Positions 1-64,000 of a DNA stretch of 64,000 nt are shown in pieces. The position numbers and the translations under genes are program-made. The stretch's first letter is position 1. Every line of letters begins with the position of its first letter. Origin of the DNA: Diacronema lutheri (taxonomy: Eukaryota > Haptophyta > Pavlovophyceae > Pavlovales > Pavlovaceae). Under the pieces are notes generated by a model. That model saw only the letters and a program-made list of their open reading frames with translations. It did not search any database and was not told where the DNA came from. Location of the stretch: NCBI GenBank assembly GCA_019448385.1, contig JAGTXO010000003.1, positions 992,001 through 1,056,000 on the forward strand, written 5' to 3'.

Positions 1-1739
1 TGGGCGGCAGCGACGGCAGCAGCAGCAGCGGCGACGGCGGCGACGACGGCGGCGACGGCCGCACGGCGCGCGCGTCCGCCGCTCTCGCCGCCGAGGCCTC
101 GTCGCTCCTCGCGGCGGGCGTCGACGACTGGGGCGGCATCTCTCCGGGCGTCACGCCTGACCACGTGAACCCGGAGCGCGCGTGGCCGGCGATCGGCGCG
201 CTGCGCGCCGCGACGGAGGCAGCGGGGCACCGATTGTGCGCACGGCTGCCATCGTACCCTCACTTTGCCGCAGACCCGACTGTGAGTGGGCCTGGCCGTG
301 CACCCTTCGTCTGGCACGCCGACGCCGTCGCGGCGGCTGTGCTGCGCGCGTCGGACGGCGACGGGCTCGCGCGCGCCGCCGAGCGCACGGGGCGTTGGTT
401 CGCGGGCGACAGCGCGTCGGACGCGCCGGCGGGGGTCGACGACGGCGAGTGGCTGCCCGGCGGCGCGCGGCACGGCGAGGCTCGAGACTGGCGCGTAGCG
501 CCCGCCGTCTCGGCCGCCGTGCGCGCGGCGCTCGCTGCGGCCGTCGGCGACGCGCGCGGCGACGGCGGCGGTGGCGGCGGCGGCGAGCGGCGCGCGCTCG
601 ACGCGCGCGAGGTGGCTGTGCTCCTGCGCGCGCGCGGGCCAGACATTGCGGCGGTGTGCGCGGCGGCGGACGAGCTGCGACGCGCGCTGTGCGGCGGCGG
701 CGTCTCGTTTGTCGTCTGCCGCAACATCAATTACACGAACCGCTGCTCCCACGCGTGTGCGTTCTGCGCCTTTTCGAAAAGCGGCGAGTCCGCCGAGCCC
801 GCGTACGAGTGGGGTGAGGTGGAGGTGGCGGCGGCGGCGGCGGACGCGTGGGCGCGCGGCGCGACCGAGGTGTGCATGCAGGGCGGGATCCACCCGCGCT
901 ACGCGCGCGACGGCGGCGTGTACACGCGCTTCGCGCGCGCGGCCAAGCGCGGCGCGCCCGCGGTGCACGTGCACGCCTTCTCGCCGCTTGAGGTCGCAAG
1001 CGGCGCGGCGGCCATGGGCGTCGACGCGCGCGAGCACGTCGCCGCGCTGCGCGCCGCCGGACTCGGCTCGCTGCCCGGCACGGCGGCGGAGGTGCTCGAC
1101 GACGACGTGCGCGCCGTGCTCTGCCCTGACAAGCTCTCGTCCGGCGAGTGGGAGGCCGTCGTCGAGGCAGCGCATGCCGAGGGCATGCGCACAACGTCGA
1201 CGATCATGTTCGGCTCCGTCGAGGGGCCGGACGCGGCCGCGCGCCACCTCGTCCGACTGCGCGCGCTGCAGGAGCGCACGGGCGGGCTCACCGAGTTTGT
1301 GCCTCTCCCCTTCGTGCACGAGCAGGCGCCCATTTTTAAGCGCGGACGGGCGCGGCGCGGGCCGACGCTGCGCGAGGCGGCGCTGATGCACGCGGTCGCG
1401 CGGCTCGCGCTCTCGCCAGCGGTAACCAACGTGCAGGCGAGCTGGTGCAAGCTCGGTCCGGACGCCGCGCGCGTCGCGCTGCGCTCCGGTGCCAACGACC
1501 TCGGCGGCACGCTCATGTCTGAGTCGATCTCGCGCGCGGCCGGCGCGTCATATGGGCAAGAGTTGCCGCCCGCCGCGATGCGCGCGCTCGTCGACGTGCT
1601 CGACGACGAGCAGGGGCGCGACCCGGCGGACCGGCGCGCGGCGTGGCAGCGCACGACGCTGTACGCGCGCGCGCCCGCCGAGCGCGTTGCGGCGGGCGAG
1701 GCGGCGGCCGCCGGCGGCGCGCCGCGCGGCGCGGCGTAG
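1..1739 (+). CDS. fbiC: FO synthase, 3' part (end of CofG domain plus full CofH radical-SAM domain)
   Basis: The frame is open from base 3 to a TAG at 1737-1739, so the gene starts outside the window. FO synthase makes 7,8-didemethyl-8-hydroxy-5-deazariboflavin from tyrosine and a ribityl-pyrimidine; in algae FO serves as an antenna chromophore of DNA photolyases. Bases 100-240 encode the end of the CofG half ([20 protein letters not shown], typical of that domain). The CofH half carries the radical-SAM cluster motif CSHACAFC near 745-770, followed by MQGGIHP, HAFSPLE and a C-terminal stretch with [10 protein letters not shown] and [17 protein letters not shown]. Fusion of CofG and CofH in one chain is the usual eukaryotic and actinobacterial form. 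A Gly/Ser/Asp-rich low-complexity insert lies at the window edge. No intron is needed in the visible part. Confidence 0.9.
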
Positions 1740-1988
1740 CGCCGCGCGCATGGCGAGGGGAGGGCGTGCGGGCGTGCGAGGGCGCGTAGCACGGCCCGCG
1801 CGCCGCGCGCCACGGCGTGCGTCGCACGCATCGCACGTCGCACGTGCGTCGAGCCGTCGACACTCGACAACGCTCAGAAGTCAGGGCAACTGTTCCGACT
1901 GCAGCGGTGCAGACTCTGACCCGGACTCCGTCCCACTCCCAACGCCAAGGACGGTCCCCCGTCCACTCAAGTTCCGTCCACATCGCGA

Positions 1989-3153
1989 ATGGGTGCGCGC
2001 GCGCCGCGAGCCGCGCACGTGCGCGACCGCGCGGCTCAGGCGCGCGCTAGTGGCCGCCGCGCGCGCGCTCGAGGCGCTCAACCTACTTTAGAGTGTGTAC
2101 GGGCCGATCGACGGCGCGAGCTTCCCCGCGCCGCTCCCGCCGCGCGAGGCGGGCGCGTGCGCCAACGGCGACCGTCGGTACCTGTGGACGGATGCGTTCG
2201 CCGTGCTCGCACTCGCGACGATCGCCGACAACCTCGACGGTGCGCCGCCTGGTTCACCGCTCGGCGAGCCTGCACGCTTCCGTTGCGCTGCTGGCGCACT
2301 CGTCAATGCCGTGCACGCGGGCCTTGGCGCGCCGCGCTCGCCGGCCGCTGCCGACGCGATGCGCGCTGACCCGCGCTCGCCGACCGGGCACGTCGGCCTG
2401 CGCATCGGCAAGGTAAGTTCCGCGCCGCGCACGGACGTGGGCATGGCGCTCGACGGACAATACTTTCACTATCTCGACAAATGGCTCCTTGCGCTCGTGC
2501 GCGCCGGTCGTGCGGACGACGCGGCGGCGATCGCCAAAGCGGCCTTCCCGCCCTTTTTCGACGCCGGTCCGCACGGCGACGGGCGCGGAGGCGGCGTCCG
2601 GTGGAAGCTGTCGGCCGACGCGAGCGCGCCGCTCGGGCTGGCACACGCGCGCGCGACCGATGACACGCTCGGCGCGCGCATTGTACTCGGGCTCGTCGAG
2701 CACCACCGCTCCCGCGCCGCGCCGTCGCTACGCGCCGAGCTCGCGCTGCTCGACGCGGCTCTGCGCGGGTACGTGCCGCGCGCGACGGACGACCCGCTCG
2801 GCTGGGGCCTGCAGGCGTTCTTCGACGGGTTTGTACGTGGCCAGCCACGCGCGCGCGCGCTCGCCGCACTCGCGCCGCGCGCGCTCGACGCGCGCCATTT
2901 CGCGCTACCTTTTCGCCTGTACGGCGCGCTGCTCGGCGCGCGCGTCGCGCTCATGCGCCCAGCCGGCGCACCGCTCGCGCGCGCGGCTGACGTCGAGCGG
3001 CTGATGGACGCCGGTCTCGAGCGCGAGCGGCGCGCGGCGGCGGCGGACGGGCAGGAGCACACGTCGATCAACCGCGTGATGCTCGCCGCGTGTTGCATCG
3101 CCACGCCTGGCGCGTTCGCGCCGCGCGATGGCGAGCCGCTCGTCGAGTTCTGA
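1989..3153 (+). CDS. Conserved six-hairpin-glycosidase-like protein of unknown function
   Basis: The main exon (2092-3153) encodes YGPIDGASFP, RYLWTDAFAV, GLRIGK and DGQYFHYLDKW, a set I know from an uncharacterised conserved family with an (alpha/alpha)6-barrel-like pattern. No catalytic assignment can be made from sequence. The main frame has a TAG at 2089-2091 and no ATG nearby. My proposed structure is join(1989..2018, 2092..3153): the short first exon ATG to CAC (MGARAPRAAH), a 73-base intron with GTGCGC donor and TTTAG acceptor, then SVYGPIDG in phase 0, giving 363 residues. This first exon is inference; an upstream exon elsewhere is possible. Two short runs, GDGRGGG and ARARALAAL, are low complexity. 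The gene follows FO synthase on the same strand with 249 bases between. Confidence 0.6.
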
Positions 3154-3184
3154 CGCGCGGCGCGCGATTTGTTTTGGGTACAAG

Positions 3185-3220
3185 GGCGTCCTCCATTGCG
3201 GCGGCGCAATGTAGGACGCC
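3185..3220. repeat. Near-perfect hairpin 3' of the six-hairpin-like gene
   Basis: GGCGTCCT-C-CATTGCG, loop GCGG, CGCAATG-T-AGGACGCC: 15 paired bases with one mismatch and a four-base loop, 31 bases after the stop codon at 3151-3153. It could be a transcript 3'-end structure. A 31-base G run follows at 3238. Confidence 0.6.
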
Positions 3221-3237
3221 AGCTCGCGAGGAGGGGT

Positions 3238-3268
<31 letters not shown>
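3238..3268. repeat. Poly-G tract (31 bases)
   Basis: Uninterrupted G run in the spacer between the six-hairpin-like gene and the MLO-like gene. Length in an assembly of such a run is uncertain. Confidence 0.9.
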
Positions 3269-3269
<1 letters not shown>

Positions 3270-3430
3270 CGCGCCGTCGGCCGCCAAGCTGTCGAGTGTG
3301 TGCAGAAGGATGAATGGATGACCTTCACAAGTCACCACTTCTTAAGAGCTTTCCACGATTCTTCCGTGGAAGGACCCAATATCGCCGGGACCGTCGGGCG
3401 GGATCGACGCGCATCCCGGCCGCGCCGAGC

Positions 3431-5894
3431 ATGGGCCTCGACGTGTGGTGGGGCTCGCTCGAAGAATACCGCATCTTTGAAAGCATTGTCGTGATTGTCC
3501 TCTGCACGCTCGCGCTCGTCTTTGACGCGCTGCTGCAGACGGCGCGGCGGTGGGTGCTCGCGATCGACCAGCAGCCGATGCACGCGGACGTGCCCGCATT
3601 CTACGAGGCGCTCTTCACGCGCTTCTCCGCCGAGCTGATGACGCTCGGCTTCATCGCATTCATCATCTGGAATCTTCGCCGGTACAGCTTCTTTGACGAC
3701 GTCGTCGACAGCCTGCGCGCGCGGCGCGACGACGAGCCGGCCGGCGGGTACGCCGGCCGAGCGCTCGCCGGCGCGGCGGCCGAACCGGCCGCGTACGACA
3801 CGCAGACCTCGATGAGTGTCACGTCCGTCGACTACTCGCTCCCGAGCGCGGGCGCTGACCTGCTGCACCTTGTCGAGGATGTGCACATGCACATCTTCGT
3901 CTCGATGTGCGTCTACTTTGCGCTCATGGCGGTCGCCATCCGATACACGCGGCACATGTGCGCGCGCTGGTCCGATTGGGAGGCCGCCGAGCTCGAGCGC
4001 GTAGAGTCCGGCAGGCCGCAGCCCGGCACAGGTAAAGACGGCCCAGCAGACGCGCCCGCAGCCGAGCCGCGCCCGCTGCAGCGCTGGCCGACCGGCATGC
4101 TCGCGGCGGCCGTCGGCAGCGGCGGCAACGACGGCGGCGCGGCGTGGCAGCCGCCATGGCGCGCCGCGACGCGCGCGCGCTGGATCACGCTCGGCGTCGC
4201 CGATGAATTCCTGTCCGTCCGCGCCTTTTTCGTCCAATGGGCGCGCTCCGGCGGGCTGGGGTACATCGAGGAAATGCGGCTGCGCCGGCACGAGCGCGAG
4301 GCGGCGCTCGCGCGCGAGGACGTAGTTCGCCGGATTTGCCTCCGCCTCCTCCCGCCTGCGCGCCCGCGCCAGCCCGATCTCGACTCGCAGCAGCCGCTCT
4401 CCGTGCGCGCGCGCCGGCGCGCGTACGTTGGCCAGCTGCGCTCGTCCGTCGTCGCGCACCTGCCGCACGCGCCCCGCCTGCCGCACGCGCCCCGCCTGCC
4501 GCACGCGCCGCACGCGCCGCACGTGCGCTTTGCGCCGCTCGAGCGCGTCGCGCTGCGCGCCTCCACGTTGGCCGCGCGCGTGCTCGGCGACGTGCCGCCG
4601 GCCGGCGCGCCCGCGGCGGAAGACGACGACGACGACGACGCGCGCGCGCGGGCGCGGCGCGCGGGCGAGCGCGCGTCGCTCGGCGCGCTCGGCGCTGTGC
4701 GCCGCGCGCTGCGAATGCCGCAGCGCCCAGCCGCGGCCAAGACCACGGCCGCGTGCACGGAGGCGAGCGCGGCGCCGCCGGCCGACGCGCCGCCGCCGTC
4801 GCTTCCGAACGACGACGCGAGCGGCGGCGCGCTCCGGCAGCGCCGGCCCTACACGCCGCTCGGCCCCGTCGACGAGCAGCGGCAGCCGGCGGGCGGCGCG
4901 GTGCGGCGGCTGCTGCCGCTGCGTCTCGAGATGGCGCTGCACGACGCGCTCACCGTCGCGGAGGAGCGCTTCTTCACGCGCGCGTCGACGGGCGCGGCGG
5001 TGGCGATCGACGGCGGCACCTTCCGCCTGTCCGAATACCTCACGTACTGCTTCTCGGAGATGCTCGGCGAGCTCGTCGAGTTCAAGCCGAGCGCGTGGCT
5101 AACCGTGCTCGTGCTGCGCCTTTTCGAACTCGCCTGCCTGCTCGGCGGCATCGGCGCGTCTGCGCTCGAGCTGTTTTTCGGAGTCCTCACCGTGAGCGCA
5201 CAACTGCTCATGTGGGCGCTCGCGCGCAAGTACGCACGCGACGTGATCAGCGCGGCGCAGACAGGCCTCAAGCAGGGCCCGCTCCGGCCAGCTGCGAAGC
5301 CGCCGCTGCTCGGACGCCGCGCGCCGCGCGCCAGCTTCGCACCGAGCATGACAGAGGGCGACACCCTGCGCGGCGCGTTCCGGCCATCGTGGCTCGTCGC
5401 CTTTGTCCGCCGCTTCCGTGTCGACGCGTGCTTCTTGCTCGCGCTGCAGGCCTTGACCTGGCGCAATATCTTCCGCGTCGTTGAGTGGCTGCTCGGGCCT
5501 CAGCTCATCGAGGCCGACGCGGGCGAGCTTGACGCAAAGCTCGGCGCGCGCGTCAGCCTCGGCGTCGTGCTCACGATGGCGCTCGTCTCGACGCTCGTCC
5601 CGCTCGTGCACTTCGACTGGGGCCTGGCCCTCTTCCTGCCGCCGCACATTGACGAGAAGAACGTCGAGATTGCCGAGCTCGTGCGCGCGCGCCGCGCCGC
5701 GCGCCACGCGCCGCGCCGCGCGCCACGCGTCGCGCCGCGCCGCGCCGCGCTACGCGGATGCGCACCGACACGCGCTGCGGCGCGGCGCGGCCTTTTCGTG
5801 TGCGCTCGGCGAATGGGGCGGATCGCAGGTGTGCCGGCGGCAGATGAACGCGCAGGCGGCCATGGCGCGCGAGGAGGCTCAGCGCTCATGCTGA
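3431..5894 (+). CDS. MLO-like seven-transmembrane protein
   Basis: Predicted join(3431..5680, 5829..5894), 771 residues. The N-terminus GSLEEYRIFESIVVIVLC matches the SLEET-TM1 start of plant MLO proteins, followed by a second helix (LMTLGFIAFIIWNL) and a third (MHIFVSMCVYFALMAVAI). FLSVRAFFVQWARSG and FRLSEYLTYCFSEMLGELVE match the two conserved cytosolic MLO segments (CFFRQF... and F-KYI-R-E-DF...). Three or four further hydrophobic helices follow. MLO proteins are plasma-membrane proteins implicated in calcium handling. A long low-complexity loop with LPHAPR repeats (about 4462-4520), a poly-Asp run and many Arg/Ala residues separates the conserved blocks. The intron (148 bases, phase 0, GTGCGC...GCAG) removes a CGCGCC array. 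An in-frame ATG at 3314 would add 39 residues; 3431 fits the family start better. Confidence 0.7.
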
Positions 5895-6751
5895 TCTAGA
5901 GGGAATGAATTAATTGTTGGGGAAAAAACAAACAAATAATAATGAAGAGCATAAAAAACGCTTTGGCCCGGAATTGAAAAAACGGCCGAGAGCGCGGCCC
6001 TGCGTCCGCCTCGACGAGCCGCGTCGATTGGCACCAAGTTTGTCTTCAGGTGCGAAGAACTCGGCGAGATATGGTGTGTAACGGTCGCTGAGAAAAATGT
6101 TGCCCGGATAGAGCGCCCGCCCCTTCCATAGCCCGCCCCCCCCCCCTGACGCGCCGCCGCGCTCGCGCGCAGGGCGACACCATTGAGCAGCAGTCGACAG
6201 ACGGCGGCGGCGCGGGCGCGAGCGAGGACTCGGTCGCGTCGCGCGCGCCAAGTGCTGCCGATATGGTCAGTGCCGTCATGCCTGCCATGCGACTGGGCGC
6301 GACCAAGCCCGCGCGCACGCCCGCGCGCCACTCACACCCGCCATCGATGACACCTCCCTGACCCGGCCATCAGGACGAGGTCGGTTGGATCGAGCACCAT
6401 TCGGGCAAACAACGCGCCACGCTCGACGAGTGCCCGCGACAACGCGCCCCCGACAGGACGTGCCAACATCGCGCCCCGCCCGCGCGGCTATGCGGGATCC
6501 TGCCCAGATAGAACGAAAAAACACGTTTTGCCGTTTATCTCAAAACTGCACCGCGACAACGAAACCGGTATTCTACCTGGACACGCCACATTTGAAACTT
6601 TGAAGGTGCGGCCAAGTCGCGCGCGCGGCGCGCGGGCCCACGGGCACGCGCAGCAGCGCGCGGAGAGGTCGCCGCGCTCCGAAGCCCCCAACCGCAGGAC
6701 CCCGACCGCGGACCGCGACGAGGCGGGACCGAGCCCGTCCGGCGCCTCGAC
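5895..6751. other. Convergent spacer, no supported gene
   Basis: Region between the MLO-like stop and the acyltransferase stop. Its first 60 bases are AT-rich. At 6166-6173 a C-run followed by GCGCGCAG resembles an acceptor, and the frame after it reads GDTIEQQSTDGGG and SAADMVSAVMPAMRL to a stop near 6361. This may be an orphan 3' exon, but I found no upstream exon to join. No other coding signal was seen. Confidence 0.4.
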
Positions 6752-7630
6752 CTACGCACGCTTTGCGCGCGCACCCGCGCGCGCGACGCACGCGTCAAGC
6801 GAGGCCTGCATCCGCTGCTGGCAGAGCTCGGTGAGCGCCGCCGCGTCGATCGTCGGCGCGTCGAGCTGCGCATTCCACGCCTCGACGGCGAACACGTCGG
6901 CGTAGATGGTCGCCGGGTTGCCGCCCATTTGCTGCGAGTTTGGCCAAAAGACGTGATTGCCGTGCATCGTGAGGCCAAAGACGGGGAGCTTGAGATCGAC
7001 GATGAGCTGGAAGGTGCCGCGCCGGAACGGCAGCAACGCGCGCGGATCCGTGCGATTGATCGTCCCCTCCGGACAGAAGGCGACGATCCCGCCGCCAAGC
7101 AGGTGCGCTCGCATCTCCTCCGTCACCTTGGCCTGCCTCTCCTTGTCGACGGAGAAGGCCGCGTTGTCGGCCTCGCGCGTGAAGTAGACGGGCATGTGGC
7201 CGAGCCGTGAGAACACGGAGCCGATGATTGGCGTTTTGAAGACGCTCCCTTTCATCAGCGTGCGCGCGCGCGCGATCACGCGCTGCGGCGTGAGCGCCGA
7301 GAACAGGAAGCCGTCGCCAAACGACGAGTGGTTCACCATGAAGACGGCGCCGCGCGCGAGAAGCGGCTCGGGCACGATGCGCGCCCACTCCGCCGCGTCG
7401 GGCCCGTCGACCTTCAGCCACGGGCAACTCGCAAACACCGCGCGGAAGAGCAGGTTGCACAGCCGCTCGCTCCAGCAGAAGCGCGCGGGCGCGGGCGCGA
7501 CCGCGTGCACGACGGGCAGGAGGACCCAGAGCGTGAACAGCAGCGAGGCGAGGCCGCAGCCAAACCACACCGTCTTGAAAAAGAGCGGCACGCACGCCAC
7601 GAGCAGCGCGCCGAGCGCGAGCGCGAGCAT
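6752..7630 (-). CDS. 1-acyl-sn-glycerol-3-phosphate acyltransferase (PlsC/LPLAT family)
   Basis: The product transfers an acyl group from acyl-CoA to a lysophospholipid, most likely lysophosphatidic acid, in membrane and storage lipid synthesis. It shows the family motifs in order: NHSSFGD (HX4D catalytic block I), a substrate-binding stretch after GSVFSRLGHMPVYFTR, and FCPEGTINRT (EGT block III), then VFGLTMHGNH. Hydrophobic N-terminal segments (ALGALLVACVPLFF and LFTLWVLLPVVHAV) anchor it, probably in the ER or plastid envelope. The first ATG in frame is at 7630, giving 292 residues; the frame stays open upstream to about 7699 but only with non-ATG codons. It is divergent from the kelch gene, with 68 bases between start codons. 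Confidence 0.85.
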   Translation of the reverse strand: MLALALGALLVACVPLFFKTVWFGCGLASLLFTLWVLLPVVHAVAPAPARFCWSERLCNLLFRAVFASCPWLKVDGPDAAEWARIVPEPLLARGAVFMVNHSSFGDGFLFSALTPQRVIARARTLMKGSVFKTPIIGSVFSRLGHMPVYFTREADNAAFSVDKERQAKVTEEMRAHLLGGGIVAFCPEGTINRTDPRALLPFRRGTFQLIVDLKLPVFGLTMHGNHVFWPNSQQMGGNPATIYADVFAVEAWNAQLDAPTIDAAALTELCQQRMQASLDACVARAGARAKRA

Positions 7631-7698
7631 TTCGCGCCGCCCTAGCCTAGCGACGACTGCTGTTTTGCGGAACGCGGAAAGTCGGGCGATTTGAGCCA
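7631..7698. promoter_or_regulatory. Short bidirectional promoter region (acyltransferase / kelch)
   Basis: Only 68 bases separate the two start codons of the divergent pair, so both promoters and 5' UTRs must fit here or extend into coding sequence. No TATA-like box is evident. Confidence 0.5.
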
Positions 7699-9415
7699 AT
7701 GCGCTGGCGTGCCTTCGCTGCGTCGTCCACGCCGCCGTCCAAGCGGTATGCCGCGACGGCAGTGGCCATTGACCAGCGCGTGCTGCTCTACGGTGGCACG
7801 CAGGGTGGCACGGTCGTCGACGAGCTGTGGGTCCTCGAGATCGCGTTGGGCGGAGCGCGCGGGGTGTGGATGCGGCCCGACGTCGGAGGGGGCGCGCCGC
7901 CCGGCCGCTCCGGGCATACGGCGTGCCTGCTCCATGCCGGGCGCAAGCAGCCGTCGCTCTGCGCCATCTTTGCCGGCGAGGGACTGCACGGCGAGCTCGC
8001 CGACCTTGCGCTGCTCCGCCTGCACGCGCCGGCCGCGGACGGGCGCGGCGACGCTGCGGACGCGGCCATTTTTCGCGCGACGACGAGGGCTGAGGTCGAC
8101 GAGCGCACCGAAGCGGTCACGCTCACGACACTCGCGCTCGCGCAGCCGCTCGGCCCGCCGCTTTCGCTTGAGTGGGTGCTGCACGCGACGCCGCCGCCGC
8201 CGCCGCCCGCGCGCGCGCGGAACGACGGCGACGACGACGGCGGTGGTGTCGGCGACGGCGGCGACACGGACGGCGCCGGGAGCGCGGCGGCGTGGCCAGC
8301 GCCGCGCGTCGCGCACGCCGCCGCGACTATCTTCGACGATTCGCTCCTTGTCTTCGGCGGCAGCGCGGCGGGCGGCTTCGAGGCGTTCAACGACCTGTGG
8401 CAATGCAAGATCAAGGATAGCGCAGGCACTGCGTCCATCGTGTGGCGCCGGCCATCGTGCGCTGGCTCGGCGCCGGCGCCGAGCGCCGGGCACTCGCTCA
8501 GCGCAATTGGCGTGCGCGCGCTCCTCGTCGGCGGGAGCTTCGTTGACGCAGCGTACGTGCTGGACTGCGCCACGTGGGCGTGGGCGCGGTGCGCGCTCGG
8601 CGGCGACGAGGGCGGGGCGCCATCGCGCGCCTTCTACGCCGCCGTGCCCGCGGGCAGGGCGGTGCTCCTGTTTGGCGGCGTCGACGCGTCCACCGACGAG
8701 GAAGTTTCCGCCGTCGTCGGCGTGCGGCTCGACGCTGACCTCCTGCTCGACGCCCACGCCGAGCGCGGCGCGGGCGACGTGGCCGTGAGCGCGACGCCTT
8801 GCTCCATCCAGCGCGACGCAGGCGTCAAGCAGCCAGCGGCGCGCAGCCACGTGTGCGCCGCGCGCGTCGGCGACGCGGTGCTCCTGTTCGGCGGGCGCGG
8901 CGGCGGCTCGAGCAGCCACCTTGGCGGCGAGAGCGCGTGCTGCGTTGAGGGCGAGGACGATGCCAGGCGGCGCGCGCAGGTGCGTGCCCAAGGGGGAAGG
9001 GGGGCTGCTGAGGGGTCCTTGTCCCGAGAACAAGTGAGCAAGCCCCCTGACCGTCACCCTAACCCTTATTTTGCCCCTCCACTTGTTTGCGCAGGACGAG
9101 GAGGAGCTCGCGGAGGAGGTGGGCGCGGTGCTGCGCGCGAGCAAGGCGGAGGCGCGCGCCGAGGACAAGCGGGCGCAGCGGGCGCAGGCCGCGCTCACCG
9201 CCGCCGAGCAGCGCGAGGCCGCTGCGCGTCAGGCGGAGGCGGACCGGCTCTCGCGCGCGGCCGCCGATCGCGCGCTGCGCGAGCGCGGCGAGGCTGCCGC
9301 TGCCGCGATCCGCGAGGAGCAGCGCAGGAAGGCGCAGGAGGAGCGCGAGGCGCGTGAGGCATTGAAGGCAAGCCGCACGGGCGGCGGTTTCCGGCTCGAG
9401 CCGAGGGCGAAATAG
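7699..9415 (+). CDS. Kelch-repeat protein with C-terminal coiled coil
   Basis: Predicted join(7699..8979, 9095..9415), 533 residues. Kelch blades are visible as VLLYGGTQGG, RSGHTACLL, SLLVFGGSAAGG, AGHSLSAIG, VLLFGGVDAS, RSHVCAARVG and VLLFGGRGGG, with conserved Gly-Gly pairs and Trp positions, indicating a beta-propeller for protein binding. An Asp/Gly-rich loop (DGDDDGGGVGDGGD) interrupts the propeller. The second exon encodes about 100 residues of Glu/Arg/Ala-rich coiled coil (KRAQRAQAALTAAEQREAA). The intron is 115 bases, phase 0, GTGCGT...GCAG, with a T-rich stretch before the acceptor. The stop is only 51 bases before the next gene's ATG. Confidence 0.85.
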
Positions 9416-9466
9416 GCGGAGTTTTTATTTTTGGATATTATTTTTCTAGCTGGCTCGTCATGGCGT

Positions 9467-10837
9467 ATGGGCGAGCGCAATGACTCGGCCCTCTCCCGCG
9501 CGCTCGTAAAGGCGAGCGTGCGCGAAAGCGAGGGTGGCGACGGCGATGACGAGGCCGCCCCCACGGCCGAACCTGCGGCGTGCGCGCCGCTCGTCACGTG
9601 CCACTGCGGCACGCTCCGCCGCTTCGTCTCGCGACCGGTGTGCGCGGCGGAGCAACGGGCTTATGGGTACGCGCTCGAGCACGCGGTCATTGCGCTACCC
9701 GCCACTACCGCCGCCGTCGTGTGCGCGCGCGCACGCCCCAATTGCTCGAGCGCGCCCGGCGACGCGCCGCTCGACATTTGGCTTGGCGACACGCGCGCGC
9801 TCGCCGAGCTGGTCGGCGCGAGCGGCGGCGCGGTGGGCGCGCTCGACGCGTGTGCGCATGCGCTCGACTCCACTGCGCGCGGCCTCGTCGTCTTCGCGCA
9901 CGGCTCGAGCGGCACGTCCGGCGCTTCGCTACGCATCGTCCGATCGCTCGCCGGCCGCGGCTACGCTGTGCTCGTGCCCGAGTCGATGGCGAACGGGCGA
10001 GCGCGGCAGCGCGCGCGGCGCGGCGTGGCGGACGGCGCGGCCGCCGCCGCCGCCAACTATTGGGCCTTCGACCCGCTCTACGAGCCCGGCTCGCGCGCGA
10101 GTGGTCGTCTGGTGTACTCGACGGCGCCTGCGCGCGTGCGCGCGGCGCCGCGCCATCACCGCGCGCTGTACGCGGACGTGCACAAGGTGCGCGCGTCGGA
10201 GCTCGCGCATGTGCTCCGCCGCCTCCCGGCGCGCCTCCGCGCCGAGCGAGGCGTGCTGCTCGCGGGCTACTCTGAAGGTGCCATGGCGCTCGCGCGGCTG
10301 CCGTTCGGCGCGTGCGCGCCTGCGGTGCGCGTGCTCGCGAGCGCGCTCCTCGCGTGGGGGTGCGAGCGTTGCTACTTTGCGCCCTGCGCGCACGCGCAGA
10401 TCGCCGCGGACGTCGCACCGGTGCTGTGCGCCCTTGGCACGTGCGACCCGTTCTTCGGCGCGGCCGCCACGTCGTGCGCGGCTGCGGTCGGCGACGCGCT
10501 GTGGGCGGGCGAGCCGGCCGAGCCCGCGGGCGCGTGGCGGCTCGAGGGCAGCGCCGCGCGCGCGCTCGAACGCAGCGCAGTGCCTTGCGCGTTCGTCGCG
10601 CGCCTCGACGGCGCCGCGCATGACGTGACGCGCACGCACGACCGGGTCGTTGGCGCGCTGCTCAACGCCTTCTTCGCCGCGCCGCACGATGCGCACGCAC
10701 TCCTTGAGCGCGCCGACGCGGCCGCCGCCTCCGCGCGTGTCCGCGCCGTCGAATCGCGGGAGAGCGCGGCGGGCGGCCACGTGACCGTCGCGACGCTCGG
10801 CTCCGACGACGACGGCCACGCCGGCGCGCGCGCGTAG
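9467..10837 (+). CDS. Alpha/beta-hydrolase (dienelactone-hydrolase-like)
   Basis: A 456-residue protein. VVFAHGSSGTSG fits the oxyanion-hole HG motif, LLAGYSEGAMAL is the GxSxG nucleophile elbow (Ser in GYSEG), a later LGTCDPFF can supply the acid and GAAHDVTRTHDR the histidine, so a full catalytic triad is plausible. The substrate is unknown. No signal peptide is seen. The ATG at 9467 is the first in frame after a T-rich leader, and the frame runs intronless to TAG at 10835-10837. It lies 51 bases downstream of the kelch gene on the same strand. Confidence 0.75.
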   Translation: MGERNDSALSRALVKASVRESEGGDGDDEAAPTAEPAACAPLVTCHCGTLRRFVSRPVCAAEQRAYGYALEHAVIALPATTAAVVCARARPNCSSAPGDAPLDIWLGDTRALAELVGASGGAVGALDACAHALDSTARGLVVFAHGSSGTSGASLRIVRSLAGRGYAVLVPESMANGRARQRARRGVADGAAAAAANYWAFDPLYEPGSRASGRLVYSTAPARVRAAPRHHRALYADVHKVRASELAHVLRRLPARLRAERGVLLAGYSEGAMALARLPFGACAPAVRVLASALLAWGCERCYFAPCAHAQIAADVAPVLCALGTCDPFFGAAATSCAAAVGDALWAGEPAEPAGAWRLEGSAARALERSAVPCAFVARLDGAAHDVTRTHDRVVGALLNAFFAAPHDAHALLERADAAAASARVRAVESRESAAGGHVTVATLGSDDDGHAGARA

Positions 10838-11055
10838 GCGGCGCCGCGATGGGTTGTCAGCGCGATGCGCGTCAAGCACCTCGCCGCATCGGCGGTCGCG
10901 GCGCTTGCCGGCGCGGCCGTGCGCCTCGCGCACGCCGCAGCCCCCGGAGAAGGAAAGGGGGCACGGCGGAAGGCGGGACGTCGAGTCTTCCGTTCAGCAC
11001 GAAGTGAAACCGACGGTCCGCCAAAAAGTGGTCGTCCTTGCGCGGCCTGAGCGGG

Positions 11056-14017
11056 ATGGCGCGAGAGCGCAAGGACGAGGAGGGGGCGAGGCTGCCCGCC
11101 ACGGTGCTGGCGGGCGGCGGCGTGGTCGGCCTGATCGTCATCGGCGCGATTGTGGCCAGCATGCGGCAGCAAGGCGCCCAGCTCGGCGCAACCCGGCTCA
11201 ATTCGACGGGCCTGTATGCCGCGCCGCCGCCGTCGCCGCCCGCGTCGCCGCTTGCGCGCACGCACCGCGAACGGCGTGCAAGCGCGCCGAGCGCGTCGTT
11301 GGGCGAGGTCAGCGTCGAGACGCTCGATACGTGCGGCAAGTGTCGCGGGCGATGCGAGCTCTTCGACTGGCGCTCGCCCATATGCTGCACTGCGCAATGC
11401 AACCGGCAGTGCCCAGACCTCATGGCAGAGATCGGGTGCGAGAAGGCGGTCAAGGCCGCCAACGGCGACGTCACTACGCCCGAGTGCGAGCGCTGTCAAC
11501 AGGCCTGCGACTTTGCCGGCGCCGCGTGCTGCATGAGCCGGTGCGTCGCGCCACGCGGCGCGCGCGCGGAGTGCGCATGCCACGGCCGCGGCGCACACAC
11601 CTCGGGAAGCCCTGCGGCCCTCCCGCGCGCGGCCATCGGCCGGGCGCTGAGCGTGCGCTGCCCGCCACCCTGGCGCCATCGCGCGCAGGCCGTGCCGCGC
11701 CACGTGCGAGGGGACCAAGGCGATGTGCGCGCGAGCCGGCTATAATGACGGGTCGCTCGACGGCGCCGACGACGGCGCTGACGCCGGCGGGCCGGCGGGC
11801 GGCTCGTTCTCCGCGTCGCTCGACTCGCTCATCGACCAACTCGGCGGCGGCGGAGTGCTCGGCGCTACCGCGCCGGACACGACCACCGGCGCCCTTCCGA
11901 TCGGCCCCGCGAGCGCCTCGTCGCGCGGGGCGCGCGCAGATGCGCGCGAGCGCGCCGACGTGGCGCGCTCGGGGCTCGAGTCGCCCGCCGACGCGGCGCG
12001 CGCGGGGCTTGCGAGCTGGGCGAGCGACCTGGCCGGATCGGTCTCCGATGCGGCGAGCGACGCGGGCGCGAGCGTCGGCGGTCTCATAGACCGTGGGCCG
12101 TCCGTCGCTGACGTGGCCACTGGCCTGCGCGACGCGGCGGGCCGCGTGCGCGGCGCGGTCGAGCGGGCGACGGCACCCATACTCGACCTGAGCAAGGAGG
12201 AGGTGGTGTGCGTCGCGTGCAACCAGAGCTTTGCCGCGCTCGGCGGCCAGTTCGGCTGCACGCCTTCGTGCGCGCTCAAGTGCCCGCGCCTCATGGCGGC
12301 ACTTGGCTGCGCGCCCGAGGAGGCAGACCCCGTCTGTTTTAAATGCAGGGCAACGTGCTCTCTCCTCGGGTGCGGCGCGCGCCGCGCCGCGCCGCGCCGC
12401 GCCACGCCGCGCCGCCCCGCGCCGGATGTGCGCCGGGTTGCGCGCACGCGCCTCACCTCGTGCCGTCCTGCGCGTGCGCCGGACCGCGCGCACGCCGGAC
12501 CGCGCTCCACCGCGCTGCACCGCGCTGCGCAGCACGGCGTCCTACTCGACGCAGCTCATGTGCTGCCGAGACGAGTGCCACGCGAGCTGCCCGCAAGTCG
12601 TCTCGCGCTTTGGCTGCCCCGAGGGCAACATGACCGCCTCGCAACGGCTCGCGCGCGCTTTCGGTATTGACGTGCGTGCCTTCAAGGACAACACGACGGC
12701 GCTCGTCTGCGAGGGCTGCTTGTCCGCGTGCTCGCATTCTAACGCCTCGCCAAAGTGCTGCTCCGAATTCTGCGAGAAGCGGTGCAAGCCCGCACAGACC
12801 GCCGGCACGGCGCCGGTGCCCACGTGCCACCTGAGTAAACCGCACGCTCCGTCGCCGAGCCCGTCGCCCTCGCCGCAAGGCCGGGAGCCGCGCGCGCCGC
12901 GCGCGCCGCGCGCGCCGCGCGCCACGCCGACGCCAAAGCCGGCAGCGTCCGACGGCGGTGCCAGCCTGCCGCCGGCGCGCGGCGCGGTGGGCAGCGAGCC
13001 GAGCGCCGCGACGGGCGCGCACGGCGCCTCGCCGACGCTCAGGGGCCAGCAGCCGTCTCGCGTGCCGAGCCTTCAGCCATCGCCTTTGGGCCAGCCCGCG
13101 CGCCCGTCGGCCGCGCCGAGCCCGGCGTCGGCTCCACGGGTCTCGCACCCGTCGCCGACGCCACGACCGTCGCCGACGCCACGGCCGTCGCCGGCGCCGC
13201 GCCCGTCGCCGACGCCGCACCCCTCGCCCTCGCCGGCATCGCGGCCGTCGCCGGCGCCGCGCCTGTCGTCGTCACCGTCACCGTCGCCTTCGCCCTCGCC
13301 CTCGCCGTCGCCGTCGACGCGCCGCACAGCATCGCCCGCGCCTGCGCCCGCCGCGCGCGCGCGCGGAGCCCGTGGGCCGAGCGCCGGCGGGCGGAGAGGG
13401 CGCGGCGTGACGGTGATCGCGTGTAACGAGCCGGCCGTGGGCGACGTGCGCCTCACGTCCTACCCGGTCGGCGTCGCGCAGGTGTTCACGGGCATGGGCA
13501 CAGCGCACGTGTCCGACGCGGACGACCCGGACTGGGGCTGGAGGAGCGTGTGCGGCTGGCACGACAGCCGGCAACTTGGCGCCAAGTGGTGCGCGCCGCG
13601 CGCGCCGCCGCACCGATCGACGGGAATCGCGCGCCGCGCTCGTGCGCCGCGGACCGCTCGGCGCGCGCTGAGCACACGCGCGCGCGTCATCGCCGCCGCG
13701 CCGCGCCGTGCGCGCGCAGGGAGAAGATGAACCTCGCGCGCGTCGTGTGCCGGCAGCTTGGGTTCCTCTCCGCGTCGTTCCAGTCAGAACGAGAAGGGGA
13801 GGGAGAGGTGGACGAGACTGCGCCGTACCAGTGCAACTCGGGGAGCGAGCAGGAGCTCAAGCAGTGCAAGGAGCAGCCGAGCGCGCTCCATGGCGAGGAG
13901 TGCACGTCCGCCCTCGTCGTCGGCTGCAAAACGGGCGGCGAGTTCTACGGGCCAGCCGAGCCGCGCTGTGGCTCCGCCGGCGTGCACGGAAAGCCGCGAC
14001 CGCAGCCCGGCCCGTAG
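11056..14017 (+). CDS. Cys-rich, Pro/Ser-rich membrane protein with C-terminal SRCR-like domain
   Basis: Predicted join(11056..11540, 11689..12369, 12533..13588, 13720..14017), 839 residues; all junctions keep frame and rebuild Cys-rich motifs. A basic N-terminus and a hydrophobic segment (VLAGGGVVGLIVIGAIVAS) suggest a type II membrane protein. Repeated Cys modules follow (CGKCRGRC, CERCQQACDF, CVACNQSF, CFKCRATC, CCRDECHASC, CEGCLSACS), each with CxxC and CC-x-x-x-C patterns, at about residues 92-190, 334-390 and 395-490. A Ser-Pro-rich stalk (PSPSPSPS, about 500-675) resembles algal hydroxyproline-rich wall proteins. The end has VRLTSYPVG, SVCGW and ARVVCRQLGF, typical of scavenger-receptor Cys-rich domains. 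Introns are 148, 163 and 131 bases. A cell-surface or scale role is inference. Confidence 0.75.
13140..13320 (+). repeat. Tandem CCGTCGCC-type repeat encoding a Ser-Pro stalk
   Basis: Imperfect tandem triplet pairs (CCG-TCG-CC.) encode SPTPRPSPAPRPSP-like repeats within the SRCR protein. Composition matches hydroxyproline-rich glycoprotein shafts. Confidence 0.7.
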
Positions 14018-14151
14018 AGATGTCGGCGAGCTCGGCGCCACCGCGCCGCTCGTCACCGCGCCGAGGTCCGAGGAGTTGGTCACCAGTCCCGGTCCGAGGT
14101 GTCCGTGACTCCGCGGCCTGAGCCGGACACGAAACCGGACACGCCTCCAGC

Positions 14152-15744
14152 ATGCTGGAGGCGGCTGGACGAGTCGCGGGCACACCGCCAAGCACGGCCG
14201 TCGCCTTTTACAATGCACGGCTCGCGCTGCTCCAGCAGCAGGACGCGGAGCTGCTGCGCGTGGCCGCTAAGCGTAAGACTGTGCTTGCCGAGGAGGACTT
14301 CGTCGACGCGATGGACGCGATCATCACCCGCGACTTTTTCCCAGACCTACCGCGGCTGCGCGCGAAGCTCGACTACGTCGACGCGCTCGAGCGGCAGGAC
14401 GCGCGGCGGCTCGTCGCGGCGGAGGAGCGGCTGCTGGAGCTTGGCACGCCCGCCACCCCCGCGAGCGCGGCTTGCGGCCGAGGCCCGGCGCTCAGCGGCG
14501 GCGGTGGCGCCGCGGCGCGGGCGCCGCCGCAACCGGGCCCCGGCGTCGACGCCGCGCCGACGCTCGACAAGTTCCTCGCGCGCTTCACGAGCGAGGACAA
14601 CGCGTCGTTTGACGAGATCCACGCGCGCATGCTTGAGGCCCACCGCGCCAAGCACTGGTGGACCGACCCGGCCGAGCACAAGCGCCGCGCGCGGCTCCTC
14701 GGCCCGAACGGCGAGCCGCGCTCGCCACCGCCGGCCGACGACGGCGCAGCGCGCGCGGGCTCGGGCGAGGGCGCGGGCGCGCTGACGGTGAAGGGCGACA
14801 CGCGGCCGACGACGCTCGACTTTGCGCCAACGCGCAGCACCAACGCTCTCTTCTTCCAACCCGCGACGATTCCGGCGCGCGAACCGGCCGCCGGACTCAT
14901 GGGCCCGCCGCGCGCGCTCAACGCGAGCCGCACACGCTTCTCCTCCGCGCAGCGCGCGAGCCTGTGCACTGTCGAAGCGGGCGGTGGCTCCGGCCGCGGC
15001 GGCGCCGAGTCACGCGCGCGGCCGCCCGCCGCGAGCCACGCGTTCGGCCTCGTGCCGAGCACGCCGGCGCTCACGCCTGGCGGGGCCGGCGAGTCGCCTC
15101 TCATGACGTGGGGCGACGTTGCGAGCACGCCGCTGCTGCTGCAGCCGCTCGACGTGCCGCTGCCTGGCGACGAGGGCGCGCACGTGCCGTGCTACCGCCT
15201 GCCCGCCCAGCCGCGGCGTGAGGCGGTGTCGCACGCGCTCTCGGCAGCGCGCGCGCCGCCACGCAGCTCGACCGCGCAGCCAGCGGTGCACGGCGGTGCG
15301 GTAACGCCAGCGCTGTCCGCGGCGGGCGCCAAGCTCGCGGCGGCGCTCTGCCGTGCGGGCAGCGCCTCGAGGCACGAGCTCGGTTTCAGCTCCGAGCTGC
15401 GCGCCTCGTACGGCGGCGCAACGCCGCGCGCCACGCCGGGCCCGCGCGCGAGCACGCCCGACGCGCGCGCGACGCCGCGCAGCGGCGCGCCGACGCCGAG
15501 TGCGGCCGGCGGGGCGGGGCCCGCGCGGCGCACGCCGCATGGTCGCGCGGCTGCGGCGGTCGCCGCGCACTCGAGCGCGCCGCCGATCGTCGGCGGCAAG
15601 CGCGCGCGCGCAGCGTCGGACGCCGAAGCCGAGCCGGCGCGCGCGCGTACGCCGCTCGACATGGCCGCGCGGCCACGCGACGTGGGGGCCAAGGGCGTGG
15701 CGCGGCGCGCGGCCGCCCTGACCGACGGGCTGCTGAAGATTTGA
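14152..15744 (+). CDS. ESS2: ESS2 / DGCR14 nuclear splicing-associated protein
   Basis: A 530-residue intronless frame with the family's landmarks in order: VLAEEDFVDAMDAIITRDFF then FPDLPRLRAKLDYVDAL at the N-terminus; TLDKFLARFTSEDNASFDEI in the middle; NALFFQPATIP (the N-L-Y-P box); and SPLMTWGDVASTP near the end. ESS2 is a conserved nuclear protein associated with spliceosomal C-complexes and needed for normal splicing in animals. The N-terminus MLEAAGRVAGTPPSTA and a GGAP/ARATPR-rich C-terminus are poorly conserved. The start ATG at 14152 lies 134 bases after the SRCR gene's stop. Confidence 0.88.
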   Translation: MLEAAGRVAGTPPSTAVAFYNARLALLQQQDAELLRVAAKRKTVLAEEDFVDAMDAIITRDFFPDLPRLRAKLDYVDALERQDARRLVAAEERLLELGTPATPASAACGRGPALSGGGGAAARAPPQPGPGVDAAPTLDKFLARFTSEDNASFDEIHARMLEAHRAKHWWTDPAEHKRRARLLGPNGEPRSPPPADDGAARAGSGEGAGALTVKGDTRPTTLDFAPTRSTNALFFQPATIPAREPAAGLMGPPRALNASRTRFSSAQRASLCTVEAGGGSGRGGAESRARPPAASHAFGLVPSTPALTPGGAGESPLMTWGDVASTPLLLQPLDVPLPGDEGAHVPCYRLPAQPRREAVSHALSAARAPPRSSTAQPAVHGGAVTPALSAAGAKLAAALCRAGSASRHELGFSSELRASYGGATPRATPGPRASTPDARATPRSGAPTPSAAGGAGPARRTPHGRAAAAVAAHSSAPPIVGGKRARAASDAEAEPARARTPLDMAARPRDVGAKGVARRAAALTDGLLKI

Positions 15745-15970
15745 GCGCAGCGCGCGCGCGTGATGAGCGGGGGCAGCGGGCGACCAATCTCGAGGCCAAT
15801 CGCTTTTGCTTTGGAAAATGGAAAGCTTTGATGGCGAGAACTAGAAGTAGAATTGGTAGCGGATTGATGAGCGCGGAGAAGGTGAGAAAGTTCACGGTAT
15901 GTATGAGCTAAATTGACAGATTGAGAAGGTGGTCGAACGTGCCCACGCACCTCCGCGACACGTCGGCGGG

Positions 15971-18135
15971 ATGTCATCGGCCACCTGCGTCGACCGCGTC
16001 CGCGAGACGGGCGAGCTGTGGTTCCGCGCGCCGATGTGGATTGCGTTCATCGTCGGCATTGCCCTTTTGCACGCGCTCGCGCCCGGCGAGACGAACTGGC
16101 AGCTCATGGCGTGGTATTCGGCGATCCTCATCCTCGGTACGACCGTCGCGAACTCGCCGCTCACCTTCTTCACGGGGCAGGGCGCGACGCTGCTGCAGTC
16201 GCTCGACTATCTCGTGCGCGGCACGCCGACGCCGCGCCCGGAGCTGCCAGACGCGACCGCGGAAGATCGCCGGCGCAGCGAGGTTGGCTTCTGGACGTTG
16301 ATGCCGTCGGCCTTCATTACCTGTGCGCGCCGCGACGCGCGCGCGCGCGCTCGCCCCGCGCGCGCGTCGTGCGCCGACGCCGCACCCGGCGGTCAGCGCC
16401 GCTTTGTGCCGCGCGCCGACGTAGGGATCTTCGCCAAGTCGATCAACAACTCGGCGCTGTACGGCACGCGCTGGGGCATGCTCGGCGGCGTCGTGTACGC
16501 TGGCTGGTACATGTCCTTTCCTGCCGCCGCGATCTTTGGCTACTTTCTGCGCACGCGGCACGGCTTTGGCTCGCTGCCGACGGCGATCGAGAAGTGCTAC
16601 GGCTCGTCGGCGACCGTGCTCTTTGGGCTCATCGTGCTGTACCGTCTTTGGAACGAGATCTGGTCCAACACGGTCGTCGTCGCGGGCTTTTACTCCGAGA
16701 CGGAGGGCACTGGCCAGTGGTGGGCGGCCTGCATCCTGTCGGCGGCCGTGCCGGCCGTCTTCGTGCTCATGGGCGGGATGCGCTCGTCCCTCGTCACCGA
16801 TGTGCTCATGGCCTTCCTCGGCCTCCTGTTCCTCTTCGTCATCCTCGGCATCATTGGCGCGGAGATGCCGGGCGGCGTTGCCGCCCTCTGGCGATGGGAG
16901 CCGCCGGGCGGCTGGTGGCCGGGCGTCGGCACGGCGCTCGGCAGCTCGTTGCTGCAGGGCTGCGTCTCGTACCCCTTCCATGACGCCGTGCTCACCGACC
17001 GCGCGTTCCTCTCGCGCCCGCGCACGATGCTCGCCGCGTTCATGACCGGCGGCGCGATCGCCGGCGTCTTCATCATCCTGTTCGCGTCGATCGGCGTGTA
17101 CGGCTCGTACGCGCTTGGCCGCCTCTCCTTCTATGCGTCCGCGCCCGTCGCGCGCGCGCTCGGCCCGACGGCGTTCGCCTTCATCAACCTGGTGATGATG
17201 ACCTCGTCCATGTCCACGATTGATTCGACGTACGGCTCCGTCTCCAAGCTCATCGGTCTCGAGTTCTGCGGCTGGTTTACGCTGCCCGGGGACAAGCGCG
17301 AGTCGCGCGGCCCGCTGCGCCCCACCGACATCGACAACGTCGGCTGGGCGCACGTCGCGGCCGCGCGCTGCGCGATCGTCTTCCTCGCCATCGTGGGCAC
17401 GCTGTACGTGCTCATCGACACGTCGACGATCAACGCGACCGAGGTGTCGGGCACGATGGTGATGGGCCTCGGCCCGCCGATTTGGATGCTGCTCGCGTGG
17501 AAGTTCAACTCGGCGCCCGGCTCGGGCGACGGCTGGCAGCGCGCGCCGCTCATGTTCGCGCTGCCGTACGCGACGGGCGTCTTCTTCGGCGTCGTCTACA
17601 ACACCCAGGCCGTCGGCTCGCCGGAGGAGAAAGCACGCGCCGTGGCGATGATGGCGCCGTTTAGGATGGGCGAAGGTGCGCCGCGCGCGTGCGCCCCGCG
17701 CCGCGTCGACACTCGGCTGCGTCGTCGACGCCGGACGTGCGCCGGACGTGGGTGAGGCCCAGCCGCTCCTTCTCGTCTTTGGGCTTGACGGCAGGCGCAC
17801 GTCCGGCAGCCCGAGCCGTCGACACTCGGGGCTCGCGCGCACGGCACGGCTCACCTTCGCCATGCGCGCACCACACGCGCACACACGCAGGCTCGTTCAC
17901 AACCTTCCTCGGCTGGAACGTGCTCGGCCACGCGCTCTGCTTCGTCGCGTGCCTGCTCGGCTTTGCGATCCATCAGACTGTCTGGCGGCTTGGCGCCGTC
18001 GACCCGCCGCCGTCCGTCGAGCACCCGGTCACCGGCGAGCGCATTGTGCGGCCGGGCTTCGAGGGCGTGTTTGACGACGCCACGGCGCACACGGGCCAGC
18101 CGACCAAGCTCAAGCCGGTCAGCATTGTCGCGTGA
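15971..18135 (+). CDS. Sodium:solute symporter (SSS family)
   Basis: Predicted join(15971..16322, 16425..17675, 17891..18135), 615 residues. It is a polytopic membrane transporter using a cation gradient; the substrate is not readable. Hydrophobic segments number about 12-13, beginning PMWIAFIVGIALLHAL. FIT-W-IFAKSINN, restored exactly by the first intron's removal, is typical of this family, as are GWYMSFPAAAIFGYF, GGMRSSLVTDVLMAFLG and NLVMMTSSMSTIDSTYGS. The last exon adds a final helix (GWNVLGHALCFVACLLGFAI) and a soluble tail. Introns are 102 bases (GTGCGC...GTAG) and 215 bases (GTGCGC...GCAG). Intron 2 contains a 14-bp perfect inverted repeat. The start ATG at 15971 is the first in frame. 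Confidence 0.83.
17730..17807. repeat. Inverted repeat inside a transporter intron
   Basis: GCCGGACGTGCGCC (17730-17743) and its exact reverse complement GGCGCACGTCCGGC (17794-17807) lie 50 bases apart in intron 2 of the symporter gene and could fold the intron. GTCGACACTCGG also occurs twice as a direct repeat, near 17705 and 17818, on either side. Confidence 0.6.
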
Positions 18136-19040
18136 TGACCCGCCGTGCGCGCCGCAGACGGGCCGCTCGTGCCCGCCACCAAGGCCCCCGCAGCCGCGGC
18201 CACCGCCAACCTGGTGGTGGCCTCGGCCGCGCAGGGCGCGGGCACGCGCACGGCGCGGGCTGCGGCGGTTCGCGGCGGGGGCCGCAGAGCGGCCGTGCAC
18301 ACGCGCGCGCGCTCGCCGCGCGCCACGCTGCGTGCGCCGCCGCGCGCGCGCGGGCAACCGCGCGCCGCGCGGGGCGCGCGCGCGCGTGCTCGCGCGGGTG
18401 GCGAACGTGCGCACGCACCACCGTCGCGCATGTTCGAGAATCCGCCGCCATGCGCAGGCGTCCCCACGCGCCGAGGATTTGTGACGGAGCAGGCCCGCAT
18501 GGCGCACTTGCCGCCTGGGTCTGCGTCCCGAGATTTGTGCCCTCGGACGCATGGAGTTGTGCGCGTGCGCTCGCGTGGCGATCTCCATTCAACGATTGTC
18601 TGCACACATGCCATCATAACCCGCCTCGCGCGCGGCGCGCGGCGGCCAGTCGAGCGTGCAGACGCTGCGAGCTCGCGCGCACACTGCGTAGCGCTCGTGG
18701 CTGCCCGGAGGCGCGCCCCTCCTGCCCCTGCGTCGCACCGCTGCGAGCGCACGGCGTCCGCGCGTCGGGCCGTGCGGCTGCGGCGATTTGTGGAACGCTC
18801 GCGTCGCGTGGCAGATGCTGCGCGCTGTGCGGCTTGCGCGCGCAGCAGCCGCGCCGGCGCGTCGCTTCGACTCGCGCGCCTCCTCGCGGCAGCCGGGCGC
18901 ACGCTGCGCGCGCGCAGAAGACGCTTGACCGACTGGAGGAGTGCAAGTATGGCATGAATTCCGAACTCACGCAGAGCTCGGAGTGCAGGTTTTTTCACGC
19001 AGAGTTTGGAAACAGACTGGAGAATGCGTGAGTTCGGAAA
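18136..19040. other. 905-base spacer, no supported gene
   Basis: Lies between the symporter stop and the GH18-like stop. Open frames exist on both strands but are Arg/Ala/Pro-rich, without conserved motifs or codon signal. The last 90 bases hold one arm and the loop of a long hairpin. Confidence 0.45.
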
Positions 19041-19047
19041 TCATGCC
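18951..19047. repeat. 97-base hairpin with 23-bp arms at the GH18-like stop codon
   Basis: The left arm at 18951-18973 (begins GGCATGAATTCCGAACTCAC) and the right arm at 19025-19047 are inverted copies with one mismatch and 51 bases between. The right arm covers the stop codon of the minus-strand GH18-like gene. Confidence 0.75.
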
Positions 19048-20405
19048 CCACTCAAAGTTCTCGAGGCACTACGCCCACCCCCAGCCGCTGGAGCCGGCCG
19101 TACCGTCCCGTCAAGCGCCGCTCGATACGCTGCGCTCGCCTCGTCCGCCCCGCCCGTCGCGCTGCGGGCGCCGGCCGCCATTGCAGCGACGAGCGACGCC
19201 TCGGGCAATCCAAGCAGGTCGTGGCCGAGCTCCCAGCCAAACGTGCCGCCCAGCCCACGCGCGGCCGCCCAGCGCGCCTTGGCCGCGACCGTGGCGCGCC
19301 CGTTGAACGCGTACGGCCGCACGCTCTGCGCGCCGTCCGCGCCGTCAGCGCGATCCGCCCCGTCCGCGCCCGTGCGCACGGGCACGAACGGCGTCTCGGC
19401 GGCGTGGTCGTCTGCCTCGTTGAATTGACCGGCGGCGAGCGCGTCCGTGGCGATCTGCGCGTACGCGCGCACCTCGCCAAAGCCGCGCGCGCCCAGCCTG
19501 CGCGCGAAGAAGGGCACGCCAAGCAGCAGCGATGGCGGCCGCACGCCCGCACGGAGCACGGCCTCGGCGCGCGAAAAGGCGCCCGCGGCCGAGGCGTGGC
19601 CTTCGGGGTCGCGCCAATCATCGTACGCCATCAGGTGCACGTAGTCCGCCAGGCGGAGCGCGTCCGCGTCGAAGCCGAGCGCGAGCAGCGCGGGCGGCGA
19701 CGGCCATGTACGGCGCGACGCGCGGCCGCGCGGCGCGCCGTCGGTCGACGGCGACGCGGAGCCGTCGGCCGCGGCGGCTGCGGCGGCCGCCGCGAACTGC
19801 GGCAGGTCGGCGATCGAGAGGGTGATGCCCACTGAGAGGGCGCGCGCGGGCACGGCAGGTGCCTGCGCGTGCGCTTGCTGTGCGGCTTCGCGAAGCGCCG
19901 CGCGCACGTCGCGCACAAGCGCTGCGAGCGGCGTGTGCGCGGCGGCGGCGCGCGTGTGCTCGGCCGCGCGCGCCGCCGCGCCGTGCGGAGCCGCGGGCGG
20001 CGCCGGCCAGTCTAAAACGACGCCATCGAATCCGGCGGCAACGGCGTAGCGCGCGAGCCGTCGGGCGAACGCGCGGCGTGGCGCGTCGGCGGCGGCAAGG
20101 CCGGCAAGGGCAGACGTGCGCCCCGCGCCGCCAACGACGACGTGCGCGCGCGCGCCCGCCGCGCGCAGCGTCGTCGCTGCCACAGCGAGCCGCGCGCCGA
20201 TGCCCGCGCCGTCGGGCTCGCCGAGGGGCGTCGGCGTGAGCGAGAAGACGTAGCCGTCTGTCAGCCCGAGAGAGGCGGCGGCGCGTAGGTCGAGGCCATC
20301 GAGGCGGTACTCGGGGATGTACGCGCCGACCAGCGGTGGTGCAGCTCGGCCAAGCCGCGCGCCAGCGAGGGCGAGCAGCATCCCGGCCGCGCTGCGTGAC
20401 GCCAT
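19041..20405 (-). CDS. Secreted GH18 chitinase-like protein, catalytic motif lost
   Basis: A 454-residue protein with a hydrophobic N-terminal signal (MASRSAAGMLLALAGARLG). GH18 barrel features are clear: VGAYIPEYR at strand 1, FDGVVLDW at strand 4, YVHLMAYDDW at strand 6, LLGVPFFARRLG at strand 7 and GTFGWELGHDL at strand 8. The strand 4 motif should be DGxDxDxE; here it reads DGVVLDWP, so the middle Asp and the catalytic Glu are replaced. The product is probably a non-hydrolytic carbohydrate-binding protein, as in known chitinase-like lectins. That role is inference. An Asp-Gly-Ala repeat (GADGADRADGADGA) lies near residues 345-360. The gene is intronless with a plain ATG start, and its stop lies in a hairpin arm. 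Confidence 0.75.
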   Translation of the reverse strand: MASRSAAGMLLALAGARLGRAAPPLVGAYIPEYRLDGLDLRAAASLGLTDGYVFSLTPTPLGEPDGAGIGARLAVAATTLRAAGARAHVVVGGAGRTSALAGLAAADAPRRAFARRLARYAVAAGFDGVVLDWPAPPAAPHGAAARAAEHTRAAAAHTPLAALVRDVRAALREAAQQAHAQAPAVPARALSVGITLSIADLPQFAAAAAAAAADGSASPSTDGAPRGRASRRTWPSPPALLALGFDADALRLADYVHLMAYDDWRDPEGHASAAGAFSRAEAVLRAGVRPPSLLLGVPFFARRLGARGFGEVRAYAQIATDALAAGQFNEADDHAAETPFVPVRTGADGADRADGADGAQSVRPYAFNGRATVAAKARWAAARGLGGTFGWELGHDLLGLPEASLVAAMAAGARSATGGADEASAAYRAALDGTVRPAPAAGGGRSASRTLSGA

Positions 20406-20513
20406 CGCCGCTCAAGGCCACCGGCGCGCCCAACTTCACCCGCTCACGCGTCGTGTTTGGCCCGACGCCGCCATGGCAGGGATTGGGCGGCAAGTGAGTT
20501 CGGAGTTCGGAGA

Positions 20514-22091
20514 TCAGGCGCACTTGAGGACGAAGAAGCGCTCGGCGACCTCATCGCTCACAATCGGATTCCTCGTGACGACGCAGAAGCAAAAGTTGGC
20601 GGTCGTCCGCTCCGCCCATTGGCTCAGCCGCAGGTCGCTCTGTGCGTCGAGCTCGGCCACCGCGAGCAGGCGCTCGTACACAGCGGGCTGCAGCACGCGC
20701 CGGTCGAGCAGCGCGGCGCACAGCCCGCCGCCCGGCAGCACCGGCTCGAAGAGCTCGTCGAGCATGCCGAGCGTCACGTCCGCCATCAGAGTCAGGTCGA
20801 GCACGAGGGGCTTGCCGTACCTGAGCGCGCCGACGAGCGCACGCCGCACGGCCTCGGGCGTAACGTCGGCTGGGCGGCAGTAGTTGAGCAAATTGACATC
20901 GCGGTACTGCAAGAAGATGAGCGCCTTGCCGCTGAGGTCGACGACGAGCACATACCGCTCGCCGCGCAGCGTCACCGCCTCAAGCACGTCGGGCAAGCGC
21001 CGAATGAGAATCTGCGCAGACTGTCCGGACTGGCCCGATGGCACGCCCGGATCGCGCGCGTCGGGCGGCGGCGGCTTCCACTGCGGCGCGCTCGCCGCCT
21101 CCGCGAGCAGCGCGTCCGTGCGCGCTAGGTCCCATTCGGCAAGCTCGCGCCGGATCGCGGGCGCTGACGCGACCATCACGGGCGTCTCCGAGTCCGTCGA
21201 CGCGATGCGCGGGTCGGCGCCGTGCGTGAGCAGCAGGCGCGCGGTCTCGGCGTGGCCCTGGAATGCGGCGCGCCAGAGCGGTGTACGCCCCTGCCCGTTG
21301 CGCGCGTTCGGATTGGCGCCCGCGCTGAGCAGCAGGCGCGCGACGTCGGCACGGCCTGCAACGGCCGCCTCGGAAAGCATCGTGTGACCGTTGGCGTCGG
21401 CAAAGGCGAGGCGCTCGCCGATCAGCGTCGAGGCGCACGCGGCCTGCCACTCGGCCACCTGCGCGCGTATCGGCTCGAGCTCGCCGTCAAAGGCCGCCTC
21501 GAGCAGCTTCGCCTCGAGCGCGCGCCGCGCGGCCTCGCGCTTCCGCGCGGCGGTCTCCGTCGCGCGGATGCGCTCCTCCTCCTCGACGATCGCGCGCTCC
21601 ATCTCGACGCGCAGCTCGTCGCGTGCGCGCGCGGCCGCAGCCCGCTGCGCCTCGCGCTCCTCGGACGTGAGCGCCGGCGGCGCGGCCGGCTCATCCTCCG
21701 CAGACGTGCCCTCGACGCGCGCCGACGGGTGCTTGCCCTTGGTCTTGGCGCCCGCGGCCTTCGCAGGCTTGGCCGACTTCTTGCCGACATGCGCGGGCAA
21801 GGACGATGGCGTGGCCGTCGCCACGACCAGCGGCTTGGCCTTGACGGCGGGCAGCGCGCCCGCTGCGCTTCTCGGCTTGGCGGCGGCCGTCGCCGTGCCA
21901 AGCGCGGCCGGCGCCTTGGCTGTGGGCCCCTTGGGGAGAGCGATGCCCAGCGCGGCGGACTTCTTGCTGCGAATCACCTCTCGCGCCTTGGCCTTGGCCT
22001 CGCTTCGCAGCGCGCGCGCCTCGCTGAGGATCGCGTCCTTCTGCTCGCCCGTGAGTGGTTCGCGTGATTCTCGCCCGTCGTCATCCCCCAT
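20514..22091 (-). CDS. Ankyrin-repeat protein with coiled coil (IQANK1-like)
   Basis: A 525-residue protein. An Ala/Lys-rich N-terminal third is followed by a charged coiled coil (EMERAIVEEEERIRATETAARKRE region), then two or three ankyrin repeats (NGHTMLSEAAVAGRADVARL, QGRTPLWRAAFQGHAETARL) and a conserved C-terminal domain with GKPLVLDLTLMADV, MLDELFEPVLPGG and NFCFCVVTRNPIVSDE. Coiled coil, ankyrin and that type of C-terminus together resemble IQANK1-type proteins of flagellated organisms; I cannot confirm this without a search. The ATG at 22091 is preferred; the frame stays open upstream to 22271 but overlaps the divergent gene. The stop TGA is followed by TCTCCGAACTC repeats shared with the neighbouring GH18-like gene. 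Confidence 0.65.
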   Translation of the reverse strand: MGDDDGRESREPLTGEQKDAILSEARALRSEAKAKAREVIRSKKSAALGIALPKGPTAKAPAALGTATAAAKPRSAAGALPAVKAKPLVVATATPSSLPAHVGKKSAKPAKAAGAKTKGKHPSARVEGTSAEDEPAAPPALTSEEREAQRAAAARARDELRVEMERAIVEEEERIRATETAARKREAARRALEAKLLEAAFDGELEPIRAQVAEWQAACASTLIGERLAFADANGHTMLSEAAVAGRADVARLLLSAGANPNARNGQGRTPLWRAAFQGHAETARLLLTHGADPRIASTDSETPVMVASAPAIRRELAEWDLARTDALLAEAASAPQWKPPPPDARDPGVPSGQSGQSAQILIRRLPDVLEAVTLRGERYVLVVDLSGKALIFLQYRDVNLLNYCRPADVTPEAVRRALVGALRYGKPLVLDLTLMADVTLGMLDELFEPVLPGGGLCAALLDRRVLQPAVYERLLAVAELDAQSDLRLSQWAERTTANFCFCVVTRNPIVSDEVAERFFVLKCA

Positions 22092-22216
22092 CGCGGTGCA
22101 CACCGTTTGCCGCCGCCCACAGCCAGCGGACTTTTTGCGCTCGGCCAGCTCGGTCGAGTGGCCCGCAGGCAGCCACGGCGCGCCACGCGGGCCTCTCGAG
22201 GCGCGCGCAGCCGCGC
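22092..22216. promoter_or_regulatory. Bidirectional promoter region (ankyrin / coiled-coil)
   Basis: Start codons of the two divergent genes are 125 bases apart. No TATA-like box is obvious. Confidence 0.4.
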
Positions 22217-24574
22217 ATGCTCGATTTAGCGGAGGCATCGGGCGTCGTCTCGTCGATGCTCGCTGCAGCACATGCCGGCGGCGGCGACGAGGCGGACGGC
22301 CTGGTCTCCATCAACGACCGCGCGATCCAGTCGGTGCTGGCGACGGTGCTGCGCGAGCTGCACGAGCTGCGCGACGCGCCGTCGGGCGGCGCGCGGGAGG
22401 CGGAGGCGCGGCGCGAGCTTAAGATGCTGCGCACGCGCGTCGCCGTCGCCGAAGAGGCGCTCGCGCAGCTCGGCGCTCGCGTCGACGACCTGGGCGAAGC
22501 GGCGAGCCGCGAGCCGCGCGCGCGCGAGCGCGACCGCGCCGACGCGGGCGCACGCGTCGAGGCGCAGCTGCGCGCGCAGCTGGACGCGCAGGCGGACGCG
22601 CAGGCGCAGCTCCTCGACGGTCTCCGCGCCACGCGCCAGCGCGCCAAGGCCGCGCAGGCGGCGGCGGACGCGGCGGACGCACGCGCGCGCGAGGTCGGTG
22701 ATAGGCTACGCGCGCTCGAGCGTGCGGGCGCGCATGGCCCGACGGCGGTCGCGCGCGCAGGCGGCGACGCGGGCGCCGTCGAAGCGGCGGTTGCTGCGGC
22801 CGCGCGCGCCGAGGCCTCGGCGCAGCGCGTGCACGCCGAGATGGACGCGCGACTTGGCGCGGCGGCATCCGATCTCGCCGCGTCGTGGGAGGAGCACCAC
22901 ACGCGCGCGGTCAACGAGGCGCGCGCGGAGATGGGCGCGGCGGCGGCGGACGCGGCGCGGCACGAGCTCGCGCGCCAGTTGCCGCCGTTGGCGCGCGACC
23001 GCCTTCTCGCCGCCGCCGCCGCCGCCGACGCGTCGGCCGCCGGCGCTGCCGGCGCGGGCGCGCGCGACCGCCACGTCGAGCAGAGCGTCGCACGGCAGCA
23101 GCGGCAGCTAGCGCAGCTCGAGCTGAGCGTGGCGCAGCAGCAGCAGCAGCTCGTCACAGTCGAGCGCGCGCGCGCCGAGGCCGCCTCCGAGCTGCGCTCC
23201 GCGCGCGGCGCTGCTGAGTCAGCCGCTGGCGCCGCCGCGGACGCGGAGCGCGCGGCCGACGCGTCGCGCGCCGCGTGCGCGCGCGCGCTCGCGGACGCGC
23301 GCGCCGAGGCGCGCGCGGCTGAGGCGCGCGTCGACGCGCGCACCGACGAGCTTGCGCACGAGCTGCGCGCCGAGCTGTCGGGGGCGCTCAACCGCGTGCG
23401 CGGCGCGGCGCGCGCGGAGGGTGCGGCCGCCGCCATCGCCGCCATCGCCACCGAGGCGCCCGCGCGCCGCGCGCCGCCGCCGCTCGTCGCGGCGGTGGCG
23501 CAGCCGGTAGAGCCGCCGCCGCCGGCCGAGACAATTGACGGCCGCTCCGTTGGTGAGACGGTGCGCGCGCACGCCGCCGCGCTGCGCGCCGTACGCGAAC
23601 ACCTCGCACGCCACGAGGAAGTGCAGCAGGCCGTGGCGCGCGGGCTCACCGAGCTGCGCAGGGAGCTGCAGCTCGAGCGCGACGTCGTCGAGAGCGCGCT
23701 TGGCGGCGGCCGCGCCGGTCGCGCCGGGCTCGGTGTGCTCGGTGGCGCGGGGGCTGAAGGCGCGGTCGGATCTGCCGCCGACGCCGCGACCGCGCGCGCA
23801 TCGGCGCGCGATGCGCTCGTGCGCGCGGACGCGGCGGTGCTTGGCGTCCGTCAGCTCGAGGCGATGCTGCGCGAGCGCATGGCCGACTTTGACGGCCGGC
23901 TCGCCGAGAGCGAGGGCGATGCGCTGCGCACGGGCGAGGAGGTGCGCGCGCTCGCGGGCCAGCAGGCGCGGCTCTCCGAGCTCCACGCGAGCTTGGCCGC
24001 GCAGTTGTCGGAGGTGCGCAAGCTGGTCGCGCACGACTTGACGCGCCTTGCCGCGCGCCTCGACGGCAAGGCCGACGCGGACGTCGTCGGCGGCAAGGCG
24101 GACGGCGCGGACGTCGAGCGGTTGCACGCCTCGATGCACCGGCTGCTGGCCGAGCTCAGCGCCGACCCGGCCCGGCTCTACGCCCACCGTCGCTTCTATT
24201 CGTCGCGCCCGCACCTGCTCAACGCGTACCGCGTCGCGCCCGTCCCCGGCGGCGGGCTGCTTTGGCAGGAGGACGCGCCCAAGGTCGCGCAGTCGCGCCC
24301 GCGCGCGCATCGCGCGCGCTCCGCCGCATCGGCACGCGGCTCGTCGTCCGCGTCCTCGCGCGCGCTGCGCGCCGACGGGGCGGGCGGCGTGAGCGAGCAC
24401 GAGCGCGACCATGCGCGCGAGCTGCACGCGGACGGTGGCGCGCGTTTGCGCGCGGGCGACGGCGCGGCCGCAGAGCCGCGCAGCGGTCGCGCGCCGCGGC
24501 ACGTGGACGCCGGTGGCCGTGGCCGGCGGCTCGCGCTCGACGAATGCTCAGCCGCTGACTCCGAAGGGCCGTGA
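22217..24574 (+). CDS. Long coiled-coil protein, function unknown
   Basis: A 785-residue intronless protein that is mostly Ala/Arg/Glu/Leu heptads (for example LKMLRTRVAVAEEALAQLG, QRQLAQLELSVAQQQQQL and ARLDGKADADVVGGKADG). A less repetitive C-terminal part has HRLLAELSADPARLYAHRRF and SRPHLLNAYRV, which may be a conserved motif. The tail is Ser/Arg/Ala-rich and probably disordered. A GKADxD heptad string is typical of rod proteins. The role is likely structural, in the cytoskeleton or flagellar apparatus, but that is inference. The start at 22217 (MLDLAEASGVV) is the first plausible Met in the frame; upstream codons overlap the divergent ankyrin gene. Confidence 0.65.
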   Translation: MLDLAEASGVVSSMLAAAHAGGGDEADGLVSINDRAIQSVLATVLRELHELRDAPSGGAREAEARRELKMLRTRVAVAEEALAQLGARVDDLGEAASREPRARERDRADAGARVEAQLRAQLDAQADAQAQLLDGLRATRQRAKAAQAAADAADARAREVGDRLRALERAGAHGPTAVARAGGDAGAVEAAVAAAARAEASAQRVHAEMDARLGAAASDLAASWEEHHTRAVNEARAEMGAAAADAARHELARQLPPLARDRLLAAAAAADASAAGAAGAGARDRHVEQSVARQQRQLAQLELSVAQQQQQLVTVERARAEAASELRSARGAAESAAGAAADAERAADASRAACARALADARAEARAAEARVDARTDELAHELRAELSGALNRVRGAARAEGAAAAIAAIATEAPARRAPPPLVAAVAQPVEPPPPAETIDGRSVGETVRAHAAALRAVREHLARHEEVQQAVARGLTELRRELQLERDVVESALGGGRAGRAGLGVLGGAGAEGAVGSAADAATARASARDALVRADAAVLGVRQLEAMLRERMADFDGRLAESEGDALRTGEEVRALAGQQARLSELHASLAAQLSEVRKLVAHDLTRLAARLDGKADADVVGGKADGADVERLHASMHRLLAELSADPARLYAHRRFYSSRPHLLNAYRVAPVPGGGLLWQEDAPKVAQSRPRAHRARSAASARGSSSASSRALRADGAGGVSEHERDHARELHADGGARLRAGDGAAAEPRSGRAPRHVDAGGRGRRLALDECSAADSEGP

Positions 24575-24745
24575 GACGGGGCGCGAGACGCCCCGGGCGC
24601 CTGTTCGACCTGCGGCCTCTGGCTTGAGCGGGTCGAGTTTCTGGTCCCAGTCTGCTGCTGGACGCCTGCTGCCTGCAGGCGCTGAATGCGCTCTGCAGCC
24701 ACCGGGTCAGAAGCGCCTTTGACCTTTGACTCTTCCGCCATTTTC

Positions 24746-25951
24746 ATGGCTACGACGCGCGAAGCCGTGTCGCTCGTGGCCGCGTTGCTCGAGGAGCACG
24801 GGCTCGTGGAGACGCTCGCAGCGCTCGAGAAGGAGGCGGGGACCTTGCTGCACGATGGCGCCGTCGTCGACCCGGCCGAGCTTGAACGCAAGCTGCGCGC
24901 CCTCCGCGTCGCACACGTGCCCGCCGCTTCTGCGGAGCTCGGCGACGAGGACCCGCTCATGGCGCCCTTCACGGGCCGCCTCGCCACGGCGCTCGAGCGC
25001 ACAGTGAGCGGTGCGCATGCGAGCAACGTGCTCTGCGCCACGTTTTGCGGCGAGTCGCGCGAGCTCGTCGCGAGCGGCGGCGCCGACAAGCTGATCGCGC
25101 TCACGTCGACGAGCACGGGCGAGGTGATGCACCGCCTCGCGACGCACAACGCGCCGGTGCTCGCCGTCGCGGCGCAGCCGGACGGCGGCTCGCTGCTCGC
25201 GTCGACGGCGATGGACGGGCGCGTCCAGCTGCACGATCTTGGCACGCGCACCCTCCTGCACGAGTGGCGCGACGCGCACCGCAAGTACGCGCTCTGTGCG
25301 ACGTGGCGTGACGGCGAGAACTTTGCGACGTGCTCGTCGGACGGGATGGTGGCGGCGTTCCGCGCGGGCGGCGAGTCGGGCAGCTTCGACAAGTGCCTCG
25401 ACCTTCCCCTTTCGCACGACCACGGCGTTACCTCCGTCGGCTGGGGCCGCGGCGCGTCCGCGCCGGTGCTCGTCGCGTCGGTGCAGGACAGCCACGTTTT
25501 AAAGTACTACGACTGTGCCGCGCAGCGGCTGTGGTCCGTCTCGATGAACGAGCTGGACGACGAGCACGTGAGCTTCAGCGCGATGCACATCGCCGTGCAC
25601 CCGTCGGGCAAGTACCTCGCCGTCGCCACCGACCGCCAGCGCACGTTTGTGTACGAGTGGGGCTCGCGCACGCGCGTGCGCACCCTCATCTCCGACTTCA
25701 AGGCGGACGACTTTGCGCCCGCGCCGCGCCAGAGCTGGGACGCGGACGGGCGGCACCTGTACGTGGCGGCGGGCGAGGCGACGGTCGCCCTGTGGGACGT
25801 CGGGATGGAGCGGCAAGTCTCGCAGCTCGTCGGCCACTCCGCCATCGTGCGCGGGCTGCACGTGTGCGACCGGCCGGGCAGCCGGCGCGCAGTCACGTGC
25901 TCCTTCGACAAGACCGTGCGCGTTTGGGGTGAGGCGACGGCCCCGGCGTGA
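24746..25951 (+). CDS. LisH-like WD40 repeat protein
   Basis: A 401-residue protein. The N-terminus (SLVAALLEEHGLVETLAALE) fits a LisH dimerisation helix pair. At least six WD40 blades follow: NVLCATFCGESRELVASGGAD, TGEVMHRLATHNAPVLAVAA, RTLLHEWRDAHRKYALCATW, FSAMHIAVHPSGKYLAVATD, ATVALWDVGMERQVSQLVGH and AVTCSFDKTVRVW. It is probably a scaffold in a multi-protein complex; the partner cannot be read. The ATG at 24746 is favoured because LisH motifs sit near the N-terminus; the frame extends 60 bases upstream without other signals. The gene is intronless, and its stop is 22 bases from the stop of the next, convergent gene. Confidence 0.75.
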   Translation: MATTREAVSLVAALLEEHGLVETLAALEKEAGTLLHDGAVVDPAELERKLRALRVAHVPAASAELGDEDPLMAPFTGRLATALERTVSGAHASNVLCATFCGESRELVASGGADKLIALTSTSTGEVMHRLATHNAPVLAVAAQPDGGSLLASTAMDGRVQLHDLGTRTLLHEWRDAHRKYALCATWRDGENFATCSSDGMVAAFRAGGESGSFDKCLDLPLSHDHGVTSVGWGRGASAPVLVASVQDSHVLKYYDCAAQRLWSVSMNELDDEHVSFSAMHIAVHPSGKYLAVATDRQRTFVYEWGSRTRVRTLISDFKADDFAPAPRQSWDADGRHLYVAAGEATVALWDVGMERQVSQLVGHSAIVRGLHVCDRPGSRRAVTCSFDKTVRVWGEATAPA

Positions 25952-25973
25952 GTTGTGACGGCGTACAATTGTG

Positions 25974-27098
25974 CTACCATCTCCGGTCCGGGACGACGAT
26001 CTGACTCGGTGCGACGTCGAGGACGCGCACGAACGAGCCGAGCTTGCTGCCGGCCGCGAAGGCCAGGCGCGCGGGCTGCCCGGGCATCGGTGGCGCAAAA
26101 TCAACGCTGTACACGCTGCGCCCGCGCAGCTCGAGCGACTCAACAAACGCCTGGCGGGCGCGGTCGTAGACCCGGACCAAGCCGTCGCCCGTTCCTCCAG
26201 AAACACCTCCCCCGTTGGGTCCACCGCCGGCGGTGTTGCCACCGATGCCGATCATCGTGCGCCCCGCGTCTCGGCTGAACTTGCAAGCGTACAGCGAGCA
26301 CGGCCCGTCGTGCGAACCCGCCGCCGATGCGATCGAGAGGGCGAACGTCGGGGTGCCGCCCGGTCGGCGGAGGTCGAAAATCTGCACCTGGCCAGCCCGG
26401 CCGTGCGAGCCGGCGAGGAGGTCGTTGCCGTGCATGTCGATGCAATCGCCGGCGACGAACGGGCCAGAGAAGACACTCACCGACGCGCCCACGCGCACGT
26501 CCCACACGTGCACCACCTTGTCCCAGCCCGCCGACGCGAGCACGTGCGCGTGCGCGTCGTGGAAGCGGACGGCAAAGACCTGCTGCACGTGGCCGTGCTT
26601 GAGCGAGCCGCGCTCGTCGCCGCCGCGGAAGACAAGAAGCTCCGATTTGGTCGCCTCTTCGTACACGCGCACGCATGCGTCCTTGCCGGACGTCGCAAAC
26701 GCCCAGCCGTCGTGCGTGTAGTCCGCGCAGTGCACCGCGTTGCCAGGCTGGCGCGTCGCGTGGAGCCGCTTGGCGGACGGCACGTGCCAGTGGTTGACGA
26801 AGCCCGCGCAGTTGCCCTCGAGCAAGACAAGGCGGCGTCGCCTGCCCACTGCCGACGGCCGCCAGCAGAGCGCCAGCGTCGGCAGCGCGTCCGCCGCGCT
26901 CACCGCCGCGTTCATCGTGTGCCGGACCGTGCGCGCCGACACGTCCAGCACGTGGACGCGCGAGTCGTCATCGCCCGCTGCAAGGAGCGCGCCATCGGGC
27001 GACCACTTGACGCAGTACGGTCGGCCGTCGAGGTGGAAGCATCCGTCCCACGCGGGCGCGGCCTCCGCCTCGAGCCCGCCGTCTCCGGGCGGCGACAT
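25974..27098 (-). CDS. WD40 repeat protein, function unknown
   Basis: A 374-residue protein with WD40 blades such as YCVKWSPDGALLAAGDDDSR, NAVHCADYTHDGWAFATSGK, VFAVRFHDAHAHVLASAGWD with VVHVWDVR, and YACKFSRDAGRTMIGIGGN. One blade contains a Gly-rich loop (GGNTAGGGPNGGGVSGGTGD). I see no domain beyond the propeller, and the specific orthologue is not recognised. The ATG at 27098 starts MSPPGDGGLE; the frame is open to 27269 without a conserved motif. It is convergent with the LisH-WD40 gene, leaving 22 bases between stop codons, so the 3' UTRs must overlap. Confidence 0.72.
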   Translation of the reverse strand: MSPPGDGGLEAEAAPAWDGCFHLDGRPYCVKWSPDGALLAAGDDDSRVHVLDVSARTVRHTMNAAVSAADALPTLALCWRPSAVGRRRRLVLLEGNCAGFVNHWHVPSAKRLHATRQPGNAVHCADYTHDGWAFATSGKDACVRVYEEATKSELLVFRGGDERGSLKHGHVQQVFAVRFHDAHAHVLASAGWDKVVHVWDVRVGASVSVFSGPFVAGDCIDMHGNDLLAGSHGRAGQVQIFDLRRPGGTPTFALSIASAAGSHDGPCSLYACKFSRDAGRTMIGIGGNTAGGGPNGGGVSGGTGDGLVRVYDRARQAFVESLELRGRSVYSVDFAPPMPGQPARLAFAAGSKLGSFVRVLDVAPSQIVVPDRRW

Positions 27099-27621
27099 CG
27101 TGCGGCGACCCGTTGAGAAATACCCGCATATGAGCGAAATCGTGCGCCGAGCACGGCCGCTTCCGAGCCGCTGGCGAGCATAGCACGGTTCAGCCGTCGC
27201 AGTTGTGATCTTCCAACGCAGGCAGGGAAGGTGCGCTAGGTGGAGGAGCGCGTGCGCTTGATGGGTCAAACTTCAGCGAGCCTTGCGTGTGCCGGTGCGT
27301 TGCTTAAGCCGCGACGCTGCGCGCGCCATGTGCACCGACGCCCCGCGCAGTAGGCCGCAGCAACCCAGCGGTGGCCAAAAGCATCAGGGCCACGCACTTA
27401 ACTACGATGGATCTTTGGTTGGGCATGATTGCAGGCTGATCTCAGCCTACGGTGATGGCAACGCGAGGCCGGCAGCCAACGTCGGACACGGGCGCCCAAG
27501 CGGCTCTCGCGCTGCGCCCTTGAAGCCCGCATTTTTCAAAGCCGTCTTCGCGCCCTCCGCAAATAATTTGCGATTTACGTACGGGGGCCCGCACGTCCGT
27601 GCATCGCGGCGAACATCGCCG
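27099..27621. other. 523-base divergent spacer, no gene seen
   Basis: Separates the divergent WD40 and F-box-like genes. Base composition is less GC-extreme than in flanking genes. It presumably holds both promoters. A weak minus-strand frame at 27442-27744 has no motif. Confidence 0.4.
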
Positions 27622-28854
27622 ATGAGCATCGCGGCGGCGGGGGCATCCGAATGTCTCGGGTTCCTCGGCGCGGACGTGGCCGCGCTCGTGCTCGCATGGC
27701 TCTCGCCGCGCGAGCTCTGCCGCGCGCGCGTGCTTTCCCGCCAAATTGTCCCCGTCGTCGACGCTGTCGCGGCGAGCTGGCGCGTGTCGTGGGAGCGCTC
27801 CGGCTTCTCATGGCCAATGGAGGTGCGACCGGGCTCGGCGCTCGGGCTGATGCTCTTTGAATACCTGCAGCGATGCACCCAACGGCTACGCGCCGACGAT
27901 CCGGACCGTCGCGTCGTCACGATCGCCCGCGTGGCGCTCTCGGCGCGCGAGCCGTGCGTGCTGCACGTCCCAAACGTTGACGTCCTGATCCCGCTGAGCG
28001 TCTGGAGGCCGGACCTGCTCGGCGTGCTGCCCGCCCATCAGCCGATACACATTGGGGTCGTCGAGCACAGACGGCTCGTGCCCACGCCCCCCGTGGCGCT
28101 CCTGCGCGTGCGTTCGCCGACGAGCAGGGCGCCGCAGCCCGGCCGAGGCGTACCCCTAATCGATCCGGCCGCGCCGAGCGCGCGCGTGCCCGACGCGGCA
28201 GCAGCGGCGGCGCCATGCGCATGGTGCGCAGCCGAAGGCACGCTACACGCCTCCGGTGCCGTGCACGCCAGCGCGTATGCACCCGCATCCGCGCCAGCCG
28301 CCGCCATCGCGCCAGGCCCCCCCTCGCCGGATGCCCGGCAGCTCCCAGCGGCAAACTAGTACCGGGCTTTATGCTCGTTCTACGACGCGATCTTTGATGA
28401 GGCCACCGAGCTAACCGCGCCCGTCGAGCCAGATGGCGTGGCCAGCGCGGTCGCGTCCGCACCGCCGAGCGTGGCGCCGGCGCTGCGCTGTGGCGTCGTG
28501 CAGCGCGCGGCAGGGCAGCCATCGCTCTATGTCGTTACTGAGGCTCAGGCGAACCGCGCGTGCCGCGCGTCCCTCTCGGCGGGCACGTTCGCGCGCACGT
28601 GGGAGGCGCTGCCGCACGGCTCGACGGAGTGCGCGCAGCTCGGCTCGGCGCTCTGGCTCGTGCTCAGCTGGGCGGAGGCGGAACTTTCCGAAAACCTTCC
28701 GCTCGCGTGCTTCACCGATCGCATTCGCGAGCTGCTCCACGCGCCTCCACCCGCCTCGGCAACCGCCTCAGCGGTGGGCGCGCATTGGCACGGCCTGCCA
28801 GGTGCCGGACGCGCGGCGAGCAGGGGCGTCGGGCAAGAGGTCGGGCGAGGGTGA
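27622..28854 (+). CDS. F-box-like protein
   Basis: The N-terminus has FLGADVAALVLAWLSPRELC then RARVLSRQ and a following Trp pair (SWRVSWERSG), a good F-box pattern; such proteins link substrates to SCF ubiquitin ligases through Skp1. The frame meets TAG at 28357-28359, but the same frame continues immediately as YRALCSFYDAIFDEATE to a stop at 28852-28854, which argues for one gene. I propose join(27622..28260, 28360..28854), a 99-base phase-0 intron with GTGCAC donor and CTAG acceptor, giving 377 residues. This intron is inference; the alternative is a 245-residue protein ending at 28359. The rest (Ala/Pro-rich linker, then TFARTWEALPHG) is not recognised. The ATG at 27622 precedes the F-box by 10 residues. 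Confidence 0.55.
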
Positions 28855-28921
28855 TTTCGGTGCCAAAAAGAAACTTATTTATTGGGGTCTTTCTGTCGGG
28901 CTGCCCTGGCCTTCGCCAAGC

Positions 28922-31320
<2,399 letters not shown>

Positions 31321-31350
31321 CGCGCACCGACGGCACTGTCCGCCAAAAGC
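31321..31350. promoter_or_regulatory. 30-base gap between divergent start codons (ankyrin-TPR / HAD hydrolase)
   Basis: The minus-strand ATG at 31318-31320 and the plus-strand ATG at 31351-31353 are separated by 30 bases. Either the 5' UTRs are nearly absent, or transcription of each gene starts within the other's coding sequence. Confidence 0.5.
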
Positions 31351-31988
31351 ATGGCGCTCCAGTTGTCCTATCGCGTGCCCCGTCGGCGGCTTCCGCTGCT
31401 GCTGCTCGCTCTCCGAAGCGTGCACGGCTCGACCGCGCCGGACGGCGGCCGCACATGGGCGCCAATTCGCGCCGTGCTCTTCGACTTTGACGGCAGCCTC
31501 GTGCAATCGGAGGAGACGCACCGGCTCTCGTTTTCTGCCGTGCTGCAGCGCGACCTCGACCGCGAGACGTGGTACACCAAGTGCGTCGGCCGGAGGCCGC
31601 TCTCCATCCTGAGCGAGTATAGGCAAGCGGATGCGCCACCCGCCGAGGAACTCGCCGCGCTGCTCAAGGCGGACGCGGTCGGGCGGTACGACCAGGTGAG
31701 TGCAACCGACGGCCATTCTGCCCTTCTCGACGACCTCGACCGCGCCGGCATCTGCATGGCGATCGTGAGTAGCGGCTCTCGCGAATACATTACCAAAGTG
31801 CTTGACCGTCTGCAGATCGCCGAGCGCTTCAAACTCATTGTTGCGGGCGACGACACGGAAGTTGAGGGGCACCACAAGGTGCGCGCTACGAGGCACACAC
31901 GCCCCCCCCCCCCCCCCCCCCCCCCCTTGTCCCCTTCTCCGCTCGCTTTCGCCAAGCTCGCCCTGCGCGAGGTGCGCGAACCCTCCCC

Positions 31989-32019
<31 letters not shown>

Positions 32020-32024
32020 TTCCT

Positions 32025-32060
<36 letters not shown>

Positions 32061-32346
32061 TTCCCGTGTCCCTACCCCTCAGCCCGACCCATTGCCCTAC
32101 CTGCTCGCCGCGCGCAAGCTGGGCTTCGAACCGGGCGAGTGCGTCGCGATCGAAGACTCGCCGGCGGGCATCGAGTCGGCCCTGCGCGCCGGCATGCGCG
32201 TCGTCGCGGTTCGCAACCCGGCCAACCGCGAACACGAGCTTCTGCTTGACGAGGCCGTCGTCGCGACGATCGACGACTTCCATGGGCTGCCGCGCACGGT
32301 GCTCGGTTGCGTCGTCGGGCACGAGCCCCCGCTGACCGCCGCGTGA
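31351..32346 (+). CDS. HAD-superfamily hydrolase (beta-phosphoglucomutase-like)
   Basis: Predicted join(31351..31878, 32083..32346), 263 residues. HAD motifs: LFDFDGSLVQSE (DxDxT-type motif I with nucleophile Asp and general acid Asp), AIVSSGSREY (motif II Ser), Lys at the end of exon 1 (EGHHK) followed by PDPLPYLLAARKLG (motif III), and VAIEDSPAGIESALRAGM (motif IV acidic pair). This order matches subfamily I phosphatases/phosphoglucomutases; the substrate is unknown. The N-terminus (RRRLPLLLLALRSVHG) looks like a signal or organelle-targeting peptide. The 204-base intron falls exactly between K and PDP, phase 0, GTGCGC...CTCAG, and contains three C-runs. Confidence 0.85.
31902..32060. repeat. 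Three C-runs within the HAD gene intron
   Basis: Runs of about 25 (31902-31926), 29 (31991-32019) and 35 (32026-32060) C, separated by short pyrimidine-rich sequence, upstream of the acceptor at 32081-32082. They read as C on the coding strand, as in the ankyrin-TPR intron. Confidence 0.85.
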
Positions 32347-32456
32347 AGCATTTCTCTCCCCTTTTTGTATCTCATTTCTCTGCATTATTTAAATTTATTT
32401 TTCCTTTCTCTCTCCACCAGTCACACTCGCGCCAAGCCGCCAAGCTTTCAATTAGG

Positions 32457-34097
32457 CTACACCCCGCGCGCCCGGAGCGCCATCCGGAGCTGCTGCATCC
32501 AGTCGGTCTGCGCAAACGGCCGTAGGTCCTCATCGCCGCTCAGCTCGGCCTCGCTCTCAATTCGCCCCTCGCGCACCAGCGCCGCGAGCAGCTGCTGCGC
32601 TGTCGCCTCGTCGCCCTGGAGCGCGGCAGCGCACGCCCAATTGAATTGAAAATCGGCGTGCTCCTCTGCGCTCAGCCCGGCGCGCAGCCAATCCGCGAGC
32701 GGGCGCGCGCCGAGCGCCGCGTACCCCGCCGCGGCAGCGCCGAGGCACGCCGCGGCGTCGGCGACGACGAGGATGTGCTCGTCGCACGCGTCGCCAGCGG
32801 CGGGCAGCGCGGCGCGCACGATGGCCGCGGGAAGCTTGCTCACGAGGCGCGCGCAGTCGACGCGCGCGTCCGCCGCGCCGAGCTGCGCGGCCATGTCTGT
32901 GCGCGAGATCGCCAGTGCGCTACCGTAACCGTCGCGCAGCGCAAGCGCGTACAGCACGAGCGCCTCGCGCGTGCACGCGGCCGCGTCGGCCGCGCTGAGC
33001 GGCGCGCGCGACGCGACGGGCGGTGCATCGCTTGCGAGCGCGGCGTGGAGCGGCGCGGCGGCCTCCTCCGCGGCGGCGCGCAGCACATCGCCGAGCAGCA
33101 CGCGCGTGCTCGCGAGCGGGACGCTCACGAGGCCCAGGCTCTGACGACACTTAGCTGCTGCTCGACTCAGGACCTGCGCGCGGCCGCTGGGCGGCGCGAG
33201 CGCGCTCGCCTCCCACAAAAGGCGAGCCCACTCCTCAACGGCCGCAGGCAGGTCGTCCCCACGCTCCGAGTCACACAGTGAACACGCCTCCTCAAGCGCC
33301 GCGAGCGAGCGCTCAACCGACGCTTCGCCCTCGGCGCGCAGCCGTTCGCACGCGGCGTCGTCCCCGCCGTCCTCGCGCGGCGCGCGCGCGGCCTGGAGCG
33401 CGAGCTTGCCGAATGCCATGAGCGCGGGCGCGAGCGCGCGGAGCAGCTCGATTGACGGCTCGGCCGCCACCGGCGCCTGCCCGCGCATCTCGTCCGCCAC
33501 CGCCTGCGCCGCACGCGCGTGCAAATCCGCAGCTCGCTCAAAACTCGCGACCGCGGATCGCGCGCACACGAGCGCGGCCGGCCCGTCTTCGAGCTCCTCG
33601 TGCGCCTCGCTGAGGAGGAGCTGGACCGTGCCCATCGTCTCCGCCAAGTGCGAGAGCTCGTCCGCGCTCGCGCGCGCTGCGGCCGCGGCCGACGCGCCCG
33701 CGTCGAGCGCGGCGCGTACCTCGAGAAGCACGCCCACTCGCCGGCGCCGATCAGCACCGAGCGCGGATGCGTTGGGCGGCGCGCCGAAAGCGGCCGCTCG
33801 CGCCTCGTCCTGCTCAACCTCGAGCAGCGCCGTGCTCGCGGCGGCGAAGATCAGGCAGCCCGCGCGGTCCGACGCCAGCCCGGCCGCGGCGACTTTCGTG
33901 CGGCTCGCCTCGAGCAGCGCGCGAGCCTTCGGCAGCTCGCGCGCGCGCTGCTTGCGCTCGCCCATCTCGAGCGAGCGCTCGGCCTCGGCGATGATGCCGG
34001 CGGGGCTCGTCCGCGCGGGAGTCCCGCGCCAGTCGCCGCCCGGCGGCCCTCTTCGCGCCTCGCGTCCACCCCGCCCCTCACGCCCTTGCTGGCCCAT
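32457..34097 (-). CDS. Helical-repeat (TPR-like) protein, function unknown
   Basis: A 546-residue, Ala/Leu/Glu-rich, all-helical protein. Helical hairpins are seen as AEAERSLEMGERKQRARELP, LLSEAHEELEDGPAALVCAR, GARPLADWLRAGLSAEEHAD and DFQFNWACAAALQGDEATAQ, the last being the best TPR. The C-terminus EDLRPFAQTDWMQQLRMAL resembles the DLxxLRxxPxF end of TPR proteins. No catalytic motif or membrane segment is seen. The ATG at 34097 (MGQQGREG) begins a Gly/Arg-rich leader; the frame is open to 34361, so the start may lie upstream. It is convergent with the HAD gene, with 110 bases between stops. Confidence 0.55.
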   Translation of the reverse strand: MGQQGREGRGGREARRGPPGGDWRGTPARTSPAGIIAEAERSLEMGERKQRARELPKARALLEASRTKVAAAGLASDRAGCLIFAAASTALLEVEQDEARAAAFGAPPNASALGADRRRRVGVLLEVRAALDAGASAAAAARASADELSHLAETMGTVQLLLSEAHEELEDGPAALVCARSAVASFERAADLHARAAQAVADEMRGQAPVAAEPSIELLRALAPALMAFGKLALQAARAPREDGGDDAACERLRAEGEASVERSLAALEEACSLCDSERGDDLPAAVEEWARLLWEASALAPPSGRAQVLSRAAAKCRQSLGLVSVPLASTRVLLGDVLRAAAEEAAAPLHAALASDAPPVASRAPLSAADAAACTREALVLYALALRDGYGSALAISRTDMAAQLGAADARVDCARLVSKLPAAIVRAALPAAGDACDEHILVVADAAACLGAAAAGYAALGARPLADWLRAGLSAEEHADFQFNWACAAALQGDEATAQQLLAALVREGRIESEAELSGDEDLRPFAQTDWMQQLRMALRARGV

Positions 34098-34508
34098 GCG
34101 TGCTGCAGTATGGCGCCCAGCGGCGCACAGGCGGCCTACACTTGAGCGAGGCGCCGCGCTCCAAGTGAGCGTGGTGAGGTGGTCGCGCGTGCCGTCCGCG
34201 AGTTTGGGCAGCGGACTGCCGTTGTCAAGAACATGAGCTTCTGCTGTGATGCCATGGTGCGAATGGTGGGCGTGAGATAGCATGCCGCGTGCTCCGGTGC
34301 CACGGCCGCGCGCCGCTCCGGCTGGTGCGCGCGACTTTGGCATTGAGCACGGCGGCCGCACCGTGGAGGCGGTGCAGCCCTCTCCGCCACCCGCACTGCG
34401 AGCGACTGCCGGCTCTGGTCGCCCGTCGCCTCAGTCTCGTTGCCAGTCTCGTTGCCACCCACTCTGCACGGCTGTCTTCATCGAAGCGCGGCGAACACTC
34501 AAACGCGG
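34098..34508. other. 411-base divergent spacer, no gene seen
   Basis: Between the helical-repeat gene and the TLDc gene. Both frames extend part way into it without motifs, so it may hold 5' UTRs, a short first exon or promoters. Confidence 0.35.
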
Positions 34509-35297
34509 ATGTCCGCCTGGAAGAGCTCATCCGCGATCCGCAGCGAGGACCGGAGCGGGCAGGAGGAGGCTCGCATCGTGTTCACGCTGCTCTCTGGGTG
34601 CTCAGAGGCTCAGCTTGGCTCGCCGGCCCTCATCTCGCGCGACGTGTTCTGCGAGCAGCTCGGCACAGCCAACGTTGCGCCCGAGCTCGCGCCGGCGCTC
34701 TGGCGCGCGTTCGTCACGCACGCGGGCGCGCCGCTCTCGGCGGATGCGGGCATGCCGCTCGGCGTCTTCTTGCGCGGAATCGCGCTTATCTGCGCCGGCA
34801 TGGACGCAGAGGCGCTCCTCGAGCTCGTGTGGGACGCGCTCGTGCCCGCGGCGGCCGTCGAATTGCCGCGCCCGCGGCTGCTCGCCGCGCCGACGGTCGT
34901 CGAAGTGCTCGCGCGCGCCTACGCGCTCGACACGACGTGCGCGCCGCGCGAGCGTGAGGCTTTCGAGTCCGCCGCGGCCACCGCCGTCGCCTGCGCGATT
35001 GGCGCCGGCTTCGACAACCCGACGCTCCGTCCGGCGCGCGCGTTTGCGCAATGGGCGGCGCGCGATATCCCGTTGCTCGGCGAGGTGCTCGCGGGCGTGG
35101 TCGAGCGGACCTGCGCGTCGGCGCAGGCAGTGGACGCGGCGTTCGCGATCCAGGCGACGCGCGCGCACGGCGGCCAGCCGGCGCAGCTCACGCTTCAGGA
35201 GCTTCTGATGCTCGACGGCGACGCGCTTCGTCGCCAACTCAGTCTCCGCGCGGGCGCGACCGCCGCCGCGCCGGACGCGGCGAGCAACGCGGCGGCG

Positions 35298-35335
<38 letters not shown>

Positions 35336-36302
35336 AGCGAGCCCGGCGGGTGAGCCGCTCGACGCTGACGAGCCGGTGAGCGGCGTCGAGCGCGACACGG
35401 CGCTGCTCGTCGGGAATGAGTGGTTGTGGATCATGGGCCTCGCCCTTGGCTTGCGAGGGGCCGGCAGCCAGCCAGCGGCGCTGCCGACGAGCCGGCAGGG
35501 CGGGTGGACGTGCCTGTTCTCGTCGCAGCAGCACGGCCGCTCGATGCACACACTCGTCGATCGCATCTCGGGCTACGGCGATGGCTTTGGCCTCGAGCGC
35601 GGGCAACTTCTCGTCTGCGCAGATTCGGGCGGGCACGTCTTCGGCTGCTGGGCAGACCGTGGTCTCACGCCGACGCCGGGCGTGGACTATTTTGGCGGCG
35701 ACGGCAGCGCGCTCATCCGGCTCAGACCGAGCCTGCTCGTCTGCCGCACACACCGTCGGCTCACGCGGCTGCGCGCGCGACCCAACGCGCGCGGCACGCT
35801 CGGCGACGATACTTCCGAAGGGGCGGTGCAGCAACGCGCTGCGTCGGCGGCGAGTGCGCGCCGGCGCGGCGAGCCGGCGCGGCCGGGGCCGGCCGACGGC
35901 AACTTTTGCATGTGCAACAACAAGCGCGGCCAGCGGCGAGGGCTCGGGATGGGCGGCACGCTCCAGGCGCCGCGGCTGTGGCTCGCGCCGACGCTTGAGG
36001 CCGGGAGCGCCTCGGCCACGTGCGACACGTACGCCGACGGCGTGCTCGCGTGCGCTGAGCAGTTTGGCGTGCGCGTCGTGGAAGTGTGGGGGCGCGGTGG
36101 GCAGGAGGCGCGCCGCGCGCAGCTTGACTGGCGTGGCTGCCAGTCCGAGCAGCGCAAGCGGCAGCTGCGTGGCTTCCTGCGTTCCGAGCTCGACGGCTCG
36201 GCGAAGAAGGGCGTCGTCGACGGGCTTGGGAAGGAAGATCGGTGGCTCTTTGGGCTGCTCAACCTGAACAGCTTCGCCTCCGCGCGCTTTGGGCCGGCCT
36301 GA
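34509..36302 (+). CDS. TLDc-domain protein
   Basis: A 597-residue intronless protein. The C-terminal TLDc domain starts near residue 330: WTCLFSSQQHGRSMHTLVDR, LLVCADSGGHVFGCWADRG, PGVDYFGGDGSALIRLRP, DGNFCMCNNKR, GLGMGGTLQAPRLWLAPTLE and CDTYADGVL. TLDc proteins protect against oxidative stress, and several bind and regulate the V-ATPase. The N-terminal half (residues 20-260) is helical and resembles the EF-hand-like region of some TLDc proteins, but with no intact calcium loop. A (GGC)n-coded poly-Gly run lies at 35296-35334. An in-frame ATG at 34440 would add 23 residues; 34509 is taken because it opens the conserved-looking helical part. Confidence 0.83.
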
Positions 36303-36381
36303 GTCCTGAGTCCTGCGAGAGAAATGTGAGCATGAGGTAGCGCTGAGAGCGCCGGCTGAAGCGGCACGCCCCATCGCCGTC

Positions 36382-37014
36382 CTACTCGCCGTGCGTCGCA
36401 CGCTCGCCTCCGGCAGCTCCATCGCCGTGGGTGACGGACGATGCAGCCCGCGCGCGGCCGCGCCGCCTGCCGCTTGGCGCCGCAGCCGTGGCCCCAGGCG
36501 CCCAGTGGTCGGGCTTGAAGCCACCGTCGCGGAGGGCCTCGACGGCGCTGTTCTCAGCCGGCCGGCTCCCGTCGGGGGAGGCGGTCGTGGGAGCCGGCGG
36601 GGCAGGCTGCGCGCCCGCGCGTGGATTGGCGGCCGGGGTGGCCGCGAGCCGCTCAGCACGGAGCATCCGCGGCTCCACGCGGGCGTCGAGCTGCTCGCGC
36701 TCCTCGTTCGCGGAGAGCTCACTCTGCGGCGGTTCGACGCGTCTAAAGTTGAGCCACTGCGACCAGTCGGGCGGGAGCATGTCGGGCGAGTAGTCGCCGC
36801 ACCGCGAGCCGCCCGCCGCCCAGTCGACATGCCGCTCCTCGCGCTTGCGCAAGTCGTGCCAGCTCACTCCCTTGGCGACGCTCGCGGTCGACGGCTCGTC
36901 CATACGCTTGCGGACCACGTAGTACACATTGCCGAACCGGTCGTGGCCCGCGCGCTCACGCAGCGGCATGCCGACTGCGCGCGCGAGGCGAGAGAAAAAG
37001 CTTCCAGCCGGCAT
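36382..37014 (-). CDS. NDUFAF2: NDUFAF2-like mitochondrial complex I assembly factor (NDUFA12 family)
   Basis: A 210-residue protein. The first 100 residues carry the family signature: RAGHDRFGNVYYVVRKR, then VSWHDLRK and LPPDWSQWLNFRRVEPP, corresponding to the DxxGNxYYE and PPEWxxWLxxxRxxPP boxes of NDUFA12/NDUFAF2. The family acts at the matrix arm of complex I, NDUFAF2 as a late assembly chaperone. The extension of about 110 residues after the core, Ala/Pro-rich and disordered, favours NDUFAF2 over NDUFA12. The N-terminus (MPAGSFFSRLARAVGMPLRE) could be a mitochondrial presequence. The ATG at 37014 starts this helix; the frame continues upstream without conserved sequence. Confidence 0.78.
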   Translation of the reverse strand: MPAGSFFSRLARAVGMPLRERAGHDRFGNVYYVVRKRMDEPSTASVAKGVSWHDLRKREERHVDWAAGGSRCGDYSPDMLPPDWSQWLNFRRVEPPQSELSANEEREQLDARVEPRMLRAERLAATPAANPRAGAQPAPPAPTTASPDGSRPAENSAVEALRDGGFKPDHWAPGATAAAPSGRRRGRARAASSVTHGDGAAGGERATHGE

Positions 37015-37112
37015 GAAAGCGCGAAGGGAGTGAGCTGGCACGACTTGAGGGCGCCGAGGTGGCAGGCTCCGGCTGGGTGGACAAGCGCGAAAAGAGCGGT
37101 TACAAAAACACG
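37015..37112. promoter_or_regulatory. 98-base bidirectional spacer (NDUFAF2 / ARM-like)
   Basis: The gap between divergent start codons 37014 and 37113. No canonical box is seen. Confidence 0.4.
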
Positions 37113-40100
37113 ATGGCGCGTCTCGAGGACGTGCTGAACAGCACGCTCGCGGCGATGCAGGCGCCGAGCATGCGCGCGGCACACGTGCGGCATGTGCCGG
37201 CGATCAGCCGGCTTGTTCGCCTGCATGCGTCTACGGGCTTCGCGCTTCACGAAGTGGGCCGAGTCGCGGCGATCATCAATGCCGCGGCGGAGTACCTTGA
37301 CCACGGCGTGAGCGAGTATGCGCAGGTCCTCCCCGCCCTCTGTACCCTGTGCGCGATCCCCTTCTCGCGCGGCTCGATGAGCGAGGACCACGTCTATCTG
37401 CACGAGGTGTCCGAGCTCCTCTCGGCCCTCGGCTCGCTTTTGAACAACCGGGTCGACCACGTGGCTCAAGCGGTGCGCCACGCGCGCGCCGCGGCGCGTC
37501 GCACGCCGCGCCGCACCGCGCCGTGCCGACGCGGCGCAATCGCCCACGCGCGCACCCTTGCACTTGGCACTGTGCCGCACCGCGCCACACCGCACAGGCC
37601 GCCGAGTCGCTCCTCAACTTTGCGCTCGCGCGTACGCCGCACGTCACGGGCGAGGTCAAGCCGACCGCCACTCCGCCGCGCGGCTCGCCGGTCGCGCTCT
37701 CTCGGCACCGCATGTCGCACCGCGCGGCGGTGAACCACGCGGGGCTTGAACGGTCGACTGTCGTGTGCGCCGCCGCCGAGGCCCTCGAGCTCGCCGCCGA
37801 CAGCGGCGGCGGCGCGGGCGGCGACGGCGGCGGAGCGGATGGCGGCGGCGGGTGTGATTTGGGTCGCGAGGATGCCGACAGGGAGGGAGCGGAGGGCGCA
37901 GCCGCGCGGCGCGGCGGATTCGGCAGCCGCCGCGCGCCCTCGAGACGCGCGGACGCGCGCAACCTGCCGCTGCTGCGCTGCATCGCGGAATTTACGCGCG
38001 CGTCCGCGAGCGCACGCCAGCTCGCAGAGAGCGATGCCCTTGGCAACCGACTGCTGCCATTGCTCGCAGAGTCAGCGCGCGACTCGCGCGCCCTCCCGCC
38101 AATCGTCGAGACGCTGCTCAACATTGTCGAGAGCGCCGAGCCGCTCATCGGCGCCGCGGCCATCCACGATGGCGGCGGCATCGGTGCGTTGAATGCTCTC
38201 CTCCGCGAGCTGCTCCGCTCGGGCACGTCCGCACACGACGGCGCGCTGCGCGACGACGTGCTCGGCGTGCTCGTCGCGCTCGCGCGCGTGCCGTGCGCGC
38301 CGTTGCGCGCCGATCTCTGCCGCGAGGACGGCGTGCTCGCCGCGCTGTGCGAATGCCTCGCATCAGAGACGCTTAGCCTCGGCTCCAACTACGAGCGCGC
38401 CTTCAACCTCGACGCGCCCGCCGTCGCCGAGCTCGCGCGCGCGCTGCTCGCGCTCGCGCTCGCGCTTGACGAAGAGCTGCGCGCGCTACCTGCCGGCTGT
38501 GCGTTGACGCATCATCTCGGCGCGGCACTCGTCGAGCTCGCGCGCGTCGTACCGCCCAATAGCGCGCCGGTGGCAACCGTCGGCGGCGCCAGCAACGCAA
38601 GCGCACACCTTTTGGCGGAGCACGCGGGCAGGCGCGCGCTCGCGCGCGCGCAGCGGCACGAGTTGCGCGTCGGCGCGCTCGGCGCGCTCGCGGCGCGGCT
38701 TGGCGAGTGCGTGAGCACATTCGTCCAGTGTGGCGGCCCAGAGACGCTCATCGCCGCGCTGCGGTGCGACGGCGAGCCGCACGCGCGTGAGGCGGTCGAA
38801 GGAGCGCACGCGGCGCTCGGCGCGCTCGATAGCGCCATCGGCAACGAGAAAGCACGCGCGTGGTTCGACCTGGGCGCCATCGCGTCGGAGCTCTGCGCGG
38901 CGCTCGAGCTTGCCGAAGTGAGCGCCAAGCCGCCTTCCGCGCTCGTCGCGCTCTCGCCGTCCGCGTCGGCGTCACGCTTCACGTCGAGCTCGGCGTTCAG
39001 CGGCTCGCGCGACGACGACCGCGCGCGCGCTAGCACGGCCGTCGGGAGCGACGCGCGCGGCGCGCGCGCCGCCGAGCTTGCCGATAGCTGGAACGCGCGC
39101 GTGCGTGCGCGCGGCGTTTTCAACGACGACGCGCCCTCGTACCCGCTCGCTGGCCTCGACTCCCAGCGCGCGCTGCTCGAGGTCCTTGCGCGCGCATGCG
39201 CGACGGACGCGCGCGCGGCGGGCGCGCTCGCCGCGCGCGGCGGCGGCGCGCTGCTCGCGCGGATGCTGCGCGCGGCGACGGAGCTCGGCGCGCAGACCGA
39301 GCTCGTGTGCGCGCTCGTCGAGTGCGTGAGCGCCGTCGCGGAGCGCGCGCCCGCACACGCGCACGAGCTTGTGCGCGCAGGCGCGCTCGACGCGCTGCTG
39401 TCCCTCATCGCGCGAGCGCCGCGCGCGCTGCGCGCGCAGCAGCTGAGCTGCGCGGCGGTGCTCGTCGAAGCGTCGGGCGCGGAGGGCGCCGGGCTGCTGC
39501 TCCGCTGGTACGCGCCGCCCGCGCTCGCCGCGCTGCGGCCGGCGCGTGACGGGCATATGCAACGCGCGGCGCGCGTGACGATCGGCGATGGCGGCTCAGA
39601 GAGCGCGCTCGCGATGTTCGTCCGGCTGTGGCTGCTGGACGAGAAGATCCTCGGCGTCGTGCGCATCCATGGCGGCGTTGTCTTTGAGCTGGCCGATCCG
39701 CTCGCCTCCGTGCCCCTCGGAGGTGACGAGGCGGCGCGTGCGCTTGAGCGCGAGGCCGTCGCGCGGCGGGCCGTCGCGCGCGCGGCTGAGGCGGCCGCGC
39801 GCGCGACGGAGACGTCGGTTGCCGAGGCGGAAGGGCCGGCGCGCGCCGCGCTCGCGGAGGCGGTGGACACTGCTCATGCGCGCGGCGGCGTCGCGCGCAG
39901 CAGCGCGCCAAGCGGTGCGGGCGGCAACTTGCACGACGACGGCGACGGCGGCGGCGGCGGCGACGACGACGGCGACGGCGACGGCGGCGACGGCGGCGGT
40001 GACGGTGACGGCGGCGACGACGACGGCGGCGGTGACAGCGACGGCGGCGACGACGATGTCGGCGACCAAATCTCAGTCGGTGCTTCTCGAAGCGCGCTCT

Positions 40101-42293
40101 CCGCGCAGGCGAGCTACATCGATCCTGCCGACGACGACGACGTGGCCAACGGCGCCGACGAGATGGACGAGGAGGACGAGGACGAGGAGGTGAGCGGCTG
40201 GCCGCCCACGCGGCCCAAGGCGCCCAAGCGCGCGCCCACGGCGGCCGCGGGCGCGCGGCGCGTCTCGCCGACGCATTCGGCAGCTGGGCGCGCGCCCGCC
40301 GGCGCTTGGAGCAGACCTGTGTCGCGCAAGGGCGGACGGCCGCCATTTCGCGGCGTCGGCCCAGCGGCCAACGGCGACGACGCTGCCGACTCGGAGCTCG
40401 ACGCGGCCGGCGCGCCGGCGGCCGATGGTGCGCTGAGTCAGATGGGAGTGCGCGCCGCAATTGAATTCCCGCTGTCCGCGCTCGGCCTCGGCGCCGAGCG
40501 CGAGCCGCCGCCGGGCGAGCCCGCGCGCCGCGCGCTCCAGACGGCGGCGCAGGACACAGACTTGCGCGTGCAGCTCGCCGCGCTTGTCGCCACCGCGCGC
40601 TCGGTGGCGCCCGTGGCCTACGCCGACGCGGCGAGCGCGCTCACCGCGCAGGTGCGCGCGCGCCGCGCGCCGCACCGCTGACGCGCGCGCGCGCGCGCGC
40701 ACGTCCCGTTTGCCAAGCGGCCGCGGCGCGCGCACGTCTTTCGTGCGTACGCCGCCCGCCCACTTGCCGCCCGCCGCCCGCCCACTTGCCGCCCGCCGCC
40801 CGCCCACTTGCCGCCCGCCGCCCGCCCACTTGCCGCCCGCCGCCCGCCCACTTGCCGCCCGCCGCCCGCCCAATTGCCGCCCGCCGCCCGCTTAATTGCC
40901 GCCCGCCGCCCGCCCACTTGCCGCCCGCCGCCCGCCCACTTGCCGCCCGCCGCCCGCCCACTTGCCGCCCGCCGCCCGCCCACTTGCCGCCCGCCGCCCG
41001 CCCAATTGCCGCCCGCCGCCCGCTTAATTGCCGCCCGCCGCCCGCCCACTTGCCGCCCGCCGCCCGCCCACTTGCCGCCCGCCGCCCGCCCACTTGCCGC
41101 CCGCCGCCCGCCCACTTGCCGCCCGCCGCCCGCCCACTTGCCGCCCGCCGCCCGCCCACTTGCCGCCCGCCGCCCCGCCCACTTGCCGCCCGCCGCCCGC
41201 CCACTTGCCGCCCGCCGCCCGCCCACTTGCCGCCCGCCGCCCCGCCCACTTGCCGCCCGCCGCCCGCCCACTTGCCGCCCGCCGCCCGCCCACTTGCCGC
41301 CCGCCGCCCCGCCCACTTGCCGCCCGCCGCCCCGCCCACTTGCCGCCCGCCGCCCGCCCACTTGCCGCCCGCCGCCCCGCCCACTTGCCGCCCGCCGCCC
41401 GCCCACTTGCCGCCCGCCGCCCGCCCACTTGCCGCCCGCCGCCCCGCCCACTTGCCGCCCGCCGCCCCGCCCACTTGCCGCCCGCCGCCCGCCCACTTGC
41501 CGCCCGCCGCACGCCCCACCCTTTGGCGTGCCGCGGGCGTGCGCGCAGGGGCGCATCTCGCTCGAGGCAATCGAGGCGTTCGCCACCTTTGCCGAGTCGC
41601 GCGAGCGCGCGCTCGTCGCGCGTGTGCTCGACGCTGAGGGCCTCCGCCTTGTCGAGGCCGACCTGCTCGAGCGGCGCGCGCGAGGAGCGGCCGCGCTCGA
41701 GCACGCGCGCGCGGTGCGCGCGCGCCAGCTCGACCAGCTCGGCCGCGTCGTCGACGGTGTCGAGGCGTTGGAGGCGGACAAGCTGACGCTCATGCGCCGC
41801 ACGCGCGACGGCCTCGAGGCCGTGCCGCTCACGGTGTGCGCTTGTGCGGCGCGCCGCGCGCCGCCGCGCGCCACGCGCCGCGCGCCGCCGCCGCGTGCGC
41901 TCATGCCACGCGTGTTGGGCCGCGCGATCCGCCACGCGCCCGGCGCAGCGCCGCGCGCGCCCCGTGTACCGCAAGACGATGGCCGCCAAGGCGCGCATGA
42001 AGGAGCTGCGCGGGTTGGTTGGCTACACTGGTGCATGCGCGTCGCTGTACGGCGTCACGTCGCTCGACGAGCTCAACGGCAAGCCAAAGGTGCCGGCGAT
42101 CAGCTTTGGGATTGGCGGCGGCAGCGGCGGCGACGACGACGATGGCGCGGACGCGCGCGCGGGGGGGGTGGACGCCGACAGCGCGCAGCGGCCACTCGGA
42201 GAGACGCGCGCGCCGCGCGAGTGGGCCGACGGCGCGCCCGCGGTCGCCCGGCAGCGCCCCACGTCCGGCGGCCGGCGGCCCGAGGCTGTGTGA
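37113..42293 (+). CDS. Large armadillo/HEAT-like protein with an intronic minisatellite
   Basis: Predicted join(37113..37472, 37598..40651, 41549..41833, 41949..42293), 1347 residues. Helical repeats run through most of it (LLSALGSLLNNRVDHVAQAA, LPLLAESARDSRALPPIVET, GGIGALNALLRELLRSGTSA, GAAEVSAVAERAPAHAHELV-type), an ARM/HEAT-like solenoid for protein binding. A Gly/Asp-rich acidic stretch (DDGDGDGGDGGGDGDGG) lies near 39935-40070. The tail (RMKELRGLVGYTGACASLYG) is not recognised. Introns: 125 bases (GTGCGC...ACAG), 897 bases holding the 22-bp minisatellite (GTGCGC...GCAG), and 115 bases (GTGTGC...GCAG; an acceptor 27 bases later, at CAAG, also keeps frame). All are phase 0. A first Met at 37113 is assumed. 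The frames through the minisatellite are open only because the repeat lacks stops. Confidence 0.65.
40750..41515. repeat. GC-rich 22-bp minisatellite inside an intron
   Basis: About 34 tandem copies of a 22-base unit (consensus CCCACTTGCCGCCCGCCGCC plus CG). Variants: CCCAATTG and CTTAATTG units, side by side near 40871 and again 132 bases (six units) later, and 23-base units with an extra C in the distal half. It fills most of the 897-base second intron of the ARM-like gene. Confidence 0.9.
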
Positions 42294-42504
42294 GGGGGGA
42301 CGTCAACATGAGTCAACATGTGTGGTGGCGTGGCCGGCGGCGGCGCGAGGGCTGCGGTAGTTGCCGGCCGCCTGTGGCTCGCTTACAGGCGGGTCACCAG
42401 GGGTGTGTCAGCTTTTAATCTGTTTTCCATATTTAATTTTGAGAACAGCACGCTGTGGACGAGTCCCATGACACCATTTTAAAATTGGAGCGTGGACGGG
42501 TACC

Positions 42505-45500
42505 ATGCCCTTGGCGGTGGAGACCGCGCTGGAGCGCAAGCGCGCAAAATACGCGCGCAAGGAGGAGGAGGCCATGCTGCGCGCGCGCGCGCTACGTGCA
42601 GCTGCTACGTTTTACGTTTTCAACGCAGCGCAACACAAGCGCCGCCGCGAGGACACGGAAAGCAAGCTGCGAGCAATTCGCAAGCGCGCTCGCGATGCTC
42701 GCGACGGCACGCCGGAAGCTCCTGCCGCGCCCGCGCCGGCGGACGGGCTCGACGGCGCAGCGCCGGCCCGAGGTTGCGCTGAAAGCGGGGCGGGTCTGTC
42801 AGCCATTGCGCAGGCGAGCACGTCAGCCGCACCTCTCACGCCCACCGCCGGTGCGTGCGTCGACGCGCCCGTGGACACGGCACCGACGGCCAAGGCGGTG
42901 GCGCCGCGAGCGCAGCAGCCGCCACCGCCGACGCCGCCTCCGTCAGCTCTACTGCCACCACTCGCGCGTGCCAGGCTTCCGGCGTCCGCCCCGCCAGAGG
43001 CTACCGAAAAAGACGCGCGCGACGACTCATGCGCACGGCCTCCGCAGCTTGCCACCGGCGCCTTCGCCGCCGACGCCCCCGCCGCCGTCAACGCGGCCAA
43101 GCTTGGGAGCGCGCTTGACGACCGCTTGCCTCCGGACCCTCTCGCCTTCCCGGACCAGCAGCACTACGACAGCGCGATCGGCGGCGAGCTCGGGACGCGC
43201 GTCCTTGGCGTCACAGGCATCGATATTGCCGCCGCCGCGTGCGCACCCCGCGCGGCCGGCGCGACCTGCGCGGCCGGCGCGGCCGACGCGGGCGGCAGCG
43301 GCGCGCTGGCGCGCAGCGCGCCGGCGCGCGACAGCAGCGTGCTCGCGCTGCAGCTCTTCGCTCCTGACGCGCGCGGCTGCACGGTCGCGTGCACGGGCGT
43401 GCGCGCGCTCGCGGTCGGCGAGCCCGGTGCCGGTGATGCTGGCAATTGCGACGTGAACGCCCAGGCGCGGCTGCTCGACCGATGCGCGCCGGGCGTTGAC
43501 GGCGCGCGCTGCGGCGTGGCTCTTCGGCCGGGCGACGTGGTCGACGTGACCGCGCGCGGCGGCGAGCTGCTCGACGGTGCCGCCATGCTCATCCCGCCGT
43601 CCATTGCTCACCCGAGACGCGAGGGGCGCGCGCTTTGTGCGCACAGCACGCACGAGCCTATCGCCAAGCGCGTCCGCCTCGACGCGAGCGTCGCGGCGCG
43701 CATGTCGCCCGCCGAGCAGCTCGTCGTGGCGCCGGCGATGCTCTTCGACCTCGCGCCATTTGGGCTCGCGACGAACGCCGACAAGATGGACCGGTTCGCG
43801 CTCGCCTTGCGCGCAGAGGTGGCAAGGCATGAGCCGGAGGCATGGGAGCGGCGTTGGATTGAGTCGCTGCTGCGCGCGCAGCAGCTCGTGTCGTGCGGTC
43901 CTCCTGGCACGGGCATGACGCACCCACTCGCCTTGGCGATCCTGGCGTGCGTGCACGGCGCGCACTCAGCCAAACTGCAGCCGCTGCGCATCGGCATCTA
44001 CGCCGTCAAGGGCTCCGCTGTTTTGGCGCTTCTCACGCGCGTCAACAACCTCCGCGCCGCTCGAGACGCCGCCGCCGCGCGCACCGGCGACGGCAGCAGT
44101 ACCTGCAACGGCCTCGCTGCGCCGATCCGCGTGTGCCAGCTGGTGCGCAAGGCGTCCGCGCTGCGCCCGGAGCAGCTGGATGCTTGGCGCCACTTGGCCT
44201 CGCCGGGCTCGAGCGTCACCGTGCGTCATGGCGTGCTCGGCGTCGGCGCGCCCAGCTGCGCCGCATCGCTCGTCTGCGCGCAGCCCGTCGACGAAGTGCC
44301 GCCGGGCAAGGAGCGCATGTACACGGTGCGCACCACGCGCGACACGGACGGGGAGGGCCGCGCCGTCGAGGTGCGCGCGTGCGACCTCGACGACTGCGTC
44401 GAGGAGCTGCTGCTGAGCCCGACGGACTCGGCGATTGCGTACATGAACGACCCGATTGCTTCGTGCATCGTCGGATTTACCGCGCTTCAGGGCGCCGAAG
44501 TCTTCTCGCTGTCGCACAGCCAGGCGGGCGCGGCAGCTGCGCAGTCGGCGCGCGCCCAGCCGCCCGTCTTTGACCTTCTCATCATCGACGCGGCCTCGCA
44601 GATGCCGCACGTTCTGCCGCTTGCGCGCACGGACGGCGGCTCGCGCTTCGTCATCATGAGCGACGAGCAGGAGCAGCAGACGAGCAGCGAGGCCTTGCCC
44701 CTCACCGGCGTTGGCGAGCTCGGCGCCGTCGGCGTCGCTGCGCAGCGCGCCGACACGGACGCGGTCACCTCCGACCGGCCCCGCGCGGCCTCGGCATGCG
44801 CACAGCTGAACGAGACCGACAGGGTGGCGCATTCGCTCATCGAGTTCGCGACGTACCATGAGAACGCCCTGGCCCAGCCGTGCGCGTCCTGCGGCACCTC
44901 GGGGCGGTGCGCTCCGCAGTGTGTGACACTCCGCAGCCTCGGCAGCGCGGACGGCGCCGGCAGCCTCCAGCCCGCAGGCGCCGGCGATGCCGGCGCGAGA
45001 TTGGGTGCGGGCCAAGGCGCCGACGGCACGCTCGCGGAAGAGAACGCCGCCATTGCGTGCATGCTCGTGCACGAAGCGAGCGTAATGGCGGGCGTCGAGG
45101 GCGACGACGCGCTCAATGGCGGGCTGCACGCGCGCATTGCCGAGGCGGCCATCGCCGATCGTGCCACTGAGCCCCTCGGCGCGGTGGTGCCCACTCCGAC
45201 GAACGAGCTGCACCGTGCGGACACTGAGCCCCTCGGCGCGGTGGTGCCCACTCCGACGAACGAGCTGCACCGTGCGGACACTGAGCCCCTCGGCGCGGTG
45301 GTGCCCACTCCGACGAACGAGCTGCACCGTGCGGACACTGAGCCCCTCGGCGCGGTGGTGCCCACTCCGACGAACGAGCTGCACCGTGCGGACACTGAGC
45401 CCCTCGGCGCGGTGGTGCCCACTCCGACGAACGAGCTGCACCGTGCGGACACTGAGCACCTCGGCGCGGTGGTGCCCACTCCGACGAACGAGCTGCACCG

Positions 45501-46659
45501 TGCGGACAGTGAGATTGCTCCGCAACGCGCGCAGCAGTGCGGCGTGAAGCGCGCGCCCGCCACGGCCGGTCTCGACGGCGTGCACGTGGACACGGCGGAG
45601 AAGCAGCACGAAAGCGAGCGCGACATGGCCACTTTGTGCGTTGCGCCGACCGCGCATACCCTCGAAGGCACGCAGCTCACAGCAGCTCGCGCGAAGGCGC
45701 TTCGCGGCAAGCGCGTGGTGCACGAGGACGAGGATGAGGAGATTGCTCTGCAACCCGCGCAGCAGCGCGGCGTGAAGCACGCGCTCGCCACGGCCGGTCT
45801 CGAAGGCATGCAGCTCTCGCGAAAAGCGCTCGCAGCAGCTCGCGCGAATAAGCTTCGCGGCAAGCGCGTGGTGCACGAAGACGAGGATGAGGACGACCAG
45901 GCAATCGGAAGCAACGACGACCGCCGAGTGACATTGCCGCCCGATTGCGGGCTCGACGACGACGACGACAGCGAGGCAACGCAGCACTTTGATTACCTGC
46001 GCGGAGGTCTCAGCGCGATCGGACTGGGGCCGCTGAGTGACGGGCAGCCATCGCCCATCTCTCCACAAACGCTCGCTGCGCCGCCAGCGAGCGCGCCGCC
46101 AACGAGCGCGCCGCCAACGAGCAGATTGCACGCTGCGTCCGGCTGCGGCGGCGATGAGGCTGCTGCTCGTGCACGGCTGCCAAACGACGACGATGGGGTC
46201 CCGGAAGGGGGCGCGCCCGGCCCAGAGGCGCATACGGCGTCCACACTCGGAGCTGCCGAGCCGATGGATGTCGACGAGGCGTCCGGCTTGCTGCGGGTAT
46301 CGTGCTTTACGCTTTTATCTCGTTTGGAGCGGGTCGCTGCTCCGCAGCTGCGTCGCGGTCTCGCGCACGTGCCGATCAGCTCGCAATCGCCTGCGGCCGG
46401 CGGGGGAGACGAGCCTACTCCCGTTCGACATAGCCCCGTGGATGCGGCGGCCGGCTTGGCTGCACAGGTGCACGCGCGGCCTCTGCCGGCTGGCGCCATG
46501 GTCAACGACAGGCTGGTGCACGAGGGGCACCCGCAGCATGCGCAGCAGCCGCACGATCTCAGGCGCGGCGTGCGAGCGCCGGCGGCGCCTCAGGCGGCGC
46601 GCAAGTACATGTGCAGGAAGTGCGGCGTGCCGAAAAAGGGGCACACGTGCACTTGGTGA
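42505..46659 (+). CDS. UPF1-type superfamily 1 helicase-like protein with altered Walker motifs and a tandem-repeat tail
   Basis: A single 1384-residue intronless frame. Around residue 465 it has CGPPGTGMTHPLALAIL, the Walker A site of UPF1/DNA2-like SF1 helicases (GPPGTGKT) with Lys replaced by Met (M471). Residues 692-699 read LLIIDAASQ where the family has IIDEAS-Q, so the Walker B Glu is Ala. ADP/ATP hydrolysis is therefore unlikely, and this may be a pseudoenzyme. RFVIMSDEQEQQ matches the next motif (normally VGDxxQ). I see no second RecA domain; instead come six identical-length 19-residue repeats, two longer repeats with RGKRVVHEDEDE, and a C-terminal zinc-knuckle-like CRKCGVPKKGHTC. 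The N-terminus is Lys/Arg-rich (RKRARDARDG), perhaps a nuclear signal. Role unknown; RNA or nucleic-acid binding is inferred. Confidence 0.7.
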   Translation: MPLAVETALERKRAKYARKEEEAMLRARALRAAATFYVFNAAQHKRRREDTESKLRAIRKRARDARDGTPEAPAAPAPADGLDGAAPARGCAESGAGLSAIAQASTSAAPLTPTAGACVDAPVDTAPTAKAVAPRAQQPPPPTPPPSALLPPLARARLPASAPPEATEKDARDDSCARPPQLATGAFAADAPAAVNAAKLGSALDDRLPPDPLAFPDQQHYDSAIGGELGTRVLGVTGIDIAAAACAPRAAGATCAAGAADAGGSGALARSAPARDSSVLALQLFAPDARGCTVACTGVRALAVGEPGAGDAGNCDVNAQARLLDRCAPGVDGARCGVALRPGDVVDVTARGGELLDGAAMLIPPSIAHPRREGRALCAHSTHEPIAKRVRLDASVAARMSPAEQLVVAPAMLFDLAPFGLATNADKMDRFALALRAEVARHEPEAWERRWIESLLRAQQLVSCGPPGTGMTHPLALAILACVHGAHSAKLQPLRIGIYAVKGSAVLALLTRVNNLRAARDAAAARTGDGSSTCNGLAAPIRVCQLVRKASALRPEQLDAWRHLASPGSSVTVRHGVLGVGAPSCAASLVCAQPVDEVPPGKERMYTVRTTRDTDGEGRAVEVRACDLDDCVEELLLSPTDSAIAYMNDPIASCIVGFTALQGAEVFSLSHSQAGAAAAQSARAQPPVFDLLIIDAASQMPHVLPLARTDGGSRFVIMSDEQEQQTSSEALPLTGVGELGAVGVAAQRADTDAVTSDRPRAASACAQLNETDRVAHSLIEFATYHENALAQPCASCGTSGRCAPQCVTLRSLGSADGAGSLQPAGAGDAGARLGAGQGADGTLAEENAAIACMLVHEASVMAGVEGDDALNGGLHARIAEAAIADRATEPLGAVVPTPTNELHRADTEPLGAVVPTPTNELHRADTEPLGAVVPTPTNELHRADTEPLGAVVPTPTNELHRADTEPLGAVVPTPTNELHRADTEHLGAVVPTPTNELHRADSEIAPQRAQQCGVKRAPATAGLDGVHVDTAEKQHESERDMATLCVAPTAHTLEGTQLTAARAKALRGKRVVHEDEDEEIALQPAQQRGVKHALATAGLEGMQLSRKALAAARANKLRGKRVVHEDEDEDDQAIGSNDDRRVTLPPDCGLDDDDDSEATQHFDYLRGGLSAIGLGPLSDGQPSPISPQTLAAPPASAPPTSAPPTSRLHAASGCGGDEAAARARLPNDDDGVPEGGAPGPEAHTASTLGAAEPMDVDEASGLLRVSCFTLLSRLERVAAPQLRRGLAHVPISSQSPAAGGGDEPTPVRHSPVDAAAGLAAQVHARPLPAGAMVNDRLVHEGHPQHAQQPHDLRRGVRAPAAPQAARKYMCRKCGVPKKGHTCTW
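45166..45507 (+). repeat. Six in-frame 57-bp tandem repeats
   Basis: Six head-to-tail copies, starting at 45166, 45223, 45280, 45337, 45394 and 45451, each encoding TEPLGAVVPTPTNELHRAD. They are near-identical at DNA level; the last has CAC for CCC (Pro to His). Such identity implies recent expansion or gene conversion. Confidence 0.95.
45508..45900 (+). repeat. Two diverged longer repeats in the helicase-like protein
   Basis: EIAPQRAQQCGVKRAPATAG ... LRGKRVVHEDEDE (from 45511) recurs as EIALQPAQQRGVKHALATAG ... LRGKRVVHEDEDED (from 45739). The first copy carries an insert absent from the second. Confidence 0.8.
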
Positions 46660-46674
46660 CGCTTCTCCGCGCAT

Positions 46675-46777
46675 GAGGAGGGGGAAGGGGGGAGGGGGGA
46701 AGGGCGGAGGGGGGAAGGGGGGACCGTTGGGGGTGGGGGGGGGTGGGGGTGGGGGGGGGGGGGGGGGGGGGGGGGGG
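46675..46777. repeat. G-rich tract with a 27-base G run
   Basis: Purine-only GGGGAAGGGG blocks followed by G-runs ending in 27 uninterrupted G (46751-46777). It lies between the helicase-like stop and the esterase start, and has strong quadruplex potential on the plus strand. Confidence 0.85.
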
Positions 46778-46936
46778 CGAGGAGAAGTGGATGTCGAAGG
46801 GGATGGTCTGCGCATGAACGACGTTGGGCCGTCATGACCTTGTGCTTTACCGCCCTCACGTGGTCTCCCCGTTGCTGTGGGCCCCCCGAAGGCCGAAACC
46901 CATCTCGTTTTCGCGCGCTTTTCCAAACGAGTGCCA

Positions 46937-47941
46937 ATGGCGCTCCCGACGTGTAGAGGCGCGGCGGCATCGCGACGCGGCATGTTCGCTCGCGCCGCGA
47001 TGCTTTCCGCCGTCTTCTGCGCCCTCACGAGCGCGCCTGGCGTGTTTGGTGCGCCGAGTGCGAGCGCGCGTGCGCCTGCACGCGCGACGCCCCCAAAGCA
47101 CCTTGTCGTGCTTGCGCACGGGCTCGGCGGCACGAGCCGCGACCTGCTGCGGTTCGAGCAAGCGCTGATGGCGTGCGACGCTTCTGTGCTCGCCCTCGCG
47201 ATCAGCGGCAACGAGGGCCGAACCAAAGATGGTGTCCGTGCGGGCTCGGCCCGCGTCGAGCGTGAGGTGCGCGCGGCCGTCGCCAACCACCCTTCTCTGC
47301 GTCGGATCAGCTTCGTGGGAAACTCGCTCGGTGGGCTGTACGTGCGCGAGGCGGCGTGCGCCTTGCACGAGCCGCGCCGCCCGTTCGGCCTACGCGGCGA
47401 GCGCATCGCCGGGCTTGCGCCTGAAGCATTTGTGACGATCGCGAGCCCGCACCTCGGCACGCGGCTGCTGCCGTGGTGCCCGCCGGCGCTGCAGGGCCTG
47501 CCCGCGCGCGCCTTCGCCGGGCAGACGGCGAGCGATCTGTTCCTCCGCACGCTCGTCCTCGCCGACATGACCGATGAGCGCCACCTGCGCGCGCTGCGCG
47601 CGTTCCGACGGCGTGTCCTCTACGCGAACGCGGGGGGCGACGCCATGGTGCAGCCGTACACCGCCGCGATCGACGGCGCGCGGCGCGGCGTGGGGCCGCG
47701 TGAGCGGAAGATGGCCAGTCGGTTGCGCAGCATGCCCTGGCGCACCGTGCTTGTCGAATTCCGCTGGTTGCGTTTCGTGCCGATCGCCCACAACATGATC
47801 TGCGCACTCTCGCGCGACGCCGTGTGCCGCGCCGTGTTCGCCCGCGGCGGCGCCGTCGTCGACGATGCCGCGGCGTCGGTCTGTTGCTCGTGCACGAGGC
47901 CGGCACAGCTGCGCTCGACGTGCGAGACCTTCCGCGCGTGA
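46937..47941 (+). CDS. DUF676-type serine esterase/lipase
   Basis: A 334-residue protein. HLVVLAHGLGGTSRDLLRFE is the oxyanion-hole start of DUF676 lipases, SFVGNSLGGLYVREA is the nucleophile elbow (GNSLGG, Ser), FVTIASPHLG follows, NAGGDAMVQPYTAAI supplies the Asp and PIAHNMIC the His. The family includes yeast ROG1-like monoacylglycerol lipases. A hydrophobic N-terminus (FARAAMLSAVFCALTSAPGVFGA) looks like a signal peptide; the start could be 46937 or 46982. After the core a Cys-rich tail (SVCCSCTRPAQLRSTCETF) is unusual. Intronless. Confidence 0.82.
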   Translation: MALPTCRGAAASRRGMFARAAMLSAVFCALTSAPGVFGAPSASARAPARATPPKHLVVLAHGLGGTSRDLLRFEQALMACDASVLALAISGNEGRTKDGVRAGSARVEREVRAAVANHPSLRRISFVGNSLGGLYVREAACALHEPRRPFGLRGERIAGLAPEAFVTIASPHLGTRLLPWCPPALQGLPARAFAGQTASDLFLRTLVLADMTDERHLRALRAFRRRVLYANAGGDAMVQPYTAAIDGARRGVGPRERKMASRLRSMPWRTVLVEFRWLRFVPIAHNMICALSRDAVCRAVFARGGAVVDDAAASVCCSCTRPAQLRSTCETFRA

Positions 47942-48294
47942 TAAGTGCTGGGAGAGCTTGCCTGGTGCCTGTGCCGGTGGCGCTTCGGAGCAGAAGTGCA
48001 GAAGGTCTCGTGCACACGCTGGCACATGCGGAAGATACACGAGGTGTAGCCTACGTGTCGGGCACACTGCGCTCGGCCTCTGCTCATGTGCCGCCGGTGC
48101 GCAACCCATGCAGCGATCTTGGTGCCGGCAAAGCGGTGCGCAAGGATGTCAAGCATTTCTGTGGGAAATTGCGCATCGAGCGGCAGAACGACCGTGCGTA
48201 CCGTTTCGCGATGGCCCGTGCTCGCGGCGCAGCCGACTGCGGATGAAGACGCGTCGTACGACCCCGACACGGCGTGGAATTAGTGAAAAGTGGG

Positions 48295-48326
<32 letters not shown>
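47942..48326. other. 385-base convergent spacer with a small unassigned ORF
   Basis: Between the esterase stop and the next minus-strand gene's stop. A minus-strand frame from 48270 reads ETVRTVVLPLDAQFPTEMLDILAHRFAGTKIA, which looks like protein but runs on into the antisense of the esterase gene. I could not decide between a small gene and chance. A 30-base G run closes the spacer. Confidence 0.3.
48292..48321. repeat. Poly-G tract (30 bases)
   Basis: Uninterrupted G run, five bases from the stop codon of the minus-strand gene at 48327. Confidence 0.9.
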
Positions 48327-49766
48327 CTAGCGTGGCCGTCGCGACAGAAGAAAAGCTGAATTTTGCCGCCGCAGGCGCGCACCGAGCCACGCCTCGAGCT
48401 TGCTGCATATCTCGAGCTGCGAGTCGGCATCCGTAATTGCGAGCGGGTGCGCGTTGACCTCGTCGCTGTGCGTCGCGTAAATGTGGCCAATGACCGCAAA
48501 CAGGATTTCCTCCGCAGTCGTCTCGGATGTTGTGGTATTGGTTCGGTCCACGAGGTCCTTGCAGCGACGCGCGAGAGATGCGGCGCGCTCCGCGTCGGAC
48601 TCCATGACTGGCGGCCAGACTTGCTGCAGAAGCGCGTGCTGCTGTACCATCACCTCAATTTGTTTCAAAGTCGTCGTGAAGGCCGACATGAGTTCGGACG
48701 GGGCCGTGCAGCCGGCCGGCGCGGCCGGCGGATTGCCGCGTGCTGCCAGGCGAGCCGCCGTCGCTGCAGTCTTGTCCGCCGCCTCCAACGCTCGGACGCG
48801 CTCGATCGCGGCGGGATCGCGCGCGGTGTCCCACTGCTCCGCCTGCGTGAGCTGCCCGCGCAGCTCGTCGTACACGTCGATGAGCGCCTGCAGCCGCGCC
48901 TTCTTGGCCGCCGCCTTCGGTCGACTTGCCGCAGTCAATGCTCCTGCGTCGGCGCTCGCAAGGGCAAGGGTGCGCCGGACGGCCTCGAGCTTCGCGCACG
49001 GCAAGAGCTCATCAAATTCCGCCTGCGACTGATTCGGCGGCGCCCCGACGCCGAGCGGCGGCGACAGCCCGGGCGCGCCCGCGCAAGCCGCCCACGTACC
49101 ATTGGGCGGCAGCGGCATGCCAACGACGAGCGGAGCGTAGAATGCGCCCGCGACCAGCGGCTGGACTGCAGCGCCGCTGAGCAGGTGCGCGGTCGCGGCC
49201 TGCCCGTCGGGGCACGAGCCGGCGCGCGGGAGAGTCCGCCCGTGCGCGCCGGTGCGCGGGGCGGGCGAGGGACGAGACACTGCGGCCACCGTGCGAGCAG
49301 CGAAAGTAGTCGCAGCCGGGTGCGCCGTCCCATGCCCCGGCGCACCCGCAGCGCGTGCCGCCGACGCAGTCGGCGTAGCCGCTGCACTCGCCACGCAGGT
49401 CACGGCGGGCTGCGACGAGCGCGCGGCCGGCATTGTCCCTCCCCCGTGTGGTTGCGCCGGAGCCGCTCCGCCACGGTGGGATACACCCGTGGGTAGCGGC
49501 GGCGTCGCCGCGATGCCTGCCCCCTCTGGAGGCAGCTCGCGCGCGTTCGCGCCCGCCTCGTCGGCGCGCGACGCACCCGACGCCCGCGTCGTCGACGACG
49601 GCGGCGCGCGGCGTGCTTCTGCGGGCTCGGGCTCGTTCGGGGGCGCCGCGCTCGCAGCGCCGCCACGCCTTGCGCTTAGAACACCGCTGCGCTCGCGCGC
49701 TCGCACATTGCGCGCCAGGTCGGCCGCCTGGGCGCGCTTCTCCGCGCGGTCCCCGCGTGTGCTCAT
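48327..49766 (-). CDS. Unknown protein, disordered N-half and helical C-half
   Basis: A 479-residue intronless protein. Residues 1-240 are Ala/Pro/Ser/Arg-rich and likely disordered, beginning MSTRGDRAEKRAQAADLARN. The C-terminal half is more ordered: SQAEFDELLPCAKLEAVRRT, ARLQALIDVYDELRGQLTQA, MSAFTTTLKQIEVMVQQHAL, SLARRCKDLVDRTNTTT and EEILFAVIGHIYATHSDEVN, consistent with a helical bundle. No known domain is recognised. The ATG at 49764-49766 shares bases with an ATG on the other strand (CATG at 49764-49767), part of a divergent arrangement with the sulfotransferase-like gene. Confidence 0.6.
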   Translation of the reverse strand: MSTRGDRAEKRAQAADLARNVRARERSGVLSARRGGAASAAPPNEPEPAEARRAPPSSTTRASGASRADEAGANARELPPEGAGIAATPPLPTGVSHRGGAAPAQPHGGGTMPAARSSQPAVTCVASAAATPTASAARAAGAPGHGTAHPAATTFAARTVAAVSRPSPAPRTGAHGRTLPRAGSCPDGQAATAHLLSGAAVQPLVAGAFYAPLVVGMPLPPNGTWAACAGAPGLSPPLGVGAPPNQSQAEFDELLPCAKLEAVRRTLALASADAGALTAASRPKAAAKKARLQALIDVYDELRGQLTQAEQWDTARDPAAIERVRALEAADKTAATAARLAARGNPPAAPAGCTAPSELMSAFTTTLKQIEVMVQQHALLQQVWPPVMESDAERAASLARRCKDLVDRTNTTTSETTAEEILFAVIGHIYATHSDEVNAHPLAITDADSQLEICSKLEAWLGARLRRQNSAFLLSRRPR

Positions 49767-49851
49767 GACGACGGCGACGGTGCAGATTTTTAAAGGGTAC
49801 CGCCTTCGCTGCTCCAACCCGACGCCATGGCCGTCGGTCAAGCTTGACCAG
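49767..49851. promoter_or_regulatory. Bidirectional region with a TATA-like ATTTTTAAAGGG
   Basis: ATTTTTAAAGGG at 49786-49797 is the only AT-rich element between the divergent starts at 49766 (minus) and 49852 (plus). Its position suits the plus gene about 55 bases before its ATG. Confidence 0.35.
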
Positions 49852-50901
49852 ATGCGTGCGTGCACGTCCGTGGCGTACGCCCCCGTCGATGAGTCGGAGG
49901 CGCGCCAGCGTCGATGTCGCGGCCGCGCCGGCGCGTGCGTCGCTGCTCTTCTCCTCGCCGCGCTGGCTCGACGCTGGTGCGCGCCGCTGACGTCGCCGCA
50001 CGTCGCGTGGGCCGAGGCGTGCGGCGCGAGCGACGTGATGCTTGCGCACCTCGCGCGGTGCGCCGCCGCTCCCGCGAGCGCCGAGCGGTTGCAACTGTGG
50101 GGCGAGCGGCATTCGGGCACGAACGCGGCCGAGCGCCTGATTCGCACCAACTTCCGCGTGAAGGGCACGCTGGCGCCGCATGGCTTCAAGCACATGTGGA
50201 TGACGAACCGCACGGAGCACGTGCGCGCGTGGCAGGCGCAGCTCGCGCGCTCGGTTGCGCGGCGGACGCCGACAGTTGTCATGACGCGCGAGCCGTACCG
50301 CTGGATACTTTCGATGCACGCGCGCCCGCATCACCAACCGTGGCTCCGCCGCCTCCCCCTGAGCGAGTTTGTGCGCCATGAGTGGCTTCTCCCGCCAATC
50401 CGCGAGCTACCCGGTGAGCTCGAGCCGACCGACGAGGAATGCCGGCGCAAGCACGCGGGCGAGGTGGCGCGAGCCGCGTGCGAGCGCGCGCGCGCCACGC
50501 CCGCCTTTGGCAACGTGCTCGAGATGCGCACGGCAAAACTTCAACTACTCGTGAAAGAGCTTATGCCTCCAGCGAGCGCCGGCGCGCCCGCGTCGTCCGC
50601 TGGCGTGCAGCGCGAGGTGGTCCCTCGGGTTGCGTTCGTGCGGCAGGAGGAGCTGGTGGACGGTGGCTTGCGCGTCGCCTGCCGCCTGCTGCGCGAGCTG
50701 CGCCTCTGCCCGCTCGGCGAGAGCGTGCGACTCGTGCCCGGCACGGTCAACCCGGGCGGTGGGTACTGGTCGCTGTTGCGCTGGGCGCCCAGCAGGCGGT
50801 GCGCCGTGGAGGAGATGGGCCCCGAGGTGGAGCCGTTCGTGCGCGGGCAGCTGGACTGGGAGCTCGAGGGCAGCCTCGGCTATGCGCCGGTGCGGTGTTG
50901 A
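49852..50901 (+). CDS. Sulfotransferase-like type II membrane protein
   Basis: A 349-residue protein. A short basic leader and a hydrophobic segment (AGACVAALLLAALARRW) suggest a Golgi type II anchor. LQLWGERHSGTNAAERLIRT is a P-loop-like 5'-phosphosulfate motif of a family found in algae and marine protists, and TVVMTREPYRWILSMHARP matches the 3'-phosphate-binding R-x-P-x-x-W-x-x-S segment of PAPS-dependent sulfotransferases. GTVNPGGGYWSLLRW near the C-terminus may be acceptor-binding. Sulfation of a surface glycan is the likely reaction type; the acceptor is unknown. ATG 49852 is preferred over 49765, which would overlap the divergent gene's start. Confidence 0.65.
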   Translation: MRACTSVAYAPVDESEARQRRCRGRAGACVAALLLAALARRWCAPLTSPHVAWAEACGASDVMLAHLARCAAAPASAERLQLWGERHSGTNAAERLIRTNFRVKGTLAPHGFKHMWMTNRTEHVRAWQAQLARSVARRTPTVVMTREPYRWILSMHARPHHQPWLRRLPLSEFVRHEWLLPPIRELPGELEPTDEECRRKHAGEVARAACERARATPAFGNVLEMRTAKLQLLVKELMPPASAGAPASSAGVQREVVPRVAFVRQEELVDGGLRVACRLLRELRLCPLGESVRLVPGTVNPGGGYWSLLRWAPSRRCAVEEMGPEVEPFVRGQLDWELEGSLGYAPVRC

Positions 50902-50937
50902 CCCCCCCCCCCCCCCGCCTCCCCCCCCCCCCCCCCC
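50902..50937. repeat. Poly-C runs between convergent stops
   Basis: C runs at 50902-50916 and 50920-50937, then CTCTTCCCCCC. They begin next to the sulfotransferase-like stop and lie before the Rab-like stop at 50961. Confidence 0.85.
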
Positions 50938-50960
50938 TCTTCCCCCCGCACTATTCGACA

Positions 50961-51614
50961 TTACTGCGGCACAGACGGAATGTCGAAAAGCGCCGCGCGG
51001 AACGCCCGGTTGTCCGCGAGCTTGCGGCCGATCTGAATGCGCGTCTTGACGAGCAAGCTCGGCTCGGGCGGGTTTGGGATCTGCCCGATCACGGTCGCCA
51101 TTAGCGTCGAGAAGGCCTCCGTCACGCCCTGGTTTGCCATCGCGCTCGCTTCAAAGTACTGCATGCCGTGGCGCGAGGCAAACTGCTCCGCTTCGCCAGA
51201 GCTCACGCGGGACGCGGAGGGCGGCAAGTCCGCCTTGTTGCCAATCAGCACCATCGGCAGCTGCGAGCCCGTGCTGCTCGCGGCGTCGAGCCAGAGCGCG
51301 ATGCGCTCAAATGTCGGCCGTCGATTTACGTCAAAGACGAGCACGACGCCCGCCGCGAGCGATGCGTAGCGCGACGCGCCCTGCAGGTAGCGCGGCGCGC
51401 CCGGCACCTCCCACATCTGCACCTTGTAGAGCGCGCCGCGAGACTCGTACGTATGAACCTTGCTCTGCAGCCCGAACTGCGGCTCCATGCTCGGCACATC
51501 GACCGCCGTTGCGGGCTGCGTGCACGCGACGAGCAGGCTTTTGCCCACCGCGCTGTCGCCCATGACAACCAGGGAGAACGAGAAGTCCACCGCGTCGCCG
51601 CCATAGCCCGACAT
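50961..51614 (-). CDS. Atypical Rab-like small GTPase without prenylation motif
   Basis: A 217-residue protein. G1 is VVMGDSAVGKSLL, G3 is MWEVPG (usually WDTAG), G4 is IGNKADLP and G5 is FEASAM, so guanine-nucleotide binding looks intact, but the Gln needed for hydrolysis is missing after PG (reads PGAPRY). The tail ends FDIPSVPQ without Cys, so it is not prenylated, as in RABL/IFT-type GTPases. Its head-to-head partner is a thioredoxin-like protein of the axonemal type, and an EF-hand gene lies nearby, which suggests a flagellar role by context only. The ATG at 51614 (MSGYGGDAVDF) begins a normal Rab N-terminus. Intronless. Confidence 0.72.
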   Translation of the reverse strand: MSGYGGDAVDFSFSLVVMGDSAVGKSLLVACTQPATAVDVPSMEPQFGLQSKVHTYESRGALYKVQMWEVPGAPRYLQGASRYASLAAGVVLVFDVNRRPTFERIALWLDAASSTGSQLPMVLIGNKADLPPSASRVSSGEAEQFASRHGMQYFEASAMANQGVTEAFSTLMATVIGQIPNPPEPSLLVKTRIQIGRKLADNRAFRAALFDIPSVPQ

Positions 51615-51632
51615 CGTTCGGAAACGGCAACA
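51615..51632. promoter_or_regulatory. 18-base gap between divergent start codons (Rab-like / thioredoxin-like)
   Basis: The shortest spacer in the window: minus ATG ends at 51614 and plus ATG starts at 51633. Promoter elements and 5' UTRs of at least one gene must overlap the other's coding sequence. Confidence 0.5.
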
Positions 51633-52176
51633 ATGGCTGCCAGCGTCGCGCACAAGTTCGTGGAGCGTGTCGATTCGAATGAGGACTGGCATGTTTTGGT
51701 CGAGAAGACCACGGGCAGCCTCATCGGTGCGTTGCCGTGCACGTGCATTAGCCTTACGGTGCGAGTCGCATGACGTTTCACGCCACGCAAGACGCTGACG
51801 CGTGGCTTCCGCCGCCCGGCGCCCCGCGTGGCGGCATCGCGCATCCCGCATGGCTCCAGTTGTGGACGCGCACGCGAGCTGGACAGGCCCATGCTACGCG
51901 CTCGACCGCGTGCTCACGTCTCTCTTTTACGAGATGGGACAGGAGTACGATGTGAAGTTCCTCCAGGCGCCATCGGACCGCGTGGCCGCTCTCGCAGACT
52001 TGAAGGGCACGAGCAGACCCACCTTCCTCCTCTTCCGCAACGGCGTGGAGGTCGAGCGCGTCGAAGGCGCAATCGCGCCAAAGCTTCTCCACGCCATCCG
52101 CCGTCTCGCTGTGAAGAAGGGCAGCGCAGCCGGCAGGCTGAAGGCCGACGTCACCTCGGCGCTCTCATACAGCTGA
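51633..52176 (+). CDS. Thioredoxin-like protein (outer-arm dynein light chain / TXNDC3 type)
   Basis: Predicted join(51633..51726, 51860..52176), 136 residues. Intron removal rebuilds SLIVVDAHASWTGPCYALDR, the thioredoxin strand-active-site-helix unit. The active site reads WTGPC, so the first redox Cys is Thr and only the second remains. DRVAALADLKGTSRPTFLLFRNGVEVERVEGA gives the cis-Pro (RPTFLLF) and C-terminal strands. Sequence and length resemble the thioredoxin modules of axonemal dynein light chains and NME8/NME9 proteins, including the DRLxVLxKxRGxxxPTFLF pattern. A single-Cys site suggests a mixed-disulfide or structural role. The intron is 133 bases, phase 1, GTGCGT...CCAG. Confidence 0.8.
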
Positions 52177-52183
52177 CGGAGAA

Positions 52184-52219
<36 letters not shown>
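52184..52219. repeat. Poly-G tract (36 bases)
   Basis: Uninterrupted G run starting seven bases after the thioredoxin-like stop codon. Confidence 0.9.
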
Positions 52220-52317
52220 CGAGCGGGTCACCCCGACTGCAGGCCTGCATAATATCGTCGCCCCGACATTAGGCCCAGCCAAAGCGCGCTTTCTCGCTCG
52301 CTACGTTCGTCGCGCTT

Positions 52318-52341
52318 GGGGGGGGGGGGGGGGGGGGGGGG
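52318..52341. repeat. Poly-G tract (24 bases)
   Basis: G run ending one base before the stop codon of the minus-strand gene at 52343; on that gene's strand it is a C run immediately after the stop. Confidence 0.9.
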
Positions 52342-52342
52342 C

Positions 52343-53239
52343 TCACGCAGGCGAGCGGAAGGATGCGAGGAGCGCGCGCTGACTCGCCGCGACGGAGGTC
52401 GGCCGCTCACGCTCGTATTTCATGCCGGCAAACTTTGGCCGCGCGGCCTCGCGCGTCACCTCGCGCGTCGCCTGCCGCGCCCGCCACTGCAGTCGCAGGT
52501 TGTGCACGAGCTGCTCCACCTCTCTGCGCGGCTCCGAGCCGCCGCTGCGCACGTGCTGCTCGTGCGCGTCGCGCGCGTCGATTGCGGCCTCAAGGAGGGA
52601 ACAAATGTGCGCCTTCGCGCGATCGTACTGCACCTCGGGCCCCTCCACCCACACGTTGCGCACAAGCCGCTCAAACGGCAGCTTGACACGCGAGAGGAGC
52701 TCGAGCGCCGCACGCGCGTCGATCTGCGTTCTGAGCGGGTCCGTCGTGAGGAACGTGCGCATTTCGTGCAGGACGGCGACGGCTTCGAGCGCGGACTTTG
52801 CGCGGACCAGCCGCTGCTCGATGCGCGTCCACTCGCGCGACGTCGCCTGCTCTGTGAACGCGCGGCTCAGCTCCGACTTTTCCACGAGGAAGGCGGAGCG
52901 CGCGGCCAGCGCCTCGGCATCCCACACCATGCCCGCGCCCGGCGGCGGAGGCGGAGGTTCAAAGCGTTCGACTGCCTGCCCGTTGAGGATCATCCGACGG
53001 GCGAGGTTCTCCGCCCTGTACGCGCCCGACTGGTACGTGATCCCGATGCGATCGTGCCGCTGCAGGTCGTCGGGCACGAGATCGGACGGCGCGAAACTCA
53101 TCGGGTCCGTCTCGTACCCAGCGCGGGGCACGCGCGGCGGCAGCTCCTCGAGCACCGCCTGCTCGCCAGCTGGCGCAAAGCGCGGTCGAGCCGCGCTCGA
53201 GACGGAGCTCGGCGCGAAGTTCACGGACGTGCGCTCCAT
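52343..53239 (-). CDS. Unknown protein, possibly flagellar
   Basis: A 298-residue intronless protein. The N-terminal third contains short motifs rich in Pro and aromatic residues (GYETDPMSFAPSDLVPDD, DRIGITYQSGAYRAEN), then helices (SREWTRIEQRLVRAKSALEA, TDPLRTQIDARAALELLSRV, HICSLLEAAIDARDAHEQHV) and an Arg-rich tail. No catalytic or known domain is recognised. It sits between a thioredoxin-like gene of axonemal type and an EF-hand gene, and is divergent from the latter with 82 bases between start codons, so co-expression with flagellar genes is plausible but unproven. The start ATG is at 53239. Confidence 0.6.
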   Translation of the reverse strand: MERTSVNFAPSSVSSAARPRFAPAGEQAVLEELPPRVPRAGYETDPMSFAPSDLVPDDLQRHDRIGITYQSGAYRAENLARRMILNGQAVERFEPPPPPPGAGMVWDAEALAARSAFLVEKSELSRAFTEQATSREWTRIEQRLVRAKSALEAVAVLHEMRTFLTTDPLRTQIDARAALELLSRVKLPFERLVRNVWVEGPEVQYDRAKAHICSLLEAAIDARDAHEQHVRSGGSEPRREVEQLVHNLRLQWRARQATREVTREAARPKFAGMKYERERPTSVAASQRALLASFRSPA

Positions 53240-53321
53240 CACCGTACTCTGCGCCCCACCCCCCACTCGGCCCCAGAGTGGAAAAAAAACGGAAGAAAAG
53301 GATGGAGGCGGCCCAGCGTGT

Positions 53322-53981
53322 ATGGTCAAGGATGACCGCATGACGGCGATGGCCACCCAGCAAGAGCTGGAGAACCTGCGCCGCGTCTTCGTGACGATGG
53401 ACGCGAACAGCGACGGCCGTATCTCCGAGCGCGAGCTCGCGCTCGTCCTGGCGAATCTCGAGTACAAGCCGCGGCGCGGCGAGATTGCAGACATGATCTG
53501 GGAGGTCGACGAGGACTGCGATGGGCACGTGAGCTGGGCCGAGTTTGAGCTCATGTACATGCGCTGCAAGGCTGACCAGGTCTGCACTCGCATGCCGCGC
53601 CCGCGAGCCCTCCGCGCGCGCGGCTGGCGCGTCGCGCGCCGCCTGCCCGCGTGATCGGCGTGCATGGCCGCATGCGCGCGCCAGGCGGGCCTCGAGCCGC
53701 GGAAGCTGTTCAACGTGGTCGAGTTTATGATGTACGATAAGGATGGCTCGGCCAAAGTCTCTTTCGAGGACTGCATGGAGATCCTGTACCGCCGGCACGG
53801 CAAGGAGGCGCTTGAGGAGCGCACCAACGCCTTCTTCAGCGCGGACCTCGCCAGGGACAATGAGGTCAGCTTCGCCGAGTTTCAGGAGCAGATGTTCACG
53901 ATGGCGCTGAACCGGCTCAACGCACGACAAAGCTCGGGCAAGACGCCAAGAGCGGGGGCGCAGCCGCGGCGACGAGCCTGA
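53322..53981 (+). CDS. EF-hand calcium-binding protein of flagellar type
   Basis: Predicted join(53322..53579, 53685..53981), 184 residues. Two canonical EF loops, DANSDGRISERE and DEDCDGHVSWAE, and two degenerate ones, DKDGSAKVSFED and DLARDNEVSFAE. GLEPRKLFNVVEFMMYDKDG resembles a block in calcium-binding proteins of the axoneme and dynein docking complex of flagellated protists. The intron is 105 bases, phase 0, with the only GTCTGC donor seen here and a CCAG acceptor; it falls between the two EF pairs. A Met at 53340 is an alternative start. The C-terminus is Arg/Lys-rich. Confidence 0.78.
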
Positions 53982-54529
53982 GGGAGGGACCTTGAGGTGC
54001 AGCACGTACACACTGCCCCTCGGACAGCCGGCGCTCGTCCGCCGTCGGCGGCGAGCGGCGGCGCGCGTGCGCCCCGCTCGACGAGGAGCTCTTTGGCGTG
54101 CAGACGGGCTAGGCGCGGACGCGTGGATGGCGCGCATGGGCGCGCCCTCGCATGCCGTCGCCCGGGCGGCGCTCGAGCGGCACATGCGCCTCCAGCTCGC
54201 CGATGCCGTCGTGCGCGGGCACGCGCAGCTCCTGCTCGCGCGCGCGCAGATGGCGCGCGGACAGGCGCCGCCGCAGCGCCGAGCCGACCACGGCGTGCAG
54301 GCCGACGTGGACGCCTGCGGCGGTGTGGACGGCGCCGGCTGCCGGCGCGGTGGGTTCTGGCGCGGCGTGGGGGTTGGGGGGGGGGGCGCACGCCTCCTGC
54401 CGCGTCCTGCCGCGCCTCGTCGATGCAGAACCCAGCCCACGTCCTGCCGCGCCCTGCCGCGCCCTTACTTCGGATCCGCGCGCGCCTCTTTCGCTCGCTA
54501 CAAAAAGAAGTGTCACTGACAGCGGAGTG
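53982..54529. other. 548-base convergent spacer, no clear gene
   Basis: Between the EF-hand stop and the next minus-strand stop. A plus frame (about 54127-54300) reads SHAVARAALERHMRLQLADA and LLLARAQMARG, helix-like but without a start, splice site or known motif. It may be a decayed exon. A short G run lies near 54373. Confidence 0.35.
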
Positions 54530-55255
54530 TCACATCGGCTCCGGCACAAAGGCGTCTCTCGCCCCGGCCGACGGGATCTCATGCCTGATCGTCTTGCCAA
54601 CGCCGATGATGGTAGACGTGCGCTGCGCCGGGTCGATGCCCTCGCGCATGAGGTTGGCTGTGCGCTGAGGTCGCATTGGCATCTGCTGTGAGTCCGCGAA
54701 GAAGCGCGAGGTCGAGTCCTTCAGCCGGAAGGCCGGCTTGTCGCACCCGGGACCGGTCGAGCGGTCGTAGCCGGTGTAGCTGTGCCGACGCTCGGGATAA
54801 CGCATTGGCTTGGAGCTGCCACCCGTCTCTTCCCCCGTGAGGATGTTGTACCCGCTCCCCTTGAACGTGAGCTTGTCCTCGAGGTACGCGCGTCTGAACT
54901 CGGTCATGCCCGCCTGCTTCTCGGCGCGTGCGGTCTCCGCATGTACGCGCGGCTCGAACGGATTGATCGCCGAGACGGGTCGGCGCGCAAAGCCGCGGCC
55001 GAATCGCGTGGTATGCACGCCCTGCTCGGGCTTCCATTGCGCCGACGTGTCGTATTGCATCGCCTGCCACATCGCCGGCGAGCTCTCGCCTTTCCCATAC
55101 CTCATCCCCGTGGCCTCCTTGCGCAGCGGGCGTGTGTACGACTCGATGATGAGCGTGTTCTTCTGCGCAGGCGTGTAGCGCGCAAAGGACGAGTTGTTCA
55201 GCATTGTGGTCGACTTGCCCGCCGCGCGCACCTCCTCGGCCCTTGCTAGCTCCAT
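54530..55255 (-). CDS. Conserved-looking protein of possible flagellar (microtubule inner protein) type
   Basis: A 241-residue intronless protein rich in Tyr, Arg, Pro and Gly: SSFARYTPAQKNTLIIESYT, TTRFGRGFARRPVSAINPFE, KGSGYNILTGEETGG, PMRYPERRHSYTGYDRSTGP. Motifs of the N-I-L-T-G-E type and such tyrosine-rich extended segments occur in cilia- and flagella-associated proteins and microtubule inner proteins, which supports, but does not prove, an axonemal role. No membrane segment or enzyme motif is seen. The ATG at 55255 follows GATATCA, and the upstream spacer is T-rich and contains a hairpin and a 44-base C run. Confidence 0.6.
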   Translation of the reverse strand: MELARAEEVRAAGKSTTMLNNSSFARYTPAQKNTLIIESYTRPLRKEATGMRYGKGESSPAMWQAMQYDTSAQWKPEQGVHTTRFGRGFARRPVSAINPFEPRVHAETARAEKQAGMTEFRRAYLEDKLTFKGSGYNILTGEETGGSSKPMRYPERRHSYTGYDRSTGPGCDKPAFRLKDSTSRFFADSQQMPMRPQRTANLMREGIDPAQRTSTIIGVGKTIRHEIPSAGARDAFVPEPM

Positions 55256-55377
55256 TGATATGTAACGACCCCTTTTTGTTTTTTGAATTTTTTTGCCGGC
55301 GTTGGTGTCTCCAACCCGCGGCTGCACGCGGCTGCACGCCGCGGGTTTTTGCCGGCGTGGCCCGCCGCGGGTTTTCC

Positions 55378-55378
<1 letters not shown>

Positions 55379-55422
<44 letters not shown>
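55379..55422. repeat. Poly-C tract (44 bases) with upstream short repeats
   Basis: Uninterrupted C run between two minus-strand genes. Before it, TTTTTGCCGGCGT occurs twice, and CCCGCGGCTGCACGC forms an inverted repeat with GCACGCCGCGGG. Confidence 0.85.
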
Positions 55423-55424
<2 letters not shown>

Positions 55425-55475
55425 CGGAACCCATTCTCGCACCAGAAGCCAGAGTGCACCGCAGCGGCCCGCGCG

Positions 55476-56279
55476 TCACGCCGCTGCGCTGCTCCCCTCC
55501 GCCGCAGCCCCAAAGACGCTCCGTCCGCCGCTCCCACCCCGCACGGACGCCGCCTTGATCTCGCGCGAGAAGTAGATGAAAGGGCCCACGCGCTCGAGGT
55601 CGACGGCCGGATCGAGGACGCGCTTCCAACCGGCACTGTGCTCGACGACCTGCGCTTCCGAGATCGGGACAAGCAACCGCGCGCGCGCGCGGATCGCCTT
55701 CTTTGCGAGCGGGATCACATGCGGGAGGGGCTTAAAAGCCTTTGCGGTGACGTACGCGACGTCAAACGCGCTCGCGCGCGAGAGCTCGACAATATTCTCC
55801 GTGAGCACGTGCAAGTTGGCGAGGCCAAGCTCGCGCGCGACCGACGTGAGGAAGATCGCCTTGCGCCCCTTCGATTCGACGGCGTACACGGGGATCGACG
55901 GGTTGGCGATCGCAACGCACACGGAGGGCAGCCCCGAGCCCGAGCCCATGTCGAGGACGCCGCCGGGCGCGCGCGCGATGAGTGCGCCGAGCGTGAGCGA
56001 ATCGTGTACGTGGAAGGGCAGCTTGCCATACGCGCCTTGCGAGTATACGTTTGTGTGCGCGTTGTACTCGACGAGCGCCGCGACGTACCGCTTGGCTAGC
56101 GCCGCGCACGGCGCGCTGAAGCCGCGCAGAACAGCATCGAGCTCGCGCTCGTCCACGTGCGCCGACGGGTCATTGGCGGCCCCGGCGCTCGCGCGCAGCG
56201 CGCGCGCCGGCGCGCACGGCGGCGCGGCTGTCCGCCAAAGGATGTGCGGCACGAGTAGCGACGTGAGGCCGTTGCGCAT
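55476..56279 (-). CDS. rsmG: RsmG-type small-subunit rRNA guanine-N7 methyltransferase, organelle-targeted
   Basis: A 267-residue protein. RsmG (GidB) uses S-adenosylmethionine to methylate a guanine of the 530-loop region of small-subunit rRNA. YNAHTNVYSQ matches the N-terminal family signature; VLDMGSGSGLPSVCVAIANP is the SAM-binding loop; VYAVESKGRKAIFL follows strand 2; LHVLTENIVEL and DVAYVTAKAFKPLPHVIPLA complete the Rossmann fold. An N-terminal extension of about 50 residues, Arg/Ala-rich (APARALRASAGAAN), is likely a transit peptide to plastid or mitochondrion. The ATG at 56279 is preceded on its strand by CTTTTAAAAAGG, a TATA-like box. Intronless. Confidence 0.85.
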   Translation of the reverse strand: MRNGLTSLLVPHILWRTAAPPCAPARALRASAGAANDPSAHVDERELDAVLRGFSAPCAALAKRYVAALVEYNAHTNVYSQGAYGKLPFHVHDSLTLGALIARAPGGVLDMGSGSGLPSVCVAIANPSIPVYAVESKGRKAIFLTSVARELGLANLHVLTENIVELSRASAFDVAYVTAKAFKPLPHVIPLAKKAIRARARLLVPISEAQVVEHSAGWKRVLDPAVDLERVGPFIYFSREIKAASVRGGSGGRSVFGAAAEGSSAAA

Positions 56280-56298
56280 ACTGATGGCCTCCGTGCGC

Positions 56299-56310
56299 CT
56301 TTTTAAAAGC
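56299..56310 (-). promoter_or_regulatory. TATA-like element upstream of rsmG
   Basis: GCTTTTAAAAAG on the minus strand, about 20 bases before the ATG, is conspicuous in this GC-rich setting. Confidence 0.35.
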
Positions 56311-56441
56311 ACTACCCCGCCAACCTGTTCACCGCGGGCCTGCGGCTGCGCCGCCCTGCGCGCCATTCGCACCGCACCGCACGGCTCTCCACTCGAAGAG
56401 CCCGCCGCACGCGCCGGCCCCGGACCATCGCTGTCCGTAAA

Positions 56442-58700
56442 TCACCCCTTCGCCCCGTGCGCGGCGCAGCTGCTCGTCCAGAGCGTCTCGCGCGCCGCGT
56501 TGACGCGGTCACGCTCTCCCGCGCAGCGCAGCAACACGTCGTGCTCCGGGTGCGTGCACGGCGGGATCAGGCCCGTCGGCGGCGCGCGCTCGGGCCGCGA
56601 CGGGCACTCGATGAGCAGCTGCTCGCGCCCCGTGCACGCGAGCCAGCGCGCGTTGAAACGCATGCCCGCCGCGAGCGTGGCGAGTGCGGGCGAGAGCGCC
56701 GGCGCGCCGCCCGTGCCGTCGTCAGCGCCGTTCGCCTCGACCGCGCCCTGCGTGTCGAAGAGAAGCTGCCCACCTGCGCTCGCTCGCTGCGCGCCGCGCG
56801 CGTACCCGAGCTGGCGGCACGCAACGTCGGCCGCGCGCGCGTGGCCGCGGCTGAGCTCGCCGCGGCTGCACCACGTGCCCCACGTGCCGTTGAGTGGCCG
56901 GTGCGCCGCCGCGGCCTCGAGCCGCTCGCGCTGGTGCGCGTTCGCGCGCAGCACGAGGAGCAGGCCCTCTGGGTACGCAGACAGCATGAGCGTCCCCTCG
57001 GCGAGCTGGCAGCTCTCCGCGCGGCCATCGCCCGCGCCCGCCTCGCGCGCGGGCAGCATGGCGGCCTCAGTGCTCCCACGCCGCGCGAGCGAGACGCGCA
57101 TGACGAGCAGGGATGTGAGCATCTGCGAGGCGGTCAGCGCGCTCGGCTCCTCCGCCGGCGTGCGACTGCCGGCGCTGAGCACACGCGTGGCCAAGACAGA
57201 CGACGTGGCCGTGCCATTAGGCAAAAATCGCCCGCTGCCGCCGCCGCTGCCGCTGCCGCCGCCGCTGCCGCCGCCGCCGCCGCCGCGCCGCAAGCCTGCG
57301 CCGAGCGGACCGAAGGGCGGCGCAGGAAGCGTCGACGTGGACACGAGCACCGCCGCCGTCACCGTCGCGAGCGTGAGCGCGCCGCCGCACGCGAGCGCGC
57401 CGCCGAGCCGCCGTCGCCGCGGCGCCGCGCGCACGACCGACGCGTCGGACCAAGAGGGCGGGCGCAGGGGCGACCGGCGATCGCTAGCAGCGGCCTTGGC
57501 AGGCGCGCCGATCGCGCTTGCAGGAGTAAGCAGCTGACATTGCGCCGCGACGGGCACGTGCGCGGCTGGCGCGCCCGCGGGTGCACTGCTCGGCTCGCAG
57601 CGCGCGCCGGTGGGACGCTCGGGCGCGGGCGCGGGCACGCTGGCGGCGGCTGCGATGCGCGCTGCCGCGTCGTGCTGCAACGCGGGTGGAGGAGGCGACG
57701 TTTGAACGCTGAGTGAGCCGCCGAGCGTCGCTCCGCAGCTCCGCGTCGCACCGCCGCCATGCTCGCGACACGCGTCGGGTGAGTCGGTCGCCGGCGCCAC
57801 GGCGGCTGGCGCGGCGGCTGGCACGGCGGCTGGCGCGACGGCTGGCGCGGCGGCTGGCGCGGCGGCTGGCGCGGCGGCTGGCGCGCGATGCGATGCTGTC
57901 AGCACCGCGTCAGTCGCGGTCGCGGCCGCCAAGGCCGCGGCGGCCGCCGCGCTCGCGCGCGCAGCCGCCTGTGCCGCGATCGCGGCAGACGCCGACGCAG
58001 CCTGCGCGGCTGACGCCCATGCGGGTGCGCCGACCTCAAAATCGTCCGCGCCATCGTGCGGCTGGCGCATCGCCCCAGAGAGCGCGTAGTGCGCGGCGGC
58101 CGCGACGAGCTGCGCGCCCGAGCTCGCTTGCGGCCGCAGCGACGAGCCGCTCGGCGGGCCGCCAGTCTCCCAGCCGGGGTGCACGGGCTCGGGCGTTGAT
58201 GGGCCGAGCGAGGATGGCGGCGAGTGCGGCGACGACCACGCCTCGGGCGAAGGCGGCGATTTGGCGCCGAACGCATGGCTTGCGCGCGAGCTAGCGCGCG
58301 GCGGCGGTGCGCGAAGCGCCGGCGGGCCCTCGTGCGAGAACGCGACGACGGTGCGCGCGTCCAGCGGCGTCGGCGTGAACGGCCGAGACCGGTCGCCTGC
58401 CGACGAATCGGGTGGCATCGCGTGTCGCGCGGGAGTGTGCGTAGGCGGGCCGCACGACTGCGCGCGCAGCGGCGAGCCGCCGCCCAGCATGCCGCCCTGG
58501 TTAGCGGACGCCTCGTGGATCGAGCTCACACGGCGGGCGAGGTTGCGCTGCGCGGAGAGCGGCTCAGGTATCGCGGCGGCCTGCGCGCTCGTCTCGATCA
58601 TCTGCTCCCAGCTTTGAACAACCTCGCCGACGGCACGCGGCGTCGGCACCTCTACTCCTGCCCACCACGACGTGTACCCCGAGCTCGTCCGATCCGCCAT
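56442..58700 (-). CDS. Type II membrane protein with a C-terminal SRCR-like domain
   Basis: A 752-residue intronless protein. The first 430 residues are Pro/Ala/Ser-rich and probably cytosolic and disordered, with (APAA)n repeats. A single hydrophobic segment (LGGALACGGALTLATVTAAV) follows RRRR, giving type II topology, then a Gly/Ser linker (GGGGGGSGGGSGSGGGSG). The extracellular end has NGTWGTWCSRGELS, AADVACRQLGYARG, LACTGREQLLIECP and HDVLLRCAGE, the Cys pattern and GxWGTxC start of SRCR domains. It is the second SRCR protein in the window, with the same cytosolic-TM-linker-SRCR plan. The ATG at 58700 is 20 bases from a transposon insertion. Confidence 0.75.
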   Translation of the reverse strand: MADRTSSGYTSWWAGVEVPTPRAVGEVVQSWEQMIETSAQAAAIPEPLSAQRNLARRVSSIHEASANQGGMLGGGSPLRAQSCGPPTHTPARHAMPPDSSAGDRSRPFTPTPLDARTVVAFSHEGPPALRAPPPRASSRASHAFGAKSPPSPEAWSSPHSPPSSLGPSTPEPVHPGWETGGPPSGSSLRPQASSGAQLVAAAAHYALSGAMRQPHDGADDFEVGAPAWASAAQAASASAAIAAQAAARASAAAAAALAAATATDAVLTASHRAPAAAPAAAPAAAPAVAPAAVPAAAPAAVAPATDSPDACREHGGGATRSCGATLGGSLSVQTSPPPPALQHDAAARIAAAASVPAPAPERPTGARCEPSSAPAGAPAAHVPVAAQCQLLTPASAIGAPAKAAASDRRSPLRPPSWSDASVVRAAPRRRRLGGALACGGALTLATVTAAVLVSTSTLPAPPFGPLGAGLRRGGGGGGSGGGSGSGGGSGRFLPNGTATSSVLATRVLSAGSRTPAEEPSALTASQMLTSLLVMRVSLARRGSTEAAMLPAREAGAGDGRAESCQLAEGTLMLSAYPEGLLLVLRANAHQRERLEAAAAHRPLNGTWGTWCSRGELSRGHARAADVACRQLGYARGAQRASAGGQLLFDTQGAVEANGADDGTGGAPALSPALATLAAGMRFNARWLACTGREQLLIECPSRPERAPPTGLIPPCTHPEHDVLLRCAGERDRVNAARETLWTSSCAAHGAKG
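57797..57889 (-). repeat. 12-bp tandem repeat encoding Ala-Pro-Ala-Ala
   Basis: About eight copies of GCGGCTGGCGCG (plus strand), with a few ACG and ACGG variants, encode (APAA)n in the SRCR protein. Confidence 0.85.
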
Positions 58701-58721
58701 CGAAATGTGAGACCCCTTTTA

Positions 58722-59171
58722 TGAGGAGTACTGCCCGTTGGGTCTGAGTTCGCGGACGAAGGAATAATAGGAGAGACCCGCGCGCGAAAAAGCGAAAATG
58801 GCCGCGAGAGGTGCGCGCGCGCGTCGCGTCGGCCCCGCGGGAGGTGGCGCGGTGCGTGTCGCGCTATGCGTGTCGCCGCTGCGCGTGGGGGTTCCTGACA
58901 TACCCGGGAACCCCGCTCTCATAACCGCGACACGTGCAGGCGGCGCGGCCGCAGCGCCGCGAGCGGCGTCATCATCGGCGTCGGTCGCGGGCACCGGCTC
59001 TCGGTCGAGGTCATGAAGATCATCCTGCGGCGGCTATTTTCTCGGCAGGAGCGCGGTGAGGATTGCGGATGACCTCCACACATCTACCGACACGCTCTTG
59101 GAGTCGATCGTCCGCGCCACCATCGAGCGGTACGAGGCCACCGGCATCGTCGATTCCCAGCCGAACAAGCC
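58722..59171 (+). repeat. Left terminal inverted repeat
   Basis: Pairs with 61054-61497. It contains a 72-codon frame (58798-59016, MAARGARARRVG...) identical in both arms, an internal GGGGTTCC/GGAACCCC hairpin near 58890-58917, and the beginning of the transposase homology. Confidence 0.9.
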
Positions 59172-59430
59172 GTGCGCGAAGCTCATGAGCGAGCTCGACC
59201 AGGAGCTGATGCTCGCGATCATGGCGGAGCAACCGTGACTTAACTTCAGCGAGATTGCGGCCGAGCTGCAGGCTGTCACGCTCAAGGCGTTCACGCGCGA
59301 GTACATTCACTACAACCTCTGCGCCGCCGGCCTCTCGCTCAAGAAGATGCAGCGCGTCCAAGCGGCCCGCGACGAAGAAGAACACCTCGGGCATGCTGAG
59401 GAACAGCTGCGCGCGCTCGACGCTGCTGTT
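59056..59430 (+). pseudogene. Tc1/mariner-type transposase, N-terminal fragment
   Basis: The frame reads RIADDLHTSTDTL, IERYEATGIVDSQPNKP, KLMSELDQELMLAIMAEQP, then after one in-frame TGA (59236-59238) LNFSEIAAELQAVTLKAFT and NLCAAGLSLKKMQRVQAARD. This is the paired helix-turn-helix DNA-binding region of IS630/Tc1 transposases, with YEATGxV and GLSxKK motifs. Homology stops near 59430, before any DDE catalytic motif. The stop and truncation indicate a dead copy. A second copy of the first 40 residues lies in the right arm. Confidence 0.75.
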
Positions 59431-59451
59431 GATGTGCTCAGCAGCCTTGAT

Positions 59452-61044
59452 TCACGCCTGCGCGGTCGCATTCCAGCCAACTTTGCACAACTCGAGCGCC
59501 TGCGCGACCTGCTGCGCGAGCGCCACGCTCTGAGCGGCCGGCATAGTGGGAGCAATGGACTGCGGCGCCGGCACAGGCGCGGAGCAGGCACCGAACGCGC
59601 CGGCCCAGCCGCCCGACGCCACGAGGCCGCCGCCACCGACCTTGCCAGGGTGCTCGGGCGGGGGCGTCACCTCGACGACAAGGTAAAGAATGCAGATGTC
59701 CAAGTCCTGCTGCGCGCCGCTCGGCGCGTAAAACCTGCGCGCCACGTCGGCATCGTCGGTGATCAGCGTCAGGCGGACGAACACTGCGGGCGCGCCGACC
59801 TCTCGCTGATGCCGATCCGGTAGAGCCGAAGGGAGTGAGGCGGCTGCGGCAGGTTGCCGTGAGCCGAGTCGTGCGTCGAGCGTAGGAGCGTGGTGAGCAC
59901 GTCGCGGCTCTCGACCAGCGCGTAAAAGCCGTCGGCTGCTTGTAGACCAACGAGAGCGCATAGCGGCGCGGAAGCGCTTGCTTCGTCATCCTCACCGTCT
60001 TCGCCGGTCGAGCGCGATTAGCGGCGCGACGCGTCTCGCGCGCCGGGCCGGCGCGCCGACACATCGCTCGTCTCCGCCGTGCGCTCCTCAAGCTGCGCGG
60101 CTTTGATCTCCGCCGCCTTTGCGGCCGCCTCGTCCTTGTTGGCGCGCGTCTCCGCCGATCGGGCCTGCGCTTGCGCCTTGTCCCCGAGCGCACGCGCAAA
60201 GTGCATCTTGTTCTCCTCTGCGTGCGCGCGGCCTCCGACTTGGCGAGCTCCGCGGCCTCCGCGCTGTACTGAAGAGGAGCTTGGCCCTTTTTAAAGCTTG
60301 CACGCGAGTGATCGCATCGTTGTCCCCCCGAGTTGGCGCCCAGCTTGACGCACAATGGCTCGCCCGGCTTGAGGGCATCAACAAAGAGGGCATCAACGTA
60401 CGCGTCAAAGGACACGAGGTACACGCGCAGCGTCTCCAAAGCCTTCCCCTCCTCCTCGGAGTCGTCCGCCACGACTTGACCGAATCCTGCGCGGGCACCG
60501 CCGCAAGCCCACGCGCCGGCTCGTGCTCGTCCGGCTCGTGCTCGTCCGGCTCGGCCGCCGGCAGCGCACTCGAGCTACCGGCCTTCGCGCCGGCCCCGCC
60601 GCCGGCGAGGGCGCGCACTGGAGCCGCTTTCTCGGGCGGCTTCGTTGCGCCAGCGCTGGGCTTGCGAGACGAGCGCTGCGGCAGCGCGCCAATTGTTGTA
60701 GGCGAGTACATGGTAACCCTCGGCACGCGGGGTCGCGCGCCAGCCGGCGCCGAGGTCTCGCGCGCGCGATCGGCCTCGTCTTGGTCGGCCTTGCGCTTCG
60801 CTCGCGTCATCTTGTCGGCTATCGCCTTGTCCAACGGACCGGCGCGCACGTCCTTGACGCGACCAACGCCAGCGCGCGCGCCGGCGTCCGCGTCCAAGCG
60901 AATGGGCGCCGAGCGCGCCTGCGCCGGCCGGCGGGCCGGGCGCGGCGGATGTCGCAGCTGCGGCGGCGGAGTCCTGGCCATTTTGGGAACCCGGGGCCGG
61001 CACGGCGACACCGTCCGCGACGCCGCCGTCCGCTGCCGGCTCAC
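59452..61044 (-). pseudogene. Captured gene remnant inside the element
   Basis: On the minus strand several protein-like segments appear in changing frames: KAIADKMTRAKRKADQDEAD with MYSPTTIGALPQRSSRK (60900-60600); GKALETLRVYLVSFDAYVDA with VKLGANSGG (60450-60330); a Lys/Glu/Ala coiled coil (60210-60040); and FYALVESRDVLTTLL, VFVRLTLITDDADVARRFYA with ILYLVVEV to a stop at 59452. GCGCAG before GATTCGGTCAAG near 60490 looks like an intron acceptor, but other frame changes are not explained by GT-AG introns. I do not recognise the protein; it is not a transposase. It could be a host gene carried as cargo. Confidence 0.5.
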
Positions 61045-61053
61045 CGAGCGTGT

Positions 61054-61497
61054 GGCTTGTTCGGCTGGGAATCGACGAGGCCGGTGGCCTCGTACCGCTC
61101 GATGGTGGCGCGGACGATCGACTCCGTGAGCGTGTCGGTGGATGTGTGGAGGTCATCCGCAATCCTCACCGCGCTCCTGCCGAGAAAATAGCCGCCGCAG
61201 GATGATCTTCATGACCTCGACCGAGAGCCGGTGCCCGCGACCGACGCCGATGATGACGCCGCTCGCGGCGCTGCGGCCGCGCCGCCTGCACGTGTCGCGG
61301 TTATGAGAGCGGGGTTCCCGGGTATGTCAGGAACCCCCACGCGCAGCGGCGACACGCATAGCGCGACACGCACCGCGCCACCTCCCGCGGGGCCGACGCG
61401 ACGCGCGCGCGCACCTCTCGCGGCCATTTTCGCTTTTTCGCGCGCGGGTCTCTCCTATTCCTTCGTCCGCGAACTCAGACCCAACGGGCAGTACTCA
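61054..61497 (-). repeat. Right terminal inverted repeat
   Basis: The inverted partner of 58722-59171. It includes the same 72-codon frame (61209-61427, minus) and the first part of the transposase frame up to SQPNKP, then switches to unrelated sequence at 61053. Confidence 0.9.
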
Positions 61498-61567
61498 TAT
61501 GGGGGTATGGGGATATGGGCTCTATCACACCGTTTGTCCTCTGCTCGATTCAAACGGCCGCACAAGG

Positions 61568-63332
61568 ATGCCGGCCGCGGCGAGCAGGCCGGGGGCCACC
61601 ACCGGGCGTGGCGGCGAAGGGCCACCGCCGGGCGTGGCGGCGAAGGGCGCGACGCTGTCCGCGTCCGACTTTGCGTTCCGCGACTTTGCGCCGTCGCGGC
61701 TCGCGGCTCGGCCGGACAATCGCGCGATCGCCACGGACGCGCGCGCGCCGCCGGCTGGCGCGGGCGGCGGCGCGCTGCGCGAGAACCGCGCGCCGCGCGC
61801 CGAGCCGCCGTCGGCGGCGCTGCGGCGCACAGTGGCGCAGCTCTCCGCCCGGCTGGTGGAGATGGAGCGCGATCACGTCCTCGCGACCAAGCGCAGCGCC
61901 TCGTTCGAGGCGCAGCTCGCCGACCGCACCGCGGAGCTCGCGCGCGTGCGCGGTGAGCTCGACGCCGCGCGCGCCGCCGGCACATTCGCGCGCGCGGGCG
62001 CGGACGAGGGATTGGGTGGCGGCAGTGAGGCGTCCGCGCTGCGCGCGCAGGTGCGCGAGCTCTCCGCCGCGCTCGCGCGCGCCGATGGCGACGCGCGCCT
62101 CGCGGCGCTGAGCGGCGCGAACGCGCGTCCGCACGACCTGCAGCTCGAGGCGAAAATGTACTTCAAGGAGTGCGTGCGGCTGCAGCAGGAGCTCGCGGCG
62201 GTGGCGGACGAGCGGAATAGCGCTCGTCGCCTCGCCGCCGAGCTCGCCGCCGCGCGCGAAGCCGTCGAGGTCATGCGCGCGCGCGAGCGCGACCGGGCAG
62301 ACGGCGACGCGCTTGACGCGCTCGCGCGCCGCGCCGTGCTTGACCAGATCGACGATGCGGCGACGGCGCTGCGGCGCGAGGTGGGCGAAGTCGCGCGCTT
62401 CGTCGGGCTGCCGCCCGACGACGCCGACACCGACCCGCGCGCGCGCGGCAGTGGGGGGCGCGCGCCGACGATCGACGAGCTGATCGCAGAGGCGCGCGCC
62501 GACGCGCAGCACGCAGCGGCGCGCGAGACGGCGGAGCGGCTGCGCGCGCAGCAGCACGCCGAGCTCGCCGAGCTGCGCGCCGCGCTCGACTCGCGCGAGG
62601 CCGACCGCGAGGCCCTCGAGGCGCGCGCGGCGATGCTCGCCTCTGAGCTTGACAAGCCACTCCTGCTCGCGTGGCGCGCGCCCGGACTCGACGCCGACGC
62701 GGCGGCGGCGCGACGGCGGCGCGCCGAGCAGCGGCGGCAGGTCGCCGCCGCGACGCGCATCGCCGCCGTCTTCGTCGGCCGACGCGCGCGCGCGTCGACC
62801 GCCGCCGAACGCGCGCGCCGTGCGGCCGACGCGAGCGCCGCGACGCGCGACCGCGACGCGTTGATGCAGCGGTACAGAGAAGGGCAGCTCGCGCGCGCGC
62901 GCGCGCCCGCGCCGGGCACGCGCGCGCAGATCGACGCGCGGAGGGCCGAGCTCGCGCGGCTGGAGGGCACGACGGGGGCGCGCGTGCCCGCCGGCGTGCC
63001 GGGCGGCGTGCCCGCCGGCGCGGGCGCAGCGACGGGCCCGCGCGCGCGCGCGAGCGGCGGTGGCGGTGACCAGCCGAGCGCGCGCGAGCGGCAACGGCAG
63101 CTTATGGGCGAGGTCCAGGCCCTCGAGGTGCGTGCAACGCGGCCCGCGGCGCGACGCCGCGCCCGGCACGGTGATATGGTGGCGCGCGCGCGCGTCCACG
63201 CTCACCGCCACCGTGTCGCCGTCCCGCGCGCAGGCCAAGACGGGCGCCCGCGTGCTCAACCCGCGTCCGACGCAGCTCGACAGCTCCTCCGTGCCCGCCG
63301 CGGTGGCGCCGCGCGCACGAGCGCCGCGATGA
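61568..63332 (+). CDS. Coiled-coil protein, function unknown
   Basis: Predicted join(61568..63127, 63234..63332), 552 residues. After a Gly/Ala/Pro-rich N-terminus come long coiled-coil segments (VAQLSARLVEMERDHVLATK, ELDAARAAG, ALRAQVRELSAALARADGDA, LEAKMYFKECVRLQQELAAV, RLAAELAAAREAVEVMRARE, AELAELRAALDSREADREAL). RRQVAAATRIAAVFVGRRAR has a weak IQ-like pattern. The intron is 106 bases, phase 0, GTGCGT...GCAG, and the last exon gives AKTGARVLNPRPTQLD. A structural cytoskeletal or centrosomal role is a guess. The start at 61568 is the first ATG outside the transposon that leads a good frame; an ATG at 61499 overlaps its target-site TA. Confidence 0.65.
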
Positions 63333-64000
63333 CGACTATATACGGCGCGGTCCGGGCTGGTCCGGCCAGTGTAAGGCTGAGAGTACGACCCGGGTCGTAC
63401 AATCAAGGGTTAAAAGCCAGGCAATGAGCGCTCGAGGGGTCGGAGCGATGCTTAGGACGAGCCTAGGACCGAGACCCCCCTCCTGACCGGCCGATTTTGA
63501 GTAGAATTCGGGGTCGAGCGGGCGCGGCGGACGGAGGGCCCGAGCCGGGCCGACGGAGTTACCGACCCCGGAATGCGGGCGACCGGAAGGGCTTGGGTGA
63601 TTGACGCAGAGTAGAATAGAATGGCGGATTCCGGGGGGGATCGCAACTGGCATCGCGCAAGCTGAGGCCCTCTGACTGACCGGACCGCGCCGAGTGCGCG
63701 TGCACCCCGTGGAGGGCGCGGCCAGTCGGACACTCTTCGCGACTGAGCTCGCCGCGGCATACCGTGCGCTGCGCCGGCGCGCTACTTGCCGTTGGCCGAG
63801 CTGCGGGTGTCGCGCACGGCCGTGCTGCGCAGCCAGCGCCTCGATGCGCCGGTGGCCGGAACCAGCGCCTCGACAGCATGTTGGCTCACTTGGGCTCGGT
63901 GCGCGGTGCGCGGCTCTGCCGGCGCGGGCGCGTGCGCGGGCGCGGGCGCGACGCTTCGGACTCGCTGCCCGGCTCTGCCTGTGCGGGCGCGATGCACTCG
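63333..64000. other. Terminal 668 bases without a supported gene
   Basis: Sequence is less GC-extreme. It contains the 18-base perfect palindrome GTACGACCCGGGTCGTAC (63383-63400). Minus-strand frames here are Arg/Pro/Ser-rich without motifs. Near the end, GGCTCTGCC followed by a GCGGGCGC-type tail occurs twice. It may be a 3' UTR, a repeat edge or the start of a gene beyond the window. Confidence 0.35.

Follow-up and report, generated by a model that had tools for sequence, protein, structure and literature searches.

A foldback-like, non-autonomous IS630-Tc1-mariner element with transposase sequence in its long inverted arms in the haptophyte Diacronema lutheri

A 2,761-bp element in the genome of Diacronema lutheri very probably belongs to a foldback-like family of non-autonomous IS630-Tc1-mariner (ITm) elements and has the history proposed below, in which a two-gene ancestor would have suffered internal deletions and had its left end copied onto its right end. 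The element lies in a window of 64,000 nucleotides, the whole stretch of DNA that was analyzed (C4:992001-1056000), and all genome-wide searches were run against the same assembly (43,492,796 bases in 103 contigs). The genome of strain NIVA-4/92 has a GC content of 73.25%, and the main text of the genome paper contains no word beginning with "transpos" (PMC8379373).

Ends, arms, and flanks of the window element

The element spans positions 58731-61491 on the forward strand of the window and runs from CTGCCCGTTGGG to CCCAACGGGCAG; this end pattern is kept among copies, and the flanks vary. It is bordered by TA target-site duplications at 58729-58730 and 61492-61493, as the initial annotation had proposed, and of 37 delimited copies in the genome, 35 are flanked by TA at left and right (the remaining two have GA or AA at the left). 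This count leaves out three further copies (L013/L055, L017, and L022) that could not be delimited with the end pattern used, and the loci L001-L008, which gave no end pair. TGAG/CTCA had been taken for the element termini but is rejected as such. The two bases preceding TACTGCCC vary from copy to copy among the genome-wide end hits, so the element reads CTGCCC (58731) ... GGGCAG (61491). TGAG/CTCA and the second of two 3-base indels reported between the arms belong to the host DNA that surrounds a near-palindromic target (GAGTACTC). A search of the genome for an empty paralogous site with the joined window flanks matched just their own two halves.

The left inverted arm (58731-59171, forward strand) measures 441 bp and the right arm (61054-61491, reverse strand) 438 bp, which agrees with the unusually long arms of about 450 bp noted initially. 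They share 98.4% identity and differ by four substitutions and one 3-bp indel, differences that had all been recorded before. The left arm contains the codons of a transposase pseudogene up to about codon 135 (numbering of the stop-to-stop frame P0001). The right arm is an inverted copy of the left and sits where a 4,161-bp relative of the element has its right end. The outermost parts of the arms (58731-58800, forward strand, and 61425-61491, reverse strand) match the short terminal repeat (~71 bp) of that relative. A transposase gene start pointing inward is found in both arms, as had been claimed, and each carries two in-frame TGA codons in a six-frame match.

Predicted frames adjoin the element on both sides. 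On the reverse strand, 56442-58700 is occupied by a frame of 752 codons whose weak match to the SRCR domain (3.8e-05) falls slightly short of the Pfam cut-off; the frame starts 28 bases from the left TA, which places the element immediately upstream of it. The frame directly to the right (61499-63427, forward strand) has weak coiled-coil matches only, the best being Filament (0.012).

A two-gene relative with a DD41E transposase

The 4,161-bp relative occupies a single locus (L039, C91:243429-247589) and has terminal repeats of about 71 bp. Its transposase frame of 419 codons is free of stops, matches the DDE_3 family (Pfam, 1.1e-19), and scores 119.6 bits against the IS630 equivalog model of NCBIfam (cut-off 100). 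The catalytic residues D226, D311, and E353 are invariant in an alignment of 19 sequences, made up of the C91 protein and 18 of the 22 relatives found, and 41 residues lie between the last two. The predicted enzyme is an IS630-type DD41E transposase; its profile also matches the solved chains of Sleeping Beauty (0.0021) and SETMAR (0.0077). Together with insertion at TA, this relative upholds the earlier assignment to a Tc1/mariner-like element and supplies the full-length transposase that was to be looked for. Among the best 100 of 177 candidates in the genome, no transposase match runs through the catalytic part outside C91 and C38, and no relatives of the C91 transposase were seen in viral contigs, bacterial and archaeal genome contigs, or phage records. 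A literature search found no paper on DD41E in combination with IS630.

The copy on C38 was considered as a second full-length locus and rejected: its right flank is that of C91 but for a run-length difference of one base (139 bases, compared by eye). It lies at the start of its contig and shows many small indels relative to the C91 element and its right flank. C38 and C91 probably represent the same insertion assembled twice, with C38 as a duplicated, poorly polished contig edge.

In comparison with four copies of the short family, the C91 relative is 97-100% identical over the outer 71 bp, 98% up to about position 200, and 84-87% over positions 201-441. Given the latter value and the 73-78% identity in the second gene, the C91 element is a cousin of the short family and not its parent; the original master element was not found. 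At the left end of the relative, identity to the short family drops sharply after about 200 bp, from 98% to about 85%, a pattern suggesting that the ends were exchanged recently or that the outer 200 bp are under constraint.

Gene remnants inside the window element

The window element lacks nt 641-1990 (1,350 bp), 2535-2601, and 3043-3402 of the C91 relative. All three catalytic codons (nt 713, 968, and 1094 of the relative) fall within the missing stretch. The transposase gene is represented by a pseudogene at 58771-59394 (forward strand), which covers the N-terminal ~208 residues (P0001 1-208, six-frame match), contains two in-frame TGA codons, and has lost the catalytic domain. The right end of the relative is replaced by an inverted copy of the window element's own left end, where a second, shorter transposase start lies at 61041-61454 (reverse strand; P0001 1-138, six-frame match, two TGA). 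The window copy holds no intact transposase, its catalytic core being gone and its frame interrupted by two TGA codons; judged from its sequence, it is a non-autonomous deletion derivative.

The second frame of the C91 relative comprises 934 codons on the opposite strand and is convergent with the transposase frame. The interior of the window element, described initially as remnants of an unrelated gene, aligns to this frame in three blocks on the reverse strand. The first (59386-59937) is homologous to nt 1991-2534 of the relative (78% identity), the second (59938-60369) to nt 2602-3042 (77%), and the third (60394-61031) to nt 3403-4040 (73%). By this comparison, the interior is a decayed part of the element's own putative second gene and not foreign cargo. 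Counting the window itself, the interior is present at 39 full-length places and in one split copy at 96-100% identity (best 40 of 56 candidates).

Matches to the second protein are sparse. Pfam (E up to 1), NCBIfam, PHROG, and the PDB gave none, and three pieces of it searched against Pfam at E up to 10 yielded a weak EAD11 match alone (0.12). A single-sequence fold was poor (mean pLDDT 41.6); its only fairly well predicted parts are a long helix at residues 379-451 and, at the C-terminus, a hairpin of two helices (856-893). The hairpin has what we take to be a likeness to SHOCT domains, and Pfam did not list SHOCT for this piece. A near-identical predicted protein of 921 residues exists in another data source (99-100% identity, at least one difference by eye), where it derives from two contigs. 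The longest of these has 4,169 bases, close to the length of the element, a hint that the element occurs as a unit elsewhere as well. No further relatives were seen among the best 7,989 candidates or in a regional search (294), and none were seen in viral contigs.

Two other readings of the interior have to be weighed. Capture of a host gene, similar to Pack-TIR elements, could account for window interior frames without a Pfam match better than E 0.7 and for a second frame in the relative that has none at E up to 1. However, the C91 relative holds the gene as one open frame within its ends, and a 283-residue piece of the second protein has all 53 of its genome matches (best 137 of 155 candidates) inside element copies, at no more than 3.2 kb inward from one of the listed ends. 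The genome was searched with such pieces of the protein, and a 60-residue C-terminal piece matched C91 and C38 alone. The proposed search for a cargo donor among host genes thus led back to element copies, the 283-residue piece showed no host donor, and capture, which is very unlikely, was rejected. It is also unlikely, though it deserves some weight, that the 934-codon frame is a chance product of a GC-rich genome and that the element lacks a second gene. At a GC content of 73%, long frames are nothing unusual, and some stretches of the window itself are covered on either strand by stop-to-stop frames of more than 600 codons. The codon signal of the frame is weak over its last ~230 codons, two of the three blocks lack an excess of differences at third codon positions, and relatives in Pfam, NCBIfam, and the PDB are missing. 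Against this, the longest frame among 500 simulated sequences reached 535 codons, and the GC content by codon position is 0.70/0.55/0.80, with the strongest signal at residues 200-600. In the middle block, differences amount to 0.34 at third positions and 0.17-0.18 elsewhere, and the 921-residue protein from the other data source is almost the same. A second gene belonging to the element remains the preferred reading.

The family across the genome

With up to three mismatches, the 22-nt end pattern gives 101 hits in the genome (48 forward, 53 reverse), and a reversed-pattern control gives 0 and 0; the number of hits is far beyond chance. Of the 101 ends, 100 were listed and paired into at least 45 complete elements, with 10 ends left single, so that the other copies looked for on the earlier advice do exist. 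The complete elements are uniform in length: 41 of the 45 measure 2,729-2,769 bp, and the remaining four 1,282, 2,802, 3,155, and 4,161 bp. The identity of 34 standard copies is 98.5-100%. Among the atypical copies, L040 (C31:67696-68977) is a 1,282-bp internal-deletion derivative that consists of the two arms and one interior piece, and L042 (C75:302512-305666) measures 3,155 bp and has about 400 bp of its interior duplicated. Another repeat of about 140 bp lies some 20-33 bp from three insertions (right flanks of L024 and L037, left flank of L015) and is perhaps a separate TA-type miniature element.

The initial annotation regarded the insertion or the arm duplication as recent. For the insertion this holds loosely, but with 18 private substitutions the window copy exceeds every other one of the 34 aligned copies (0-9) and is therefore not among the youngest.

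Concordance of the two arms

Arm polymorphisms common to at least three copies occur at two alignment columns (307 and 345), and at both the left arm equals the right arm in all 36 short copies. The haplotypes at these columns are TC in 17 copies, CT in 16, and TT in three. They broadly track the interior lineages in a tree of the 34 standard copies; the exception is the TT haplotype, whose three carriers are not monophyletic, which makes it necessary to allow for back mutation or for exchange among copies. Within the interior, 21 of 1,865 positions have variants common to at least three copies, and each 438-bp arm has two such sites, the same two. At the interior rate (21/1,865 x 876), about 10 sites changed in one arm would be expected at this level, and none is seen. 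The sole additional site at the two-copy level is right-arm position 413, common to the window copy and C4:1454014. The change is present in both arms of C4:1454014 and in the right arm alone of the window copy, a discordance that is perhaps a conversion caught halfway.

Singletons number 26 in the arms (29.7/kb) and 74 in the interior (39.7/kb), so mutation is not absent from the arms; 25 of the 26 arm singletons are confined to one arm. Within the 36 copies, the two arms differ at no position in 20, at one in eight, at two in four, at three in one, at four in two, and at 11 in one. In nearly every copy, the left and right arms disagree at three positions of their inner edge; conversion, if real, stops short of this edge. 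Close to the arm tips, L009 (left arm), L010 (right arm), and L023 (both arms) have an AAT-type insertion that was considered as a sign of arm swapping; the inserts are unequal in length, and the insertion was discounted as a run-length hot spot.

The simplest reading of this pattern is that the arms within a copy are kept alike by conversion, probably in repair after excision. The support comes from two arm sites, i.e., about two events. Homogenized arms, as the data suggest, do not date the arm duplication by their identity, and arm similarity therefore fails as the clock for which it had been taken.

Proposed origin of the long arms

The ancestor would have been a two-gene element like the C91 relative, with a DD41E transposase at the left end, a convergent second gene, and repeats of about 71 bp. 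Comparison with the relative shows that internal deletions took out the catalytic core and portions of the second gene. About 440 bp of the left end, transposase start included, may then have been copied onto the right end when repair switched templates; for Galileo, template switching in the course of gap repair has been discussed as a route of repeat lengthening (PMC4168063). The derivative would have multiplied to more than 40 complete copies, with TA as the observed insertion site. Movement presumably occurred in trans, through a transposase of the relative or a similar one that recognizes the ends common to both, and conversion would have held the two arms of each copy alike.

The order in which short repeats came first is read from one relative, and its reverse deserves a hearing: long arms could be ancestral and the C91 element could have lost its right arm. 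Repeats of 250-700 bp are described for other Tc1/mariner elements (Bari2/3, Sardine, Thon), and C91 is a single locus. The reversal is nevertheless quite unlikely, since the second frame of the C91 element starts at its short right repeat and the right arm of the short family replaces precisely that start. Similarly improbable is an explanation of the arm likeness by recent duplication and chance, or by short-read polishing, instead of conversion. The arm sites are few, and polishing of the assembly with Illumina reads (PMC8379373) could blur arm differences. Yet two subfamily changes occur in both arms of 36 out of 36 copies and broadly follow the interior lineages, the expected one-arm sites are missing (one at the two-copy level), and one-arm singletons persist. 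Short repeats first, with arms later kept alike by conversion, is the history we favor.

A wider reading can be put forward only tentatively, as it is somewhat more likely to fail than to hold. The elements may form a new two-gene ITm lineage in which a DD41E transposase is paired with a large, convergently encoded accessory protein that resembles no known protein. Whenever its defective offspring move, they may restore one end on the template of the other, and the inverted arms, together with the transposase start that they contain, would thereby evolve in concert. Arm similarity, as the data suggest, need not measure age.

Comparison with known systems

The element fits best among foldback-like, non-autonomous IS630-Tc1-mariner elements. 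The ITm features are TA target-site duplications, terminal inverted repeats conserved between copies, and, in the full-length relative, a DDE transposase of the IS630/DDE_3 type. The inverted arms (441 and 438 of 2,761 bp) form much of the element, as in foldback elements. Foldback arms are, as a general rule, built of tandem subrepeats, and here the tandem repeats of the arms reach at most 2.4-2.9 copies of 14-15 bp units; a search of the element for long tandem arrays showed none. MITEs are short non-coding elements below about 600 bp, and the window element is longer and holds gene remnants. A Pack-TIR assignment would call for a donor gene outside the elements, and all 53 genome matches of the 283-residue piece lie in element copies; a Sardine/Thon-type assignment would call for a tyrosine recombinase, and Pfam matched nothing in the second frame at E up to 1.

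Multi-gene relatives in the cited literature are from ciliates. Sardine, Thon, and Anchois of Paramecium and TBE of Oxytricha combine an IS630-Tc1 transposase with additional ORFs of unknown function, and the repeats measure 425 bp in Sardine and about 700 bp in Thon (PMC3464196, PMC4724952). The D. lutheri relative likewise couples an IS630-type transposase with another ORF, and long repeats occur in both groups. As far as these papers describe them, Sardine and Thon have palindromic repeats and a gene for a putative tyrosine recombinase, whereas the D. lutheri relative has one 934-codon second frame without detectable relatives, a large orphan gene in an algal IS630-type element. Their transposase is called DD35E (a 32-residue spacer is also stated), in contrast to DD41E in D. 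lutheri, where, moreover, the long arms hold the transposase start and occur in defective copies.

Tetris is a case in which a foldback structure is proposed to arise through transposase loss and repeat elongation (PMC4079207). The D. lutheri elements are similarly non-autonomous with long inverted arms. By that account, Tetris arms have tandem subrepeats of about 220 bp and its duplications are 8-10 bp, whereas the D. lutheri elements have TA and no long tandem arrays. Bari, a Tc1-mariner family of Drosophila, includes forms with short repeats and with repeats of about 250 bp (PMC4877112), comparable to the short- and long-repeat forms here; the Bari repeats are shorter than the D. lutheri arms, and the account cited mentions no second gene. 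Luffy, a mariner of the haptophyte Tisochrysis lutea (PMC5963040), is, by description, alike in host group and in its highly similar copies. It is reported to be potentially autonomous, with its transposase made, whereas the window element is non-autonomous.

A parallel for the arms is Galileo, an element of the P superfamily in Drosophila, whose repeats were lengthened up to more than 500 bp by recruitment of transposase ORF sequence, a process described in that paper as unique to Galileo "so far" (PMC4168063). Both systems recruited part of the transposase ORF into their repeats and consist mostly of defective copies. Galileo belongs to a different superfamily and, in the description given, recruited the 3′ part of the ORF, whereas the D. 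lutheri family recruited the 5′ part and has one arm structure in nearly all copies. A limited literature search found no description of a recruited 5′ gene end with a short-repeat relative alongside, and this combination in one haptophyte family appears to be new. It offers a possible case in which a short-repeat cut-and-paste element gave rise to a long-armed, foldback-like one, with the short-repeat relative present in the same genome.
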